DNA of 56,418 nt, taken from the NCBI GenBank assembly GCA_011390345.1, contig JAABSP010000029.1, forward strand, positions 1-56,418, read 5' to 3'. Both the position numbers and the translations under genes were made by a program. Source of the DNA: Desulfobacteraceae bacterium. GTDB lineage: Bacteria; Desulfobacterota; Desulfobacteria; Desulfobacterales; JAABSP01. Shown here piece by piece: positions 1 through 56,418 of the stretch. The notes below the pieces were generated by a model that did not search any database, was not told where the DNA came from, and saw nothing but the letters and a program-made list of their open reading frames with translations. Positions within the stretch are counted from its first letter, which is position 1, and each line of letters opens with the position of its first letter.

Positions 1-703
1 CCGGGCCGAAAACTCCAATACCCGGCGACATGCGGCCGAGTTCTGGATGGTCGAGCCGGAGATGGCCTTCTGCGACCTTTCCGGCAATATGGATCTGGCC
101 GAGGCGATGATCCGGTATCTGGTGGATCATATCCTGAAAGAGTGCAGCGACGACATCGAATTGTTTGCAAAGTTCGTGGACAAGAAGCTGATGGGGACAC
201 TCGAGAACATCCGCGATTCCGAATACGTCCGCCTGCCCTACAGGGAGGCCGTTTCGATCCTGGAATCTTCCGGGAAGAAGTTCGACTATTCCGTGGGATT
301 CGGAAAGGATCTCCAGGCCGAGCATGAACGGTTTCTGACCGAGAACCACTTCAAAAAGCCGGTGATCCTCCACGACTATCCCAAAACCATCAAGCCCTTC
401 TACATGCGGGTCAACGATGACAATGAGACCGTGGCCGCGATGGATCTGATCGTGCCGGGGATCGGGGAGATTATCGGCGGCAGCCAGCGCGAGGAGCGGT
501 ACGCGGTGCTGCTGGAACGGATGCGGGAGATGGGGTTGAGCGAGGAGAGCTACTGGTGGTATCTCGACTCCCGGAAGTACGGCAGCGTTCCCCACAGCGG
601 CTTCGGCCTCGGGTTCGAGCGGATGCTGATGCTGGTGACCGGGATCTCAAACATCCGCGATGTCATCCCCTTCCCCAGAACCCCCGGCAATATCGAATTT
701 TAA
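1..703 (+). CDS. asnS: Asparaginyl-tRNA synthetase, C-terminal part (5' end outside window)
   Basis: Charges tRNA-Asn with asparagine in the cytoplasm. The reading frame is open from base 2, so the gene begins upstream of the window; about 233 residues of the class II catalytic core are visible. The first visible residues read [20 protein letters not shown], the motif 2 region of AsnS, and motif 3 ([11 protein letters not shown]) lies near base 600. The protein ends in [11 protein letters not shown], the C-terminus typical of AsnS rather than AspRS or LysRS. The ATG at 47 is internal to motif 2 and is not a start. A HIT-family gene follows 28 bp downstream on the same strand. Confidence 0.96.
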
Positions 704-731
704 AACCCCTTACCCCCGGAAAGGAGAAACG

Positions 732-1064
732 ATGGAGAAGGATTGTCTGTTCTGCAAGATCGCCAATGGCCAGACCGAGACCGAGTTCATCTATGAAGAT
801 GACAAGATGGTGGTCTTTCACGATATCAAGCCCCATGCCCCGGTGCATGTCCTGCTGGTTCCCAAAAGACACATCCGCAGCATCAACGATCTGACCGATG
901 ATGACGGGGCACTCATCTCCGATCTTTTCATGCTGGCAAAGGAGATCGCAAAGACGGTCGGGGTGGCCGAATCGGGCTATAAGCTGCTCTTCAATGTAGA
1001 GAAGGGCGGCGGACAGGTGATCTTCCATATTCACCTCCACCTGATAGGCGGCTGGAAGCGATGA
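732..1064 (+). CDS. HIT family (histidine triad) nucleotide-binding hydrolase, HinT-like
   Basis: A 110-residue cytosolic protein of the histidine-triad superfamily, whose HinT members hydrolyse purine nucleotide phosphoramidates. The triad is HIHLHLIGG (His99, His101, His103; the middle one is the expected nucleophile). The N-terminus CLFCKI is typical of HinT. The ATG at 732 is chosen because an AAGGAGAAAC Shine-Dalgarno sequence precedes it; the frame is open further upstream but that part overlaps asnS. Length matches the family. The physiological substrate cannot be told from sequence. It probably shares a transcript with asnS and converges on the acyl-CoA ligase gene. Confidence 0.92.
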   Translation: MEKDCLFCKIANGQTETEFIYEDDKMVVFHDIKPHAPVHVLLVPKRHIRSINDLTDDDGALISDLFMLAKEIAKTVGVAESGYKLLFNVEKGGGQVIFHIHLHLIGGWKR

Positions 1065-1127
1065 GCTGAATCATGGCCGATCTTCCGGAGTACCGCAGCG
1101 CCCTCCCCTGAACACACTGGCCCGGCC

Positions 1128-2915
1128 TCAGACGTACATGGCCTCGATCTTTTCCGCGTGCCGGTCTTCGATGATGTTCTTCTTGAGCTTCAAAGTGGGG
1201 GTTATCATCTCGTTTGCGATGGTGAACTCCGGGACCAGCGTCACCTTCTTGACGGTTTCGTAGGAGGCAAGGCCCGCATTTCTGGCCTTCACTTCCATTT
1301 CGATGAGCCGGATGATCCGCTCATCCTGGATCAGCGAATCGATATCGGAAAAGGAGATGCCCTGCGCTTCGGCATATTCTCTGATAGCGTCGGCATCGGG
1401 GGTCACCAGCGCGCTCAGATATTTGCGCCGGTCTCCGATCACCAAGACCTGCGCGATGTATTTGGACGCGGCAATGACGGTTTCGATCGCGGCCGGCGCG
1501 ATGTTCTTTCCGCCGGCCGTAATGATCAGCTCCTTTTTCCGGCCCGTTATCCTCAAGAAATTCTTCTCGTCGATCTCCCCGATATCCCCGGTGCGCAGCC
1601 ATCCATCCTCGGTAAAGACCTCTTTTGTGGCCTCCTCCATCCGGTAATACTCCTTCATGACGTTGCGGCCCCAAAACTGGATCTCCCCATCCGTATCCAG
1701 CCGCTGTTCTATCCCCGGCCCCGGAGGCCCCACCCAGCCGAACCGGTAATCATTGGGCCGGTTGAGGTTTGAAAAGGAGGTGTTTTCCGTCATCCCCAGC
1801 CCCTCGAGGATCAGGACCCCTGCGCCGTGGAAGAAGCGGGCGATGTCCGGATTCAGGGGCGCAGCACCGCTGATGCACCATTGGAGCCGGCCCCCCATTG
1901 CCTTGTGGAGCTTTGAAAAGACCAGGCGCTGCGCCAGCGCGTACCGGATATGCAGAATCAGGGGAACCGGAATCTTTCGAAGCTTGTGCTCACCCATCAG
2001 TGCCCCGATCGCGCAGGCCCTGCGGAACATCTTCAGGGCCAATCCGCCCTTGGCCTCGGCCCCGGCCAGCACCTTTGCATGGATCTTCTCGAAGATTCTG
2101 GGTACGCTGATGAACCAGTGGGGCGCGGCGATCCGCATGTCATCCACCAGGGTGTCCAGACTTCGGGCGAATGTGGTGGCGGTTCCGGTGAGGATTGCGG
2201 TCTGCACCGCGGTCCGGGCAAAGACATGGGCCAGGGGCAGAAAGAGAAAGGTCTCGGTGGCTTCGGAGAAATCCGCGCATCCGTGACATGACTGGGCCGT
2301 GAAGGTGAAATTGTCGTGCGTCAGCACCACCCCTTTGGGAAGGCCAGTGGTTCCCGAGGTATAGATGATCCCTGCCGGGTCATCGGGCTTGACCATTTCT
2401 GTTCGCTTCAGGAAGGCATCGGCCTCGATCTTTTCTCCTTCCCTGAGAAAGCCCCCAAAGGAACATCCCCAGTCCGCGTCCTCCTCTCCGCCGGAAAAGC
2501 AGATGGCCTTTTCAATATGGGAAAGTTCCTCCTGGACAGTGGTGAGCTTTTCGAGTTGCTCTTGATTCTCTGCAAAGACGAGCCGGGCCCCGCTGTGCTC
2601 CAGAATATACCGGCATCCGTTGGCCAGAGTCGAAGGATAGATCCCCACGGTACACGCGCCGATGCTCACGATGGCCGTATCCATCAGCACCCATCGGTAG
2701 CCCGTGGCGCTGAGAATCGCGACCCGGTCTCCCGGGGCCACGCCCAGGGCCATCAGTGCCGAAGCCGCACCCCGCACCTGATCGTAGAACCCCTCCCATG
2801 TCACGGTTTCTCTTTCATTCCCATCGATAAAATATCGATATGCAGGTTTTTGAGGACTTGCCGCCACGGTTTTGCTGAGCATGTCGTGAATATTTTTAAA
2901 ATCGATAAATTCCAT
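1128..2915 (-). CDS. Long-chain fatty-acid--CoA ligase (AMP-forming, FAA1-type)
   Basis: Activates fatty acids with ATP and CoA through an acyl-AMP intermediate. The 595-residue protein has the AMP-binding loop YTSGTTGLPKG near residue 184, GLGMTENTSF (core motif), GWLRTGDIGEI near 438 and the C-terminal hinge GRKKELIITAGGKNIAP, all characteristic of the FAA1/long-chain ACSL family. An ATG five codons upstream (2930) is possible, but 2915 has a GAGGAG ribosome site seven bases upstream and gives the N-terminus MEFIDFKNIHDM, so it is preferred. Monocistronic as far as visible, divergent from the chemosensory operon. Chain-length preference is not determinable here. Confidence 0.93.
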   Translation of the reverse strand: MEFIDFKNIHDMLSKTVAASPQKPAYRYFIDGNERETVTWEGFYDQVRGAASALMALGVAPGDRVAILSATGYRWVLMDTAIVSIGACTVGIYPSTLANGCRYILEHSGARLVFAENQEQLEKLTTVQEELSHIEKAICFSGGEEDADWGCSFGGFLREGEKIEADAFLKRTEMVKPDDPAGIIYTSGTTGLPKGVVLTHDNFTFTAQSCHGCADFSEATETFLFLPLAHVFARTAVQTAILTGTATTFARSLDTLVDDMRIAAPHWFISVPRIFEKIHAKVLAGAEAKGGLALKMFRRACAIGALMGEHKLRKIPVPLILHIRYALAQRLVFSKLHKAMGGRLQWCISGAAPLNPDIARFFHGAGVLILEGLGMTENTSFSNLNRPNDYRFGWVGPPGPGIEQRLDTDGEIQFWGRNVMKEYYRMEEATKEVFTEDGWLRTGDIGEIDEKNFLRITGRKKELIITAGGKNIAPAAIETVIAASKYIAQVLVIGDRRKYLSALVTPDADAIREYAEAQGISFSDIDSLIQDERIIRLIEMEVKARNAGLASYETVKKVTLVPEFTIANEMITPTLKLKKNIIEDRHAEKIEAMYV

Positions 2916-3099
2916 CAAACAACTCCTCATCCTTGTGGTAGATCATTATTATGTACGCGCCTGTATCACTTCCGGGCAGACATACATGAAATGCGACTTG
3001 CTGACAACGGAAAAAATTGATACAAACAAATGGTCTTTAATGCTGAATGGTTCCGATTATATTTAGAGGTTATCTTTAGAGGAAGGCGCGGCCACCGAT

Positions 3100-5082
3100 A
3101 TGAGCGACAGATCAATAGCTTTCAACCAGCCATCGGCATTGATCGTCGAGGATAATCCTTTCAACCGGGAACTGTTGAAAAGGGTTTTGAATGCCCAGAA
3201 CCTTCAGGTGATGGAGGCAAAGAACGGGAAGGAGGCGCTTTCGATGATCCGCGTCCATCCCTTCACCATGATCTTCATGGATCTTCTCATGCCCGGCATG
3301 GACGGCTACGAGACCATCGAGCGGATCCGGCGGATGGGGGTCCAGACCCCGATCATCATTGTCTCCTCCATGAGTTCCAAAGAGGATCGACGCCGCTGTC
3401 TGGATGTGGGGGGGGATGAATTTCTGCCCAAACCCATCGATGCCAGACTGCTCAGAGACATTGCCGAAAGATATGCCGCGGGCCGGCCCGCGGACAAGCC
3501 CGGAGACGGGCCCCCTCTCCCCGCCAATGGAGAGAAGGAGTATCCGGTTGAAAAGCAGAGTCTCTCCCTCTCCTCATTTTCGGCCCTGCTGGTGGAGGAG
3601 GACCGGGAGCGGGCCCTTCGCTACAAGCGGTTTCTGGAGGCGCGGTTCATGGAGGTCGCGCATGTGGCCAACGGGGATCAGGCCATTGCGATCTTTGAAA
3701 AGAACCGGCACCGGTTCCGGATCATCGTCAGCAACATCTTCACCACCGGCATCGACGGGCTCGGAGTGCTGGCCCGTTTCAAGCGGGAGTATCCGGATGT
3801 TTTCTTCTTCATCTATGCCGATGAATACGATGCGGATGCGTTTCAACTCGCGGTTCAACTGGGCGCGGACGGGGTCTTGACGGCCGACCGGTTCGAGGAG
3901 GCCATCGAAGGGATGATCGAATCCGCGATCTTTCAGGCGGGCCAGCGGGGCTCCCGGCTCCAGAGCGCTTCCACGGCCACCCAGGTCCGCCAGGCCCAGG
4001 CCCATCTGATCCGCCAAGGCTGCAGCTCCAACTGCGGCCTGATGAACATCGCCTATTCCCCCCTCTCCGATGCCGGAGGGGATATCGCGTGCTGCAGGCG
4101 ATTCAACCTGGCGGGCCGATGCGGGGTCTTTTTAGGGGATGTTGCGGGCCACAATGTGCTGAGTTCCTATGTCAGCGCCTTCTATATGGGGATTCTGACG
4201 GCCAACTGGGGGGCCAACCAGCGGCCCCGGGAGCTGCTGAAGATGATCAACAGCGAGCTGAACCGCTCCGACTATGACCAGTACCACCTCTGTGCAAGTG
4301 CGCTCCTCTGGGATCAGCGAAGGGGAACCCTTCGGATCGCTTCGGCAGGTAATCCGGGCCCTCTGGTGGTTCGGCCCCAAAATGGGGAAAACCGGATCAT
4401 CCGGGATATGGAGGGCGGCGGCATGTGCCTGGGGCTGCTGGATGATGAGGATCTTTTCCTCTCCGATCTATTCTCCTTTGATCCAGGGGATTACCTCTTC
4501 ATCTTCTCGGACGGGATGGAACGGAGCCGGCTCATCGAGCTGCTGACCTCGGACAGCGATATCCTCCGGGGGACTCTTGGGGAGATCGGCCAGCGGATAG
4601 TTGACCGGACCATCGAACGCTGGGGACAGGAGGATGATATGATCCTGATCACATTGAAGGCCCCCTATCCGGATCTTTTAGTGGAAAATGGCCGCCATTT
4701 CTCCTTTTCCGACGGCTATAAAGGGGTGGACAGAGCCTGCGGTTGGGTCCGTCAGACTCTGGAGGAGAAGGGAAGGCCCGTGGACCGGGATCTCTATCTT
4801 GTGATGATTGCGGTCCGGGAAGCCCTGATCAATGCCGTCTGCCACGGCAACCGGATGGTGCCGGGGGCATATGTGGATCTGGCTCTTCTCTTTGAAGCGG
4901 ACCGGTTCTGCATCCGGGTATCCGATGGCGGGCCCGGGGTCGATCTTCCCCGGGATCTGGTACGGATCGAGGAGATCGATGTCCTCCAGACCGGGGGGCG
5001 GGGGATTTCCGCGATGCGATCCATTGCCGACGAAACCACTGTGGAAGGGGGAACCCTGACCATCTGTTTCAATGACCGATAA
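3100..5082 (+). CDS. Dual-receiver SpoIIE-type phosphatase with C-terminal anti-sigma-like HATPase
   Basis: A 660-residue cytosolic signalling protein. Domains in order: receiver 1 (about 12-128, phospho-acceptor Asp61 in FMDLLMPGMDG), receiver 2 (about 160-280), SpoIIE/PP2C phosphatase (about 320-515, with DAGGD, GDVAGH, SDGMERS and EDDMIL metal-binding motifs) and an RsbW-like HATPase (about 525-660, N-box EALINAVCHGN, G-box SDGGPGVD). Receiver 2 has Asn212 where the acceptor Asp should be, so it is probably not phosphorylated. Such proteins usually set the phosphorylation state of a STAS protein, and one is encoded immediately downstream (5113). First gene of the chemosensory operon; AGAGGAAGG lies somewhat far (13 nt) before the ATG. 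Confidence 0.92.
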   Translation: MSDRSIAFNQPSALIVEDNPFNRELLKRVLNAQNLQVMEAKNGKEALSMIRVHPFTMIFMDLLMPGMDGYETIERIRRMGVQTPIIIVSSMSSKEDRRRCLDVGGDEFLPKPIDARLLRDIAERYAAGRPADKPGDGPPLPANGEKEYPVEKQSLSLSSFSALLVEEDRERALRYKRFLEARFMEVAHVANGDQAIAIFEKNRHRFRIIVSNIFTTGIDGLGVLARFKREYPDVFFFIYADEYDADAFQLAVQLGADGVLTADRFEEAIEGMIESAIFQAGQRGSRLQSASTATQVRQAQAHLIRQGCSSNCGLMNIAYSPLSDAGGDIACCRRFNLAGRCGVFLGDVAGHNVLSSYVSAFYMGILTANWGANQRPRELLKMINSELNRSDYDQYHLCASALLWDQRRGTLRIASAGNPGPLVVRPQNGENRIIRDMEGGGMCLGLLDDEDLFLSDLFSFDPGDYLFIFSDGMERSRLIELLTSDSDILRGTLGEIGQRIVDRTIERWGQEDDMILITLKAPYPDLLVENGRHFSFSDGYKGVDRACGWVRQTLEEKGRPVDRDLYLVMIAVREALINAVCHGNRMVPGAYVDLALLFEADRFCIRVSDGGPGVDLPRDLVRIEEIDVLQTGGRGISAMRSIADETTVEGGTLTICFNDR

Positions 5083-5112
5083 AGCGATGAGAGAGTGCCA
5101 AGGGAGTTTTCC

Positions 5113-5430
5113 ATGAGGACGAAAATTGAAGACCAGGCCATTTTTCTGATACCGGAGACCGATCTAGTGGCCAGCCGGATCGAGGAACTGCGGGATTTCT
5201 TTTCAGAGCGGATGGAGGCGGACCCAGATATTGACCAGATCGTTCTCGATGTCCACGGCATCGATATCGTCGATTCTTTAGGGGTCAACCTGATCGTGGG
5301 GCTCTATCGACAGGCCGCAGCAGAGGGGAAAACCATCGAGATCATCGGTGCAGGAGAAAGATTCATGAAGGTGGCCAGCTTCTTTCGCCTGACCACCATT
5401 CTCTCCATCAGCCGGGAAGAGGAGCGGTAA
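5113..5430 (+). CDS. STAS-domain anti-sigma factor antagonist
   Basis: A 105-residue single STAS domain of the SpoIIAA/RsbV type. The segment DIVDSLGVNLIVGLY carries the conserved Ser after Asp that is phosphorylated by RsbW/SpoIIAB-type kinases and dephosphorylated by SpoIIE-type phosphatases. An in-frame GTG at 5095 exists, but ATG 5113 has AGGGAG six bases upstream and is preferred. It lies between the SpoIIE/HATPase gene and cheA, one base before cheA's start, so it is probably the substrate of the upstream protein's kinase and phosphatase domains. No sigma factor is encoded nearby, so the output could be another partner, possibly the chemosensory array. Confidence 0.9.
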   Translation: MRTKIEDQAIFLIPETDLVASRIEELRDFFSERMEADPDIDQIVLDVHGIDIVDSLGVNLIVGLYRQAAAEGKTIEIIGAGERFMKVASFFRLTTILSISREEER

Positions 5431-5431
5431 G

Positions 5432-8400
5432 ATGTCTGATTTTGATGAGCTTCTTCCGGCATTTATCGAAGAGTCCCAGCAGCATCTCCAGCAGATCGAG
5501 CCGGATCTTCTTGCTCTGGAGAGCGAAGGCTCGGCCCCTGACACTGAAACCGTCAACAGGATCTTCCGGGGGATTCACAGCATCAAGGGGGCCTCGGGCT
5601 TTTTCGGGTTCGCCAATATCGGCCGGCTGAGCCATCTCATGGAGAACAGTCTGGCCCTGCTCCGGGACGGGAAGATCACCCTCTCGCCGGATCTCGTCGA
5701 TGCCCTGCTTTCGGGCCTGGATGCCCTCAAGTCCATGCTGGAGGACATCGTGGGGAGCGAGACCTTTGACATCGAGACCCAGGCCGCATTCCTCCAGAGG
5801 CTGATCGACGACCATGCCCGGGATCGGACCACCGTGACGGTTTCGGAAAAGGCCGCACCTGCCGGGGAGAAGGCCGAGAGCGCACTGAAAAAGTTCGATA
5901 TCTCCGAGGCCGACATCCGCCGGTTCGTGGAGCGGGATCTTTTCCTGTATGCCGTCACAATCTTTTTGAACGCGGACATCCGGAAGAAGAACAAGACCCC
6001 CTTCGACTTTATCAAGAATATGGAGGCCGGGGGCCAGTATGTCGATTCCTTTCTCGATATCCGGAGTGTGACGGGCCTTTCCGACTGTCTCGAAAACGAG
6101 CTGGGCTTTGATTTCATCTTTGCAACGGAACTGGAGCCGGATGCCGTCTCCCAGACCCTGGATCTGCCCCCGGCGCAGATCACGCCCATCGATCTTTCGG
6201 AACATCAAAAGGAAAAAGCAGCCGAGGCCCCCCAGGAAACCCCGGCAGAACCATCAGAAGCAGAATTATCAGAAGAAGAGCAGGCCGAGGCGATTCCCGA
6301 AGCTGCTTTCAGACAACCATCGGCAGAGAAGGAACCTTCAACTGCAAGCCCCGAACCGACAGGCGCGGAACGCTTCCGGGAGATGATCCATACCGAGGAG
6401 AAGATCCGGGTGGGGGTCAACTTTTTAAACGAGCTGGTCAACCTGGCCGGAGAGCTGGTGCTGGGCAGAAACCAGCTCATGCAGACCGCACTCCCCCTGA
6501 CCAAGACCGCGCCGAACCTCTCCTCGGTTCTCCAGCACATCAACCGGGTCACTTCGGAGATGCAGGAGAAGATCATGCAGATGCGGATGCAGCCTCTCTC
6601 CCTGATCTTCGACAAGTTCCAGCGGGTGGTGCGGGATCTGGCCCGAAAGCACGAAAAAGAGGTGCGCCTCTCGGCATCGGGAGGGGATGTGGAGCTGGAC
6701 AAGACCATCATCGAGGGCCTGTCAGACCCCCTGAACCACCTGATCCGCAATGCCGTGGACCATGCGATCGAGCCCCCGAAAGAGCGGGAAAAGGCAGGAA
6801 AACCCCGGTTTGGGACCATTCGGATGCGGGCATTTCACCAGGGGGGACAGGTGCATTTGAGCATTTCCGATGACGGCAGAGGGATCGACGGAGACCGGGT
6901 GGGGGAGAAGGCCGTTGAAAAGGGGGTCATCACAGCCGATCAGCTCAAGGAGATGTCGCCCCGGGAGCGGGTGCGCCTCATCTTCCGGCCCGGCTTCTCC
7001 ACCGCGGAGCAGGTCACGGATCTGAGCGGCCGGGGCGTGGGCATGGATGTGGTGATCACCAATATCGAGCATCTGGGCGGAACCGTGGACATCGAGACCC
7101 ATCCCGGAAATGGGACCACCGTAACCCTGATCCTCCCCCTGACCCTGGCGATTATCTCGGGGCTGCTCATCACGGCCCGAGATCACTATTTCATACTGCC
7201 GGAGGTGGATATCGACGAGCTGGTCCGGGTGAAGCCCGAGGAGATCGACCGGCGGATCGACATCATCCAGGATGCATGGGTGCTGCGCCTGCGGGAGACG
7301 CTGCTGCCGCTGGTGGATCTCAACCGGATGCTCAATCTCGGTGATGATCGAAAAATGGAGGATCGAAAACCGGGCAAAGAATCCCAAATAGAACCGGGCA
7401 AGGAATCGGCCCAAAAACCTTCCCCGATTCCGGCAAAGGCCCGCCTGAAGGAACGGAACCGGCCTCTGCGGATTCTGGTGATCAAACATAGCGGGGCCAA
7501 GTACGGCCTTCTGGTGGACCGGATCGTCAACACCGAGGAGATCGTTGTCAAGCCCCTGCCCCGATACCTCAAAAAGATGCAGTCCTTTTCCGGCGTCTCC
7601 ATTCTGGGCAATGGCCGGGTATCTTTGATCCTGGATGTATCCGGGATTGTCAAAAAGGCGGCCGTGCGGAGCCTGGAAAGCGTCATCGATCAGACCGAGA
7701 CCGAAGAGGAGCGGGTACGGGAGAAGGAGACCCAGACCCTGCTGCTCTTTGACAACAATACCCCGGAGCGGTTTGCACTGCCTTTGGAGCTGATCCGGCG
7801 CATCGAAAAGATCCCGGCCTCCCAAATCGAGACCATCAAAGAGAAGCAGTTTCTCCAGTATCAGGACAAAAAGCTCCGTTTGATCTTTCTGGAGGATTAT
7901 CTGCCCGTGGCCCGTCCAGAGCGCACCCCGGACGACATCCTCGGCATCATCGTGCCCAAGCAGATGAAATATCCCATGGGAATCGTCTTTCACCAAGTGA
8001 TCAACACCGTGGCCGCATCGGTCTCCCTGGATACGGAGACCATCATGGGGCAGGGGCTTTTCGGCTCTGCGGTGCTCGATGGCCGGATTACACTGCTTCC
8101 TGACATCTACACCCTCTTTGAGCTGGCCGCGCCCGAGTGGTATTCGACCAAACGTGCGGAGGGATCGGGTCCGCAGCGGAAATACCGTGTGCTGCTGGCC
8201 GAGGATACCTCCTTCTTCCGGATGGTGGAGAAGGAGTACCTGGAATCGGCCGGATATGAAGTGCTGATCGCGGAAAACGGGGCCGTGGCCCTCCGGATCC
8301 TGGAGGAGGAGACCGTGGATGCTGCCATTCTGGACATCGTCATGCCGAAGCTGGACGGATGGGGAACCATTGCGGCCATCCGGGGGGATGACCGGCTCAA

Positions 8401-8581
8401 GAACCTTCCGGTGATGGCCGTCACCTCTCTGGGGGACGAGGGAAAGAGCAGCAATCCGATGAGGGAGAGGGGATTTGAGGCCGGGTTCGACGAATGGGAG
8501 ATGAAGCTCAACAAGACCAGTCTTCTGGAAAAGCTGGCCGCGCTCATCAAAGGAAAACGGAAAAAGGGAGTCCTGTCATGA
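5432..8581 (+). CDS. cheA: Hybrid chemotaxis histidine kinase CheA with two CheW-like domains and a C-terminal receiver
   Basis: A 1049-residue cytosolic kinase of the chemosensory array. An N-terminal Hpt domain carries phospho-acceptor His49 (IHSIKGASGFFGF). A possible P2-like region spans about 148-260, followed by an acidic linker (about 265-310). The dimerisation helix begins near 320; HATPase motifs are HLIRNAVDHAIEPP (about 433), SDDGRGIDG and GRGVGMDVV. A CheW-like P5 domain starts near 566 and contains a charged insertion (about 637-685); a second, divergent CheW-like segment covers about 770-905. The receiver occupies about 916-1040 with acceptor Asp in LDIVMPKLDGWG. This is much longer than E. 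coli CheA (about 650). No free CheY is encoded here, so the attached receiver may be sink or output. Confidence 0.95.
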   Translation: MSDFDELLPAFIEESQQHLQQIEPDLLALESEGSAPDTETVNRIFRGIHSIKGASGFFGFANIGRLSHLMENSLALLRDGKITLSPDLVDALLSGLDALKSMLEDIVGSETFDIETQAAFLQRLIDDHARDRTTVTVSEKAAPAGEKAESALKKFDISEADIRRFVERDLFLYAVTIFLNADIRKKNKTPFDFIKNMEAGGQYVDSFLDIRSVTGLSDCLENELGFDFIFATELEPDAVSQTLDLPPAQITPIDLSEHQKEKAAEAPQETPAEPSEAELSEEEQAEAIPEAAFRQPSAEKEPSTASPEPTGAERFREMIHTEEKIRVGVNFLNELVNLAGELVLGRNQLMQTALPLTKTAPNLSSVLQHINRVTSEMQEKIMQMRMQPLSLIFDKFQRVVRDLARKHEKEVRLSASGGDVELDKTIIEGLSDPLNHLIRNAVDHAIEPPKEREKAGKPRFGTIRMRAFHQGGQVHLSISDDGRGIDGDRVGEKAVEKGVITADQLKEMSPRERVRLIFRPGFSTAEQVTDLSGRGVGMDVVITNIEHLGGTVDIETHPGNGTTVTLILPLTLAIISGLLITARDHYFILPEVDIDELVRVKPEEIDRRIDIIQDAWVLRLRETLLPLVDLNRMLNLGDDRKMEDRKPGKESQIEPGKESAQKPSPIPAKARLKERNRPLRILVIKHSGAKYGLLVDRIVNTEEIVVKPLPRYLKKMQSFSGVSILGNGRVSLILDVSGIVKKAAVRSLESVIDQTETEEERVREKETQTLLLFDNNTPERFALPLELIRRIEKIPASQIETIKEKQFLQYQDKKLRLIFLEDYLPVARPERTPDDILGIIVPKQMKYPMGIVFHQVINTVAASVSLDTETIMGQGLFGSAVLDGRITLLPDIYTLFELAAPEWYSTKRAEGSGPQRKYRVLLAEDTSFFRMVEKEYLESAGYEVLIAENGAVALRILEEETVDAAILDIVMPKLDGWGTIAAIRGDDRLKNLPVMAVTSLGDEGKSSNPMRERGFEAGFDEWEMKLNKTSLLEKLAALIKGKRKKGVLS

Positions 8582-9084
8582 ACCGACAGATCGCGACATT
8601 TCAGCTCGACGACAACCTGCTGGGGGTCGATATCCTTCTGGTCAAGGAGGTTTACCGACACATGTCCATAAGCCCGATCCCGGACGCACCGCCCCAGTTG
8701 AAGGGATTGATGAACCTCCGGGGCCGGGTCGTCACCGTCATCGACCTGAAGGTCTGCCTCAACCGCCCATCTACGGAACAGGTGGACGACAGCCGGCTGC
8801 TGATCTTCAAGACCGAAGAGGAGATCCTCGGATACCGCCATCGGGCCGGCCTGGATGGAGTTGAATTGGGAGAGGACATCGTGGGATTTCTCATCGATCG
8901 GATGGATGAGGTGGTGACGGTGGAGACCGATGAGATTCTGCCCCCGCCCCCCAACCTTACCGATATCGAAGAGGATCTGATCCAGGGCGTGATCAAACAG
9001 GGGGAGCATCTGCTGATTCTGCTCGATGTAACGGCCGTGCTCGAGAAGGTGATGCGGGCCGCGGCCGGGAAAAAGGAGGGGTAG
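8578..9084 (+). CDS. cheW: Chemotaxis coupling protein CheW
   Basis: A 168-residue scaffold protein that couples MCPs to CheA. The conserved LKGLMNLRGRVVTVIDL segment, the signature of CheW, is intact. The ATG at 8578 overlaps the cheA stop (ATGA), which points to translational coupling; a GGGAG lies upstream. The protein is slightly longer than E. coli CheW owing to an insertion around residues 75-95 (after VDDSRLLIFKTEEE). It is followed six bases later by the first MCP gene. Confidence 0.94.
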   Translation: MNRQIATFQLDDNLLGVDILLVKEVYRHMSISPIPDAPPQLKGLMNLRGRVVTVIDLKVCLNRPSTEQVDDSRLLIFKTEEEILGYRHRAGLDGVELGEDIVGFLIDRMDEVVTVETDEILPPPPNLTDIEEDLIQGVIKQGEHLLILLDVTAVLEKVMRAAAGKKEG

Positions 9085-9090
9085 AAACAG

Positions 9091-11037
9091 ATGTCGATTC
9101 TCGGGGATTTGGGTCTGAAAAAGAAGCTGGTGGGCGCTTTTTTGATTATTGCGGTGATTACGGCCGTTGTGGGCATGATCGGTCTCTATTCGGTAAAGCG
9201 CACCGGCATCTTCGGGGTCCGGGTAGGGCAGCACCTCTCCTCTCAGATGGATGCGATCATGGAGGCCAAACTGGCCGTGACCCAGGCACACCTCTGGTTC
9301 GAGGAGATCCTCTCCGGCGACAACGAAGAGGATATCGAAGATGTCTGGCGGCTCTTTGACATGGCGATCTGGTATTGCGATGCGATCCTGGAGGGGAGCC
9401 AAGAGGATCAAAACATATATTCCGCAACAGAGAGCCCGGAGGTTCGAAAAGGCGTGGAAGCCCTCAAAGCCGAGATCAAAATACTGGTGCAGAATGCCCA
9501 CACCCGGTATGCGGGCCGAGGGGATGCCGCTTCCGGAATGTGGACCGGCGGCGATGCGGACCAGCAGTTTGACAAGCGTTTTGAACATCTCATGGAAATG
9601 GCCGATGCCGTGGAAGCTCTGGTGGTCCGGAATATGACTCAGGGTATCGAAGATCTCCATGAAGGGATCAAAGATGCCTCGATATGGATGTGGATCATCA
9701 CCCTTGCCGCGTTTCTCTTTGCAGTACTTCTGGGGCTGACGGTGGCCCGCGGGCTGATCGTCCCGATCCTTTCGGTGAAGAATCTTTCGGAAAAGCTGGC
9801 GGCCGGGGATCTGACGCAGCACGCGGATGTCACCGGATCGGACGAGGTGGGCCGTATGGCCACAAGCCTCAATCGGGCAGTACAGAGCCTCAAGGAGATG
9901 ATGATGGAACTCCAGCGGGTGATCGAGGATATGGCCGCATCCTCCCAGGAGATGGCAGCGGTCTCGGCGCAGATGGCCGGGTCCGCAAACCGGCTCAAGG
10001 ATCGGACCGTAAAAGCCGCGTCCGAATCGAACAGCATCGCGGCCAATGTGGATCAGGTGGCGGCTTCGGCCCAAGGGGCCAGCCGATCTGCCGAAGCGGT
10101 TTCCGACCTGATCCGGCAGATCTCTCAAACCTTTGCGGAAGTGGCCGACTCCAGCCGAAAGACTTCGGCCAATGTCTCCCGGATGGCCGGGGCCAACGAG
10201 GAGATCTCGGGGCAGATATCATCGGTCTCGGCCGCAGTCGAGGAGATGTCGGTCTCATTGAACGAAGTGGCCCGCCACACAGCGGAATCGAGCCGGATCT
10301 CCCGGGATGCCGGAAAGCAGACCGTGGAGATCGACGGCAAGATGAAGATCCTGGTGAAAGCCTCCCAGCAGATCGGCAAGGTGGTGACGCTGATCAAGGA
10401 TCTTGCTGATCAGACCAACATGCTGGCGCTCAATGCCACCATTGAAGCGGCCGGCGCGGGGGAGGCCGGAAAGGGGTTTGCCGTGGTGGCCGGGGAGGTC
10501 AAGGCATTGGCCCGGCAGTCCGCGGAGGCCGCGTCCGAGATCGCCGACGAGATCGATCATATCCAGACCGCGATCGATGATGCAGCCGGTTCCATCCAAG
10601 CCATCAACGAGATCATCGAAAAGAGCGGTTCCATTAGCGAGATGATCGCCTCCTCGGCAGAAGAGCAGACCGCAACCGCGAACGAGATCGCAAAATCGAT
10701 CTCCGGGGCCGCGGCCAGGCTGAAGGAGACTGCGGAGAATGCGGCCGAATCCTCGGATCTGGTGGGGGGGATTGCCCGGTCTATGGACAATTCCTCCCGG
10801 GCTTCGCAGAACAGCGCAAAAAGCATCGAGGAACTGCTGGAAAACATACGAACTGTAGCCCTTTCGGCACAGGAGGCCTCTTCCGGCGTCAATCGCGTCT
10901 CCGAGACCATCAAAGAGATCAGCATTACGGCCCAGGAGACCGCAAGCGGCGCAATTCAGACCAACGCCTCTTCCAATGCGCTGGCAGAGACATCCTCCCT
11001 GCTGGCCCGGATCGGAGGCCGTTTTCATATCGGATGA
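9091..11037 (+). CDS. Methyl-accepting chemotaxis protein (MCP 1 of 3)
   Basis: A 648-residue transmembrane chemoreceptor: TM1 about 13-33, a periplasmic region about 35-200, TM2 about 205-228, a HAMP domain ([18 protein letters not shown] region) and a long cytoplasmic coiled coil. The hairpin tip reads [18 protein letters not shown] followed by [16 protein letters not shown]. At the tip the usual EAARAG Arg is Gly, as in the other two MCPs here. No C-terminal NWETF-like tether for CheR/CheB is present. The gene is in the chemosensory operon, directly after cheW. The periplasmic ligand is unknown; the sensor region resembles a four-helix bundle but this is only inferred. Confidence 0.93.
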
Positions 11038-11065
11038 ACCCCCTTTTTTTTTAAAGGAGAGATCA

Positions 11066-13369
11066 ATGGTAAAATGGTTTAAAAATCTGAAAATCGGTAA
11101 AAAAATCGGGGTGACATTTTTTCTGCTCCTCCTCATTGCCCTCATTCTGGCCTGGATTACCATCGAAAATCTCAAAGATGTGGAAGAATCCTCTGTGCGT
11201 CTTGCCCGGGAATATGCCCCGGAAGTTGCGGAGGCCGGGAGCCTGGAGCGGAACAGCCTGATGACCATGTACAATATGCGCGGATACGGACTCTCCAATG
11301 AGGCGCGGTATTTGAACGAGGGGCAGGAGTATCTGAAAAAGGTCCAGGAGGATATTGAAAGTGCCAAGGAACTGGTGGCCAGATATCCGGATCTTACCAA
11401 ACTCAAAGAGCAGATCGTAGATGCGGAATCGGCCGTGAACGATTACCGGGATCTGGTGGAGAAGACCGTGGCCCGGAACAGCGCGATTTCCGAGAACCGG
11501 GAGAATCTGAACCGAGCCGCAGAGCGGTATATAGTCAATGGCCAGGAGTCTCTTGACAATCAGTTTGCAACTCTTTCCCAAGAGATCCTGTCCGGTTCCG
11601 ACACCCCGGCCCTGATCGAGCGGATCGAAAAGGTGCGGCTGCTGACCCGCCTCATCAATCAGGGCAACGAGATCCGGGTGGCCAACTTCAAAGCCCAGGC
11701 CCTTGGGAACCCGGAGATGCTTCAGGAGGCTTTGAAACAGTTCGCCCTGATCCACGAGATCCTAGATGGCCTGATAGCAACTAGCCGCCAGGACAATAGC
11801 CTGCGCCGGATCCAAGAGATCGACGCCGCGGCCGAAAACTATGAGGCAGCCATGAAGAACCTCTTGGAGAACAGCGCCGCGTTGAGCCGGCTCAATGAAC
11901 AGCGGGATGAGACGGCCCGCCGGGTTCTGGAAATCGCCCAAAGCACCTTCGAGGCCGGGATGGATCGCATGCAGGAAGTCTCAGAGGAGACCGTAACCCT
12001 TGTGAATGAGAGCACCCTGACCCTGTGGATCGGGCTGATCGCGGCCGCGCTCATCGGGACGGCCATCCTGATCATCCTGACCCGGCTCATCACTGCGCCC
12101 ATCTACCGCATATCGGCCTTCACCCGCCGGTTCGGCCAGGGGGATCTGTCTGAAGATCTCGACATCGACACCAAAGACGAGATCGGCGGGATGGCAAGTG
12201 ATCTCAACAGCTCCGTGGGCAGCCTCCGGGAGATCCTGCGGCAGCTCTCGGATAACACCAACTCCCTGGCCGGCTCCTCTGAGGAGCTTTCGGCCGTATC
12301 CGCGGAGATGGCTGCATCGGCTGAGGAGATGAACTCCCAGGCCGACACCGTGGCCGCGGCCTCGGAGCAGGTGAACGCGAGCGTCGGCATGGTCGCATCG
12401 GCCGCGGAAGAGTCCAACGCGTCGGTATCCGGCATCGCGGCCATGACCGAGGAGATGTCCTCCACCTTTGAGAACGTGGCCAGAGCCAGCCGGAAGACCT
12501 CGGAGAATGTGGCGGAGATGGCCGGCTCCGGGGAGCAGATGTCCAAACAGGTCGATTCCGTGGCCTCGGCAGCCGAAGAGATGACCGCATCCCTGAACGA
12601 GGTGGCCAAAAACACGGTAAAGGCGAGCCGGATCTCCCAGGATGCCAAGGAGAGAACCAAAGAGATCGACATCCGGATGGATGCCCTGGTCAATGCCTCG
12701 AAGCAGATCGGCAAGGTGGTCGGGGTGATCAAGGACATCGCGGACCAGACCAACATGCTGGCGTTGAACGCCACGATAGAGGCGGCCGGGGCCGGCGATG
12801 CGGGCCGGGGATTTGCAGTGGTGGCCGGGGAGGTCAAGGAGCTGGCCCGGCAGTCTGCGGACGCGACCGACGAGATCGCGGATCAGATCGATCAGATCCG
12901 GCGCTCCACAAATGATGCAGTATCGGCCATCGAAGAGATCAACAGCATCATCGAAAACATCGCGTCCATCAACGAGATGATCGCATCATCTGCCGAGGAG
13001 CAGACAGCGACCGCCGGCGAAATCTCCAAATCGGTGGCGGCCGCGGCCGCAACGGTAAAGAATGTGGCGACAAATGCAACGGAATCCTCGCAACTGGTGG
13101 AGGATATCGCCCGGTCCACGGACGAGGCCTCCAAGACCGCAACCGAAGTGGCCCGGAACATAGACGAGCTGCTCAACGGCATCAAGGAGGTGGCCAGAGC
13201 TTCGGATGAGGCATCCCGAGGAGTCAATGACATCTCCATGAATATCCAGAACATCAGCGAGGCGGCCCGGCAGACCTCGGAGGGCGCATCCCAGACCGAC
13301 CAATCCTCCCAGGAACTCTCTGAAATGGCGCAGTCTTTGGCCCGGATCGTGGATCGGTTCAAATTGTAA
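11066..13369 (+). CDS. Methyl-accepting chemotaxis protein with long helical periplasmic sensor (MCP 2 of 3)
   Basis: A 767-residue chemoreceptor. TM1 covers about 14-36, the periplasmic region about 37-335 is almost all helical and long enough for a helical bimodular (HBM) sensor, TM2 about 338-362, then HAMP and the signalling coiled coil with tip [18 protein letters not shown]. The start at 11066 has AAAGGAGA upstream; an earlier in-frame ATG at 10976 lies inside the preceding MCP and gives a proline-rich leader, so it is rejected. HBM sensors in other bacteria bind small organic acids, but the assignment here rests on length and helicity only. Its signalling half is very close to that of MCP 3 at 51532. 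Confidence 0.93.
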
Positions 13370-13438
13370 AATTGCAGATGTCTTGAGGGCAGATGGTCGG
13401 CCCCAAGAGATATTTTATCTTTTTTTCAGGACTTTTTT

Positions 13439-14614
13439 ATGGAAAAGGACATCAAGGTTCTGGTGGTCGATGATACGGTGCTTGACCGCCTGATCCTGTC
13501 GAAGATTCTGGCCGGCATCAGCGGCGTCGATCTTGCCGGAACAGCTACCAACGGAAAGATCGCGCTCTCCAAGATCCGGATGATGGAGCCCGATCTGGTG
13601 CTGCTGGATCTCTTCATGCCGGAAATGGACGGCATGGAGACCCTCCGGGAGATCAAAAAGCACCATCCGAACACCGATGTGGTGATGATCAGCGGCATCG
13701 ATCCGGAAAATGCCGGAGAGACGGTAAAAGCTCTGGAGTACGGCGCTCTCGACTTCATCTCGAAACCCAAGACCGATTCCCCGGAGAAGAGCGGAGCCGA
13801 GCTGAAGAACAGCCTCTCCCGGCTGGTCGCGATGGCCAGAACCCGGAAATATTCCCGCAGGGCAAGGGGCATCGGAAATGAGCCTGTCCCGGCCGTTCCG
13901 CCGCCGCCCAAGGCGCCACTGAAAGCACCGCCGAAAGCACCGCGGGAAAAGGCGGCCCCTTCCCTTTTCATTCCCCCGGCTCCCCGGAAGCGGGGGGAGC
14001 GTTTCATCCCTACCGGCCGCCCCATTCCCCGGATCGAAGCGGTTGTGATCGGCGTCTCCACCGGGGGCCCCAACGCCCTTCAGGAGCTGATCCCCGCATT
14101 CCCTGGAAATTTCCCGGTTCCGATCATCACGGTTCAGCACATGCCGCCCATGTTCACCGCCACCCTTGCGGCCCGCCTCAACAGCACCTCGGCCCTTCAG
14201 GTGGTGGAGGCCGGAGATGAAGAAAAGGTGGAGCCGGGGGTGATGTATATCGCGCCCGGCGGGCGCCATCTGGTGCTCCGAAAAGACCGGTTCGGCGTGC
14301 CGGTCACGGCCCTGACCGATACCCTGCCGGTCAACTCCTGCCGGCCCTCGGCCGATGTCCTGTTCCGGTCTGCGGCCATGATCTTCGGGGGCAATCTCCT
14401 TGTTGTGGTGCTCACCGGCATGGGCAACGATGGAATGTCCGGGGTGGGCGCGATCCGGCGCAAAGGAGGCTATTCCATTGTTCAGGACGAGAAGACGAGC
14501 ATAATCTGGGGAATGCCAGGCGCGGTGGTGGATGCAGGGCAGGCCGACGAGATGTTCCCGCTGCCTAAAATGGCCGAGCGGATCACGGAGATCGTATCCG
14601 CGAGGAAGCGGTAG
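13439..14614 (+). CDS. cheB: Chemotaxis response regulator protein-glutamate methylesterase CheB
   Basis: A 391-residue enzyme that demethylates or deamidates MCP glutamates when phosphorylated by CheA. The N-terminal receiver (about 1-125) has VVDDT, acceptor Asp in LLDLFMPEMDG and the conserved Lys in FISKPK. A Pro/Ala/Lys-rich linker (about 150-190) joins the methylesterase domain, whose catalytic Ser (VSTGGP), His (VQHMPP) and Asp (TGMGNDGM) are all present. The 69-bp gap after MCP 2 contains no obvious terminator. Followed four bases later by cheR. Confidence 0.96.
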   Translation: MEKDIKVLVVDDTVLDRLILSKILAGISGVDLAGTATNGKIALSKIRMMEPDLVLLDLFMPEMDGMETLREIKKHHPNTDVVMISGIDPENAGETVKALEYGALDFISKPKTDSPEKSGAELKNSLSRLVAMARTRKYSRRARGIGNEPVPAVPPPPKAPLKAPPKAPREKAAPSLFIPPAPRKRGERFIPTGRPIPRIEAVVIGVSTGGPNALQELIPAFPGNFPVPIITVQHMPPMFTATLAARLNSTSALQVVEAGDEEKVEPGVMYIAPGGRHLVLRKDRFGVPVTALTDTLPVNSCRPSADVLFRSAAMIFGGNLLVVVLTGMGNDGMSGVGAIRRKGGYSIVQDEKTSIIWGMPGAVVDAGQADEMFPLPKMAERITEIVSARKR

Positions 14615-14618
14615 GGAA

Positions 14619-15458
14619 ATGCTCAGGATCACAGAGCCCGAATATATCCTGATGAAGCAGTATATCGAGGAGCACTGCGGGATTCATCTGGAAAAGGACA
14701 AGGAGTACCTCATCGAATCCCGTCTTTCCGATCTGGCCCATTTTCACGGATGCCTATCCTTTCAGGAGTTTCACTTCAAGGCCCGCACCGACAGGTCCGG
14801 AAAGCTCCGGGATCAGATCGTGGACGCGATGACCACCAACGAGACCTCCTGGTTCAGAGACAAGAGCCTCTGGGAGTATCTGGAAGAGATGGAGGTTCCC
14901 AAGCTGCTGAACCGGGCACAGGAGACCGGTGTGGTTCGCATCTGGTCCGCGGCCGCGTCCACGGGGCAGGAGCCCTATTCTCTGCTGATGCTTTTAAATG
15001 ATGCGGCTCACGCCCGGAGAAATCCGGCCCTGCTGGACCGGATCGAAATCCTGGCCACCGATATCTCCACAACGGCTCTTGCGACCGCGACCGCGGGCTG
15101 CTACGATGCCATCGCCATGAACCGGGGACTCTCTGATGAGAAGCGGGCGCGGTATTTCACCCAGGCCGAGGGGATCTGGCGGTTTGACGAAAACCTGAAA
15201 AATCGGGTCCGGTTCAAAAGATTCAACCTTCAAAACCCCTTCATCTTCCCCCAGAGCTTTGATCTGATCCTCTGCCGGTACGTCTCCATCTATTTTGCCG
15301 AGTCCTTCAAGCGCTCTCTCTTTACCAAGCTGGGCTCGGTTCTCCGTCCCGGCGGGGTACTGATTTTAGGGGCAACGGAATCCCTTCGGGAGTACAGCGA
15401 CCGGTTCGACATCTCCTATTACAAAAGTGCAGTGATCAATATGAGGAAAGGTGAGTAA
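14619..15458 (+). CDS. cheR: Chemotaxis protein methyltransferase CheR
   Basis: A 279-residue SAM-dependent methyltransferase that methylates MCP glutamates. It has the N-terminal helical domain (TTNETSWFRDKSLWEYL region) and the SAM-binding fold (RIWSAAASTGQEPYSL, ILATDIS, and FDLILCRYVSIYF). In most CheR proteins the last motif is CRNVLIYF; here the Asn is Tyr (CRYVSIYF). The ATG at 14619 starts four bases after the cheB stop; the longer upstream reading in this frame overlaps cheB and lacks homology. Last gene of the chemosensory set; ETF-QO follows three bases later. Confidence 0.95.
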   Translation: MLRITEPEYILMKQYIEEHCGIHLEKDKEYLIESRLSDLAHFHGCLSFQEFHFKARTDRSGKLRDQIVDAMTTNETSWFRDKSLWEYLEEMEVPKLLNRAQETGVVRIWSAAASTGQEPYSLLMLLNDAAHARRNPALLDRIEILATDISTTALATATAGCYDAIAMNRGLSDEKRARYFTQAEGIWRFDENLKNRVRFKRFNLQNPFIFPQSFDLILCRYVSIYFAESFKRSLFTKLGSVLRPGGVLILGATESLREYSDRFDISYYKSAVINMRKGE

Positions 15459-15460
15459 TC

Positions 15461-17116
15461 ATGCAACGCGAACAGATTCAATTCGATATGTTATTTGTGG
15501 GCGCAGGCCCTGCAGGGCTGGCCGGGGCCATCCGTGCGGCCCAAAAAGCCGAGGAAAAAGGAATGGCCCCGGAGATCGGCCTTATCGAGAAGGGCGCGGA
15601 GATCGGAGCCCATGCATTGAGTGGCGCAGTGCTGAACCCGAAAGCCCTTGCCGAGCTGATCCCGGACTATAAAGAGCGGGGATGTCCCATCGAATCCACT
15701 GTCCGGGGGGACGGCTTCTACTACCTCATGAAAAACAGGGCCGTCAAGGTTCCGGTCGTTCCGGAGCATATGCACAACAAGGGCTTTTACGTGGTGAGCC
15801 TGTCGAAGTTCACCCGATGGCTGGGGAGGATTGCAGAGGAGATGGGGATCAATATCTTTCCCGGATTTGCCGGAAAGGAGATCCTCTACGGCCCCGACGG
15901 AAAGAGCGTAATCGGCGTCCGCACCGACGACAAGGGATTGGACAAGGAGGGAAATCCCAAGCCGAACTTCGAGCCGGGGATCGACATCATGGCCGGGGTG
16001 ACGATTCTCGGAGAGGGGGCAAGGGGCAGCCTCACCCGGGAGGTTGTGCAAAGGCTGGGCCTCGATAAGGGCCGGCTTCCGCAGGTCTACGAGACCGGCA
16101 TCAAAGAGGTGATCCAACTGCCGGAGGAGAATTTCTTCAAAAAGAGCCGGGAAAACGACATCCACACCCTGGGCTATCCTTTGGGCCTCGATACCCCCGG
16201 CGGCGGCTTCATCTACGAGATGGCTGACAACCGGATCTCCATCGGCCTTCTGATCGGCCTCTCCTATGAGGACCCGATGATCGACCTTTATGACGAGTTT
16301 CTCCGGTTCAAAAGCCACCCTTTTGTGGCCAAAATCATCGAGGGGGGAAAGGTGATCGAGTCGGGCGCGAGAACCGTGGCCACGGGCGGGGAATATACCC
16401 TTCCGGCGCTGGCCGCAGAGGGCCTGATGCTAATCGGCGGGGGCGCGGGGATGCAGAATCCGCCGGCGTTGAAGGGGGTTCATCTCTCGATGAAATCGGG
16501 GATGCTGGCGGCAGAGGTCGCAGTGGATGCAGTGGACAAAGGGGATTTCAGTGAAAGGAGACTGAGATCCTATCGGGACAGCTTTGAAAAGAGTTGGGCC
16601 AAACCGGAAATCCATGAGGGGAGAAATTTCGCGCAGGCATTGGCCCGAAAAGGCCCGGCCAAATTCTTTCATCTGGGGCTTCAGTACGTCACAAAGGGGC
16701 GGGGGCTGATCGACCCGCTGCCGCTGGAGGCCGATTTTCTCACCCTGAAGCCGGTAAAAGGGATTCCAGAACCTTCTGAAAGGCCCGAGACCGACGGAAC
16801 CCTTTTTGTGGACAAGCTCACCGGGGTCTATCTCTCCAAGACCCAGCACCGGGAGGATCAGCCGGGCCACCTGATCGTCCATGACCGCCACATCTGCGTC
16901 ACCCGGTGTTATGATCTTTATAAGAGCCCCTGCACCCGGTTCTGCCCGGGGCAGGTTTACGAGATGGAGATCGACGAGCAATCAAAAGAGCGGAAATTGA
17001 AGCTCAACCCCTCCAACTGCCTCCACTGCAAGACCTGCGAGATCAAAGATCCCTTTGAAAACATCACCTGGACCTGCCCCGAAGGGGGAGAGGGGCCCGG
17101 ATATACGGTGGTTTAA
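15461..17116 (+). CDS. Electron transfer flavoprotein:quinone oxidoreductase (ETF-QO)
   Basis: A 551-residue membrane-associated flavo-iron-sulfur enzyme that passes electrons from ETF to the quinone pool, usually during acyl-CoA oxidation. The FAD-binding motif VGAGPAGLAGAI is at residues 13-24. The C-terminal [4Fe-4S] cluster ligands are in TRFCPGQVYEM and NPSNCLHCKTCEIKDP, ending in ENITWTCPEGG, exactly as in the ETF-QO family. It begins three bases after cheR, so it may be co-transcribed with the chemosensory genes, an unusual neighbour. Electron-transfer partners (etfAB) are not in the window. A terminator-like hairpin follows at 17146. Confidence 0.96.
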   Translation: MQREQIQFDMLFVGAGPAGLAGAIRAAQKAEEKGMAPEIGLIEKGAEIGAHALSGAVLNPKALAELIPDYKERGCPIESTVRGDGFYYLMKNRAVKVPVVPEHMHNKGFYVVSLSKFTRWLGRIAEEMGINIFPGFAGKEILYGPDGKSVIGVRTDDKGLDKEGNPKPNFEPGIDIMAGVTILGEGARGSLTREVVQRLGLDKGRLPQVYETGIKEVIQLPEENFFKKSRENDIHTLGYPLGLDTPGGGFIYEMADNRISIGLLIGLSYEDPMIDLYDEFLRFKSHPFVAKIIEGGKVIESGARTVATGGEYTLPALAAEGLMLIGGGAGMQNPPALKGVHLSMKSGMLAAEVAVDAVDKGDFSERRLRSYRDSFEKSWAKPEIHEGRNFAQALARKGPAKFFHLGLQYVTKGRGLIDPLPLEADFLTLKPVKGIPEPSERPETDGTLFVDKLTGVYLSKTQHREDQPGHLIVHDRHICVTRCYDLYKSPCTRFCPGQVYEMEIDEQSKERKLKLNPSNCLHCKTCEIKDPFENITWTCPEGGEGPGYTVV

Positions 17117-17145
17117 AAGGCCGGAATTCCAGAAAAGCAGAGAGG

Positions 17146-17190
17146 GCCGGTGCTGAAGGGTTTATCCTTCCGGCGCCGGCTCCGTTTTTT
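17146..17190 (+). terminator. Rho-independent terminator after ETF-QO
   Basis: An imperfect GC-rich stem (GCCGGTGCTGAAGG pairing with CCTTCCGGCGCCGGC, one bulge and one G-T pair) closes over a GTTTAT loop and is followed by TTTTTT at 17185-17190. It lies in the convergent gap between ETF-QO and gdhA. Confidence 0.75.
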
Positions 17191-17195
17191 ACCCC

Positions 17196-18545
17196 TCAGA
17201 CCACCCCGTGATCCAGCATCGCATTGACCACCTTGATGAATCCCGCGATATTGGCTCCCGCCACATAGTTGCCGGGCTTGCCGTACTGCTCGGCCGCCTC
17301 GGTGCAGGTCTTGTGGATGCTTCGCATGATCATCTGCAGGCGGTTGTCAACCTCCTCCCGGGTCCAGGAGAGGCGCATGCTGTTCTGGGTCATCTCCAGA
17401 CCCGAAACCGACACCCCCCCGGCATTGGCCGCCTTGCCCGGGCCGTATAATATCCCGTTGTCCATGAAGATATCGACGCCCTCCGGGGCCGTTGGCATAT
17501 TGGCCCCTTCGGAAATCAGGGCCACGCCGTTATTGACAAGGTTCTGAGCATCTTTGCCGTTGATCTCGTTCTGAGTGGCGCTGGGAAAGGCGCAGTCGGC
17601 CCGATGATCCCAGAGCGGATTGTACTCCATCTCCGGGGTGATGGCCGTGTAAACCGCATTGGGATAGATATCGACATATTCCCCGATCCGGCCCCGGCGG
17701 ATGTTTTTCAGGATCTTGACGAATTCCAGCTTTTCCCGGTCGATCCCCTCCTCATCATAGATGCTTCCCGAAGAGTCGGAGAGGGTGACGACCTTCGCGC
17801 CCAGCTCGATGAGCTTCTCCGTGGTGAACTGTGCCACATTCCCGGAGCCGGAAACGAGGCAGACTTTTCCCTCCAGGGTCTGGTTCCGGGAGTTCAGCAT
17901 CTCGGCCGCGAAGTAGACCGAGCCGTACCCGGTGGCCTCGGGCCGCATGAGGCTGCCGCCCCAGTTGACGCTCTTTCCGGTCAACACCCCGGTGAACTCG
18001 TTGGTCAGCTTCTTGTACATCCCAAAGAGATACCCGATCTCCCGCGCGCCCACCCCGATATCCCCGGCAGGCACATCCGTATTGGGCCCGATATACCGGA
18101 AGAGTTCAGCCATGAAGCTCTGACAGAAGCGCATCACCTCGTTGTCCGACTTCCCCTTGGGGTCGAAGTCGGAGCCGCCCTTGCCCCCGCCCATGGGCAG
18201 AGTCGTGAGCGCGTTCTTGAAGACCTGCTCAAAACCGAGAAACTTCAAAATGCTCAAGTTGACCGAAGGGTGAAACCGCAGCCCCCCCTTGTATGGCCCG
18301 ATCGCATTGTTCATCTCCACCCGAAATCCCCGGTTGACCTGCACATCCCCCTTGTCATCCACCCAGGGAACCCGGAACATGATCACCCGGTCAGGCTCTA
18401 CGATCCGCTCGATGATCCTGGCCCGGCGGTATTCCGGATGCTGCTCGATCACCGGGGCCACCGATTCCATCACCTCTCCTACGGCCTGATGAAACTCCCG
18501 CTCGTTTGGGTCTCTATCCTTTATCACCTGAACGATATCCACCAT
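17196..18545 (-). CDS. gdhA: Glutamate dehydrogenase (hexameric, probably NADP-specific)
   Basis: A 449-residue enzyme that interconverts glutamate with 2-oxoglutarate and ammonia. The substrate-binding segment GPYKGGLRFHPSVN and the catalytic-lysine region PMGGGKGGSDFDPKGKSD are intact, as is the nucleotide-binding GSGNVAQF. The length fits small hexameric bacterial GdhA; cofactor choice is inferred from overall similarity. GGAG in GAGAGGAGATCATC precedes the ATG. It lies 45 bp downstream of the App1-like gene in a wrbA-rocD-app1-gdhA order, so glutamate made by ornithine aminotransferase could be deaminated or replenished by this enzyme. Confidence 0.97.
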   Translation of the reverse strand: MVDIVQVIKDRDPNEREFHQAVGEVMESVAPVIEQHPEYRRARIIERIVEPDRVIMFRVPWVDDKGDVQVNRGFRVEMNNAIGPYKGGLRFHPSVNLSILKFLGFEQVFKNALTTLPMGGGKGGSDFDPKGKSDNEVMRFCQSFMAELFRYIGPNTDVPAGDIGVGAREIGYLFGMYKKLTNEFTGVLTGKSVNWGGSLMRPEATGYGSVYFAAEMLNSRNQTLEGKVCLVSGSGNVAQFTTEKLIELGAKVVTLSDSSGSIYDEEGIDREKLEFVKILKNIRRGRIGEYVDIYPNAVYTAITPEMEYNPLWDHRADCAFPSATQNEINGKDAQNLVNNGVALISEGANMPTAPEGVDIFMDNGILYGPGKAANAGGVSVSGLEMTQNSMRLSWTREEVDNRLQMIMRSIHKTCTEAAEQYGKPGNYVAGANIAGFIKVVNAMLDHGVV

Positions 18546-18590
18546 GATGATCTCCTCTCCGGTTTTGTCACCGCGGTCTGGTTCCTCTTT

Positions 18591-19865
18591 TTATTTCTCA
18601 GTTTCCGGGTCCACCAGGACATTGTTGGGCGGGGCATCCTCTTGGGTATCCTCCTGCAGGGCCTCTTCCACGCCTCCTTTTTCAATCTCTTCCCGGGTCT
18701 CCTCCGGACTCGTTCCCGGCACGGCCAGGGTCGGCTGAAGATCGACCTCTCCTTCCTGGGCCCTGCGCTCGGACAGTACATCTGCCAGGGCCTCCGGGGA
18801 GATCAGCTCCAGGTCGGCCGCATGACGGGCAATTGCAAAGCTGTCGGCCGCCAGCAGCAGCGAACTTCCGGCCGCCATCAACTCTACGGCCAGCTTTTCA
18901 ATAGCCTCCTGCCGCTCCGGCTTCCGGCTGACATTGCGGATGTAGATGGCTTTGACCCGGCCCGGATACTCTTTCACGATGTCGGCATAGATCTCCGGAT
19001 CATGCTGGCCGCTGTCACCGATGAGGACAAAGGGGAGGTCGCTGTACAAAGAGAGCATGGTCCGGATCAGGTTCCGCTTGTGGTCCTTTGATTTTCTGGG
19101 GAAAGGTCGGCGCAGGGAGATCCCCCACTCCCGGAGAAAGAGGATGGGCCCCTCGGGAATCTCATGAAGGTTGAAAAATGCCTCCAGCACATCATAGATG
19201 CCCCAGGGCCCCCGGGAGACATAGAGCATCGGGTTGTTGTCCGCGCCCGACTTTCCGCAGTGGAGTGCATGGTAGAGCGCGGCCACTCCGGGAAAGGCCA
19301 CCCGGCTTTGGGCTCCTTTCATAAAAAGGCGCCAGAACATCTTCAGCTTGTTGGCCACGCCGGTGAGCATCACCGTGTCATCGATGTCGCTGATGATCAC
19401 ATGGCGGCTCGTGTTCGGCGGCACGAAGAATTCCCCCGTCACCAGGGGAGCGGCCGCGTCCGGCTTGATCAGTTCCAACTGCATCTCATGCCAGAGCCGG
19501 TCCTCGGGCGGCGGAGATTCGGGCCGGAGGTGGATGCGGAAGTAGCCGTCCGGGTCCGTCTTCACCTGCTGAACCGTTCCGAGATAATCGGCCTTGACCA
19601 CTGCATCGGGAATCCCTTTGCGCATCAGGCGCCGGCCCATGTCCATCAGATCGCGGCCCACGGTTCCCCGTTTGGATTCAACGGGTCGGTCCGGCTGGAG
19701 AAAGACCCTCCCCATGAGATAGATCTCTTCCCGGGATCCGTAGCCCCGGAAGGGCTGGATCAGCACCCCGCCCCGGCCCTTGTCTCCCTTTGCGGGCCGG
19801 GCCATCAGGTGAAGGATCTTTCGAAATGCAGTTGTCGTATCCGAGATGGGCTGATGTCTGCTCAT
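18591..19865 (-). CDS. App1-like phosphatidate phosphatase-domain protein (DUF2183)
   Basis: A 424-residue protein with the DUF2183/App1 catalytic domain, a HAD-like fold known from yeast actin-patch phosphatidate phosphatase. The nucleophile motif is SDIDDTVMLTG (Asp about 158 and 160), followed by SRGPWGIYDVLE, FPRKSKDHKR and GDSGQHDPEIYADI, all diagnostic. The N-terminal about 140 residues form a beta-rich region, and the C-terminal about 60 residues are acidic and disordered (Glu/Pro-rich). No signal peptide or membrane segment. AGGAG precedes the ATG. Its place between rocD and gdhA is not explained by the known activity; the true substrate is unknown. Confidence 0.88.
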   Translation of the reverse strand: MSRHQPISDTTTAFRKILHLMARPAKGDKGRGGVLIQPFRGYGSREEIYLMGRVFLQPDRPVESKRGTVGRDLMDMGRRLMRKGIPDAVVKADYLGTVQQVKTDPDGYFRIHLRPESPPPEDRLWHEMQLELIKPDAAAPLVTGEFFVPPNTSRHVIISDIDDTVMLTGVANKLKMFWRLFMKGAQSRVAFPGVAALYHALHCGKSGADNNPMLYVSRGPWGIYDVLEAFFNLHEIPEGPILFLREWGISLRRPFPRKSKDHKRNLIRTMLSLYSDLPFVLIGDSGQHDPEIYADIVKEYPGRVKAIYIRNVSRKPERQEAIEKLAVELMAAGSSLLLAADSFAIARHAADLELISPEALADVLSERRAQEGEVDLQPTLAVPGTSPEETREEIEKGGVEEALQEDTQEDAPPNNVLVDPETEK

Positions 19866-19923
19866 GGCTTCTCCTGATTCTTTTCGGAAATCTCCCTCTT
19901 TAAACTCTAAACCCTCTTCTCTT

Positions 19924-21123
19924 CTACCCCATCAGCACCGGAACGATCCGCTCCAGGGCCCAATCGATATCATCTTTGGTGATCACCAGGGGCGGCGCAA
20001 ACCGGATCACGTTCTCGTGGGTCTCCTTGCAGAGAAGCCCCTTCTGCATCAGCGCCTCGCAGAACGGCCGGGCCCCTTCCGCCTCCGGCTTCAGCTCCAC
20101 GCCGATCATCAATCCTTTCCCCCGGACCTCCTCGATGTGCGGGCTCTTGACCTTCTGCAGCTCCGACAGGAAATAATTTCCCATCTTCTCGGCATTCTCC
20201 ACCATCCCCTCTTGGATCAGCACCCTGACAGCGGCTCGGGCCACCGCACAGCCCAAAGGATTGCCGCCGAAGGTAGAGCCGTGCTCTCCGGGCATGAAAA
20301 CCCCTAAAACCTCCTTGTTGGAAAGCACCGCGGAGATCGGATAGAAGCCGCCCGAAAGCGCCTTGCCCACCAGGGTCAAGTCGGCCTCCACCCCCTCATG
20401 GGCCTCGGCCAGCAGCTTTCCGGTGCGGCCCAGCCCGGTCTGGATCTCGTCGAAAATGAGCGCGACATTCTTCTCGATGCAGATCCGCCGCACATCCTTC
20501 AGATACCCCTCTGCCGGAATGATCACCCCGGCCTCCCCCTGGATCGGCTCCACCAGAAAGCCTGCGGTATTCGGGGTGATGGCCGCGTCCAGCGCAGCCG
20601 CATCGCCGAATGGAATGATCTTGAACCCCGGCGCAAAGGGCCCGAACCCCTCTTTGTAGGAATCTTCGCTGGAAAAGCCGATGATCGCGATGGTCCGGCC
20701 GTGGAAGTTGTTCGTACAGACGATGATCTCGGCCTTGTTCTCCGGGATGCCCTTGTCCTGATACCCCCATTTCCGCACCGCCTTGATCACGGTCTCCACG
20801 GCCTCCGCGCCGCTGTTCATGGGCAGCACCATGTGGGAGTTGGTCAGCTCGCAGATCTCCTTGTAGAAGTGCCCCAACTGATCGTTCCGAAAGGCCCGGG
20901 AGGTCAGCGTCAGCTTTTTGGCCTGTTGGACCATCGCATCATGGATTACGGGATGGCAGTGCCCCTGATTGACCGCGGAATAGGCCGAAAGGCAGTCCAT
21001 ATATTTGTTGCCCCCCACATCCCAGACCCAGATCCCTTCTCCACGCTTCAGCACCACATCCAGGGGCTTGTAGTTTTTTGCGCCATACTGGTTTTCCAGT
21101 TCGATCAGACCTTGGGCATCCAT
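19924..21123 (-). CDS. rocD: Ornithine--oxo-acid aminotransferase
   Basis: A 399-residue class III PLP aminotransferase converting ornithine and 2-oxoglutarate to glutamate-semialdehyde and glutamate. Motifs include [47 protein letters not shown] and the PLP-binding lysine in [15 protein letters not shown] near residue 250; [17 protein letters not shown] also fits OAT rather than acetylornithine transaminase. The frame stays open upstream to 21432, but that part overlaps wrbA on the same strand and lacks family similarity, so the ATG at 21123 is chosen. Downstream genes are the App1-like protein and gdhA. Confidence 0.94.
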
Positions 21124-21161
21124 ATCGCTCTTCTTTCCTTTCAATCCCTCAGATTTTTCTT

Positions 21162-21776
21162 CTATCCCCGAAGCTTCTTCGCGGTCTCGGCCACCCGTTT
21201 TCCCAGTGCTTTTGCAATGACGATATCCTCGGGGGTCGGCTGAAGTTCTCCTGTGGGCCCGGCCACGGTGGTGGGGCCGTAGGGCGTTCCGCCCCGCGCT
21301 TCGGTATGGATCATCCCTTCCACGGAATAGGGAACCCCCACGATGATCATCCCCAAGTGGATCAGGGGAACCATCATGGTCAAAAGCGTCGTCTCCTGCC
21401 CCCCGTGCATGGAGGCCGTCGAGGTAAAACACCCGGCCGGCTTCCCCTCCATCTCCCCGTTCATCCAGAGATCTGCCGTTGAATCTATGAGCTGCTTCAA
21501 CTGTGCCGTCATATTGCCGTACCGCGTGGGAGAGCCGAAAATGACGGCATCGGCCTCCCGAAGATCGTCCAAAGAACAGACCGGAATATCCTTTTGCTGA
21601 TCCCGGATTTTACCGGCAAACTCGTTCCCGTCGATGATTTTGTCCACCTTCTCGAACTCCTCGGCCCGGCGCAGAACCACCTCCGCACCCCTAACCGATT
21701 CCGCGCCCGCAGCCACAGCCTTTGCCATCTCCAGAGTATGCCCATACATCGAATAATATACCACCAGAATCTTCAT
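21162..21776 (-). CDS. wrbA: NAD(P)H:quinone oxidoreductase, flavodoxin-like (WrbA)
   Basis: A 204-residue FMN-binding flavodoxin-fold protein that reduces quinones by two electrons. The FMN phosphate loop [12 protein letters not shown] is at residues 7-18; [23 protein letters not shown] and [12 protein letters not shown] are WrbA signatures. AAAGGAG lies eight bases before the ATG. First gene of the wrbA-rocD-app1-gdhA strand run; 38 bp separate it from rocD. Confidence 0.96.
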
Positions 21777-22033
21777 CTCATCTCTCCTTTCCAGGGTCTA
21801 TCCTGTGTTCTCTCCTGCCCCATTCGGTCCTTTACGTCCTTTTTGTCTTTTGCTTAAAAGATTACCACACTTATTCCCCAAAATACAGCATTAACCCTTC
21901 CTGTCCGGCTAAGGCGGTTTTCTGGAATCAAAATTCCACTAAAAAAGGACAAAGAAATGGACGGAGTGGACAGAGCGGAGGCTAAAACCCCAAGACCTTT
22001 GCCGGGATCTTCATTTCCAAAATTGACCTAAAG
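21777..22033. other. Intergenic region upstream of wrbA, no gene seen
   Basis: Together with the terminator and hisF-proximal sequence this forms a gap of about 390 bases (21777-22165) between hisF and wrbA. It is AT-richer than the genes and has no frame with family similarity on either strand. A small inverted repeat, TGGAAT-caaa-ATTCCA, lies near 21932-21947. The wrbA promoter should be here but I see no convincing -35/-10 pair. Confidence 0.5.
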
Positions 22034-22075
22034 AAAAAAGCCCGGACTCAGCTTAAAAAAAGCCGTAGCCCGGGC
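22034..22075 (-). terminator. Rho-independent terminator after hisF
   Basis: Read on the minus strand, GCCCGG (22075-22070) pairs with CCGGGC (22045-22040), with an inner stem CGGCTT/AAGCTG around a T-rich loop, followed at once by six T residues (22039-22034). It lies about 90 bp after the hisF stop and ends the cvpA-mazG-hisH-hisF operon. Confidence 0.8.
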
Positions 22076-22165
22076 CATAGAGACCGGAGGTAATCCCTAC
22101 GCTCTATCCGCTCATCGCACCGATGGAATCAAAAGAGATAAAATCAAAGAGGAAAACAAGCAGCA

Positions 22166-22945
22166 TCACCATTTCATCCGCACCTTGATCCCCTTGTCAT
22201 CCAGAAAATTCTTGATCTGAGCCACAGTATATGTCCCATAATGGGTCATGGAAGCAATCAGCGCGGCATCGGCCTTCCCCTGCGTAAGCACATCCGCGAG
22301 ATGCTGCGGCGTCCCCGCGCCCCCCGAAGCGATCACCGGGATATCCACATTCACGGAAATCAGCTCCGTCAGCGCCAGCTCATACCCCTCCCGGGTCCCG
22401 TCCGCATCGATGGAATTGAGGCAGATCTCCCCTGCCCCCAGCTCCTGTGCCCTCAGTGCCCACTCAAGCGCATCCATCCCCATATAGGTTCTTCCGCCGT
22501 TGATAACGATCTCATACCCTGATGGGATCTTCTCGCTCTTCTCCACCCCCTTCACATCCATCCCCAGCACCACACACTGGCTGCCGAAGGCTTTTGCCCC
22601 CTGTGCGATGATCTCCGGGTTTTTGACTGCGGCCGAATTGACGCTCACCTTTTCCGCGCCGGCCAGAAGCACCCGGCGCATGTCCTCCACGGTTCGGATG
22701 CCCCCGCCCACGGAAAAGGGGATGAAGATGGTTTCGGCCACATTCCGGACCACCTCGATCATGATGTCCCGCTTCTCATGGGAGGCCGTGATGTCGTAGA
22801 AGACGAGTTCGTCCGCGCCGGCCTCGTAGTAGAATCTGGCCATCTTCACGGGATCGCCGATGTCGATGTTGTTTTCGAACTTGATGCCCTTTGTGGTTCG
22901 CCCCTCCCGGACATCGAGGCAGGGAATGATCCGTTTGCTCAGCAT
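22166..22945 (-). CDS. hisF: Imidazole glycerol phosphate synthase cyclase subunit HisF
   Basis: A 259-residue TIM barrel that uses HisH-derived ammonia to make imidazole glycerol phosphate and AICAR. The catalytic aspartates are both present: Asp11 in IIPCLDV and Asp130 in LGMDVKG. Phosphate-binding segments [18 protein letters not shown] and IASGGAGTP are intact. The sequence [18 protein letters not shown] and NSIDADGT differ from textbook HisF (usually VNLRDAGDP and TSMDRDGT). The start MLSKRII at 22945 is preferred to an ATG three codons earlier; either overlaps the hisH stop. No other his genes are in the window. Confidence 0.95.
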
Positions 22946-23571
22946 GGCTTCCACTCGCAGAAATTCTTCAAAAGGTTCAGGCCCGATGTTCCGCTCTTTT
23001 CCGGATGGAACTGGGTGGCGATCAGGTTATCTTTCCCCAGAATCGATGTAAATGTGATGCCGTACTCGGTTCTGCCCAAGACATTCTCCGCATCGGCCGG
23101 GTCCGGATAGTAGCCGTGGACAAAATAGAACTCGTCCCTCTCCCCGATCCCTTTGAGCACCGGATGCGCCTTCTCCACCCGCACCCGGTTCCAGCCCATG
23201 TGGGGGATCTTCAATCCGTTTCCGGCATTGTCTTTGAGCTTGTGGGCAAAGGCCCGGGTCTTTCCCTCGATGAGCCCCAGGCATTCGGTTCCGCCATCCT
23301 CCTCGCTTGCCGATACGATGACCTGGGTCCCCAGACAGATGCCCAGCAGCGGCTTTCCGGACCGGTAAACCCGGGAGATGACCTCATCGAGCCCGAGCCG
23401 TCTTAGGCTCTCCATTGCAGAGCCTGCCGCGCCCACGCCGGGAAAGATGACCCGATCTGCCGATTCGATGATCTGTTTCTCTTTCGTAACCGTGCATTCG
23501 TAGCCGATATGGTTGACGGCTCTGGCAACACTGGTGAGGTTGCCCGCGTCATAGTCGATGATCGCAATCAT
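22939..23571 (-). CDS. hisH: Imidazole glycerol phosphate synthase glutaminase subunit HisH
   Basis: A 210-residue class I glutamine amidotransferase that supplies ammonia to HisF. The nucleophile is Cys79 in LLGICLGTQ (Met is usual where Thr stands), and the catalytic His and Glu are in QFHPEKSG near the C-terminus. The N-terminus [11 protein letters not shown] and PGVGA oxyanion-loop region are typical. The ATG at 23571 has AGGAG nine bases upstream; the frame is open 12 codons further but without a good ribosome site. The stop overlaps the hisF start, so the two subunits are translationally coupled. Confidence 0.96.
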
Positions 23572-23624
23572 CCGTGAACTCCTTCGCGCTTCTTCGTCAT
23601 GCTTCATTCTTCTTCAGATCTATT

Positions 23625-24437
23625 CTACGGTCTTTTTCCTGATCTTTTTCCTGATCTATTTTCTGGTCTGTTTTCTGATCTTTCTGCCAGATCTTCTTTG
23701 AGGCCATTAACGACCCCGGCAATGGCCGTTTCCAGTGCGCTTTCCGGATGAATTCCGGCCCTGCGCCCCGCGCGGACCAACCGGAAGAGAAAGCGGCCCA
23801 TCAATTCAGATCTCTCCTTCGCAGACCTCTCCTTATCTGTTCCATCCCCAAGGCCATCGGCTTTCAGCCCATCCCGAAGCGCTGCCCACTCCCGATCGGC
23901 TGCTGCCAGAATCTCCTCGTCGGTTTCGGCCATCAATCCGCTCCGCTCGGCCCGCTCTGAAATCAGATAGGCCCGCATCAGCGCGGGCAGGGAGGCCGGC
24001 ACCGCATCCAGCAAGTCCATTTTTGAAGCCGTAGGCCCCGAAGCCGAAGAACTGGCCCCCTTCTTCTCGGCCAGCTTGATATCGTTCCACTGCTGCCGCA
24101 CCGCATCCGCGCTGTCCAGTTCGGCCTTCTCTCCGAAGACATGGGGATGGCGCCTGGTCATCTTTTCGACATTGGTTTCGGCCACGGCCTCGATATCGAA
24201 GATCCCCGCTTCCCCATAGAGATATGCAACGAAAAAGATCAGAAAGAGAATATCCCCCAGCTCCTCCCGCACCGCGTCGGGCTCCCCCCCGGAAATGGCC
24301 TCCACCAGTTCATGGGCCTCCTCCACCACATACCTGGACATGGTCTGAGGGGTCTGCTTTCTGTCCCAGGGGCAGCCATTCTCCCCCCGCAGCCGGGAGA
24401 TCAGGGTCGTGATCGATTGTAAGGGGTCATGTGCCAT
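23625..24437 (-). CDS. mazG: Nucleoside triphosphate pyrophosphohydrolase MazG
   Basis: A 270-residue house-cleaning enzyme that hydrolyses NTPs and dNTPs to monophosphates and PPi. GCPWDRKQT (21-29), VVEEAHELVEAI and REELGDILFLIFF are the metal-binding signatures, and HPHVFGE follows. The second MazG half is less conserved, with insertions (SSSASGPTASK and a charged stretch near 210). The last residues are a repeat of four-residue units (SENR, PENR, SGKR, SGKR) encoded by a 12-nt tandem repeat, which looks like a recent low-complexity extension. The start overlaps the cvpA stop by 11 nt. Confidence 0.93.
   Translation of the reverse strand: MAHDPLQSITTLISRLRGENGCPWDRKQTPQTMSRYVVEEAHELVEAISGGEPDAVREELGDILFLIFFVAYLYGEAGIFDIEAVAETNVEKMTRRHPHVFGEKAELDSADAVRQQWNDIKLAEKKGASSSASGPTASKMDLLDAVPASLPALMRAYLISERAERSGLMAETDEEILAAADREWAALRDGLKADGLGDGTDKERSAKERSELMGRFLFRLVRAGRRAGIHPESALETAIAGVVNGLKEDLAERSENRPENRSGKRSGKRP
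23631..23678. repeat. Four 12-nt tandem repeats at the mazG 3' end
   Basis: The units TCTTTTTCCTGA, TCTTTTTCCTGA, TCTATTTTCTGG and TCTGTTTTCTGA follow each other directly. On the minus strand they are in frame and encode the four-residue repeats at the MazG C-terminus. Confidence 0.75.
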
Positions 24438-24966
24438 GTTTTATGGAAGATTCCCGGCTTTTTTTAAAGGGTTCGACCTTGACCTCGAAGCGTTGCTTCA
24501 TATCTTTTGAGGCGATTTTTATCATCTGCTCCGATATCCGGACAACTGTCGGGGCCAGCAGGGAATTGCGGATGATCGGCACGTTTGCCGGAAGAAAGGT
24601 CATCAGGATCAGCAGCATCACCGATATGATGAGCATCCCCTTGACCGCGCCGATGCCGCCGCCCGAGATCCGGTCCATCCAGTTCAGGGAGCTGTTCTTC
24701 AACAGGTACTGGATCACCACCGCAATCAGGCCGATGATTATGAAAACGGCAGAAAAAATGAGAAGAAAGCTGAAGATGTTCCGATAAGCGGGGCTCGCCA
24801 TCCATCGGGTCAGATGGGCTGCGAGAAAGGGATAGAGGGAGTATCCGGCATAAAAACCGGCCATCACCCCGAGGATCGCGGCGACCTCCCGGATAAAACC
24901 CCTGAAAAAGCCCATGACAAGGCAGTAGAGCAGAACAACGATCAACAGGATATCAAGCGGATTCAT
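24427..24966 (-). CDS. cvpA: CvpA family membrane protein
   Basis: A 179-residue inner-membrane protein with about four hydrophobic helices (roughly 2-20, 25-45, 60-85, 100-125). The CvpA-family glycine-rich segment DRISGGGIGAVKGMLI is present. CvpA homologues affect colicin V production and envelope stress, with the biochemical role unknown. The ATG at 24966 (MNPLDILL) has AAGGAG close upstream and matches the usual N-terminus; a longer frame to 25026 is possible. The C-terminal 45 residues are charged. First gene of the cvpA-mazG-hisH-hisF run, divergent from phoH. Confidence 0.88.
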   Translation of the reverse strand: MNPLDILLIVVLLYCLVMGFFRGFIREVAAILGVMAGFYAGYSLYPFLAAHLTRWMASPAYRNIFSFLLIFSAVFIIIGLIAVVIQYLLKNSSLNWMDRISGGGIGAVKGMLIISVMLLILMTFLPANVPIIRNSLLAPTVVRISEQMIKIASKDMKQRFEVKVEPFKKSRESSIKHGT

Positions 24967-25114
24967 AGACTCCTTTATGGGTGCAGCAACGGGATAAACC
25001 GGCTGAATAGAGTAACAATTAAGCAAGCAAGGGTAGCAAAGCCCTCATTTTGAGTCAATATTTTTCTTCCATCGCCCTTTACATCCCAAATCGAGGTTTA
25101 CAACCGGCCTCCAT

Positions 25115-25156
25115 ATCGGATATAAGGATCGGATATAAGGACATCGGATATAAGGA
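25115..25156. repeat. Three tandem copies of ATCGGATATAAGGA upstream of phoH
   Basis: Copies at 25115-25128, 25129-25141 (first base missing) and 25143-25156 are otherwise identical and nearly head to tail. They lie in the 226-bp divergent gap between cvpA and phoH, 37 bp before the phoH start, where a promoter or operator would be expected. Confidence 0.75.
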
Positions 25157-25192
25157 CAAAAGAAAAAATGATTATAGAGAAAAACATTGCTT

Positions 25193-26170
25193 ATGAACAA
25201 CGAAAACGACAACCAGATTACCCTTACATTTGAAGACAATGAACTGTCCCGGCAGCTTTTCGGGGAACAGAACAAACACCTGAAGCAGATAGGGGATGCA
25301 ACAGATGTCTCCATCCATACCCGGGGCAACACCGTCTTGATTCAGGGGGACCCGATCGCCGCGGATCTGGCCAGAAAGATCCTGGAACAGCTCTACGGTC
25401 TCCTCGAGAACAAATACCCGATCTATACCACGGATGTGGACTACGCGATCCGGGTACTGAGCAAGGACGACCGGGCACAACTGAAAGATATCTTTCTCGA
25501 TACCGTCTATATTACGGCCAAGAAGCATGCCATCACCCCCAAGAGCCGTTCCCAGAAATCCTACATCGACGCGATCCGCACTCATGACATCGTCTTCGGC
25601 ATAGGCCCGGCCGGCACCGGCAAGACCTATCTCGCGATGGCAATGGCCGTGGCCTCCCTCACCAAGGGGCTGGTGCGCCGGATCATCCTCACCCGGCCCG
25701 CGGTGGAGGCCGGAGAGGCTCTCGGCTTTCTCCCCGGAGACCTTGCCGATAAGGTGGACCCCTACCTGCGGCCCCTCTACGACGCGCTCCATGACATGAT
25801 GCGCTTTGAAAAGGTTTCGGCCCTGATGCAGCAAGGGGTGATAGAGGTCGCGCCCCTGGCCTTTATGCGGGGCAGAACCTTAAACGATGCCTTTGTGATT
25901 TTAGATGAGGCCCAGAACACCACATCCGAACAGATGAAGATGTTTCTCACCCGCATCGGCTTCAGCTCCAAAGCCGTCATAACCGGCGACATCACGCAGG
26001 TGGATCTTCCGGCCAACAAATCCTCGGGCCTGATCGAGGCCGCGGAGATCCTCCAGGAGATCGAAGGGATTCGTTTTGTCTTCTTTTCCAAAACAGACGT
26101 AGTTCGCCATAAACTCGTCCGGGAGATCATTCGAGCGTATGAGAAAAACGAGCCAAACCGGGGAAGCTGA
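25193..26170 (+). CDS. ybeZ: PhoH-like ATPase (YbeZ)
   Basis: A 325-residue cytosolic P-loop protein of the PhoH family; YbeZ partners YbeY in 16S rRNA processing. Walker A is GPAGTGKTYLA near residue 139, Walker B VILDEAQN near 235, with TRPAVEAGEALGFLPGD and ITGDITQVDLP typical of the family. The N-terminal about 110 residues (KH-like) include HLKQIGDATDV. The ATG at 25193 is preferred to a TTG at 25187; the ribosome site is weak. The following genes pgpH and ybeY make the classic phoH-pgpH-ybeY order. Confidence 0.95.
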   Translation: MNNENDNQITLTFEDNELSRQLFGEQNKHLKQIGDATDVSIHTRGNTVLIQGDPIAADLARKILEQLYGLLENKYPIYTTDVDYAIRVLSKDDRAQLKDIFLDTVYITAKKHAITPKSRSQKSYIDAIRTHDIVFGIGPAGTGKTYLAMAMAVASLTKGLVRRIILTRPAVEAGEALGFLPGDLADKVDPYLRPLYDALHDMMRFEKVSALMQQGVIEVAPLAFMRGRTLNDAFVILDEAQNTTSEQMKMFLTRIGFSSKAVITGDITQVDLPANKSSGLIEAAEILQEIEGIRFVFFSKTDVVRHKLVREIIRAYEKNEPNRGS

Positions 26171-26198
26171 TCCCAGAAAATCCCCACGAGATCGAAAA

Positions 26199-28667
26199 AT
26201 GATAAACGAGAAGAAAAAAGAGGCGATTCGGAAATCGCTGGCCACGAATCTTTGGGTTCGATGGCTGATGCTCTTTCTGGTGATGGCTGTCTTTTCGGTG
26301 ATTCTCTATCCCAATCTCCTGCTGACGGAACACGTCTATGAGGTCGGAGACATTGCAGAGGGAGATATCAAGGCGCCGAGGGATTTTTTCATCGAAGACT
26401 CCCAGGCCACCCGGACCCTGCGGCATGAGGCTGCGGAAAAGATCCTGACCGTCTATGATTACAATGCGGGTCTGGCCGACAATCTGAGCCGCAGGGTCAG
26501 GCGCGCGTTCCAGGAGATGCGGACGGCCCTGGGGTTTGAAACGGAGGGAGAAGAACCTGCTGCGGAACCGGTTCCATCCTCGGCCCCCGGACCGGAGAAA
26601 GCGAATCCGGCATCCGAGAAGGAGGTCGCTGCCCGGCAGAATGCCTTGAGGGCGGTCTTTGCCGAAAAGCTGGGGATCTCCGTTGAGGAGGAGCCGTTCA
26701 ACCTCCTTCGGAAAGAGCGGTTTTCGGAAAAGATCGCAAACGTCCTGATGGAGCTGATCGTCCGGGTTCTGGAAAACGGCGTGGTCGCCAATAAGGAGGT
26801 GCTGCTCACCCAGATCGACAAGGGCGTGCTGCTGCGGGATCTTGAGAGCGGAACCGAGCAGGTGATTTTAAACCTGAAGAAGTTCTATGGGCCCGAGCAG
26901 TACAAGGAGATGGTCCGGATCGTGGCCGTGCCCCTGGTGAAGGATTTTCATCCCAACCTCGTTCCGGTGGTGGTCGATTTTGCACAAAAGCTCATCCAGC
27001 CCAACGTCACGTTGAACCAGAGCGAGACCGAAAACAGGAAGAAGCTCGCGGCCGTAAGGGTCGCGCCGATCCCCTATCAGATCAAGGAGGGGGAGATGCT
27101 GCTTCGGGAGGGGGAGCGTGTCACCCGGGAGAAGCTGAACAAGCTTCGGGCATTGAATACCCAGGCAAGCCAGGAGAGACTCTATGAGAGGAGCTTCGGC
27201 GCACTCGCGACGCTGCTGTGTCTGATCGGCATCATCTACTTTCTCACCATCCAGCAGCGAAGCTCCAGCGTGGAAAGGGACAACCGGGATCTGCTCTTTC
27301 TAAGCGTTCTTCTGATCACCTTCTTCTTTCTGCCCAAGGTGGCGAGCTTTTTTCTGGAGGCGCTCTCTCAGGGAACCCGATTCCCCATTCCCGATAGCGC
27401 CATGATCTACGGCATTCCTCTTGCGGCCGGAGCCATGACGGTCTGTCTCTTCATGGGGATGAAGATGGCGGTTCCCTTTGCCCTGGTGGTGACCATCGGG
27501 TGCGCGATCATCTTTCAGAACCGGTTCGAGATCTTCATCTACTTCTTCCTCAGCAGCATCATGGGCGCGCACTGGATGCAGAACTGCAAGGAGCGGAAGG
27601 TCTATGTGATCGCAGGCGCGAAGCTCGGGCTCCTCAACATGCTTTTGGCTACGGCCGCGGATGCCTATATGGGGGAACTCGGATTTGGAAAGCTGCTCTG
27701 GAACTGGGCATTTGCCTTTTCCGGCGGCATCGCGTCCGGGATTCTGGCGGCCGGAATCGTCCCTCTGCTGGAGATGACCTTCAGCTACACCACCGACATC
27801 ACCCTGCTGGAGATGGCCAATCTGGAGCGGCCAATTCTCCGCCGCCTTATGCTGGAGGCCCCGGGGACCTATCACCATTCGGTGGTGGTCGGCTCTATGG
27901 TGGAGGCCGCGGCATCGGAGATCGGGGCCAACCCGGTATTGGCCAAGGTCTGCGGCTATTATCACGACATCGGGAAGATCAAGAAGCCTCTCTATTTCGT
28001 GGAGAACCAGACCGACGGCAAGAACCGGCACGACAAGCTCGCGCCCTCCATGTCGAGCCTGATTCTGATCTCTCATGTCAAAGACGGTGTGGAGATCGCG
28101 AAGCAGAACCGGCTGGGGGCCCCCATCATCGATGCGATCCGCCAGCATCACGGGACGAGCCTGATCAAGTTCTTCTACGAAAAGGCCAGGAAGCTCAAAG
28201 GCGAGGATGCGGTCAAGATCGACAACTTCCGGTATCCGGGGCCCAGACCCCAGACCCGGGAGGCCGGGCTGGTGATGCTGGCCGACGTGGTGGAGGCCGC
28301 ATCCCGAACCCTGGAGAATCCGACCCCGTCCCGGATTCAGGGGCATGTCCAGAAGCTGATCAACTCCATCTTCTCGGACGGCCAGTTGGACAACTGCGAG
28401 CTGACATTGAAGGATCTTAACAAGATCGCGAAGAGCTTCAACAAGATATTGAACGGCATCCATCATCATAGGATCGAATATTCCGACAGCGCGGCCGGCG
28501 CGGGCGCAAAGGAAAAAAAGGAGAAGAAAGAGAAAAATGGCCGTCTTGATCCAGTACCGGCAGCAGCAAACGGCACAAAAACCCGGAGAGGCGGCGGAAG
28601 CGAATCCTCCAGAGGAGCCTCTTCGGAAAACGGCACAGGCCATCTTAAGCGACTTGGGGTCTCCTGA
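26199..28667 (+). CDS. pgpH: 7TM receptor HD-domain phosphohydrolase (PgpH family)
   Basis: An 822-residue membrane protein: TM1 about 17-38, a large extracytoplasmic 7TMR-HDED domain (about 40-330), a cluster of six or seven helices (about 340-540) and a cytoplasmic HD domain (about 550-710) with GTYHHSVVVGSMVE and GYYHDIGKIKKP. PgpH in Firmicutes hydrolyses c-di-AMP; the activity here is inferred from family. The last 55 residues are low-complexity (Lys/Glu then Gly/Ser/Arg) and 131 nt of them overlap ybeY in another frame. The start is uncertain: ATG 26199 (MINEKKK) or 26139, which would overlap phoH; neither has a strong ribosome site. Confidence 0.92.
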   Translation: MINEKKKEAIRKSLATNLWVRWLMLFLVMAVFSVILYPNLLLTEHVYEVGDIAEGDIKAPRDFFIEDSQATRTLRHEAAEKILTVYDYNAGLADNLSRRVRRAFQEMRTALGFETEGEEPAAEPVPSSAPGPEKANPASEKEVAARQNALRAVFAEKLGISVEEEPFNLLRKERFSEKIANVLMELIVRVLENGVVANKEVLLTQIDKGVLLRDLESGTEQVILNLKKFYGPEQYKEMVRIVAVPLVKDFHPNLVPVVVDFAQKLIQPNVTLNQSETENRKKLAAVRVAPIPYQIKEGEMLLREGERVTREKLNKLRALNTQASQERLYERSFGALATLLCLIGIIYFLTIQQRSSSVERDNRDLLFLSVLLITFFFLPKVASFFLEALSQGTRFPIPDSAMIYGIPLAAGAMTVCLFMGMKMAVPFALVVTIGCAIIFQNRFEIFIYFFLSSIMGAHWMQNCKERKVYVIAGAKLGLLNMLLATAADAYMGELGFGKLLWNWAFAFSGGIASGILAAGIVPLLEMTFSYTTDITLLEMANLERPILRRLMLEAPGTYHHSVVVGSMVEAAASEIGANPVLAKVCGYYHDIGKIKKPLYFVENQTDGKNRHDKLAPSMSSLILISHVKDGVEIAKQNRLGAPIIDAIRQHHGTSLIKFFYEKARKLKGEDAVKIDNFRYPGPRPQTREAGLVMLADVVEAASRTLENPTPSRIQGHVQKLINSIFSDGQLDNCELTLKDLNKIAKSFNKILNGIHHHRIEYSDSAAGAGAKEKKEKKEKNGRLDPVPAAANGTKTRRGGGSESSRGASSENGTGHLKRLGVS

Positions 28668-29073
28668 GGCCGAACTCTCGGTAGTCGTGACCGATGATGC
28701 CGGAATCACGGAGCTGAACCGGAACTATCTGCAGCGGGAGGGGCCCACAAATGTTATCGCGTTTCCCATGCAGGAGGGGGAGTTTTCGGACGTTTCCCCG
28801 TTTTTATTGGGCGATGTGGTGATCTCGGCCGACACCGCGCGGCAGGAGGCCGAAGATGCAGGAATCGACGAGTGGGATCGAATCATTCAGCTTCTGGTGC
28901 ATGGCATCCTTCATCTCTTCGGATACGACCATGAAAACGACCCTGAAGAAGAGGCCCGGATGAATGCAAAGGCAAGCGCGATCCTTCAGAAGCTGGATAT
29001 TCCGCCGGACCCGGACCCTGCCGCCGAAGTCGAAGATGAAGTCAAAGATGAAGATGCCCAAAGCCGGAAATAA
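28537..29073 (+). CDS. ybeY: Endoribonuclease YbeY (16S rRNA maturation)
   Basis: A 178-residue zinc endoribonuclease of 16S rRNA 3' maturation and ribosome quality control. The metal-binding motif HGILHLFGYDHE (H-x3-H-x5-H) is intact, preceded by LNRNYLQREGPTNVIAFPM and LLGDVVIS. The N-terminus MAVLIQYRQQQ matches the start of other YbeY proteins, which supports the 28537 start although it lies inside pgpH. The C-terminal 25 residues are acidic and beyond the normal fold. AAGGAGAAGAAAGAG precedes the ATG. Confidence 0.94.
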   Translation: MAVLIQYRQQQTAQKPGEAAEANPPEEPLRKTAQAILSDLGSPEAELSVVVTDDAGITELNRNYLQREGPTNVIAFPMQEGEFSDVSPFLLGDVVISADTARQEAEDAGIDEWDRIIQLLVHGILHLFGYDHENDPEEEARMNAKASAILQKLDIPPDPDPAAEVEDEVKDEDAQSRK

Positions 29074-29097
29074 GAGAGAGGAAGGAGAAGAAGGATC

Positions 29098-30657
29098 ATG
29101 ATGCTGGTGACCGCAAAAGAGATGCAGGAGATGGATCGAAGGACCATCGAAGACTTCGGCCTTCCCGGGCTCGTTCTGATGGAGAATGCGGCCCGGGGGG
29201 CAGTGGCGCACCTGTCGGACTGCTTCGGCGATCTGTCGAACAAGCGGATCGGGATCATGGCCGGGCCCGGCAACAACGGCGGGGACGGCTTTGTCATGGC
29301 CCGGTATCTTCTCTGCAATGGCCATCGGACCCGGGTCTATCTTCTGGCTTCCAAGGAAAAGGTCAAAGGGGATGCGCTGGCCAATCTCCAGCTCTATGAA
29401 AAGCTGGGGGGCGAGATCGTCGAACTTCCCGATGGGGATTCCTTTGATGCCCGTTTATCGGAGATGCGCCATGAGAACATCTGGATCGACGCGCTCCTGG
29501 GAACAGGGCTCAATTCCGATGTGCGGGGACATTTCAGAAGCGCGATTCAACTGATGAACGATTCCCCCGCGCCGGTCTTTGCCGTGGATATTCCGTCGGG
29601 CCTCCATTCGGATACGGGCGCTCCCCTGGGAATGGCGGTCATTGCCGATGCGACTGCGACCTTTGCCTTCCCAAAAATCGGCCATACCGTCTATCCGGGA
29701 GTCGAATATACGGGCGCGTTGAAAGTGGTTGATATCGGCATTCCCCCCATGATTGCAGCCGAAGTGGCCCCAAAGCAGTTCCTGCTCACCCGGGAGCGGA
29801 TTCGAACAGTGCTTTCCCCCCGGGCCGGTGATGCGCACAAGGGAACAACGGGCCATCTTCTGGTGGTGGGCGGATGTCCCGGCAAGTCAGGTGCGGCCGC
29901 GATGTCTGCCATGAGTGCCATGCGCGCGGGCGCCGGACTGGTGACGATCGGGGTCGGCGAGACCCTCGTTCCGATCATGGATACAATGGCGGCCGAATGC
30001 ATGAGCCTGCCCCTTCCGGACAGCGGAACCGGCCTTTTGAAGATCGACGCGCTGGAAAAAATTATAGAATTTATGGAAGGGATCAAAGCCCTGGCCATGG
30101 GCCCCGGCATGGGAACCGATTCTGGAACCGGTGAGCTGGTGCGAAAGATTCTTTCGGCATCGGAAGTTCCCATGGTCATCGATGCGGACGGCCTCAACAA
30201 CATCGCAGGCCATATGAATGTTTTAAAAAACCGCAAAGGGCCGGTAATCCTCACCCCGCATCCCGGTGAAATGTCCCGCCTGAACGGAAAAAGCGTGGAA
30301 GAGATCCAGAAGGATCGGATCGGAACCGCAAGGGAGTTTGCCGAGCAGTATAACGTCCATCTGGTGCTCAAGGGGGCCAAAACCGTGATCGCGCATCCGG
30401 ACGGAAGGCTCTTTATCAATCCCACGGGCAACCCGGGCATGGCCTCGGGGGGTATGGGAGATGTCCTCACCGGATTGATCGCGGGATTTCTGGCACAGGG
30501 CTACGCGCCTGAAGATGCGGCGCATATCGGCGTCTATCTCCACGGGGCCGCAGCAGACTTCCTTTCCGATGCAATGGGCCCCTTCGGGTATATCGCCGGA
30601 GATGTGATGGAAAGCGTCCCCGCGGAGATCAAACGGATGTTTGCAACTTCCCGATGA
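29098..30657 (+). CDS. nnr: Bifunctional NAD(P)H-hydrate epimerase / ADP-dependent dehydratase
   Basis: A 519-residue repair enzyme that restores damaged (hydrated) NADH and NADPH. The N-terminal epimerase (YjeF_N, about 1-215) has MENAARGAV and [17 protein letters not shown]. The C-terminal dehydratase (carbohydrate-kinase fold, about 230-515) has [34 protein letters not shown] and [19 protein letters not shown]. Full length for the fused E. coli-type enzyme. Two adjacent ATG codons (29098, 29101) follow AAGGAGAAGAAGG. Its last bases overlap the tsaE start. Confidence 0.96.
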
Positions 30658-31145
30658 GGGCAAAGGAGATCACCATCACGACCCGATCCCCGGAAAAGAC
30701 CCGGGAATTAGGGGAGGCCATCGGCGCGTCTTTGGGACCCGGCGCAGCGATTGCCCTCATCGGGGACCTGGGGGCCGGCAAGACCCATCTGGTGCAGGGG
30801 CTGGCAAAGGGACTTTCCGTGCCCGATGAATATTATATCACCAGCCCCAGCTATACCTTGATCAACGAATATCCCGGAAGGCAGACCCTCTTTCATGTGG
30901 ATCTCTACCGGCTGGAGCGCGGCGCGGACCTGGAGGAGATCGGGCTGCTGGAGATCCTGTATGGGGACGGCGTGACAGCCATCGAGTGGGCCGACCGGCT
31001 GGAGGAGCCTCTGCCGCCGGGACATGTAACCCTTTATATGGCGGCCATGCCGGAGGAGACACTTAGGCGGATTCGGATGGTCGGGGTCGATGCTGCAGGG
31101 ATCGAGTGGTTGAAGAGACTTGAAAAGGAATTGAAGAAGAATTGA
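30654..31145 (+). CDS. tsaE: tRNA threonylcarbamoyladenosine biosynthesis ATPase TsaE
   Basis: A 163-residue ATPase needed with TsaB and TsaD to make t6A37 in ANN-decoding tRNAs. Walker A is IGDLGAGKTHLVQGLA (about 36-51), followed by TSPSYTLINEY, FHVDLYRL and AIEWADRL, all TsaE signatures. The ATG overlaps the nnr stop (ATGA). The 3' end contains a direct repeat (TTGAAAAGGAATT at 31120 and 31142) so the Lys/Glu-rich tail looks locally duplicated. Last gene of the phoH operon. Confidence 0.95.
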   Translation: MRAKEITITTRSPEKTRELGEAIGASLGPGAAIALIGDLGAGKTHLVQGLAKGLSVPDEYYITSPSYTLINEYPGRQTLFHVDLYRLERGADLEEIGLLEILYGDGVTAIEWADRLEEPLPPGHVTLYMAAMPEETLRRIRMVGVDAAGIEWLKRLEKELKKN

Positions 31146-31173
31146 AAAGGAATTAAAGAGGGAAGCATAGAAA

Positions 31174-31225
31174 AATAAAAAGGAATTCCGCCCCTTTATA
31201 AACCTGACGAAGGCAGCAGGGGCGG
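31174..31225 (-). terminator. Probable terminator after qor
   Basis: On the minus strand CCGCCCCT (31225-31218) pairs with AGGGGCGG (31195-31188) over a 22-nt loop and is followed by the T-rich run CCTTTTTATTTTT. It lies between convergent tsaE and qor. A separate perfect palindrome, AAAAACCGGTTTTT, sits at 31231-31244. Confidence 0.55.
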
Positions 31226-31251
31226 AGGCGAAAAACCGGTTTTTGGGGTGA

Positions 31252-32232
31252 TTATTCCGGGAGAAGGATGGTGGAGCCGGTGGTTTTCCGGTCTTCGAGG
31301 TCCTGGTGGGCCTGCGCGGCCTCGGAGAGCGGGTACCTCTGGCGGATTTCCACGGTGACGATATCCTTGGCGATCACCTCGAAAAGATCCGCTGCATGTG
31401 CAAGGAGTTCCTCCCTGTCTGCGGTATAGGCCATGAGGGAGGGCCGGGTCAGAAACAGAGAGCCCTTTGCCGAGAGCTGTCCGATGTCAAAGGGGGGAAC
31501 CTTGCCCGAAGACTGGCCAAAGGAGACCATCATCCCCCTGGGCCGGAGGCAGTTGAGGGATTTGTCAAAGGTGGTCTGCCCCACCGAGTCATAGACCACA
31601 TCCACCCCGCGGCCATCGGTGATCTCCTTCACCTTTTCCTCGAAATCCTCCTCCCGATACAGGATGGGATGGTGGCAGTTGTGGCTTTTCGCGATTTCGG
31701 CCTTCTCGTCGGAGCCGACCGTGCCGATAACGGTCGCGCCCAGATGTGCGGCCCACTGGCAGACAATGGAGCCGACCCCGCCGGCCGCGGCATGGATGAG
31801 GATCGTATCCCCTTTCTTTACCGGATAGCACCCTTTGAGCAGATACCGGGCAGTCATCCCCTGGAGCATCATGGCCGCGGCCTGCCGGGTGGTGACGGAC
31901 AGGGGCAGCTTCACCAGCCGGTGGGCCGGCATCCGCCGGATTTCGGCATACGCGCCCGACGGCGGGCTGGCATAGGCCACCCGATCGCCGACCGCAATAT
32001 CCTCGACGCCCTCTCCGACCGCCTCCACAACCCCGGCCCCCTCCAGCCCCGGCGTGGCCGGCAGCTCCGGCAGCGGATAGAGTCCGGTTCGATGATAGAC
32101 ATCGATGAAATTCAGCCCCACGGCCTGGTGGCGGATCAGGGCCTCGCCGGGCCCCGGATCACCGGGATCGAAATCCTCCCATCGAAAGACTTCGGGCCCG
32201 CCGGTCTCATACATGCGGATCGCTTTGGCCAT
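31252..32232 (-). CDS. qor: Quinone oxidoreductase, zinc-free medium-chain dehydrogenase family
   Basis: A 326-residue NADPH-dependent oxidoreductase of the QOR/zeta-crystallin type. The substrate-domain start IRMYETGGPEVFRWED, GLNFIDVYHRTGLYPLP, the nucleotide-binding HAAAGGVGSIVCQWA and YDSVGQTTFDKSL are family signatures; the structural and catalytic zinc-ligand cysteines of alcohol dehydrogenases are missing, as expected. AGGAGGAG precedes the ATG. It lies 58 bp after the asparaginase-like gene on the same strand. The physiological substrate is unknown. Confidence 0.93.
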   Translation of the reverse strand: MAKAIRMYETGGPEVFRWEDFDPGDPGPGEALIRHQAVGLNFIDVYHRTGLYPLPELPATPGLEGAGVVEAVGEGVEDIAVGDRVAYASPPSGAYAEIRRMPAHRLVKLPLSVTTRQAAAMMLQGMTARYLLKGCYPVKKGDTILIHAAAGGVGSIVCQWAAHLGATVIGTVGSDEKAEIAKSHNCHHPILYREEDFEEKVKEITDGRGVDVVYDSVGQTTFDKSLNCLRPRGMMVSFGQSSGKVPPFDIGQLSAKGSLFLTRPSLMAYTADREELLAHAADLFEVIAKDIVTVEIRQRYPLSEAAQAHQDLEDRKTTGSTILLPE

Positions 32233-32246
32233 CGTTCTCCTCCTCT

Positions 32247-32305
32247 TCAGATCGGTTCAACTGAGTCGATTCAAATCAGACCAGTTCAAATCAGATCAGT
32301 TCAAA
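32247..32305. repeat. Four ~15-nt tandem repeats between qor and the asparaginase-like gene
   Basis: Units TCAGATCGGTTCAAC, TGAGTCGATTCAAA, TCAGACCAGTTCAAA and TCAGATCAGTTCAAA are head to tail. The last copy encodes the final residues and stop of the asparaginase-like protein on the minus strand. Confidence 0.75.
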
Positions 32306-32773
32306 TCGGTTGGCTTCCACATTCTTTCTGGCTTGTTTTGGATCGAAGATCCGGCCGTTCATCGCAATGTAAACCCCATGTGGAAGGATCTGCACCGCAG
32401 TCATCGCACTGGCGATATTATAGATCGCATCGGTCATGGAAAACCGGGCCGGCTGCATCGCGCCGGTGAGCACGATCACCTTCTCCGGAACCTTCTTCAG
32501 GGCGGATGCGGTTTCGATCATGGTGTCGGTTCCGTGGGTGACGACGATTCTGGAACAGGCTTCTTCCAGAACAGCCCGACAGATCCGCTGCCGGTCCGCA
32601 TCTGTCATGTCGAGGCTGTCCTTGCGCATGATGGAGGCCACTTCATACTCGAAGGTGACATTGGCCGTCTTGAGCACCTCGATGATCTGCGGGTCCCCTA
32701 TCTGATATTCGCTATTCTTGTCGAAATAGATCTTGTCGATGGTGCCGCCGGTGGTAAAAATCTTGATCTTCAT
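32291..32773 (-). CDS. Small asparaginase-like protein (N-terminal domain only)
   Basis: A 160-residue protein matching the N-terminal domain of type I/II L-asparaginases. Both catalytic threonine motifs are visible: IFTTGGTIDKIYFD (Thr near 8-11) and VVTHGTDTMIETA (Thr near 80). The C-terminal domain of about 130 residues found in classical enzymes is absent, and nothing resembling it lies downstream, so this is a short family rather than an obvious truncation. Activity as an asparaginase or glutaminase is unproven. The stop lies in a tandem repeat. Confidence 0.82.
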   Translation of the reverse strand: MKIKIFTTGGTIDKIYFDKNSEYQIGDPQIIEVLKTANVTFEYEVASIMRKDSLDMTDADRQRICRAVLEEACSRIVVTHGTDTMIETASALKKVPEKVIVLTGAMQPARFSMTDAIYNIASAMTAVQILPHGVYIAMNGRIFDPKQARKNVEANRFELI

Positions 32774-32954
32774 CGCCCTCTTTTCGCCTTTCGCAGTGCA
32801 TCATCATTGTTCTGACTCAGGATATCATTCCCTTTTTACCGGATCAAGGGCTATCCGCCTTAGTTGCTTCTGTTAACGATCTCTTTTATCATCTTTGTCC
32901 CGATTTTTCTTTTAAAACAGGAAGCATTTCGATAAACTCGGATCAAAGACAATT

Positions 32955-32970
32955 TTATACAGGGGTATAA
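32955..32970. promoter_or_regulatory. Candidate operator upstream of yefM
   Basis: The inverted repeat TTATAC-AGGG-GTATAA lies 24 bp before the yefM start. YefM-type antitoxins repress their own promoter by binding short palindromes, so this is a plausible autoregulatory site; that role is inferred. Confidence 0.4.
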
Positions 32971-32993
32971 GCCCATTTTACAATGAGGATGCC

Positions 32994-33251
32994 ATGAAAG
33001 CCATCACATACACGGAAGCCAAAAAAAACCTGAGAGCATTGATTCATCAGGTATGCAAAGATTCGGAACCGACAATCATTGTCAGCAGCCGGACCAAAGA
33101 GCAGGCAGTGCTGATTTCCATTGAAGATTACCAAGCTCTTGAAGAAACTGCTTATCTGCTCAATACGCCAGCAAATAGAGCCCATCTTGAACGATCATTG
33201 AAACAGGCAGAAGAGGGCAGAATGGTAGATTACCCGATAGATGATATATGA
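32994..33251 (+). CDS. yefM: YefM/Phd-family antitoxin
   Basis: An 85-residue antitoxin of the Phd/YefM family: N-terminal DNA-binding part MKAITYTEAKKNLRALIH, then VSSRTKEQAVLISIEDYQAL, and a toxin-neutralising C-terminal helix (LNTPANRAHLERSLKQ). GAGG lies six bases upstream of the ATG. Its stop overlaps an ATG (ATGA) that begins a YoeB-like reading frame, as in intact yefM-yoeB operons, but that frame decays after about 13 residues. The module is more AT-rich than its neighbours, consistent with transfer. Without toxin it may be a relic or a solitary repressor. Confidence 0.9.
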   Translation: MKAITYTEAKKNLRALIHQVCKDSEPTIIVSSRTKEQAVLISIEDYQALEETAYLLNTPANRAHLERSLKQAEEGRMVDYPIDDI

Positions 33252-33358
33252 AACTCCAGTTTACAGAAGATGCATGGAAAGATTTCGGTGATCAGTTGTC
33301 GGTATCATTACAAATAGTTGCATATGGTCAGTATTGTTTGGAAGAGGTGAAACGATGA
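33248..33358 (+). pseudogene. Truncated yoeB-like toxin remnant
   Basis: A 36-codon frame starts at the ATGA overlap with yefM and reads MKLQFTEDAWKDFG, which resembles the N-terminus of YoeB (MKLxFTExAWxDY). The rest shows none of the YoeB ribonuclease core or catalytic residues, and the frame ends at 33358, overlapping the next gene's ATG. Full YoeB is about 84 residues. I interpret this as a toxin gene cut by a deletion or replaced downstream. Confidence 0.65.
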
Positions 33359-33726
33359 CCACATCCCGAGAAATATCCAAAATTCAAAAGGTCAGCACAG
33401 CAGAAGAGGAGCTTTCCTTGTTCCAGCGTCTGCGCCATTCCCTGGGCCCCATTCTCCCGGGCCTTTTGATCGACCTGGTCGATCTGCTGACGTTGGGGCC
33501 CGTAGGACTGGCCTTCGGCATGATTGCCGGCGGTGCGGCCGGATACTGGATAGGAAAGCAGTACGGGCTGCCGGTGGACAAGCGCATCAAAGGGTGCATC
33601 ATCGCCGGCCTCTACTGCGCCATGCCCTTCACCGGATTTCTGCCCATGGGGACCATTATCGGCGTCTATGTCCGGTTTCACCAGAAAGACCCCGCATCGG
33701 GTGAGATTCCACGGGACGGTTTTTAA
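33355..33726 (+). CDS. Small hypothetical membrane protein
   Basis: A 123-residue protein I do not recognise. Residues about 30-65 and 75-110 are hydrophobic and glycine-rich (GPVGLAFGMIAGGAAGYWIG; IAGLYCAMPFTGFLPMG), suggesting two or three membrane helices, with a charged N-terminus and a polar C-terminal tail. The ATG at 33355 overlaps the stop of the yoeB remnant; a TTG at 33334 is also possible. GC rises to the level of the surrounding chromosome within the gene, which suggests it is native and that the break lies just upstream. Confidence 0.65.
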   Translation: MTTSREISKIQKVSTAEEELSLFQRLRHSLGPILPGLLIDLVDLLTLGPVGLAFGMIAGGAAGYWIGKQYGLPVDKRIKGCIIAGLYCAMPFTGFLPMGTIIGVYVRFHQKDPASGEIPRDGF

Positions 33727-33786
33727 GGATCGTTCGGTAAAGCGGCAGAAAGAAAATGAACGGGACCTGAAAAGAGGCCGGATGAT

Positions 33787-34965
33787 TTACTCGGCAGACA
33801 CTCGATGCCGGATCGACTTGTAAAGGCGCTTTGCATGGGCTTTCAGGTTCTTCCGGATCACCTGGGTTTCGGGCGCGGCATCCGGGTAGGCCCCGGCCAA
33901 TGCGGTGCAGAGTTCGTCAATCTCCTTTGCGCCGTGGGTATGGAGAACATCGATAAAGCAGGAAAGAAGGCTGTCGGGAAACCCTTTCGGCGTCTCTTTC
34001 AGGGCGATCGCCGCAAGAAAACCGTCCACTGTGGGAGCCACGATCCGCTCATCGATCCAGCCGACCTCCCCGACGCCGTCGAGCCGGTCCAGCCGGTTCC
34101 GGATCGACAGATGCGTCAGAAAAATCAACAGCCCCTGAAGCAACGCCCCGGGGTCCTCCGCAGGGCCCTTCATAAACGGAGAACCATACCCCCGAACCGT
34201 CACCAGGCGAACGTCGATCTTTGAAGGATTTTTCGGGTCGATCCGGATGATGAAGTCCCCCGCGCCGTGGTGCCAGGGAAAAATTTCCCGGAAGGCTTCA
34301 GGATCATAGTAGCTCGTCAGGATATAGGCGATCTGCCGGTAGATCTCTTCGGCCTGATCCGGGGCAAGGGGAAATCCCCCTTTCTCTTCATCCCAGACCA
34401 TGATCCGGTTTCCTGTGCCCTGGCCCGAGAGGTGAAATTCCTGATACCCTTCGAACCAGTCTCCGATGAACATGGCGACGGGCTGGCCCCCTGTGCAGGA
34501 ATCCTTTCCGTATCCGTAAACCTTTGGGATATAGGGCAGCGCATACCGTTCGTTAAGAAAGTGTAAAAGCCCCACCTCCTTCTCGATTCCCTCGATCCCC
34601 CGGTCCGATGCGGCCAGGTTGAGTACAAAGGGGTAATTCTTCCGGTCCGCGGATACCGTCACACAGGCCGGATGATAGAATGCGCCGTGCTTCAGCAGGT
34701 CGATGGTGATCTCTTCGATCTTCTCTGGCCGCGCCCCGGTCCGCGCTTCAACAGCATCCTGAATAAATCGGCACTCATCGGCTTCCAGAAAGGCTCGGGC
34801 CGCCCCGTAATACTCGCCAAAAGTAATATCCCCTTCCGGCTGCGGCGCATCCGGGGCATAATCCCGGTTCGCGGGAAGATGGAAATCAAAAAGATTTCCC
34901 CCCGCATCGGCTTGGGTTTCAGGCCCCACAAAACGGCCATAGAGATGGAAAGAGAAGGTCGGCAT
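33787..34965 (-). CDS. Unrecognised protein, possibly phosphotransferase-like
   Basis: A 392-residue soluble protein with no signal peptide. The middle resembles the aminoglycoside-phosphotransferase fold in layout: YPFVLNLAASDRG, then a conserved-looking Glu helix (IEKEVGLLHFLNERYALPY), IPKVYGYG, a hinge-like MFIGDWFEGYQEFHL and a possible catalytic segment HHGAGDFIIRID. The canonical strand lysine and HGD motif are not clear, so kinase activity is not claimed. The N-terminus MPTFSFHLYGRFVGP and C-terminal helical part are unassigned. It follows the TPR gene by 15 bp on the same strand and is probably co-transcribed. Confidence 0.7.
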   Translation of the reverse strand: MPTFSFHLYGRFVGPETQADAGGNLFDFHLPANRDYAPDAPQPEGDITFGEYYGAARAFLEADECRFIQDAVEARTGARPEKIEEITIDLLKHGAFYHPACVTVSADRKNYPFVLNLAASDRGIEGIEKEVGLLHFLNERYALPYIPKVYGYGKDSCTGGQPVAMFIGDWFEGYQEFHLSGQGTGNRIMVWDEEKGGFPLAPDQAEEIYRQIAYILTSYYDPEAFREIFPWHHGAGDFIIRIDPKNPSKIDVRLVTVRGYGSPFMKGPAEDPGALLQGLLIFLTHLSIRNRLDRLDGVGEVGWIDERIVAPTVDGFLAAIALKETPKGFPDSLLSCFIDVLHTHGAKEIDELCTALAGAYPDAAPETQVIRKNLKAHAKRLYKSIRHRVSAE

Positions 34966-34980
34966 CCGTAAAATCTCTGC

Positions 34981-35604
34981 CTATCTAAGGGTGTCGATCT
35001 CTTTTGCGATATCCTCGGGAACGTCGTAGCCGAGTTCCCTTGCCCGATCGCAGTGCTCCACCGCCAGTTCGTTCTCCCCCCGCTCCAGATAGGCCAGCGC
35101 GAGATTGTAGTGGACCACGGGAAAATCGGGCTGGATATCGAGGGCCTTTTTGTTCATCTCGATGCTCTCGTCATACTGACCCGTCATTAGATAGGCATTG
35201 GCCAGGGTCGCCATGGCCTGGATGAACTGGGTATTGTACCGGATCGCCTTCAGGAGCGCGGGAATGGCCTCCTCGGCCTCTCCCCGCTGGAGATGCACGA
35301 ACCCTATGTTGCCGAACCCCTCGGCAAATCCGGGCCGTACCTGGGTGGCCAGCTTGTTGTAATGGAGGCAGCCGTCCAGATCCCCCCGCTGCAGAGATAT
35401 CCCGCCGAGCTGGACATAGGCCTCGGCCAGTGTGGGGCTGCACTCTGTAGCCCGGTGAAGCGCCTCTTCGGCCTCTTCGAACTTCCGCTGCCCCAGAAGC
35501 CCCAGGGCGAGATTGTAATGAGATGTCCCGCAGTCGGGATTGGCCGCGACGGCCTGTCGCTGGTTCCAGATATATTCGTCCACGGTTTTGGGAATGTCGG
35601 TCAT
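34981..35604 (-). CDS. Tetratricopeptide repeat protein
   Basis: A 207-residue protein made almost entirely of TPR units, about five: SHYNLALGLLGQRKFEEAEE, AEAYVQLGGISLQRGDLDGC, AEGFGNIGFVHLQRGEAEEA, IQAMATLANAYLMTGQYDES and PVVHYNLALAYLERGENELA. TPR stacks bind other proteins; no catalytic domain, signal peptide or membrane segment is seen. AGAGGAAATC precedes the ATG. It is divergent from dapA and precedes the unrecognised 392-residue protein, which may be its partner. Confidence 0.85.
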   Translation of the reverse strand: MTDIPKTVDEYIWNQRQAVAANPDCGTSHYNLALGLLGQRKFEEAEEALHRATECSPTLAEAYVQLGGISLQRGDLDGCLHYNKLATQVRPGFAEGFGNIGFVHLQRGEAEEAIPALLKAIRYNTQFIQAMATLANAYLMTGQYDESIEMNKKALDIQPDFPVVHYNLALAYLERGENELAVEHCDRARELGYDVPEDIAKEIDTLR

Positions 35605-35732
35605 GATTTCCTCTTTTTATCGGTTGCAAAAACTTGGAATTCGATTTATAAAAATCAATTTAGACAAGAGATGTATATGTAAAGCAGAAACGATTCTTTT
35701 TCAAGACCGGATCTGTAAAAAAAGGGGGATTT

Positions 35733-36767
35733 ATGATCAAAGGATGTTTTACCGCTCTGGTAACGCCCTTTACCGGAGATGGCCGGGTGGATGAAGCGGG
35801 GCTTGCGCGCCTCATCGATTTTCAGATCGAAAGCGGCGTCACCGGCATACTGGCCGTGGGCACCACCGGGGAAAGCCCCACCCTCTCCTGGGAGGAGCAC
35901 AACCAGGTCATCGAGAGCGTGGCACAGGCTGCGAAGGGCAAGTGCGTCTGCATCGCGGGAACCGGCAGCAACAATACCAGTGAGGCCCTTGCGGCCACGA
36001 AACATGCGGCCGATCTGGGTGCCGATGCGGTGCTGCTGGTGGACCCCTATTACAACGGCCCCAGTTCAATGGAGATTCGGAAGGAGTATATCGAGCCCGT
36101 GGCAAAGGAATTTCCAAAGATCGATATCATTCCCTACGTCATCCCGGGAAGAACCGGAACCCAACTGATGCCCGAGGATCTCGCAATTTTAAACCGGGAT
36201 TATAAAAATGTGAAGACCGTCAAAGAGGCCACCGGGGATGCACAGAACATGCGCCGCACCCGGGAGTGCTGCGGAAAGGATTTTACCATCCTCTCCGGAG
36301 ATGACAACAAAACCTTCGAGATGATGACGGACCCGGATATCGGCGCGGCCGGGGTGATCTCGGTGATGTCGAATATCGCGCCCGCTGCCGTGAAGAAGAT
36401 GGTGGAAGGGATGAATGACGGGGATCGGGAAGGGGCCGAAAAGATTAGCCGGGCACTCTCTCCGCTGTTTAACCTGGTGACGGTGAATACCGTGGAAAAG
36501 ACCACCTTCGGAGAAGTGATCTTCAGGGCAAGAAATCCGCTGCCGGTCAAGGCGCTGATGAACATCCTGGGGATGCCGGCCGGCCCCTGCCGCCAGCCCA
36601 TGGGCAAGCTGACCAAAAATGGTCTGGATAAGGTGCTTTGGGCCGCTCGGGAGGTCTGGCAGAAGAATCCGGAGATTTTAGAGCCGGTTGCCGGGTCCTT
36701 TGGGGTCGATATCGAGGCCCGGCTGGAAGATCCGCAGTATCGGAAGGACCTCTTCTACGAAGAATAA
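35733..36767 (+). CDS. dapA: 4-hydroxy-tetrahydrodipicolinate synthase (DapA family)
   Basis: A 344-residue aldolase of the DapA/NAL superfamily, which condenses pyruvate with aspartate semialdehyde in lysine biosynthesis. Residues expected for DapA are visible: Thr44-Thr45 in VGTTGESPT, Tyr135 and Arg140 in IPYVIPGRTG, and the Schiff-base Lys164 in VKEATGD. The C-terminal about 50 residues extend beyond the usual 290-residue enzyme (AREVWQKNPEILEPVAGS onwards). AAGGGGG precedes the ATG. As NAL-family members vary in substrate, the exact reaction is probable but not proven. No other dap genes are nearby. Confidence 0.88.
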   Translation: MIKGCFTALVTPFTGDGRVDEAGLARLIDFQIESGVTGILAVGTTGESPTLSWEEHNQVIESVAQAAKGKCVCIAGTGSNNTSEALAATKHAADLGADAVLLVDPYYNGPSSMEIRKEYIEPVAKEFPKIDIIPYVIPGRTGTQLMPEDLAILNRDYKNVKTVKEATGDAQNMRRTRECCGKDFTILSGDDNKTFEMMTDPDIGAAGVISVMSNIAPAAVKKMVEGMNDGDREGAEKISRALSPLFNLVTVNTVEKTTFGEVIFRARNPLPVKALMNILGMPAGPCRQPMGKLTKNGLDKVLWAAREVWQKNPEILEPVAGSFGVDIEARLEDPQYRKDLFYEE

Positions 36768-36782
36768 TTCGTCAAGATTTTG

Positions 36783-36806
36783 GGGAGGGGCTCTTTTTCC
36801 CCTCCC
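36783..36806. terminator. Hairpin between convergent dapA and ykgJ-like genes
   Basis: GGGAGGGG pairs with CCCCTCCC over the loop CTCTTTTT. No U-tract follows the stem on either side, so termination activity is uncertain. Confidence 0.35.
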
Positions 36807-36824
36807 TGTACGATATCGGCTTTT

Positions 36825-37646
36825 CTAGCTGGCCTGCCCCTGCTCTGCCACCTTTTCCGCCTGTTCTGCTTCTGCCCCGGGACTCTTCTGAAAGTTCTCC
36901 TGATTGAAAAGAATACCCTTCAGCCACTGCAGCCCGAACTTCAGCAGTTCGATCTCGCTCTCCCGGATCTTCTCCACGGTCTCGGGCGGCGTCGGAACCC
37001 GCTGGAGGAAGCTGCTCTCGAAGACAAAGCTCTTGAACTTGTCGATGTTGTAGCTCACCATGAAGAAGAGCTGCTTGCTCTTTTCCGTGAGCTGGATGCT
37101 GGAAGGAAAGGAGCGCTTTCTCACCACCAGATCGGTCCACTCCGCGTTGATCTCGTCGTGGATGTCCACCCCCTGATCCTCCCGCCACTCCTGGATGGTC
37201 CACTCCTTCTTCTCCTCGAAGCCCTTGCAGTGGGGCTCGTTGACAAAGAAGTAGAAGCCTTCGCCGTCGGCTCCCTCCTTGTGGCTCAAAGAGGCCACCC
37301 CCAACGGATAGTAGCGGCAGGTGGATGGCCTGTCCGTATAGATGATGCAGCCGTCATCCCGGACAAAGGGGCAGGACTCCTGTTCGTCGTCTAAAAGCTT
37401 CAGCGTAACGACCGGAAGATCGGTCTTCTCCCAGATCTCCAGTTGGGTGTAGATGGCCAGAAACTCCTCAGAGGAGAGTCCCAGCCGGTTTTTGAGCCGG
37501 ATGATGTCGTATGGGGTGAGGACGATGTTGATCCCCCGGCAGCACTGGGTGAAGCAGGAGACGCCTTTGTGGCATTCAAAGGTGAAGCGGCTGTTGGGGC
37601 CTAAACGGACCGGCTCTATACCGGCCATTGGATTCTCTTGAGACAT
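36825..37646 (-). CDS. YkgJ-family cysteine-cluster protein (first copy)
   Basis: A 273-residue protein of the YkgJ family (putative zinc- or iron-chelating Cys cluster). Cysteines in FECHKGVSCFTQCCRGINI, then SCPFVRDDGCIIYTDRPSTC and EPHCKGF, match the family's CxxCxxCC-type cluster and downstream ligands; the first spacing (C-x6-C-x3-CC) differs slightly. The C-terminal 130 residues, largely helical and Glu/Ala-rich at the end, are outside the core. Function in metal handling is inferred from the family. AAAGGA lies upstream of the ATG; MAGIEPV at 37628 is an alternative start. Confidence 0.85.
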   Translation of the reverse strand: MSQENPMAGIEPVRLGPNSRFTFECHKGVSCFTQCCRGINIVLTPYDIIRLKNRLGLSSEEFLAIYTQLEIWEKTDLPVVTLKLLDDEQESCPFVRDDGCIIYTDRPSTCRYYPLGVASLSHKEGADGEGFYFFVNEPHCKGFEEKKEWTIQEWREDQGVDIHDEINAEWTDLVVRKRSFPSSIQLTEKSKQLFFMVSYNIDKFKSFVFESSFLQRVPTPPETVEKIRESEIELLKFGLQWLKGILFNQENFQKSPGAEAEQAEKVAEQGQAS

Positions 37647-37832
37647 TTTTTCTATCCTTTCCCGATCCCTCTCTCCGGGTCAATTTCCGGAGCCGATCGA
37701 AGTCTGTTTCAATGGGTTAGAAATTAAAAGTAAACGATCCTATCAGCAAAGAGGGCGATTGGCAACCGGTTTTTCAAAGTTCGGCAGGAGAAGCTTGCGG
37801 CAGTGCGGTCATCATGGTATGAATGGAATATC

Positions 37833-38699
37833 ATGAAATACGCCATCGTCACCAACCCGGTCGCAGGCGGACTATCTCCGGACCGAAAGCAGGAGGTTCT
37901 GAAGCCGGCCGCAGCGATATTGGATGCAAAGGTTTACGGCCTCGATACCCGATCTGTCGAGGAATTTCAAGAGTGCATCCGGGAGACGGCCCAAAGGTGC
38001 GATGTTCTGGTGGCCGCAGGCGGAGACGGAACCTTTTCCGACATGATCAATGCGGTGGATACCGCGCGCCGGGCCGTGGGATATCTGCCCCTGGGCTCGG
38101 GAAACGCGATGCGCCATGCCCTCGGGTACCCGCGCGGGATCGCGGATGCGGCCCGGCAGATCCGAAACGGCGCGATCCGGAAATATGATCTCATAGACTG
38201 CGACCATCGACGGCGGGCATTCATGGCCTCTGCCGGAATCGACGCGGCTGTGATCAAGTTCCGGGATCGGTTCCGGATGCAGGGAGAGAAGGGAATCCTG
38301 CCCTATTTCAAGGCCGCGATGCTCGCCTGGCTGACCCGCTATCGGCCGGCTGCTGCGGAGATCGACATCGACGGACAGGTCTTCCATGTCCGCCGCCTGT
38401 TGAGCCTTTCCGTGGTAAAACAGCCCTATTACGGCTACGGCTTGAAGTTTGCGCCCCATGCCCGATTCGATGATCGTCAGCTTCACATCCTATGCCTGGA
38501 TGCGGATCCTCTCACCATCGGCATCGGCGCATTGACCATCGGCACCATCGGAAACCGCGCGGGACGGTACCTCACCGGAAAAGAGGTCACGGTCCGTTCG
38601 GCCGCTCGACTCCGGGTCCAGACCGACGGAAATATCGGATGGGCCGGAAAGCGCTTCTCATTTTCAGTTCTTTCCGAAGCCTTACGGATCAAGTGCTGA
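37833..38699 (+). CDS. Diacylglycerol kinase-like lipid kinase
   Basis: A 288-residue protein of the DagK/YegS/sphingosine-kinase catalytic family. NPVAGG (8-13), the nucleotide loop AAGGDGTFSDMIN (about 61-73) and LPLGSGNAMRHALG (about 85-98) are the family motifs. The C-terminal beta domain includes FMASAGIDAAVIK and ends VQTDGNIGWAGKRFSF, matching the QxDGE region though with Asn for Glu (DGN). The substrate lipid is unknown. The ATG at 37833 is preferred to an ATG ten codons earlier because the family N-terminus starts at MKYAIVTNP. Confidence 0.88.
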   Translation: MKYAIVTNPVAGGLSPDRKQEVLKPAAAILDAKVYGLDTRSVEEFQECIRETAQRCDVLVAAGGDGTFSDMINAVDTARRAVGYLPLGSGNAMRHALGYPRGIADAARQIRNGAIRKYDLIDCDHRRRAFMASAGIDAAVIKFRDRFRMQGEKGILPYFKAAMLAWLTRYRPAAAEIDIDGQVFHVRRLLSLSVVKQPYYGYGLKFAPHARFDDRQLHILCLDADPLTIGIGALTIGTIGNRAGRYLTGKEVTVRSAARLRVQTDGNIGWAGKRFSFSVLSEALRIKC

Positions 38700-38717
38700 A
38701 GCATTGCCCTCCTTTCT

Positions 38718-39236
38718 CTATTCCGGCTTCCACTGGTGAAAATCCGGTACATGGCGCAAGCTCTCATAGAGCGCGATGGCCGCAGCCGTGGAGAGATTGA
38801 GACATCGGATCTCCTTTGAGATCGGTATATGGAAGGTCGGATAGGCCGTTAAAATCTCTTTGGAAAGCCCTCTGGTCTCTGAACCGAAGACCAGAAAGAG
38901 CCGTTTTCGAATGGGAAGCTCCCGGAAGGGCCGCTCTCCCCGTTTGGCAAAGAGCGCAACCTCCTCCTGTTGAAGATTCATCCCCTCCCGGAATTGCTCA
39001 AAACTCTTCCAGACCCGAAGCGATACCCGATGCCAATAATCAAGGCCCGCCCGCTTCACCTCTTTGCTCCCCAGGGAAAAGCCGATGGGCTCGATCAGGT
39101 GCAAGTGAGCCCCTGCGCCCAGACAGGTCCGGCCGATGTTCCCGGTGTTCCAGTGGACCTCCGGAGCCACAAGAACCACATGGCGCTCCGTTTTATGATG
39201 CCGCGTGACATCCTCTTGGGCAGATTCTGTCTTCAC
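38718..39236 (-). CDS. trmL: tRNA (cytidine/uridine-34-2'-O)-methyltransferase TrmL
   Basis: A SPOUT-family methyltransferase of about 172 residues that 2'-O-methylates the wobble base of leucine tRNAs. The knot motifs are intact: PEVHWNTGNIGRTCLG, LVFGSETRGLSKE and IPISKEIRCLNLSTAAAIAL. About 20 residues precede the core, more than in E. coli TrmL. The start is uncertain: GTG 39236 or TTG 39248, with GGGGAGGA just upstream of both; no ATG is available. Divergent from the amidohydrolase gene. Confidence 0.93.
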   Translation of the reverse strand: MKTESAQEDVTRHHKTERHVVLVAPEVHWNTGNIGRTCLGAGAHLHLIEPIGFSLGSKEVKRAGLDYWHRVSLRVWKSFEQFREGMNLQQEEVALFAKRGERPFRELPIRKRLFLVFGSETRGLSKEILTAYPTFHIPISKEIRCLNLSTAAAIALYESLRHVPDFHQWKPE

Positions 39237-39390
39237 GCTCTTCTGCAATCCTCCCCTGTTCTAAAATCCGTTTTTTAGTTCAGACCTGCAAAACATAAAG
39301 TTGAAAATGCGCCCGGAATTGTATAGAAAAGGAGATCCGTGTCAAGATGCGGATTTGAAGAAGACTTAAAAAAATTTCGAGGAGGACCCC

Positions 39391-40236
39391 ATGATCATCG
39401 ACTTCCATACCCACATCTTCCCCTCCGATATCCGGGAGAAACGTGAACTCTGCTTTCCCAGCGAATCGGCCTTCAAACTCCTCTACGAGTCTCCGAAATC
39501 GAAGCTCGCGGGGGCACAAGAGATCGTCTCGGCCATGGATGAGGGCGGGGTGGATATCTCGGTGGTCTTTGGATTTCCCTGGCAGAATCTGGAGACCGCA
39601 AAGGCCCATAACGACTACATCATCGAAGCCGTAAATCGGTTTCCGAAGCGGCTGATCGGCTTCTGCTGCCTCGATCCCTTTTCCCAAGGGGCCCCGGAAG
39701 AGGTTGAGCGGTGCCTGGATGCCGGACTTTCCGGCGTCGGAGAGCTGGCCATCTACGGGGCCGGGATCGATAACGCCGCGCTGGACAGGCTCGCGCCCAT
39801 CATGGAAATCTGCCGGAAACAGGATCTGCCGGTGCTGATCCACACCAACGAGCCCGTGGGCCACCTCTATCCGGGAAAGGCCCCCCTCACCCTGACACAG
39901 ATCTACAAAATGATCCGCCGATTTCCCAGAAACCGGATCATCCTGGCCCACTGGGGCGGCGGGATCTTCTTCTACATGCTCATGAAAAAGGAGATCAAGG
40001 AGCGGCTGGCCAATATCTACTACGATACCGCGGCCTCCCCCTATCTCTATGATCCGGAGATCTACAAGCTCGCGGTTCAACTGGCCGGGCCCGAAAAGAT
40101 CCTCTTTGGCAGCGATTATCCCCTGATCAAGCCGGCCCGGTACTTCAAGGAGATCGACAAGGCCGGCCTCTCCGCCAAGGAGAAGAAGAACCTCTTTGGA
40201 AGGAATGCGGCAAAGGTCTTGAGGATCAAGTCCTGA
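39391..40236 (+). CDS. Amidohydrolase family protein (TIM-barrel metal hydrolase/decarboxylase)
   Basis: A 281-residue amidohydrolase_2 protein. The metal-binding HTH motif is in IIDFHTHIFP (residues 2-11), a second metal ligand region in VLIHTNEP, the catalytic His region in ILAHWGGG and the conserved Asp in ILFGSDYPLIKP. Members are hydrolases or non-oxidative decarboxylases (ACMSD-like); the substrate cannot be named. AGGAGG gives a strong ribosome site before the ATG. Its stop codon directly abuts the stop of the convergent YkgJ gene with no spacer. Confidence 0.88.
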   Translation: MIIDFHTHIFPSDIREKRELCFPSESAFKLLYESPKSKLAGAQEIVSAMDEGGVDISVVFGFPWQNLETAKAHNDYIIEAVNRFPKRLIGFCCLDPFSQGAPEEVERCLDAGLSGVGELAIYGAGIDNAALDRLAPIMEICRKQDLPVLIHTNEPVGHLYPGKAPLTLTQIYKMIRRFPRNRIILAHWGGGIFFYMLMKKEIKERLANIYYDTAASPYLYDPEIYKLAVQLAGPEKILFGSDYPLIKPARYFKEIDKAGLSAKEKKNLFGRNAAKVLRIKS

Positions 40237-40941
40237 TCAAGGGCCGGCCCCGAGTCGATCGAGAATGGGCTTGATCCGGGCACGATGCTTGGGCGGAATC
40301 ATGAGCGCAGGAACCGGATGGTTCCGGATCAGTCCGGCTGCTTCAGCAGCTTCAGGATCGAATCCGGAAAACCCTTCCGATCCATAGACTTCCTGCTGTT
40401 TCGGATCTTCCAGAAAGAGGAGAAGATCCGTCAGATTCCCGGAAAGCCCCGGGGCATCGAGATGTTCGATATACTGCAGAAATACATTGTTGACCGTGAT
40501 AATGAAAGGGGCCGTCTCCGCAGCCCCGGTCTTCCCGCAATCTACCGCAGAGACCATGCATCGACATCCAAATGGCCGGACCGGATAGATGGGGCAGAGA
40601 TGATCCTCCTGTAAAAATGGGCAGGAGCCCCAGGAGGGGTCCGCATCCCCTTCTTCGATAAGGGCATCCCCTTTTATGCAGATCCGGGCGATCCGGTTGG
40701 TCGTCAGCTTTGGAATAAATCTGGGCCGGTCTTTTTCCGCGTTCAGTTGTTCCAGAAGAGCGCGCTTCTCCTTCTCCTGAAGGTGATCCAAAATCCGGGC
40801 TCCCTCCAGGCTCGTCAGCGTCACATTCCGGGTGCAGCAGTGAGCGCATCCGGGCCTGCAGGCACTTTCCCTCTCCTCGATAAATCGGCCATAGACACTG
40901 TAGAGATGATCCAGGGCATCAAATCTTCTATTTCGATCCAA
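40237..40941 (-). CDS. YkgJ-family cysteine-cluster protein (second copy)
   Basis: A 234-residue YkgJ-type protein. The N-terminal cluster [14 protein letters not shown] has the classic C-x3-C-x2-CC spacing; later ligands lie in [26 protein letters not shown] role in metal chelation is the family hypothesis. The start is a TTG at 40941 with GAGGTG six bases upstream, inside the 3' end of rlpA (14-nt overlap), so it is probably translated by coupling. Only the cysteine-rich core resembles the copy at 36825; the rest differs. Confidence 0.86.
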
Positions 40942-41251
40942 ACTGGAGCACCTCGACTTTCACCTTGCCGATCCCTGCTTTCACAATGTCGAGAGCCTGT
41001 GCGGCCTTTGCCGAGACATCGATGATCCGTTTCTTGACGTGGGGCCCCCGGTCATTGATGCGGACGATGACCGATTTTCCGTTGGCCAGATTCGTCACTC
41101 GAACCGTGGTGCCGAAAGGGTAGTCCCGATGTGCGGCCGTGAGTTTGTTCGGATCGTACCGTTCTCCGCTTGCTGTCTTCCGTCCCCGGAACCGGTTGCT
41201 GTAATAGGAGGCAATGCCGGTCTGGGTCTCCGGATATCTTGGTTTAGTCAT
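40928..41251 (-). CDS. rlpA: RlpA-like double-psi beta-barrel protein without signal peptide
   Basis: A 107-residue RlpA/DPBB domain: [39 protein letters not shown] and [20 protein letters not shown], with the aspartate (NDRGP) of the lytic-transglycosylase fold. Typical RlpA is an outer-membrane lipoprotein with a signal peptide and sometimes a SPOR domain; here the protein begins [12 protein letters not shown] immediately before the barrel and has neither. The ATG overlaps the HD-GYP stop (ATGA). Either it is exported by another route, acts in the cytoplasm, or lost its leader by rearrangement. Confidence 0.88.
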
Positions 41252-42696
41252 ATAATGTAATCCAGTGGCTGAATCCCCATTTCCCAGGGATTGATGGTTT
41301 TGATGATATTGATGGCATAGGTGCTGTTTTTCCGGTTATTTTCAGACAGGTTCATTGGCTGTCCGATCCGCTCATAGCCATCGGCTCCGTCCGGTTCGAT
41401 CTGCACCACCCAGGGCCTGCCCGGAAGTGCCGGCGCTTCCCCCGGTGGGGGCTCGGTAACGATGCCCAATGCACCGTTGTCGAGCTGCAGCAGGGTTCCC
41501 ACCGGATAGATCCCCAGCATGTTGATGAAGACTTTGAGGAGAATCGGATCGAAATCCTTTCCCACATTCTCCCACATAAATCCGAGTGCCCGATCCGGCG
41601 GCAGTATCGTGGGTCGATAGACCCTCGGGGAGGTAATCGCATCATAGACATCTGCGATGGTCAGAATCCGGCCGAAGAGGCTCAAGGAGGTCTTCTCCTC
41701 CAATTTTGGATAGCCAGAGAGATCATATTTGAGATGATGCTCAAAGGGGGCCAGCAGGATGTCGGCCTTCTGATCCCTCGATGCCTGGATCTTGATGATG
41801 AGCCGGACGCTGTTGACCGAATGCTGCTTAATAATTTCAAACTCTTCCGGGGTGAGCTTTCCGGGCTTGTTTAAAATCTCTTTGGGGATTTCGATTTTTC
41901 CCAGATCATGAAGCAGACCGCAGAGGCCGAGGTTCTCCAGTGATTTTTTCGAGAGCAGAATGCGTTTGCCGATACACATGGAGAGGATGGCCACATTCAC
42001 GGAGTGGCAGTAGGTGTAGTCATCATAGAACCGGATGGTGGAAAGGGCCCGGAACAGGGGATCATCCTCCATGATGAGATCGACCATGTTCTGCACCACC
42101 CGCCGGGTCCGGTTCATCCCCACCTCCTTCTGGGAAATGAGCTTTCCCGCGATCTCCTTTACCGACCCGAGAACATGGGAATAGGATTTCAATCCCCTGT
42201 CCCGCCGGACTTCGGCCTCAGCCGATGATTCCTCTACCCCCGGCAGGGACTCCTGCACCACCCCAAACCATGAGAACTCCTCATCCTGAAGATAGGAGAG
42301 AATCCATTCCAGTGGATTTTTCCGCTTTTCCGCACTGTTGAGCATTCGGGCAAATCGGAAAATGGCATCTCTCTCAACCGCCTTCACCTTCTCGTCAATG
42401 CAGAACCCGCGGATATTCCTGACCTCGAAAAAATCGATCAGGCTGTCGAAAATGGCCACGGTCTCCGGCTTATAGGAGAGCCGCTGTTTTTCAACATGGA
42501 CCCGCCCCGAAAGAAAGCGGACCGTGATTTGTCCCCTCTCCCGAGTAAGCGCGTCAACCGCTTCCATAAAGGTATCGGCGTGCCCCGTCACAAGACGATT
42601 GCCGGGCTGATGGGTTCGAAGAGAGCTGATCAGACCATACAGGGATCGCATCAGAGCCTCCATATACCCGCTTTCCGTTTCCGGAATCATCTTCAT
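41248..42696 (-). CDS. HD-GYP domain phosphodiesterase with N-terminal regulatory module
   Basis: A 482-residue cytosolic protein. The HD-GYP domain (about 210-390) has [44 protein letters not shown] and ADVYDAIT, so metal-binding residues and the GYP signature (as SGYP) are present; HD-GYP enzymes usually degrade c-di-GMP. The N-terminal about 140 residues (LITVRF-like strand pair, then [10 protein letters not shown]) resemble in layout the start of the HEAT protein encoded just upstream. The C-terminal 90 residues are a beta-rich tail. The ATG overlaps the upstream stop (ATGA). Confidence 0.92.
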
Positions 42697-44546
42697 CTTT
42701 TTACCGCCAATGCTGCCAATGCCGCGTTACGGGTAGAACGGGAAATGCTTTTGGAGGCATGGTTGACGATCTGAAGCGCATCAGGGGTCCCGATGGAGAG
42801 AAGAGCATGGGCCGCGCCCCGTCGATGGATCTCCATCTCTTGGGCAGCCCCTCTTTTCCGTTCTTTTGAATGCAGAATCTCCCGGAGAAAAGTGAGGGAG
42901 TGATCCGAACCGCACTTGCCCAGACACCGGTAACAGGAGAGGAGATGCCATTGATCCCGAAATGTATACTTCTCTTCCTCGAGATAGGCCAGCATCAGGC
43001 TTTCATAAAAGGGGTTTTTCTCCTTTCCGAGATACTGGAGCAGGGCCCAGCGAACCCGTTCGTCCGGGTCATCCATGCAGCCGGAGAAGATTTCATCGAT
43101 CTTCTCCGGATACTTTTCCAAAATGGTCTTGAGGGCCTCGCTTCTGAGCTTAGGAGATTCATGGGAGAGCAGATCCATCAGCAGAGGCCGAAACGCATCC
43201 TCTTCCCTATCTTTTGACAGCAGGGGAAAGAGCGCGAGAATCAATTCCTCATCACCGGTTTTGCAGATCTCTTCCAGCGGAGCCATATCTCGAAGTGAGA
43301 GTGCTGCGATGATATCCATGAGGAGTTCTTTTACATTTTCCGCTGCTGTCTTCCGCAACTGATTGGCAAAAGTCTTTACCGCGGTTGGATAGAGCAGCAT
43401 CAGATTCTTTTGAAAAGCTTCCAGTCTCGGCTTTGAAATGGATTCGATTTTGGGCCAGTAGGGGTTCATCCTTTCGAGGATCTCCGGAGCGGATATCTCC
43501 CGGAAAAAATTCTGAATCAGCTCCCTCTCCCGGACCTTCTCTTCAGAAAAGCGGGGGATCAGTTCATAGATATTTCGGACCAGCCTGAAGGCGAGGGAGA
43601 ATTGCCCATGCTCCAGTGCATTCTGAAACTCCTCCTTAAGGTAGTCGAGGATTGCGGCCATATCCTCCTGGTATTTCTCAGGGATCTCTCCCTTCTTTCC
43701 CGATTCGATCCCATCCTGTTTCAAAATCAGCATCAGGGCATTGAGAATCCCTTCGGCCGTGTCGAAGTTTTCGGCCGCATAGACCATCTCCCGGAGCAGA
43801 TCCAGCTCCTCTGCCGAGAGGGTCCAGAGGCGGGGGTCCGAATCGAGGGTCGCGGCTTCATCATATGCTGAAGAGGCGGCTGTGGCCTTGGAATCTGAAA
43901 CCGGATCTTCTCCGCGGCCCGAGGAGCCCTCTTCCCGGTCTTCTCCCTCTCCTTGAGCGATCCCAACCTCCTCTCCATCTCTGCCCCTGCCGGGGGCAGA
44001 AGTCATCCGGACTCCCTTCATCTCCCGGCGCAGCAGAGCTGTTTCGGCCTCCAACTCCTTTGTAAATTCTGTCAAGGGCTCCGCCTCCCAGACGATCTCC
44101 TTGGACAGGTATCGCAGGTGGGGGAGATTCTCCTCCCATAGAGCAGTGACTATATCTCCCTCATCCTCTTCTCTGAGGCTCCGGTATCGGTGGAAAATTT
44201 TGAGCAGTACAGAGATCTCCCGCATCCTGATGCCCCGGCAGAATTCGATCCATTTGATCCCGTCTCTTGCCAGAAGACCGATAATGGATGCGGATACAGG
44301 CGTGGCATTCATGCGGAGGCTGCCCAGATCAGAGGCCTCCAGCGATACAGCTCCCTCCTCCACATAGAGGCGCAGGGCATCATTCTGCTGAAGGTACTCT
44401 GCCAGCTCCTCGAAAATCGACTGGATGGCTTGCTTATAGATATCATGGGTATGCGGATAGAGCCCGGCAACATTCAATGCCCTTGCCAGCTTCTCCAGCA
44501 GCCTGATGACGATTCCGATTTCTCTGGCAGCCAGATTGCCGCCCAT
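42693..44546 (-). CDS. HEAT-repeat protein of unknown function
   Basis: A 617-residue cytosolic protein. The C-terminal about 250 residues look like HEAT/ARM repeats (LLSHESPKLRSEALKTILEK, DDPDERVRWALLQYLG, IHRRGAAHALLSIG). The N-terminal about 150 residues (YPHTHDIYKQAIQSIFEELA, LRLYVEEGAVSLE, IKWIEFCRGI) match in layout the N-terminus of the adjacent HD-GYP protein. An acidic, Gly-rich linker lies near 185-235. ATG 44546 (MGGNLAARE) is chosen over a TTG at 44594. It overlaps the HD-GYP gene by ATGA, so a complex of the two is plausible, but the function is unknown. Confidence 0.8.
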   Translation of the reverse strand: MGGNLAAREIGIVIRLLEKLARALNVAGLYPHTHDIYKQAIQSIFEELAEYLQQNDALRLYVEEGAVSLEASDLGSLRMNATPVSASIIGLLARDGIKWIEFCRGIRMREISVLLKIFHRYRSLREEDEGDIVTALWEENLPHLRYLSKEIVWEAEPLTEFTKELEAETALLRREMKGVRMTSAPGRGRDGEEVGIAQGEGEDREEGSSGRGEDPVSDSKATAASSAYDEAATLDSDPRLWTLSAEELDLLREMVYAAENFDTAEGILNALMLILKQDGIESGKKGEIPEKYQEDMAAILDYLKEEFQNALEHGQFSLAFRLVRNIYELIPRFSEEKVRERELIQNFFREISAPEILERMNPYWPKIESISKPRLEAFQKNLMLLYPTAVKTFANQLRKTAAENVKELLMDIIAALSLRDMAPLEEICKTGDEELILALFPLLSKDREEDAFRPLLMDLLSHESPKLRSEALKTILEKYPEKIDEIFSGCMDDPDERVRWALLQYLGKEKNPFYESLMLAYLEEEKYTFRDQWHLLSCYRCLGKCGSDHSLTFLREILHSKERKRGAAQEMEIHRRGAAHALLSIGTPDALQIVNHASKSISRSTRNAALAALAVKR

Positions 44547-44659
44547 TTTCGCCCCCGTTGGATACAGAAGAGATTTTCCAAATTTTATACTCAATCCCTA
44601 TCTTTATTCATTCGGAAATTATGGAATATAACCTAAATGGGCAAATATTGTCAAGCCAT

Positions 44660-44700
44660 AAAAAACCAGACCGATTCTGAAATCGATCTGGAATTTTTTT
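44660..44700. terminator. Bidirectional hairpin terminator
   Basis: CCAGACCGATT pairs with AATCGATCTGG (one mismatch) over a CTGA loop at 44666-44691. Six A residues (44660-44665) and seven T residues (44694-44700) flank it, so it can terminate on either strand; it most likely ends the rhombosortase transcript (minus strand). Confidence 0.75.
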
Positions 44701-44740
44701 CAAGGATAAAAAAAGAAGGATAAAAAAGAGGGTTCAGGCT

Positions 44741-45409
44741 TCAGGCAGATGTGGATGATTGAAAAAGAATCGGTTTTCGGAGTGCAGCATATCCAACGAT
44801 TCCGCCGATAACCCCCCCGGCGTGGCTCATCTCCAGGGGAATACCGCAGAGGCCAAAGGCAAAGAAGACTCTTCCTGTGAGGATTTCGCTGATGCTTTTG
44901 ACCAGAACCAGCCCAAAGGAGGCGGTTCCGATGTGGAAGGTCTCTTCCTTTTCCATCATCCCCAGGCTTGTCATGGCCATGAGCCCGTGACCGACCCCGG
45001 AAAGCCCCCCGAGACCCACTCCATAGATCTCCGGCTCGAAGAGAAGGACCGCGCCGAGGCTGAAAAAGCTGCAGATCTGCAGGGAAAAGACTCTAAGGGG
45101 CCATCTTTCGTCCGCAAGGGAGGTGTAAAGGGTGAAAAAGGCCGCGGCATCCAGAAGCAGATGGTAGAAGCTGGCATGGACAAAGGGATAGGTGAAGATC
45201 CGCCACCATTCTCCCCCGGCAACGGCAGAGGCCGAAAATAGGAACACCGGGCTCGGATTTTTCGTGATAAGATGGAAATTGGCCAGGATAAGGAGAAAAG
45301 CAAAAGCCCATAGATCCCAAGAGATATGAATCCTTTTCAAATCCAAAGGACCCGATGTGGATTTTTGAACCCCGATATTTCTGCCGACTGCCGAACCCGT
45401 TTTTACCAT
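44741..45409 (-). CDS. Rhombosortase-like rhomboid intramembrane protease
   Basis: A 222-residue membrane protein with about six hydrophobic helices. The catalytic Ser is in GLGGLSGVGHGL (Ser137, with His141), and the catalytic His is His196 in SHAGGVIGG. EWWRIFTYPFVHASFYHLLLD (67-87) is the typical rhomboid segment. The GLSGVxHG pattern is that of rhombosortases, which cleave GlyGly-CTERM tails; no such substrate is encoded in the window, so a plain rhomboid role is also possible. AAGGAG lies eight bases before the ATG 45409; the longer frame to 45463 is rejected. Confidence 0.83.
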   Translation of the reverse strand: MVKTGSAVGRNIGVQKSTSGPLDLKRIHISWDLWAFAFLLILANFHLITKNPSPVFLFSASAVAGGEWWRIFTYPFVHASFYHLLLDAAAFFTLYTSLADERWPLRVFSLQICSFFSLGAVLLFEPEIYGVGLGGLSGVGHGLMAMTSLGMMEKEETFHIGTASFGLVLVKSISEILTGRVFFAFGLCGIPLEMSHAGGVIGGIVGYAALRKPILFQSSTSA

Positions 45410-45651
45410 ATTTAACTCTCCTTTCTGCAGGCTTCCCAGCACCTGCCAGAGAGAAGTTTGCAAATCTCATACCGATATTCCCAGGTTGTAAAAGAGAGAG
45501 ATGAGACGGGCAACTGCAGCGGTTTTTCATGGAAGAGGATTTAGAGGGTGGGAATCCATCAGCCATTTTATGTATGGAAGGGGTTCATGAAAAGTACAGG
45601 GAAATGGAAGGGGAAATCTTTCCGCCCTCCCCATTTATCCATATCGGTCTA

Positions 45652-47451
45652 TCAATAGTAGTGCCAGATGGTGCGGTAGTCGGCCGGGTCCTCCCCGGCC
45701 TCCCTGAGGCGCTGGAGATAATCGTAGATCGAGACATCGGTGTAGACATAGGTATCGGCCAGCGACAGCTTCTTCTCCCAGGGATGAAACTCATAGACCC
45801 GCCGGCCGTCCGGAAGAACCGTGAGGACATCGTGGTGCTGGATCGCCTTGAGATAGTTCTTTCCGAGCCGGGGGACATTGAAGACGATCTCGTCGGTGCG
45901 GACCGTTCCGGGCATGAGCCTTGCCTCCTCATCCTGCTCCTGTAGAAGCCTCGGGATGGGAACCCGGTAGTCGTCAGTCTCCTCTTTCCCCTTGGTGTTG
46001 AAGGTGTAGTAGGGGGTCACACCGGAAAGGCGGAGCTTGTGGCGCAGCAGAGCGCTTTCGAACTTCCGGGAGTTGTAGAAGGTATAGACAAGCTGGTTAT
46101 ATACGTCGATGCCGTAGCGCCGGAACTTCTGCACCGCATCCTGCGCGGCCGGGGTCAGCTCGTAGGGGTGTTCGAAATGGGTGACGATGACGATCTCCCT
46201 CTTTCCGGGGATGTGGAAGTGATTGATGTCTCTCACCAGCTCCTCGGTGATCCGCTGGGGCAGCGTCACCAGGGTCCGGCTGCCGATGCGGATCCGCTCC
46301 ACATGGGGGATCTGGGAGAGGCGGTACATCAGATTTTCGATCCGGTTGTTGGGCAGCAGCAGGGGATCGCCGCCCGTGATCAGTACCTCGTTGATCTCCG
46401 GGGTCTCCGCGATCCATTCGATGGCCTGGTCCAGCTTCTCTTTGGAGATGGCCGCATCCGCGGAATAGACATCCTCGATCTCCCAGTTTCGCTGGCAATA
46501 GACGCAGATCTGAGGACAGGTGAGGATCGGCTTTAAAATGACGATGTTGGGGTAGCGCCGAGTGATCCCCTCGATCGGGGAGGTGTCGGACTCCAGCATG
46601 AAGTCTATGGAATGGCTGGAGCAATCCCGGTTGGCCTTCATCTCCCGGACATAGGAGAGCGGCGGAATCACCTGTGCTCGCACCGCTTTGTCCCGGTTGC
46701 GGCCAGCGTCCTCATCCATGAGAGAGACGTAATAGGGGGTAATGCCGAAGGGAAGCCGGTACTCCCGGGCCAATCGTATGGCCTCGGCCTCCTCTTCCGT
46801 CAGCGCCACTAGCGCGGAAAGAGTCTTGGCATCCCGGATGATATGGGCCGCATGCCATTTCCAGTTGTCCCACTCCACATCAGAGGCCTTGAAATGGGCC
46901 AGTATCCGGGCCTTGTTCCGGCTTCGAATCCGCACGATCTCGTCATCCAGACCGCAGGGGTAGCGGTTCATGAATCTCTTGGAGGTCTTGGCCATCCGGG
47001 AGAGATCCGCGGACCGAAGTTTCGCGGCTTTCCGGCCCTTCTGCTTTGCAAACGCGGGAACTTTCTCCGGATAGATCCCGGTTCGACCCATGATCCCCCG
47101 AAAAAGATGCTCCAGCTCCGCATAAAAACCAGGGGAAGGCATGGGAACTCCCCGAAGACTCTCTTTGTGGAGTAGGTTATCGAGATACGCGATGAGGCTG
47201 TATTTAACAAGGCGTTCGCTCCGGTTGGAGAGGATGTTCTTGAATACATTGACCGCATTTCTGGCCAATATCCATTCCAGCGGCGGAAGGGTCGGATCAT
47301 CCTCAAAGGTGACATGCATGATGCCCGACAGGAAGCCGCGGAGTTTCTGCCGCTTCTCCGGAAGCTCGGCCTCCGACAGCATGATTTCCCGGATTTCCGG
47401 GGCTATATCGAGGATCTTCAGCAGTTTTTTTCGGATATTGGCCTTTTCCAT
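45652..47451 (-). CDS. KamA-family radical SAM protein (lysine/glutamate 2,3-aminomutase-like)
   Basis: A 599-residue radical SAM, PLP-type enzyme. The cluster motif C-x3-C-x2-C is in TCPQICVYCQRNWE (about 313-320), followed by EVLITGGDPLLLP (SAM GGE-like motif) and RIRIGSRTLVTLPQRI. A candidate PLP-lysine region is VPRLGKNYL near the C-terminus. Classical lysine 2,3-aminomutase is about 416 residues; here about 180 extra residues precede the barrel. The substrate, lysine or glutamate, cannot be told. It lies 28 bp after the MFS gene, so transport and amino-acid mutation may be linked. Confidence 0.88.
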   Translation of the reverse strand: MEKANIRKKLLKILDIAPEIREIMLSEAELPEKRQKLRGFLSGIMHVTFEDDPTLPPLEWILARNAVNVFKNILSNRSERLVKYSLIAYLDNLLHKESLRGVPMPSPGFYAELEHLFRGIMGRTGIYPEKVPAFAKQKGRKAAKLRSADLSRMAKTSKRFMNRYPCGLDDEIVRIRSRNKARILAHFKASDVEWDNWKWHAAHIIRDAKTLSALVALTEEEAEAIRLAREYRLPFGITPYYVSLMDEDAGRNRDKAVRAQVIPPLSYVREMKANRDCSSHSIDFMLESDTSPIEGITRRYPNIVILKPILTCPQICVYCQRNWEIEDVYSADAAISKEKLDQAIEWIAETPEINEVLITGGDPLLLPNNRIENLMYRLSQIPHVERIRIGSRTLVTLPQRITEELVRDINHFHIPGKREIVIVTHFEHPYELTPAAQDAVQKFRRYGIDVYNQLVYTFYNSRKFESALLRHKLRLSGVTPYYTFNTKGKEETDDYRVPIPRLLQEQDEEARLMPGTVRTDEIVFNVPRLGKNYLKAIQHHDVLTVLPDGRRVYEFHPWEKKLSLADTYVYTDVSIYDYLQRLREAGEDPADYRTIWHYY

Positions 47452-47479
47452 ATGCCGTACCTCCTGTTGGTCAGCTTCA

Positions 47480-48673
47480 TTATCGAGGAATACGCATCCA
47501 TCGGATGCCCCGGATCAGGAATAGAAGCCCTGCAAGCGCCATGACCGCGGCGATTCGGCAGACCATTTCGATGCCCCCGAAAATCCAGATCGAAGAGCCC
47601 AGGGCAGCGCCGCAGAAGCGCCCCGCACTGGCCGCTGCAAAATAGCCGGCCATCATGGTGGCCCGGGCCCCGGGAAGAACCTCGGTAAAAAAGGAGAGAG
47701 CCACCACAATGGCAAACTCCACAAAGAGAAAAAGCAAGAAGATGCCCCCCAGGGCAAAGGGCAGGGATGCCCCCATCAGGGGAAGCAGGAGATATGCCCC
47801 GGCCGTCAGCATCGCACCGCCCACCAGGGAGCGCTCCAGGCCGATCCTGTCAGCCAGAGCCGCGGCCACCCCTTCTCCGGCCAGTTCGGCCGCACCGATC
47901 ACAGTGGTGGCCGCGCCGATAGAGACGATGGTGAGACCAAATGACCCCTCCAGCCAGACCCCGTAGATCACAAAGAAGGCGTCGCTGGCCCCGTTGAAGA
48001 GAAAGGCAAAGGCCAGGGCCGCCATCGCGGGACGGTTCTGACGGATCATCTTCAGGTTTTCAAGAAGTCCGGTTCGGCGCTGGCCACTCTCGGCCCGGGG
48101 AGGCTCCGCAGAGACCAGCAGCCAGAGCAGAACGGCCATCAGGAGGGCAGCGGCTCCCAGCGCGAAAAACGGCGCGCGCCATCCAAAGCGGTCGATAAGA
48201 ATCCCGATCAGAGGAATCCCGATGAGGCTGCTGCCGGCCCAGCTCACCTCCAGCGCGCCCACGGCCATTCCCCGCCGTTTGTAGGGAACCCGGCTCCCCA
48301 CATATCCGAGAATGGCCGGATCGAACATGGCCTTGCCGACACCGGCCAGAAAGAAACCGGCAAGTACCGCGGCATAGACCGGAACCAGACCCGCGAGAAA
48401 CATTCCAGCGGTCAATACCCCCAGCCCGCCGATAAACAGAAACCGGTGTCCCCACCGGTCTGCCAGGGGCCCGAAGATCAGGCTCAGGGTGCTGGTGAAC
48501 TGATTGACCGCGATGATGAGGGTTACGGCCGTCAGCTCCACCCCCAGTCCCCGGCTCAGCACCGGGGCAAAAGGGTAGATGAAGCGTCTGGAGGTGTTGA
48601 GAACAAGCCTTCCGGCCGCAGCGGCCGATACCTGAAGAATGAGGCTTCGATAGCTTTTGCCCGATTCTGTCAT
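47480..48673 (-). CDS. MFS family transporter
   Basis: A 397-residue protein with about 12 membrane helices. The MFS motif A region is FGPLADRWGHRFLF (between TM2 and TM3), and the second half repeats it weakly (ADRIGLERSL). RFIYPFAPVLSRGLG at the N-terminus and GYVGSRVPYKRRGMAVG are typical of the group. The substrate is unknown. The ATG at 48673 overlaps the stop of the PQQ-type protein (ATGA), so translation is coupled; a GTG at 48712 is an alternative. Confidence 0.88.
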   Translation of the reverse strand: MTESGKSYRSLILQVSAAAAGRLVLNTSRRFIYPFAPVLSRGLGVELTAVTLIIAVNQFTSTLSLIFGPLADRWGHRFLFIGGLGVLTAGMFLAGLVPVYAAVLAGFFLAGVGKAMFDPAILGYVGSRVPYKRRGMAVGALEVSWAGSSLIGIPLIGILIDRFGWRAPFFALGAAALLMAVLLWLLVSAEPPRAESGQRRTGLLENLKMIRQNRPAMAALAFAFLFNGASDAFFVIYGVWLEGSFGLTIVSIGAATTVIGAAELAGEGVAAALADRIGLERSLVGGAMLTAGAYLLLPLMGASLPFALGGIFLLFLFVEFAIVVALSFFTEVLPGARATMMAGYFAAASAGRFCGAALGSSIWIFGGIEMVCRIAAVMALAGLLFLIRGIRWMRIPR

Positions 48674-50247
48674 GGAAGGATTGAAAACCGGTTCAGGCTT
48701 TTGATGAAGCACATGGGATCATTCTCCTCCACCGTCACGATCACCGAATCGGTATCGGTGCGCCCGCCTTTGCCCGTTACCGTCAGCTCGAAAGCCAGCG
48801 TAATTTCCTCTTCATGGTCCAGGTCCGGGGCATTAAAATAGGCTCGGGCCGTATCTGAATCTTCCAGGGTAACAGTGGAACCGTCGGTCTGCCGCCACTG
48901 GTATGTCGTGATCTCCTCTTCCGGAGATCCGGAGCCGGAAAGGGTGACGCGGTCCCCCTCTTCGGCAGTGAAATCCTCCCCGGCATCCGCAACAGGACCG
49001 GTTTCATCATCCGCGTCATTATCGGTTTCATTATCGGCATCATCATCATCGGTCCCATCATCTGAGTCTGTGCCGTCGCCATCATCTGCCTGGTCTGTCC
49101 GGTCTGCCTGATTGGTATGGCGGGCATCATGGCCGAACATGGGCCAGGCCGAATCTGCCGGCCCTGTAGCGCCGGTCTCCACCGCATAGAGAACCCCATC
49201 GGTCCCCCCGACATAGAGGGTCCCATCCGATGCGATTACCGGGGCCGACTCCCCCGCGGGGATCGCCTTGTCCCAGCGGGAATTTCCCGCGCTGTCCACC
49301 GAGTGCAGATTTCCTTGGGCATCTCCGAAATAGAGATTGCCGGCACTGTCCACGGCCGGTACATTCAGAATCGCGCCCCCTGCGGAGACCCGCCATCGCT
49401 CATCTCCGGTATCCATATCCACGGCATAGAAGAGGCCGCCGTCAGTACCGACATAGACCGCGCGGTCGGCCCCGACAGCAGGGGAGGCCACTGCGCCCCC
49501 GGCCGGAAAGCCCCACAGCATCTCGCCGTCATCGGCAAACGCGTATAAAGTTCCGTTTCCGGAGCCGACATAGATATTCCCCGCGCGATCGAGGGCCGGC
49601 GATGAGACCCGCCCCCCGGTCTCCTGTCGCCAGCGCTCGGTTCCGTCAGGACGGACCGCATAGAGATACCCGTCTTCGGAGCCCACATAGATATCCCCCT
49701 CCCTGCCGATGGCCGGAGAGGAGAGCCTTCCGGCCGTGGGAAAGGACCAGAGAAAGGTCTCCTCTTCGACCGCATAGAGCCTGCCGTCCGATGCGCCCAC
49801 ATAGATCCTTCCGTCATCTCCGAGAGCTGGTGTGGAGATCTCCCCGGAGCCGAGCGCGAGTTCGAGCAGCAGGTTCCCGCCGGCATCGAAGCCGTAAAAC
49901 CGGCCGTTGGAAGATCCCATATAGACGGTTCCGTCCGATCCGACCGCGGGGGAGGGTTGGGTCAGCATGCCGCTGATAAAGACCTCAAAAAGCTTCTCCT
50001 CCTCGCCGCCGATCCAGTAGAGCCATCCATTGTCCGATGCGGCATAGACGGTTCCGTCGGTTCCCACCGCAGGGGAGGACTGAAAAGGGCTCTGGGCCGT
50101 AAAACGCCACAGGATATCGCCGGAATCGGCCCCGGCCCGCCCCCTGGTCAACATCAATAACAGAATCATCACCAGCATCATTATCAGGGGGATCGAGGCC
50201 GAAAAAGGTCGGCGGATCGGTCCAACCGGTATGCCATTTGTTCCCAT
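48670..50247 (-). CDS. Exported PQQ-like beta-propeller protein with PKD/REJ-like domain
   Basis: A 525-residue secreted or membrane-anchored protein. Signal or anchor: SIPLIMMLVMILLLMLTRGR. Then eight propeller repeats of the PQQ-binding-like (BamB-like) type, each with SSPAVGxDGTVYxGSxNGxLYA, for example TPALGDDGRIYVGASDGRLY. WPMFGHDARHTN, a common sign of these propellers, follows. An Asp-rich linker (TDSDDGTDDDDADNETDND) leads to an Ig/PKD-like domain with GPVADAGEDFTAEEGDRVTL. Repeats resemble extracellular binding proteins; no catalytic site is seen. ATG 50247 has AGGAG; the longer frame to 50385 is rejected. Confidence 0.88.
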   Translation of the reverse strand: MGTNGIPVGPIRRPFSASIPLIMMLVMILLLMLTRGRAGADSGDILWRFTAQSPFQSSPAVGTDGTVYAASDNGWLYWIGGEEEKLFEVFISGMLTQPSPAVGSDGTVYMGSSNGRFYGFDAGGNLLLELALGSGEISTPALGDDGRIYVGASDGRLYAVEEETFLWSFPTAGRLSSPAIGREGDIYVGSEDGYLYAVRPDGTERWRQETGGRVSSPALDRAGNIYVGSGNGTLYAFADDGEMLWGFPAGGAVASPAVGADRAVYVGTDGGLFYAVDMDTGDERWRVSAGGAILNVPAVDSAGNLYFGDAQGNLHSVDSAGNSRWDKAIPAGESAPVIASDGTLYVGGTDGVLYAVETGATGPADSAWPMFGHDARHTNQADRTDQADDGDGTDSDDGTDDDDADNETDNDADDETGPVADAGEDFTAEEGDRVTLSGSGSPEEEITTYQWRQTDGSTVTLEDSDTARAYFNAPDLDHEEEITLAFELTVTGKGGRTDTDSVIVTVEENDPMCFIKSLNRFSILP

Positions 50248-50284
50248 CTTTTCTCCTATTCCGAAAAACAGTAACAATAACTCA

Positions 50285-50313
50285 TTGACACAGAAGGGGC
50301 AACGCCATACATA
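50285..50313 (+). promoter_or_regulatory. Candidate sigma70 promoter
   Basis: TTGACA (50285-50290) is a perfect -35 match, followed after 17 nt by TACATA (50308-50313), a weak -10. It points to the eight-repeat protein at 50472. A small inverted repeat CTGAT-TAT-ATCAG is at 50342-50354 downstream. Confidence 0.3.
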
Positions 50314-50471
50314 GGTAGGGTGTCCTCGCGCAAAGAGTGGACTGATTATATCAGTATCAGAATGCGGGGACAATCCAAAAGTCATCGGCTTTGCACGAAT
50401 AAAACAGCAGAAGAGAAGAAGAATCGGAAAAGACTCAATCGAAAACCGCAGTTATGGAAGAGGAAGAAACG

Positions 50472-51497
50472 ATGCTGACCCCCCGTCTCCCCCAAAACCT
50501 TTCCCATCGAAGATTCATACCGCATCCCCGGGGCATTTCAATGCTCATCGCCGGGCTGCTCTTCATCGGGATCTCCGGATTGGCCATCGGGGCCCATGCC
50601 CCGTCCGCATGGGCCGAGGAATCGAAAACAACGCCGGATCAGGTCTATTCCGTGATGGATCTTTCCGAACAGATTCTACAGACCTTGTTGCAGGCCAAAG
50701 GCATTGAACCGGAACAGGATCTGCGGCTGATGGAATTCAACCTCAGCCCGATCCACGCCTACCAGATGGCTGTTGCAGTGATCGATCTGCTCATCGATTA
50801 CGAAAAGGAACTCGGCCTTCGGCCCATGCCCAACGTGGTGGCCACCCCCATGGACTATACCCCGGCAGATGTAAAATTTCTGGCCGACATGATCCTTGCA
50901 GAACTCCAGCGGGTTCTTTCTTCGCTTTCGGTGGCGGACTTCAACCAGTATCCGAGCCGATTTACCGCAAAAACCCCCACAGATGTCTTCGACATCAGTC
51001 TGAGCCTCTTTGTAAAGATCGGCATTCTTGCAGACCGGGAAAGGATCACCCCGAGCCAGGTCTATCCCCAGATGGTCCGGGCCGCAGCCGATGTCCGTTC
51101 CATTCTGGCGCACATCGATCCGGCCCGCCGGTACCGGATCGATGCACCGGTGAGTCCGGGCGGCCTCACCCCGGCAGATGTCTTTGCCGAATGTCTGAAG
51201 ATCAGAGCTGACATCAACGACCTCAAAGAGAAGATGGGCCTTTCGGTCCTCACGATTCCCAACATCGAAACCGATCAGAAGCTCCACCCGGCCGATGTCT
51301 TCATCCAGACCCAGATCATCATCGCGGAACTCAACCTGCTAAAAATGGCCACCGGAACCATCAGCGCCACGCCCCTGGCGGTTCCGGTATCGAAAAAGAG
51401 CCCCTCCGATGCCCACCAGCAGGCCGGGATGGTCCGGTACCTGCTCAAGCAGATCCTGTCCCTGCAGGAGATGAAAAAAACTCTGGCCGGTCAGTGA
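50472..51497 (+). CDS. Exported protein of eight ~38-residue repeats, unrecognised
   Basis: A 341-residue protein with a signal peptide (hydrophobic 24-41, cleavage after AWA, about 48). The rest is a repeated unit beginning with a Pro-Asp type motif: TPDQVY (54), SPIHAY (92), TPADVK (130), TPTDVF (168), TPSQVY (193), TPADVF (233), HPADVF (272) and SPSDAH (310), each followed by an amphipathic helix ending in EL-x2-L-like positions. Spacing is 38-40 except one of 25. I know of no family for it. ATG 50472 is preferred to 50454 because AGAGGAAG precedes it. An MCP gene starts 34 bp downstream. Confidence 0.75.
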
Positions 51498-51531
51498 TGC
51501 GATCTTAAAAGATTTCGATTTGGAGAAAATT

Positions 51532-53835
51532 ATGTTCAAAGACCTGAAACTCAGCTTGAAAATGGGCATTGGCTACGGGCTTGTGGGGCTTCTCCTTGCT
51601 GCTGCCGTGGCTTTCACCCTCTGGCAGACCGAGCGGACAGAGACGATCGTGGACCGGCTGACCGATATGCGATCCCCCACTGCACAGGCCAGCCTGATGC
51701 TGCTGAATGGCATCAACCATTCCCTCTCCTCTCTGCGGGGATGGATCATTCTGGGCAATGAATCCTTTCGGGAGGAGCGAAAGGCCGCATGGGAAGAGAG
51801 TATCGATCCGGCTCTGGAGACCCTGAGACGCCTCTCCCCGGTCTGGACCGAGGCTGAAAACCTTCAAAGGCTGCAAAAAATCGACACCCTCATGGAAAGT
51901 TTCCGCAGCAATCAGGAGGAGATCGAAGCCATCGCCCAGACCTTGGAGAACACCCCGGCCAGCAAAATCCTGTTGGAGGAAGGCGCTCCCCTGTCGACAC
52001 AGCTCACAGATGCCATAACCGCGATGATCGATATCGAAGCCAACCTGGAGGCGACGCCGGAACGTAAGGCACTGCTGGGGATGATGGCCGATATCCGAGG
52101 CTCCATCGGCCTCAGCGTCGCAGATATCCGGGCCTATCTGATCACCGGAAACGACCAGTTCAAACGCCTGTTCAACGAACACTGGAAAACCAACGAGAGC
52201 AATGTGGCAAGGCTCGACAATGCCAGAGATCTGCTCACACCGGAACAGCTTCGCCACTTTGCCGATTTTCTGGCGGCGAGGGAGAAATTCCTTCCCCTGC
52301 CCCAGAGGATCATGGAGATCCGGGGGGGCAACGACTGGAATCTGGCCCGGGCCTGGATGGGAGAGCGGATCACCCCAATGGTCGATACAATTACCGGGGA
52401 GCTGAATGCAATGCTCAGAATCCAGCAGACCCTGATGCATGCGGAGCAGGATGATCTGAAGGCCCAGACCCGGTTTCTAAAGATTGTGGAGTGGATTCTC
52501 CTCTTCGGCGGAATCGGGGTCTGCCTGATCGCGGGCATCACCATCACACGATCCGTGACAGGCCCCATCAAAGAGGCGGTCCGGGTGGCCGAACACCTCT
52601 CCCAGGGGGATCTGACCGTATCATTTGGCGCGATGTCCAAAGATGAGACGGGCCAGATGCTCCGTGCGATGAAGCAGATGGTTGAAGGGCTGCGCAACAT
52701 CATGGAAGAACTCTCCAGCACCACCGGAAACCTATCCAGCTCGGCCGAGGAACTTTCTGCGGTATCGGATCAGATGGCCTCTTCCACAGAGGAGATGAAC
52801 TCCCAGGCCCAGGAGGTCTCCGGGGCCTCCCGTCAGGTCGCGGCCAGCGTCTCTTCGGTCGCGGCCGCGACCGAGCAGTCGAGCGCTTCGGTGTCGAGCA
52901 TCGCGGCCATGACCGAGGAGATGTCCTCCACCTTCTCCGGCGTGGTCAGCTCTGCGGAGCGGACATCGGCAAATGTTTCGGAGATGGCCAGGGCCGCGGA
53001 TGATCTCTCCGAAGTGATGCATTCGGCCGCGACATCCGTGGAGGAGATGACCATATCCCTGAATGAGGTGGCCAAACATACGGCCAAAGCCGATACCATC
53101 TCCCAGAACGCCAACCGGCGGGCCGAGGAGATCAATCAGCAGATCCAGGGGCTGGTAACGGCTTCGACCCGGATCGGCAAGGTGGTGGAGCTGATCAAGG
53201 ACATTGCGGACCAGACCAATATGCTGGCCCTCAACGCGACCATCGAGGCGGCCGGGGCCGGGGATGCGGGCCGGGGCTTTGCCGTGGTGGCCGGAGAGGT
53301 CAAGGAACTGGCCCGCCAGTCCGCGGAGGCCACAGGGGATATCGCGGGCCATATCGATGAGATTCAAAAGACCACCGATGAGACTGTCCGCTCGATCGAG
53401 GAGATCATCCGGACCATTCAGGAGATCGCGGACATCAACGGCTCCATCGCAAGCTCTGTTGAAGAGCAGAGCACCGCGGCCAACGAGATCTCCAAATCAG
53501 TGGCCAGAAGCGCGGCCACCGTCAAGGAGGTGGCGCAGAACGCGGGGGAATCGTCAGATCTTGTGGACGAGATCGCCAGATCCACCGCAGAGAGCGCATC
53601 GACCGCTCAGGAGGTGGCCCGCCATGTGGATGAGTTTTCAACCGGTGCAAAATCGATGGCACATAGTTCCGAGACCGCATCCCACAAAGTCGAAGAGATT
53701 TCCAGAAATATCGACGGCATCGGCCAGGCCACAGAGGAGACAGCAAGGAGCGCCGTTCAGATCCGTCTCTCCTCCCAGGAGCTGGCCCAAATGGCTGAAG
53801 CCCTGACCCAGATCGTTCAACGGTTCAAGATCTGA
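51532..53835 (+). CDS. Methyl-accepting chemotaxis protein (MCP 3 of 3)
   Basis: A 767-residue chemoreceptor. TM1 about 12-30, a long helical periplasmic region (about 31-320; includes [13 protein letters not shown] and [13 protein letters not shown], similar repeated motifs suggesting two related helical bundles), TM2 about 324-342, HAMP, and the signalling coiled coil whose tip is [18 protein letters not shown]. Its signalling half is highly similar to MCP 2. ATG 51532 follows GGAG by six bases. It follows the eight-repeat exported protein closely, so the two may form a sensory pair. Confidence 0.93.
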
Positions 53836-53862
53836 ACAGAAAATCAGTAGGGAGAAAGACCC

Positions 53863-54864
53863 TTGAAGAAGCTTTTTGTTTTTTTCATAATGGCCCTGAT
53901 TCTGGCCGCGGGAGGCGCAGGCGCACTCTTCTGGAACATCTCCGAGTATGCCAAAACCCCCGGTTCCGGAACCTTAGAAAAAGTCCATCTGACGGTGAAG
54001 CCGGGCATGCCCTTCTCTCTTCTCACGGAACGGCTTGCGGATCGGGGCCTGATCCGCTCTCCCCTCCGGTTCCACATTCTTGCAAGGCTCAAAGGGGATG
54101 ATCGGCGGATAAAGGCCGGGGAGTATCTTCTCTATCCGACCATGACACCTGCCCGGATTCTGGAGATCCTGACCCAGGGCCGGGTGCGGGAGCGCTCCGT
54201 TACCATTCCCGAAGGCTACACCCTGCACCAGATCGGGGCCGCAATGGATGATGCCGAGATCGTTTCAAAGGCCGATTTCATCGGTGCGGCCACGGACCCG
54301 GCATTTGTCAAGGAGAAGGGGATCAGTGGGGCCACCTTTGAAGGATATCTCTTTCCCAGCACTTACAACTTCTCCATAACGGTCCATGCCGCAGGGGTGG
54401 TTTCCCGAATGACGGATCAGTTCAAAACCGTATTTACCCCCGAGTGGGAGGCCCGGGCAAAGGAACTCGGCTATACGGTTCACGAGATCGTGACCCTGGC
54501 CTCGATCATTGAAAAGGAGACAGGCGCGGCCCATGAGAGGCCCGTGATCAGTTCCGTATTTCACAATCGCCTGAAAAAGGGAATGCGCCTCCAGAGCGAC
54601 CCCACCGTGATCTACGGGATTCCAAACTTCAACGGCAACCTGACCAAAAAGCACCTGAAGACCCCGACGCCTTACAACACCTATCAGAAGGCCGGGTTTC
54701 CCATTGGGCCCATCGCCAATCCAGGAGCCGCGGCCATAGAGGCGGCGCTATATCCTGCAGAGACGAAATACCTCTATTTCGTCTCCCGAAAAGATGGAAC
54801 CCATGAGTTCTCCACCAATTTAAAGGACCACAACCGGGCCGTCCGAAAATACCAGTTGAGGTGA
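53863..54864 (+). CDS. mltG: Endolytic murein transglycosylase MltG
   Basis: A 333-residue inner-membrane enzyme that cleaves nascent peptidoglycan and ends glycan chains. It has an N-terminal membrane anchor (4-24), a LysM-like region (MPFSLLTERLADRGLI) and the catalytic domain with the active Glu in ASIIEKETGAAHERP, then SVFHNRLKKGMRLQSDPTV and TPYNTYQKAGFPIGPI, all diagnostic. The start is a TTG at 53863 with GGGAG upstream; no ATG fits. It follows MCP 3 by 27 bp, and nagZ starts five bases after it. Confidence 0.95.
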   Translation: MKKLFVFFIMALILAAGGAGALFWNISEYAKTPGSGTLEKVHLTVKPGMPFSLLTERLADRGLIRSPLRFHILARLKGDDRRIKAGEYLLYPTMTPARILEILTQGRVRERSVTIPEGYTLHQIGAAMDDAEIVSKADFIGAATDPAFVKEKGISGATFEGYLFPSTYNFSITVHAAGVVSRMTDQFKTVFTPEWEARAKELGYTVHEIVTLASIIEKETGAAHERPVISSVFHNRLKKGMRLQSDPTVIYGIPNFNGNLTKKHLKTPTPYNTYQKAGFPIGPIANPGAAAIEAALYPAETKYLYFVSRKDGTHEFSTNLKDHNRAVRKYQLR

Positions 54865-54868
54865 ATCT

Positions 54869-55876
54869 GTGATGGATCAGAATTTGAATGCGGAAAAGTT
54901 TTCCGACAGGCAGATCGCGGGCCAGCGCCTGATGGTCGGCTTTGACGGAACCGGGATGACCGATGATCTCCGATATCTCATCGAGGAACTGAAGGTCGGC
55001 GGGATCATCCTCTTTGCCGGCAACATAGTCGATCCCGAACAGATCCAAGAACTCTGCCGATCTGCGCAGGAGCATGCGCGCGCGTGGGGCCAGCCCGAAC
55101 TCTTCATCGCTGTGGATCAGGAGGGAGGACCTGTGGCCCGCCTCAAGCCGCCCCATTTCACACGGTTTCAGGGCAACCCGCACCTCAAGAATGAGGCCGA
55201 TGCCGCAAGATGTGCTGCGGTTATCTCATCCGAGCTGAAAAATGTGGGCATCAACATGGATCTCGCGCCGGTGCTCGATGTCGCGCCCAAGACCATGAAG
55301 AGCATCATGGAAGGCCGCGCGTTCGGAGATGATCCGGAATGGGTGGGAAGGATGGGGGCGAAGATGATCCGCGCGTTTCAGGAAAACGGGATCATGGCCT
55401 GCGCCAAGCACTTCCCCGGCATCGGCCGCACCACCCTCGACTCCCACATAGAACTCCCCTTTTTCGACGCATCAGAAGAAGATCTCCGAGCCTTCGATCT
55501 TCCGCCGTTTCAACGGGCCATCGAGGCTCATGCAGCAACAGTGATGCTCTCCCACATAACCTATACGGGCATCGATCCGGTATGGCCCGCAAGCCTCTCG
55601 CCTGCCATTGTCAAAGATCTTCTGCGGAAGGAGATGGGGTATGAGGGCGTGGTGATGACAGACGACCTGGACATGGGCGCGATATCCAAATATTTCGATA
55701 TCCGGACCGCGATCCGGCAGATCATCGCGGCCGATATCGACATTGCACTTATCTGTCATCGGAGCGCGAATATGGAGGCGGCCTTTTCGGAGATGGTCAA
55801 GGGGGTGAATGCGGATCGGGTTGGGGCATTGAAATCGGTGGCGCGGCTTATGGCGCTGAAGCGGGCTTATCTCTGA
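54869..55876 (+). CDS. nagZ: Beta-N-acetylhexosaminidase NagZ (GH3)
   Basis: A 335-residue cytosolic GH3 enzyme releasing GlcNAc from muropeptides in peptidoglycan recycling. VDQEGGPVARL, the catalytic His/Asp loop KHFPGIGRTTLDSH, and MTDDLDMGAIS (nucleophile Asp) are intact. In the usual KHFPGHG the second His is Ile here (KHFPGIG); the catalytic DSH remains. GTG 54869 or ATG 54872 is the start, with GAGG upstream. Paired with mltG as a peptidoglycan-remodelling set. Confidence 0.93.
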   Translation: MMDQNLNAEKFSDRQIAGQRLMVGFDGTGMTDDLRYLIEELKVGGIILFAGNIVDPEQIQELCRSAQEHARAWGQPELFIAVDQEGGPVARLKPPHFTRFQGNPHLKNEADAARCAAVISSELKNVGINMDLAPVLDVAPKTMKSIMEGRAFGDDPEWVGRMGAKMIRAFQENGIMACAKHFPGIGRTTLDSHIELPFFDASEEDLRAFDLPPFQRAIEAHAATVMLSHITYTGIDPVWPASLSPAIVKDLLRKEMGYEGVVMTDDLDMGAISKYFDIRTAIRQIIAADIDIALICHRSANMEAAFSEMVKGVNADRVGALKSVARLMALKRAYL

Positions 55877-55913
55877 AAATGGTTTTTGGTGCAACTCCAC
55901 TTCCGCATTTGGC

Positions 55914-55919
55914 TTGACA
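55914..55919 (+). promoter_or_regulatory. Possible -35 element near the right end
   Basis: TTGACA is a consensus -35, but no good -10 lies 16-18 nt downstream; TATACT at 55959 is too far. It may have served the sequence beyond the MITE before the insertion. Confidence 0.2.
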
Positions 55920-56004
55920 CATTCCGGGAATTGTTTCATCATACCCCCCATTATTTGATATACTGAGATCTGTTCGATTCTCCCAATCCAATGGAAAGGA
56001 TGGA

Positions 56005-56147
56005 GCCTGCGATCATACTACCGGACAAAAAATTTGAGCTATTGGTTAAAGCACATAAAATCAACCACTTATAATGATAGCCGATTTACTAAGGACTCAA
56101 TGATTTCAGTGTGTTATAAATTTTTGTCCGGTAGCATGGCCTGCGAT
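56005..56147. repeat. 9-bp direct repeat (target-site duplication) flanking the MITE
   Basis: GCCTGCGAT occurs at 56005-56013 and again at 56139-56147, immediately outside the two terminal inverted repeats, as expected for a target-site duplication. Confidence 0.75.
56014..56138. mobile_element. MITE-like element, 125 bp, with terminal inverted repeats
   Basis: The left end begins CATACTACCGGACAAAAA; the right end, reverse-complemented, begins CATGCTACCGGACAAAAA, giving terminal inverted repeats of about 21 bp with one mismatch and one indel. The interior is AT-rich, too short to code for a transposase and without similarity I recognise. A 9-bp duplication flanks it. A transposase acting in trans, of an IS4-like type judging from the 9-bp duplication, is inferred. 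Confidence 0.78.
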
Positions 56148-56418
56148 GAGAAGCATTACCGGGATCAGGGGATAAAATCGAACCGCTTCGGGATCACCGA
56201 GCCGGATGCGCTCTTTGCGGTCTCCTTTCCGGGGCTCACCACGCCGCAGGTGGCAATGGTAGCCGACTTCCGGCTAATTCCAAAAATATCAGGGCTTGGT
56301 TCTAACTTCGCCCACTTCGACGGGAAGAGAAACCGATGTTAGCCCGCATGAAATAGTCCGAGACATATAAAGTTCGATCTGGTATGGAGAAAAAGGCAGC
56401 GCAAAACATCTTTTTCTG
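56148..56418. other. Unassigned sequence at the right edge
   Basis: After the MITE no frame on either strand matches a family I recognise. A plus-strand frame reads through from inside the MITE to 56342 (DEKHYRDQGIKSNRFG, GITEPDALFAVSFPGLTT) but has no proper start outside the MITE. The last 80 bases are AT-richer. It could be a decayed gene, an RNA gene or the start of a gene continuing beyond the window. Confidence 0.4.

What the first reader, a model, noticed from the sequence alone, without database searches (positions are those of the whole stretch)
50472..53835. Eight-repeat exported protein paired with a chemoreceptor
The sequence shows a signal peptide followed by eight units of about 38 residues that each start with a Pro-x-Asp/Gln-Val-Tyr/Phe-like motif. 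No known domain explains it. An MCP with a large periplasmic sensor starts 34 bp downstream on the same strand. Inference: the repeat protein is a periplasmic ligand-binding or scaffold partner of MCP 3, a receptor-partner arrangement I have not seen described.
Basis: partly seen in the sequence, partly recalled or inferred. Interest (0 to 1): 0.62.

Follow-up and report, generated by a model that had tools for sequence, protein, structure and literature searches.

The report
Helical-repeat partner of membrane receptors
An exported protein built from eight copies of one small helical unit belongs to an apparently undescribed family whose genes nearly always sit beside genes for signal-receiving membrane proteins, which suggests a clip-on helper that lets bacteria sense their surroundings.

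Summary
ORF 50472-51497 encodes a probably exported protein with eight [STH]PxxV/A units; a 767-aa chemoreceptor follows after 34 bp. No Pfam or NCBIfam model reaches its cut-off in it, and no PDB fold matches its AlphaFold2 model at E 0.001 (pLDDT 80, pTM 0.77). The eight units are two homologous four-unit modules.

Relatives occur in at least two classes of one phylum. Of 25 loci with readable flanks, 24 have a signal-transducer gene beside the repeat gene, 23 of them directly downstream on the same strand. The transducers are chemoreceptors, histidine kinases or GGDEF(-EAL) proteins, each with two hydrophobic segments around 265-300 residues. The repeat-protein tree follows sensor type (2 changes) better than output (4). 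The window's sensor has the McpS/PilJ/TorS type of fold; TorS is controlled by a periplasmic protein, TorT.

Best reading: a new family of periplasmic co-receptors, tied to the sensor and indifferent to the output. The interaction is inferred, not shown. In one genus a four-unit module is fused to the cytoplasmic end of a chemoreceptor.

The parts
50472..51497 (+). eight-unit helical repeat protein, probably exported (341 aa; alternative start at 50454)
50472..50615 (+). signal peptide, cleavage guessed near AWA|EE
   Evidence: hydrophobic segment; no dedicated signal-peptide predictor was available
50625..51047 (+). four-unit module 1 (units at residues 60, 98, 136, 174)
51048..51494 (+). four-unit module 2 (units at residues 199, 239, 278, 316), homologous to module 1
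51498..51531 (+). 34-bp spacer with GGAG before the receptor's ATG
51532..53835 (+). methyl-accepting chemotaxis protein: hydrophobic segment - all-helical sensor - hydrophobic segment - HAMP - MCPsignal
51598..52500 (+). receptor's sensor region as modelled (S1 type), McpS/PilJ/TorS-like fold

Best explanation
The protein is a periplasmic co-receptor. After export, its two four-unit helical modules dock on the extracytoplasmic sensor domain of the receptor encoded just downstream, and its own state (bound ligand, or contact with another periplasmic component) sets the receptor's signalling state. Because it acts through the sensor domain, it works with any cytoplasmic output: MCP in the window, histidine kinase or GGDEF protein elsewhere. 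Shown by computation: repeat architecture, conserved gene pairing, agreement of repeat-protein lineage with sensor type across output swaps, the sensor's fold class. Inferred: export, binding, ligand relay, direction of the effect.
For: 24 of 25 loci with readable flanks have a transducer gene next to the repeat gene, 23 of 25 as the next gene downstream on the same strand. Six of those 23 pairs overlap by 4 bp (L021, L034, L108-L111) and eight more are 8-34 bp apart. In 23 of 23 partners read in full, two hydrophobic segments enclose about 265-300 residues, i.e. a large extracytoplasmic domain. Chance adjacency to an MCP is roughly 1%: 38 MCP matches in the 4.79-Mb own genome (gene number estimated). 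The S1 sensor is shared by MCPs, a HisKA_2 kinase (L022; BLASTP E 2e-14) and GGDEF proteins (L108-L110; HMM E 2e-33 to 6e-33, not in the training set), each with the repeat gene directly upstream. On the repeat-protein tree sensor type needs 2 changes (the minimum for three labels) and output type 4. Pairwise identities of sensor and repeat protein correlate at r 0.97 over 9 pairs, 1 of 5000 permutations as high. The window sensor's best PDB matches are McpS, then PilJ and TorS; TorS is controlled by TorT, and indirect ligand binding is reported for receptors with several kinds of sensor domain, HBM and dCache among them (PMC6321045, passages). In G214 (unlinked) and G034 (both genes at contig ends) an S1-MCP exists on another contig.
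Against: No interaction, ligand or phenotype is shown. S1 receptors also occur where no repeat protein was found in the genome (G009, G049), so the partner is not obligatory or was missed in incomplete MAGs. G014 has an S1-MCP whose only repeat protein found belongs to another subtype beside another MCP. One repeat gene (L019, G214) has no transducer neighbour. A four-unit module fused to MCPs in genus g37 lies on the cytoplasmic side, so the module is not intrinsically periplasmic. The mirror-tree correlation is not corrected for the species tree. Five of the 8 genomes in which S1 and an S1-type repeat protein coincide helped define S1, so that coincidence is partly circular. Output type is itself clustered on the tree, and 2 against 4 changes is a modest difference.
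Confidence: 0.57

Rival explanations
1. The repeat protein is a tonic inhibitor or tether of the receptor, as YfiR is for the diguanylate cyclase YfiN: it holds the receptor off until something in the envelope pulls it away. No small ligand is bound.
For: It explains pairing with MCP, kinase and GGDEF outputs equally well. YfiR is a soluble periplasmic repressor of a membrane diguanylate cyclase and is sequestered by an outer-membrane protein (PMC3375315, passages). The window pair is followed by mltG and a GH3 N-acetylhexosaminidase-like gene.
Against: No third gene is seen to recur beside the pair in the ORF tables, by eye; no search for an outer-membrane third partner was run. No relative of the window's mltG or GH3 gene was flagged in the loci tabulated.
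Confidence: 0.2
2. The repeat protein is a dedicated chaperone or clustering scaffold that stabilises or orders the receptor's periplasmic domains without sensing anything.
For: ToxS is thought to act by protecting its receptor from degradation (PMC9214523, passages). Tandem helical units suit scaffolding.
Against: S1 receptors exist in genomes where no repeat protein was found. Sensors with little or no recognisable sequence relation to S1 also have it.
Confidence: 0.13
3. The repeat module is a general ligand- or protein-binding fold of signalling proteins, usable in either compartment; the exported form is one of several uses and the adjacent sensor is only a co-regulated neighbour.
For: A four-unit module is fused C-terminally, hence cytoplasmically, to MCPs in 7 of 10 genomes of genus g37 (7 of 86 of the family).
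Against: Adjacency in 24 of 25 loci, gene overlaps and the tree's agreement with sensor type go beyond co-regulation.
Confidence: 0.08
4. Chance neighbours and a lineage-specific hypothetical protein without a signalling role.
For: None beyond the lack of experimental data.
Against: Adjacency in at least two classes, with 38 MCP and 12 GGDEF matches in the whole 4.79-Mb own genome.
Confidence: 0.02

Closest known systems
TorT-TorS (and LuxP-LuxQ, XylFII-LytS, MBP-Tar): periplasmic binding proteins that act on receptors
   Same: Soluble partner acting on the extracytoplasmic domain of a receptor; the window's sensor domain resembles the TorS/McpS/PilJ helical fold; TorT binds TorS with and without ligand (PMC6321045, passages).
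   Different: TorT and its like are periplasmic binding proteins with an alpha/beta fold (recalled). This protein is modelled as all-helical, made of tandem one-helix units, with no match above threshold in Pfam, NCBIfam or PDB. Its partners include MCP, kinase and GGDEF outputs.
YfiR-YfiN(-YfiB)
   Same: Soluble periplasmic regulator of a membrane signalling enzyme (PMC3375315, passages).
   Different: No Pfam model reaches its cut-off in the window repeat protein; no recurring third gene was noticed; outputs are not limited to GGDEF.
VtrA/VtrC, ToxR/ToxS co-component systems
   Same: Two-gene cassette, genes partly overlapping, an input protein with a membrane-tethered output protein (PMC9214523, passages).
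   Different: Those outputs are transcription factors and the VtrC input is lipocalin-like; here the input is modelled as an all-helical repeat protein and the outputs are MCP, kinase or GGDEF(-EAL).
HBM-domain chemoreceptors (McpS, PF16591) and PilJ
   Same: The receptor's sensor: Foldseek E 5e-05 to McpS, VIA Z 15-16 to PilJ, McpS and TorS.
   Different: 4HB_MCP_1 reaches its Pfam cut-off in the window receptor; PF16591 is not listed.

Membership tests
Methyl-accepting chemotaxis protein (downstream gene) | MCPsignal domain with HAMP behind a membrane-spanning sensor | tested here: met
   PF00015 145.4 bits (cut-off 34.6), PF00672 43.1 bits (cut-off 25); hydrophobic segments at 7-31 and 314-342
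HBM / McpS-TorS-PilJ helical sensor fold (receptor's sensor) | Two stacked helical bundles in the periplasm | tested here: inconclusive
   AlphaFold2 model pLDDT 83.7, pTM 0.59. Foldseek: McpS E 5.4e-05, TMt 0.55; PilJ 9.2e-03; TorS 2.2e-02. VIA: PilJ Z 16.0, McpZ 15.4, McpS 15.3, TorS 15.3, but unrelated human TTYH3 and TTYH1 score 15.3 and 15.2 in the same list and rmsd values are 6-8 A. Fold class likely, not proven.
HBM (PF16591) | Pfam model above its cut-off | tested here: not met
   not among the families with E up to 1 for the window receptor
Periplasmic binding protein (TorT, LuxP type) | alpha/beta two-lobe fold | tested here: not met
   the model has helices only, no strand; no such family in Pfam scans
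Periplasmic co-receptor acting on a sensor domain (functional class) | Exported | tested here: inconclusive
   N-terminal hydrophobic segment above 1.6 (19 aa) in 19 of 23 members, a later one in 2 of 23; the four below are L019, L025, L080, L108. A stricter test passed 13 of 23. No signal-peptide predictor or experiment.
Periplasmic co-receptor acting on a sensor domain (functional class) | Gene conserved beside a receptor gene | tested here: met
   24 of 25 loci with readable flanks
Periplasmic co-receptor acting on a sensor domain (functional class) | Binds the sensor domain | not testable with these tools
   no complex prediction or assay available
Co-component system (VtrA/VtrC) | membrane-tethered transcription factor with a lipocalin-like input | tested here: not met
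   outputs are MCP, HisKA/HisKA_2 or GGDEF(-EAL); the input model is all-helical
Known helical repeats in Pfam (HEAT, WY and others) | Pfam repeat model above its cut-off | tested here: not met
   window protein: only PexRD54_WY, 17.9 bits against a cut-off of 27. Of 16 members 3 match that model, best E 4.6e-05; cut-offs are not printed for members other than the first.

The most novel reading that the evidence does not exclude
A new module, four tandem helix units of about 38 residues, is a general clip-on sensing domain of bacterial signalling. It is exported in 8- or 16-unit form to act on helical or Cache-like sensors of chemoreceptors, kinases and c-di-GMP enzymes, and in one genus it is fused singly to the cytoplasmic end of a chemoreceptor. 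It would be a co-receptor class unrelated to periplasmic binding proteins, defined by which sensor it pairs with and indifferent to output.
Probability: 0.4. Interest if true: 0.82.

Novelty: new variant of a known kind. Interest (0 to 1): 0.67.

Why it matters
A review of bacterial receptors states that the few indirect-binding mechanisms known may reflect the difficulty of identifying them, not rarity (PMC6321045, passages). If this family is a co-receptor, purified receptor domains of these bacteria could fail in ligand screens because the ligand-binding part is a separate protein. The repeat HMM gives a direct way to list receptors that have such a partner, and the output swaps (MCP, kinase, GGDEF) are natural chimeras for testing it.

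Tried and rejected
Known family: Pfam and NCBIfam scans of the window protein gave nothing at its curated cut-off. Scans of 16 family members gave weak Pfam matches (PexRD54_WY in 3 of 16, best E 4.6e-05; seven other families in 1 of 16 each; cut-offs are printed only for the first member) and no NCBIfam match at E 0.01. PexRD54_WY is treated as a helical look-alike. PDB by sequence with the 9-row profile: best E 0.31. Fold: Foldseek PDB 81 matches up to E 10, none at 0.001; viral library 91 matches, none at 0.001; VIA second look best Z 5.3 to a fumarase-type helical bundle, 4.3 A over 114 residues, taken as a common helical arrangement. Absence from these libraries does not prove a new fold; no library of predicted cellular structures was available.

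Phylum search with the first profile: 3 of 395 genomes, own included. The genome search scores a limited number of candidates per genome, so misses are possible.

Rows dropped: L026 (E 0.0068, a CoA-transferase-like ORF, treated as chance), L009 (repeat gene cut by the contig end on its downstream side) and the cytoplasmic fusions are not among the 25 loci. L111 (repeat gene reduced to 154 aa) is in the 25 but not in the tree. L109 and L110 are nearly identical, so the 25 loci are not 25 independent events. Neighbour starts were taken as the longest open frame; for L025, L079 and L105 the receptor's first hydrophobic segment lies 46-142 residues into that frame, so their true starts are probably later and the overlaps that one search prints for L079 (4 bp) and L105 (80 bp) are not relied on. 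L008's 4-bp overlap holds only if its GTG is the start.

Signal-peptide check: a first, stricter test (15-aa window, no later hydrophobic stretch) passed only 13 of 23, since amphipathic repeat helices exceed it. The 19-aa test is quoted as well.

Papers: seven searches over open PMC text; none of the titles or abstract starts shown describes this protein family. This is a statement about those listings only; subscription papers and preprints are not held. Passages only were seen of PMC8534201, PMC9214523, PMC6321045 and PMC3375315; no paper was read whole.

Full report
Observation. The ORF at 50472-51497 (ATG behind GAGGAAG) has a hydrophobic N-terminus and eight motifs of the form [STH]PxxV/A-[YFHK], spaced 38, 38, 38, 25, 40, 39, 38. 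Shuffles of the mature part gave 0.055 motifs on average and never more than 2 in 20,000. The receptor gene begins, by the ATG behind GGAG, 34 bp after the repeat gene's stop.

What the repeats are. A repeat HMM trained iteratively on the family itself finds 8 units at the same register in the window protein, in 4 of 4 full-length close relatives (L006, L019, L007, L020) and, within one residue or two, in the kinase-linked L022. L040 matched at 6 of the 8 positions, and the L023-L025 group shows 7 units with another spacing. In the long members (617-635 aa: L021, L033, L034) 13, 15 and 13 units are recognised, with spacings that fit two eight-unit blocks in tandem. Units 1-4 align with units 5-8 over 138 of 141 columns (hhalign E 9e-25 with 16 rows, 2e-12 with 7 rows), so the basic block is a four-unit module. 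Among 702 ORFs of the loci fetched by then (some loci overlap), the repeat HMM at E 0.1 hits only the repeat proteins and three MCPs. The AlphaFold2 model from 7 sequences has pLDDT 80.4 and pTM 0.77, one helix per unit and no strands. Nothing above threshold was found in Pfam or NCBIfam for the window protein, in PDB by sequence, or in PDB and viral models by fold; the VIA second look peaks at Z 5.3.

Where it occurs. Own genome included, homologues were found in 5 of 58 relatives, in 12 of 389 genomes of the class with the single protein (one of them, G264, judged chance), in 16 of the 389 by profile (three of these are the MCP fusions), in 3 of 395 of the phylum and in 9 of 125 genomes of a second class; genome contigs gave 6 named contigs.

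What surrounds it. I read the neighbourhood of the clear hits whose flank was available: 25 loci (window, L006, L007, L008, L019-L025, L033, L034, L040, L079-L081, L104-L111). In 23 of 25 the next gene downstream on the same strand is a signal transducer. In L024 an MCP lies upstream and CheA downstream. L019 alone has none. The genes overlap by 4 bp in L021, L034 and L108-L111, by 1 bp in L033, and are 8-34 bp apart in the window, L007, L020, L022, L040, L104, L106 and L107. By Pfam or phmmer the partners are MCPs (window, L006, L007, L008, L020, L023, L024 upstream, L025, L079, L080, L081; with hemerythrin in L040 and L107), histidine kinases (L022, L033, L104-L106) and GGDEF or GGDEF-EAL proteins (L021, L034, L108-L111) (Pfam; phmmer only for L006, L007, L008, L020 and L024, and for L110 and L111). 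In 23 of 23 partners read in full (L007 is split and shows the first segment only) two hydrophobic segments enclose about 265-300 residues: every partner has a large extracytoplasmic domain. The own genome has 38 MCP matches and 12 GGDEF matches, so chance adjacency to one of these is of the order of 1%; kinases were not counted.

It follows the sensor. The window receptor's sensor ('S1') is found with three outputs: MCP, HisKA_2 kinase (L022; 22% identity over about 300 residues, E 2e-14) and GGDEF (L108-L110, HMM E 2e-33 to 6e-33; these were not in the model). Another branch has Pfam's HK_sensor_dom_bact / dCache-like sensor, again with kinase and GGDEF-EAL outputs. On a maximum-likelihood tree of 27 repeat-protein rows, three sensor labels need 2 changes, the minimum possible (0 of 200 shuffles as low), whereas output labels need 4; shuffles were not run for output. 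The third label, M3, is defined as an MCP without a clear S1 match (best E 0.0017), so its coherence is partly definitional. S1 itself is paired with two separate branches of the tree. Sensor and repeat-protein identities correlate at r 0.97 over 9 pairs (1 of 5000 permutations as high), not corrected for species phylogeny. A search for S1 itself found strong hits (E below 1e-50) in 11 of 389 genomes. The 8 genomes of that set with an S1-type repeat protein (G000, G001, G002, G021, G034, G214, G232, G315) are all among them, but 5 of these defined the model. G034 (both genes at contig ends) and G214 (genes on different contigs) are the more independent cases. G009, G014 and G049 have S1 without an S1-type repeat protein found; the upstream flanks of the S1 genes in G009, G014 and one of two in G049 are cut by contig ends at about 80-550 bp.

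What the sensor is. The model of the sensor region (pLDDT 83.7, pTM 0.59) matches McpS best (Foldseek E 5e-05), then PilJ (9e-03) and TorS, including the TorS-TorT complex entries (2e-02). VIA gives Z 16.0 for PilJ, 15.4 for McpZ, 15.3 for McpS and TorS, but unrelated human TTYH proteins reach 15.2-15.3 in the same list, so the fold class is likely and not proven. TorS is controlled by the periplasmic protein TorT, and HBM and dCache receptors are among those reported to use binding proteins (PMC6321045, passages; PMC8534201, passages).

The awkward case. In genus g37 (7 of its 10 genomes, 7 of 86 of the family) a four-unit module is found; in the three proteins read in full (592-627 aa) it follows an MCPsignal domain. 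P0005 has two hydrophobic N-terminal segments with about 8 residues between them, P0006 one, so there is no sizeable periplasmic domain. Profile comparison to units 1-4 gives probability 96.1, E 3.7e-09. A C-terminus behind MCPsignal without another membrane segment is cytoplasmic. This fusion supports a functional link between module and receptor but shows that the module is not tied to the periplasm.

Mechanism. I commit to a periplasmic co-receptor: exported, docked on the sensor, passing a signal into whatever output is attached (0.57). A YfiR-like inhibitor or tether (0.2) and a receptor chaperone or scaffold (0.13) are not excluded. Shown by computation: architecture, pairing, sensor-linked phylogeny. 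Likely: sensor fold, export. Inferred: binding, ligand, sign of the effect.

Novelty. The principle of a periplasmic partner is known. A helical-repeat family doing it across MCPs, kinases and c-di-GMP enzymes was not described in the listings of seven literature searches, which cover open PMC papers only. I file it as a new variant of a known kind, carried by an apparently undescribed protein family.

Noticed in passing
L082:8904-10688, L083:8763-10541, L084:8827-10710: MCPs of genus g37 carry a single four-unit repeat module at the cytoplasmic C-terminus and have no sizeable periplasmic domain.
   Followed up: partly
L040:5976-8441, L107:1146-3578: Repeat-protein partners that are S1-type MCPs with a C-terminal hemerythrin domain.
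   Followed up: no
L111:7734-8198: The repeat gene is reduced to 154 aa while the downstream GGDEF-EAL gene looks intact.
   Followed up: no
L007:13609-15308: The S1-type MCP behind the repeat gene is split into two overlapping reading frames, a real disruption or an assembly error.
   Followed up: no
window 5432-13369: A hybrid CheA (Hpt-HATPase-CheW-REC) followed by two MCP genes; with the REC/SpoIIE gene at 3100 this looks like a chemosensory cluster elsewhere in the same window.
   Followed up: no
window 48670-50385 (-): Divergent PQQ/BamB-like beta-propeller with a PKD domain directly upstream of the repeat gene; no relative was flagged in L006, and the upstream side of L008 is cut.
   Followed up: partly
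L023:5988-14498, L024:6214-15858: In two genomes the repeat gene sits inside a large chemosensory cluster with several MCPs and a CheA-like gene.
   Followed up: partly
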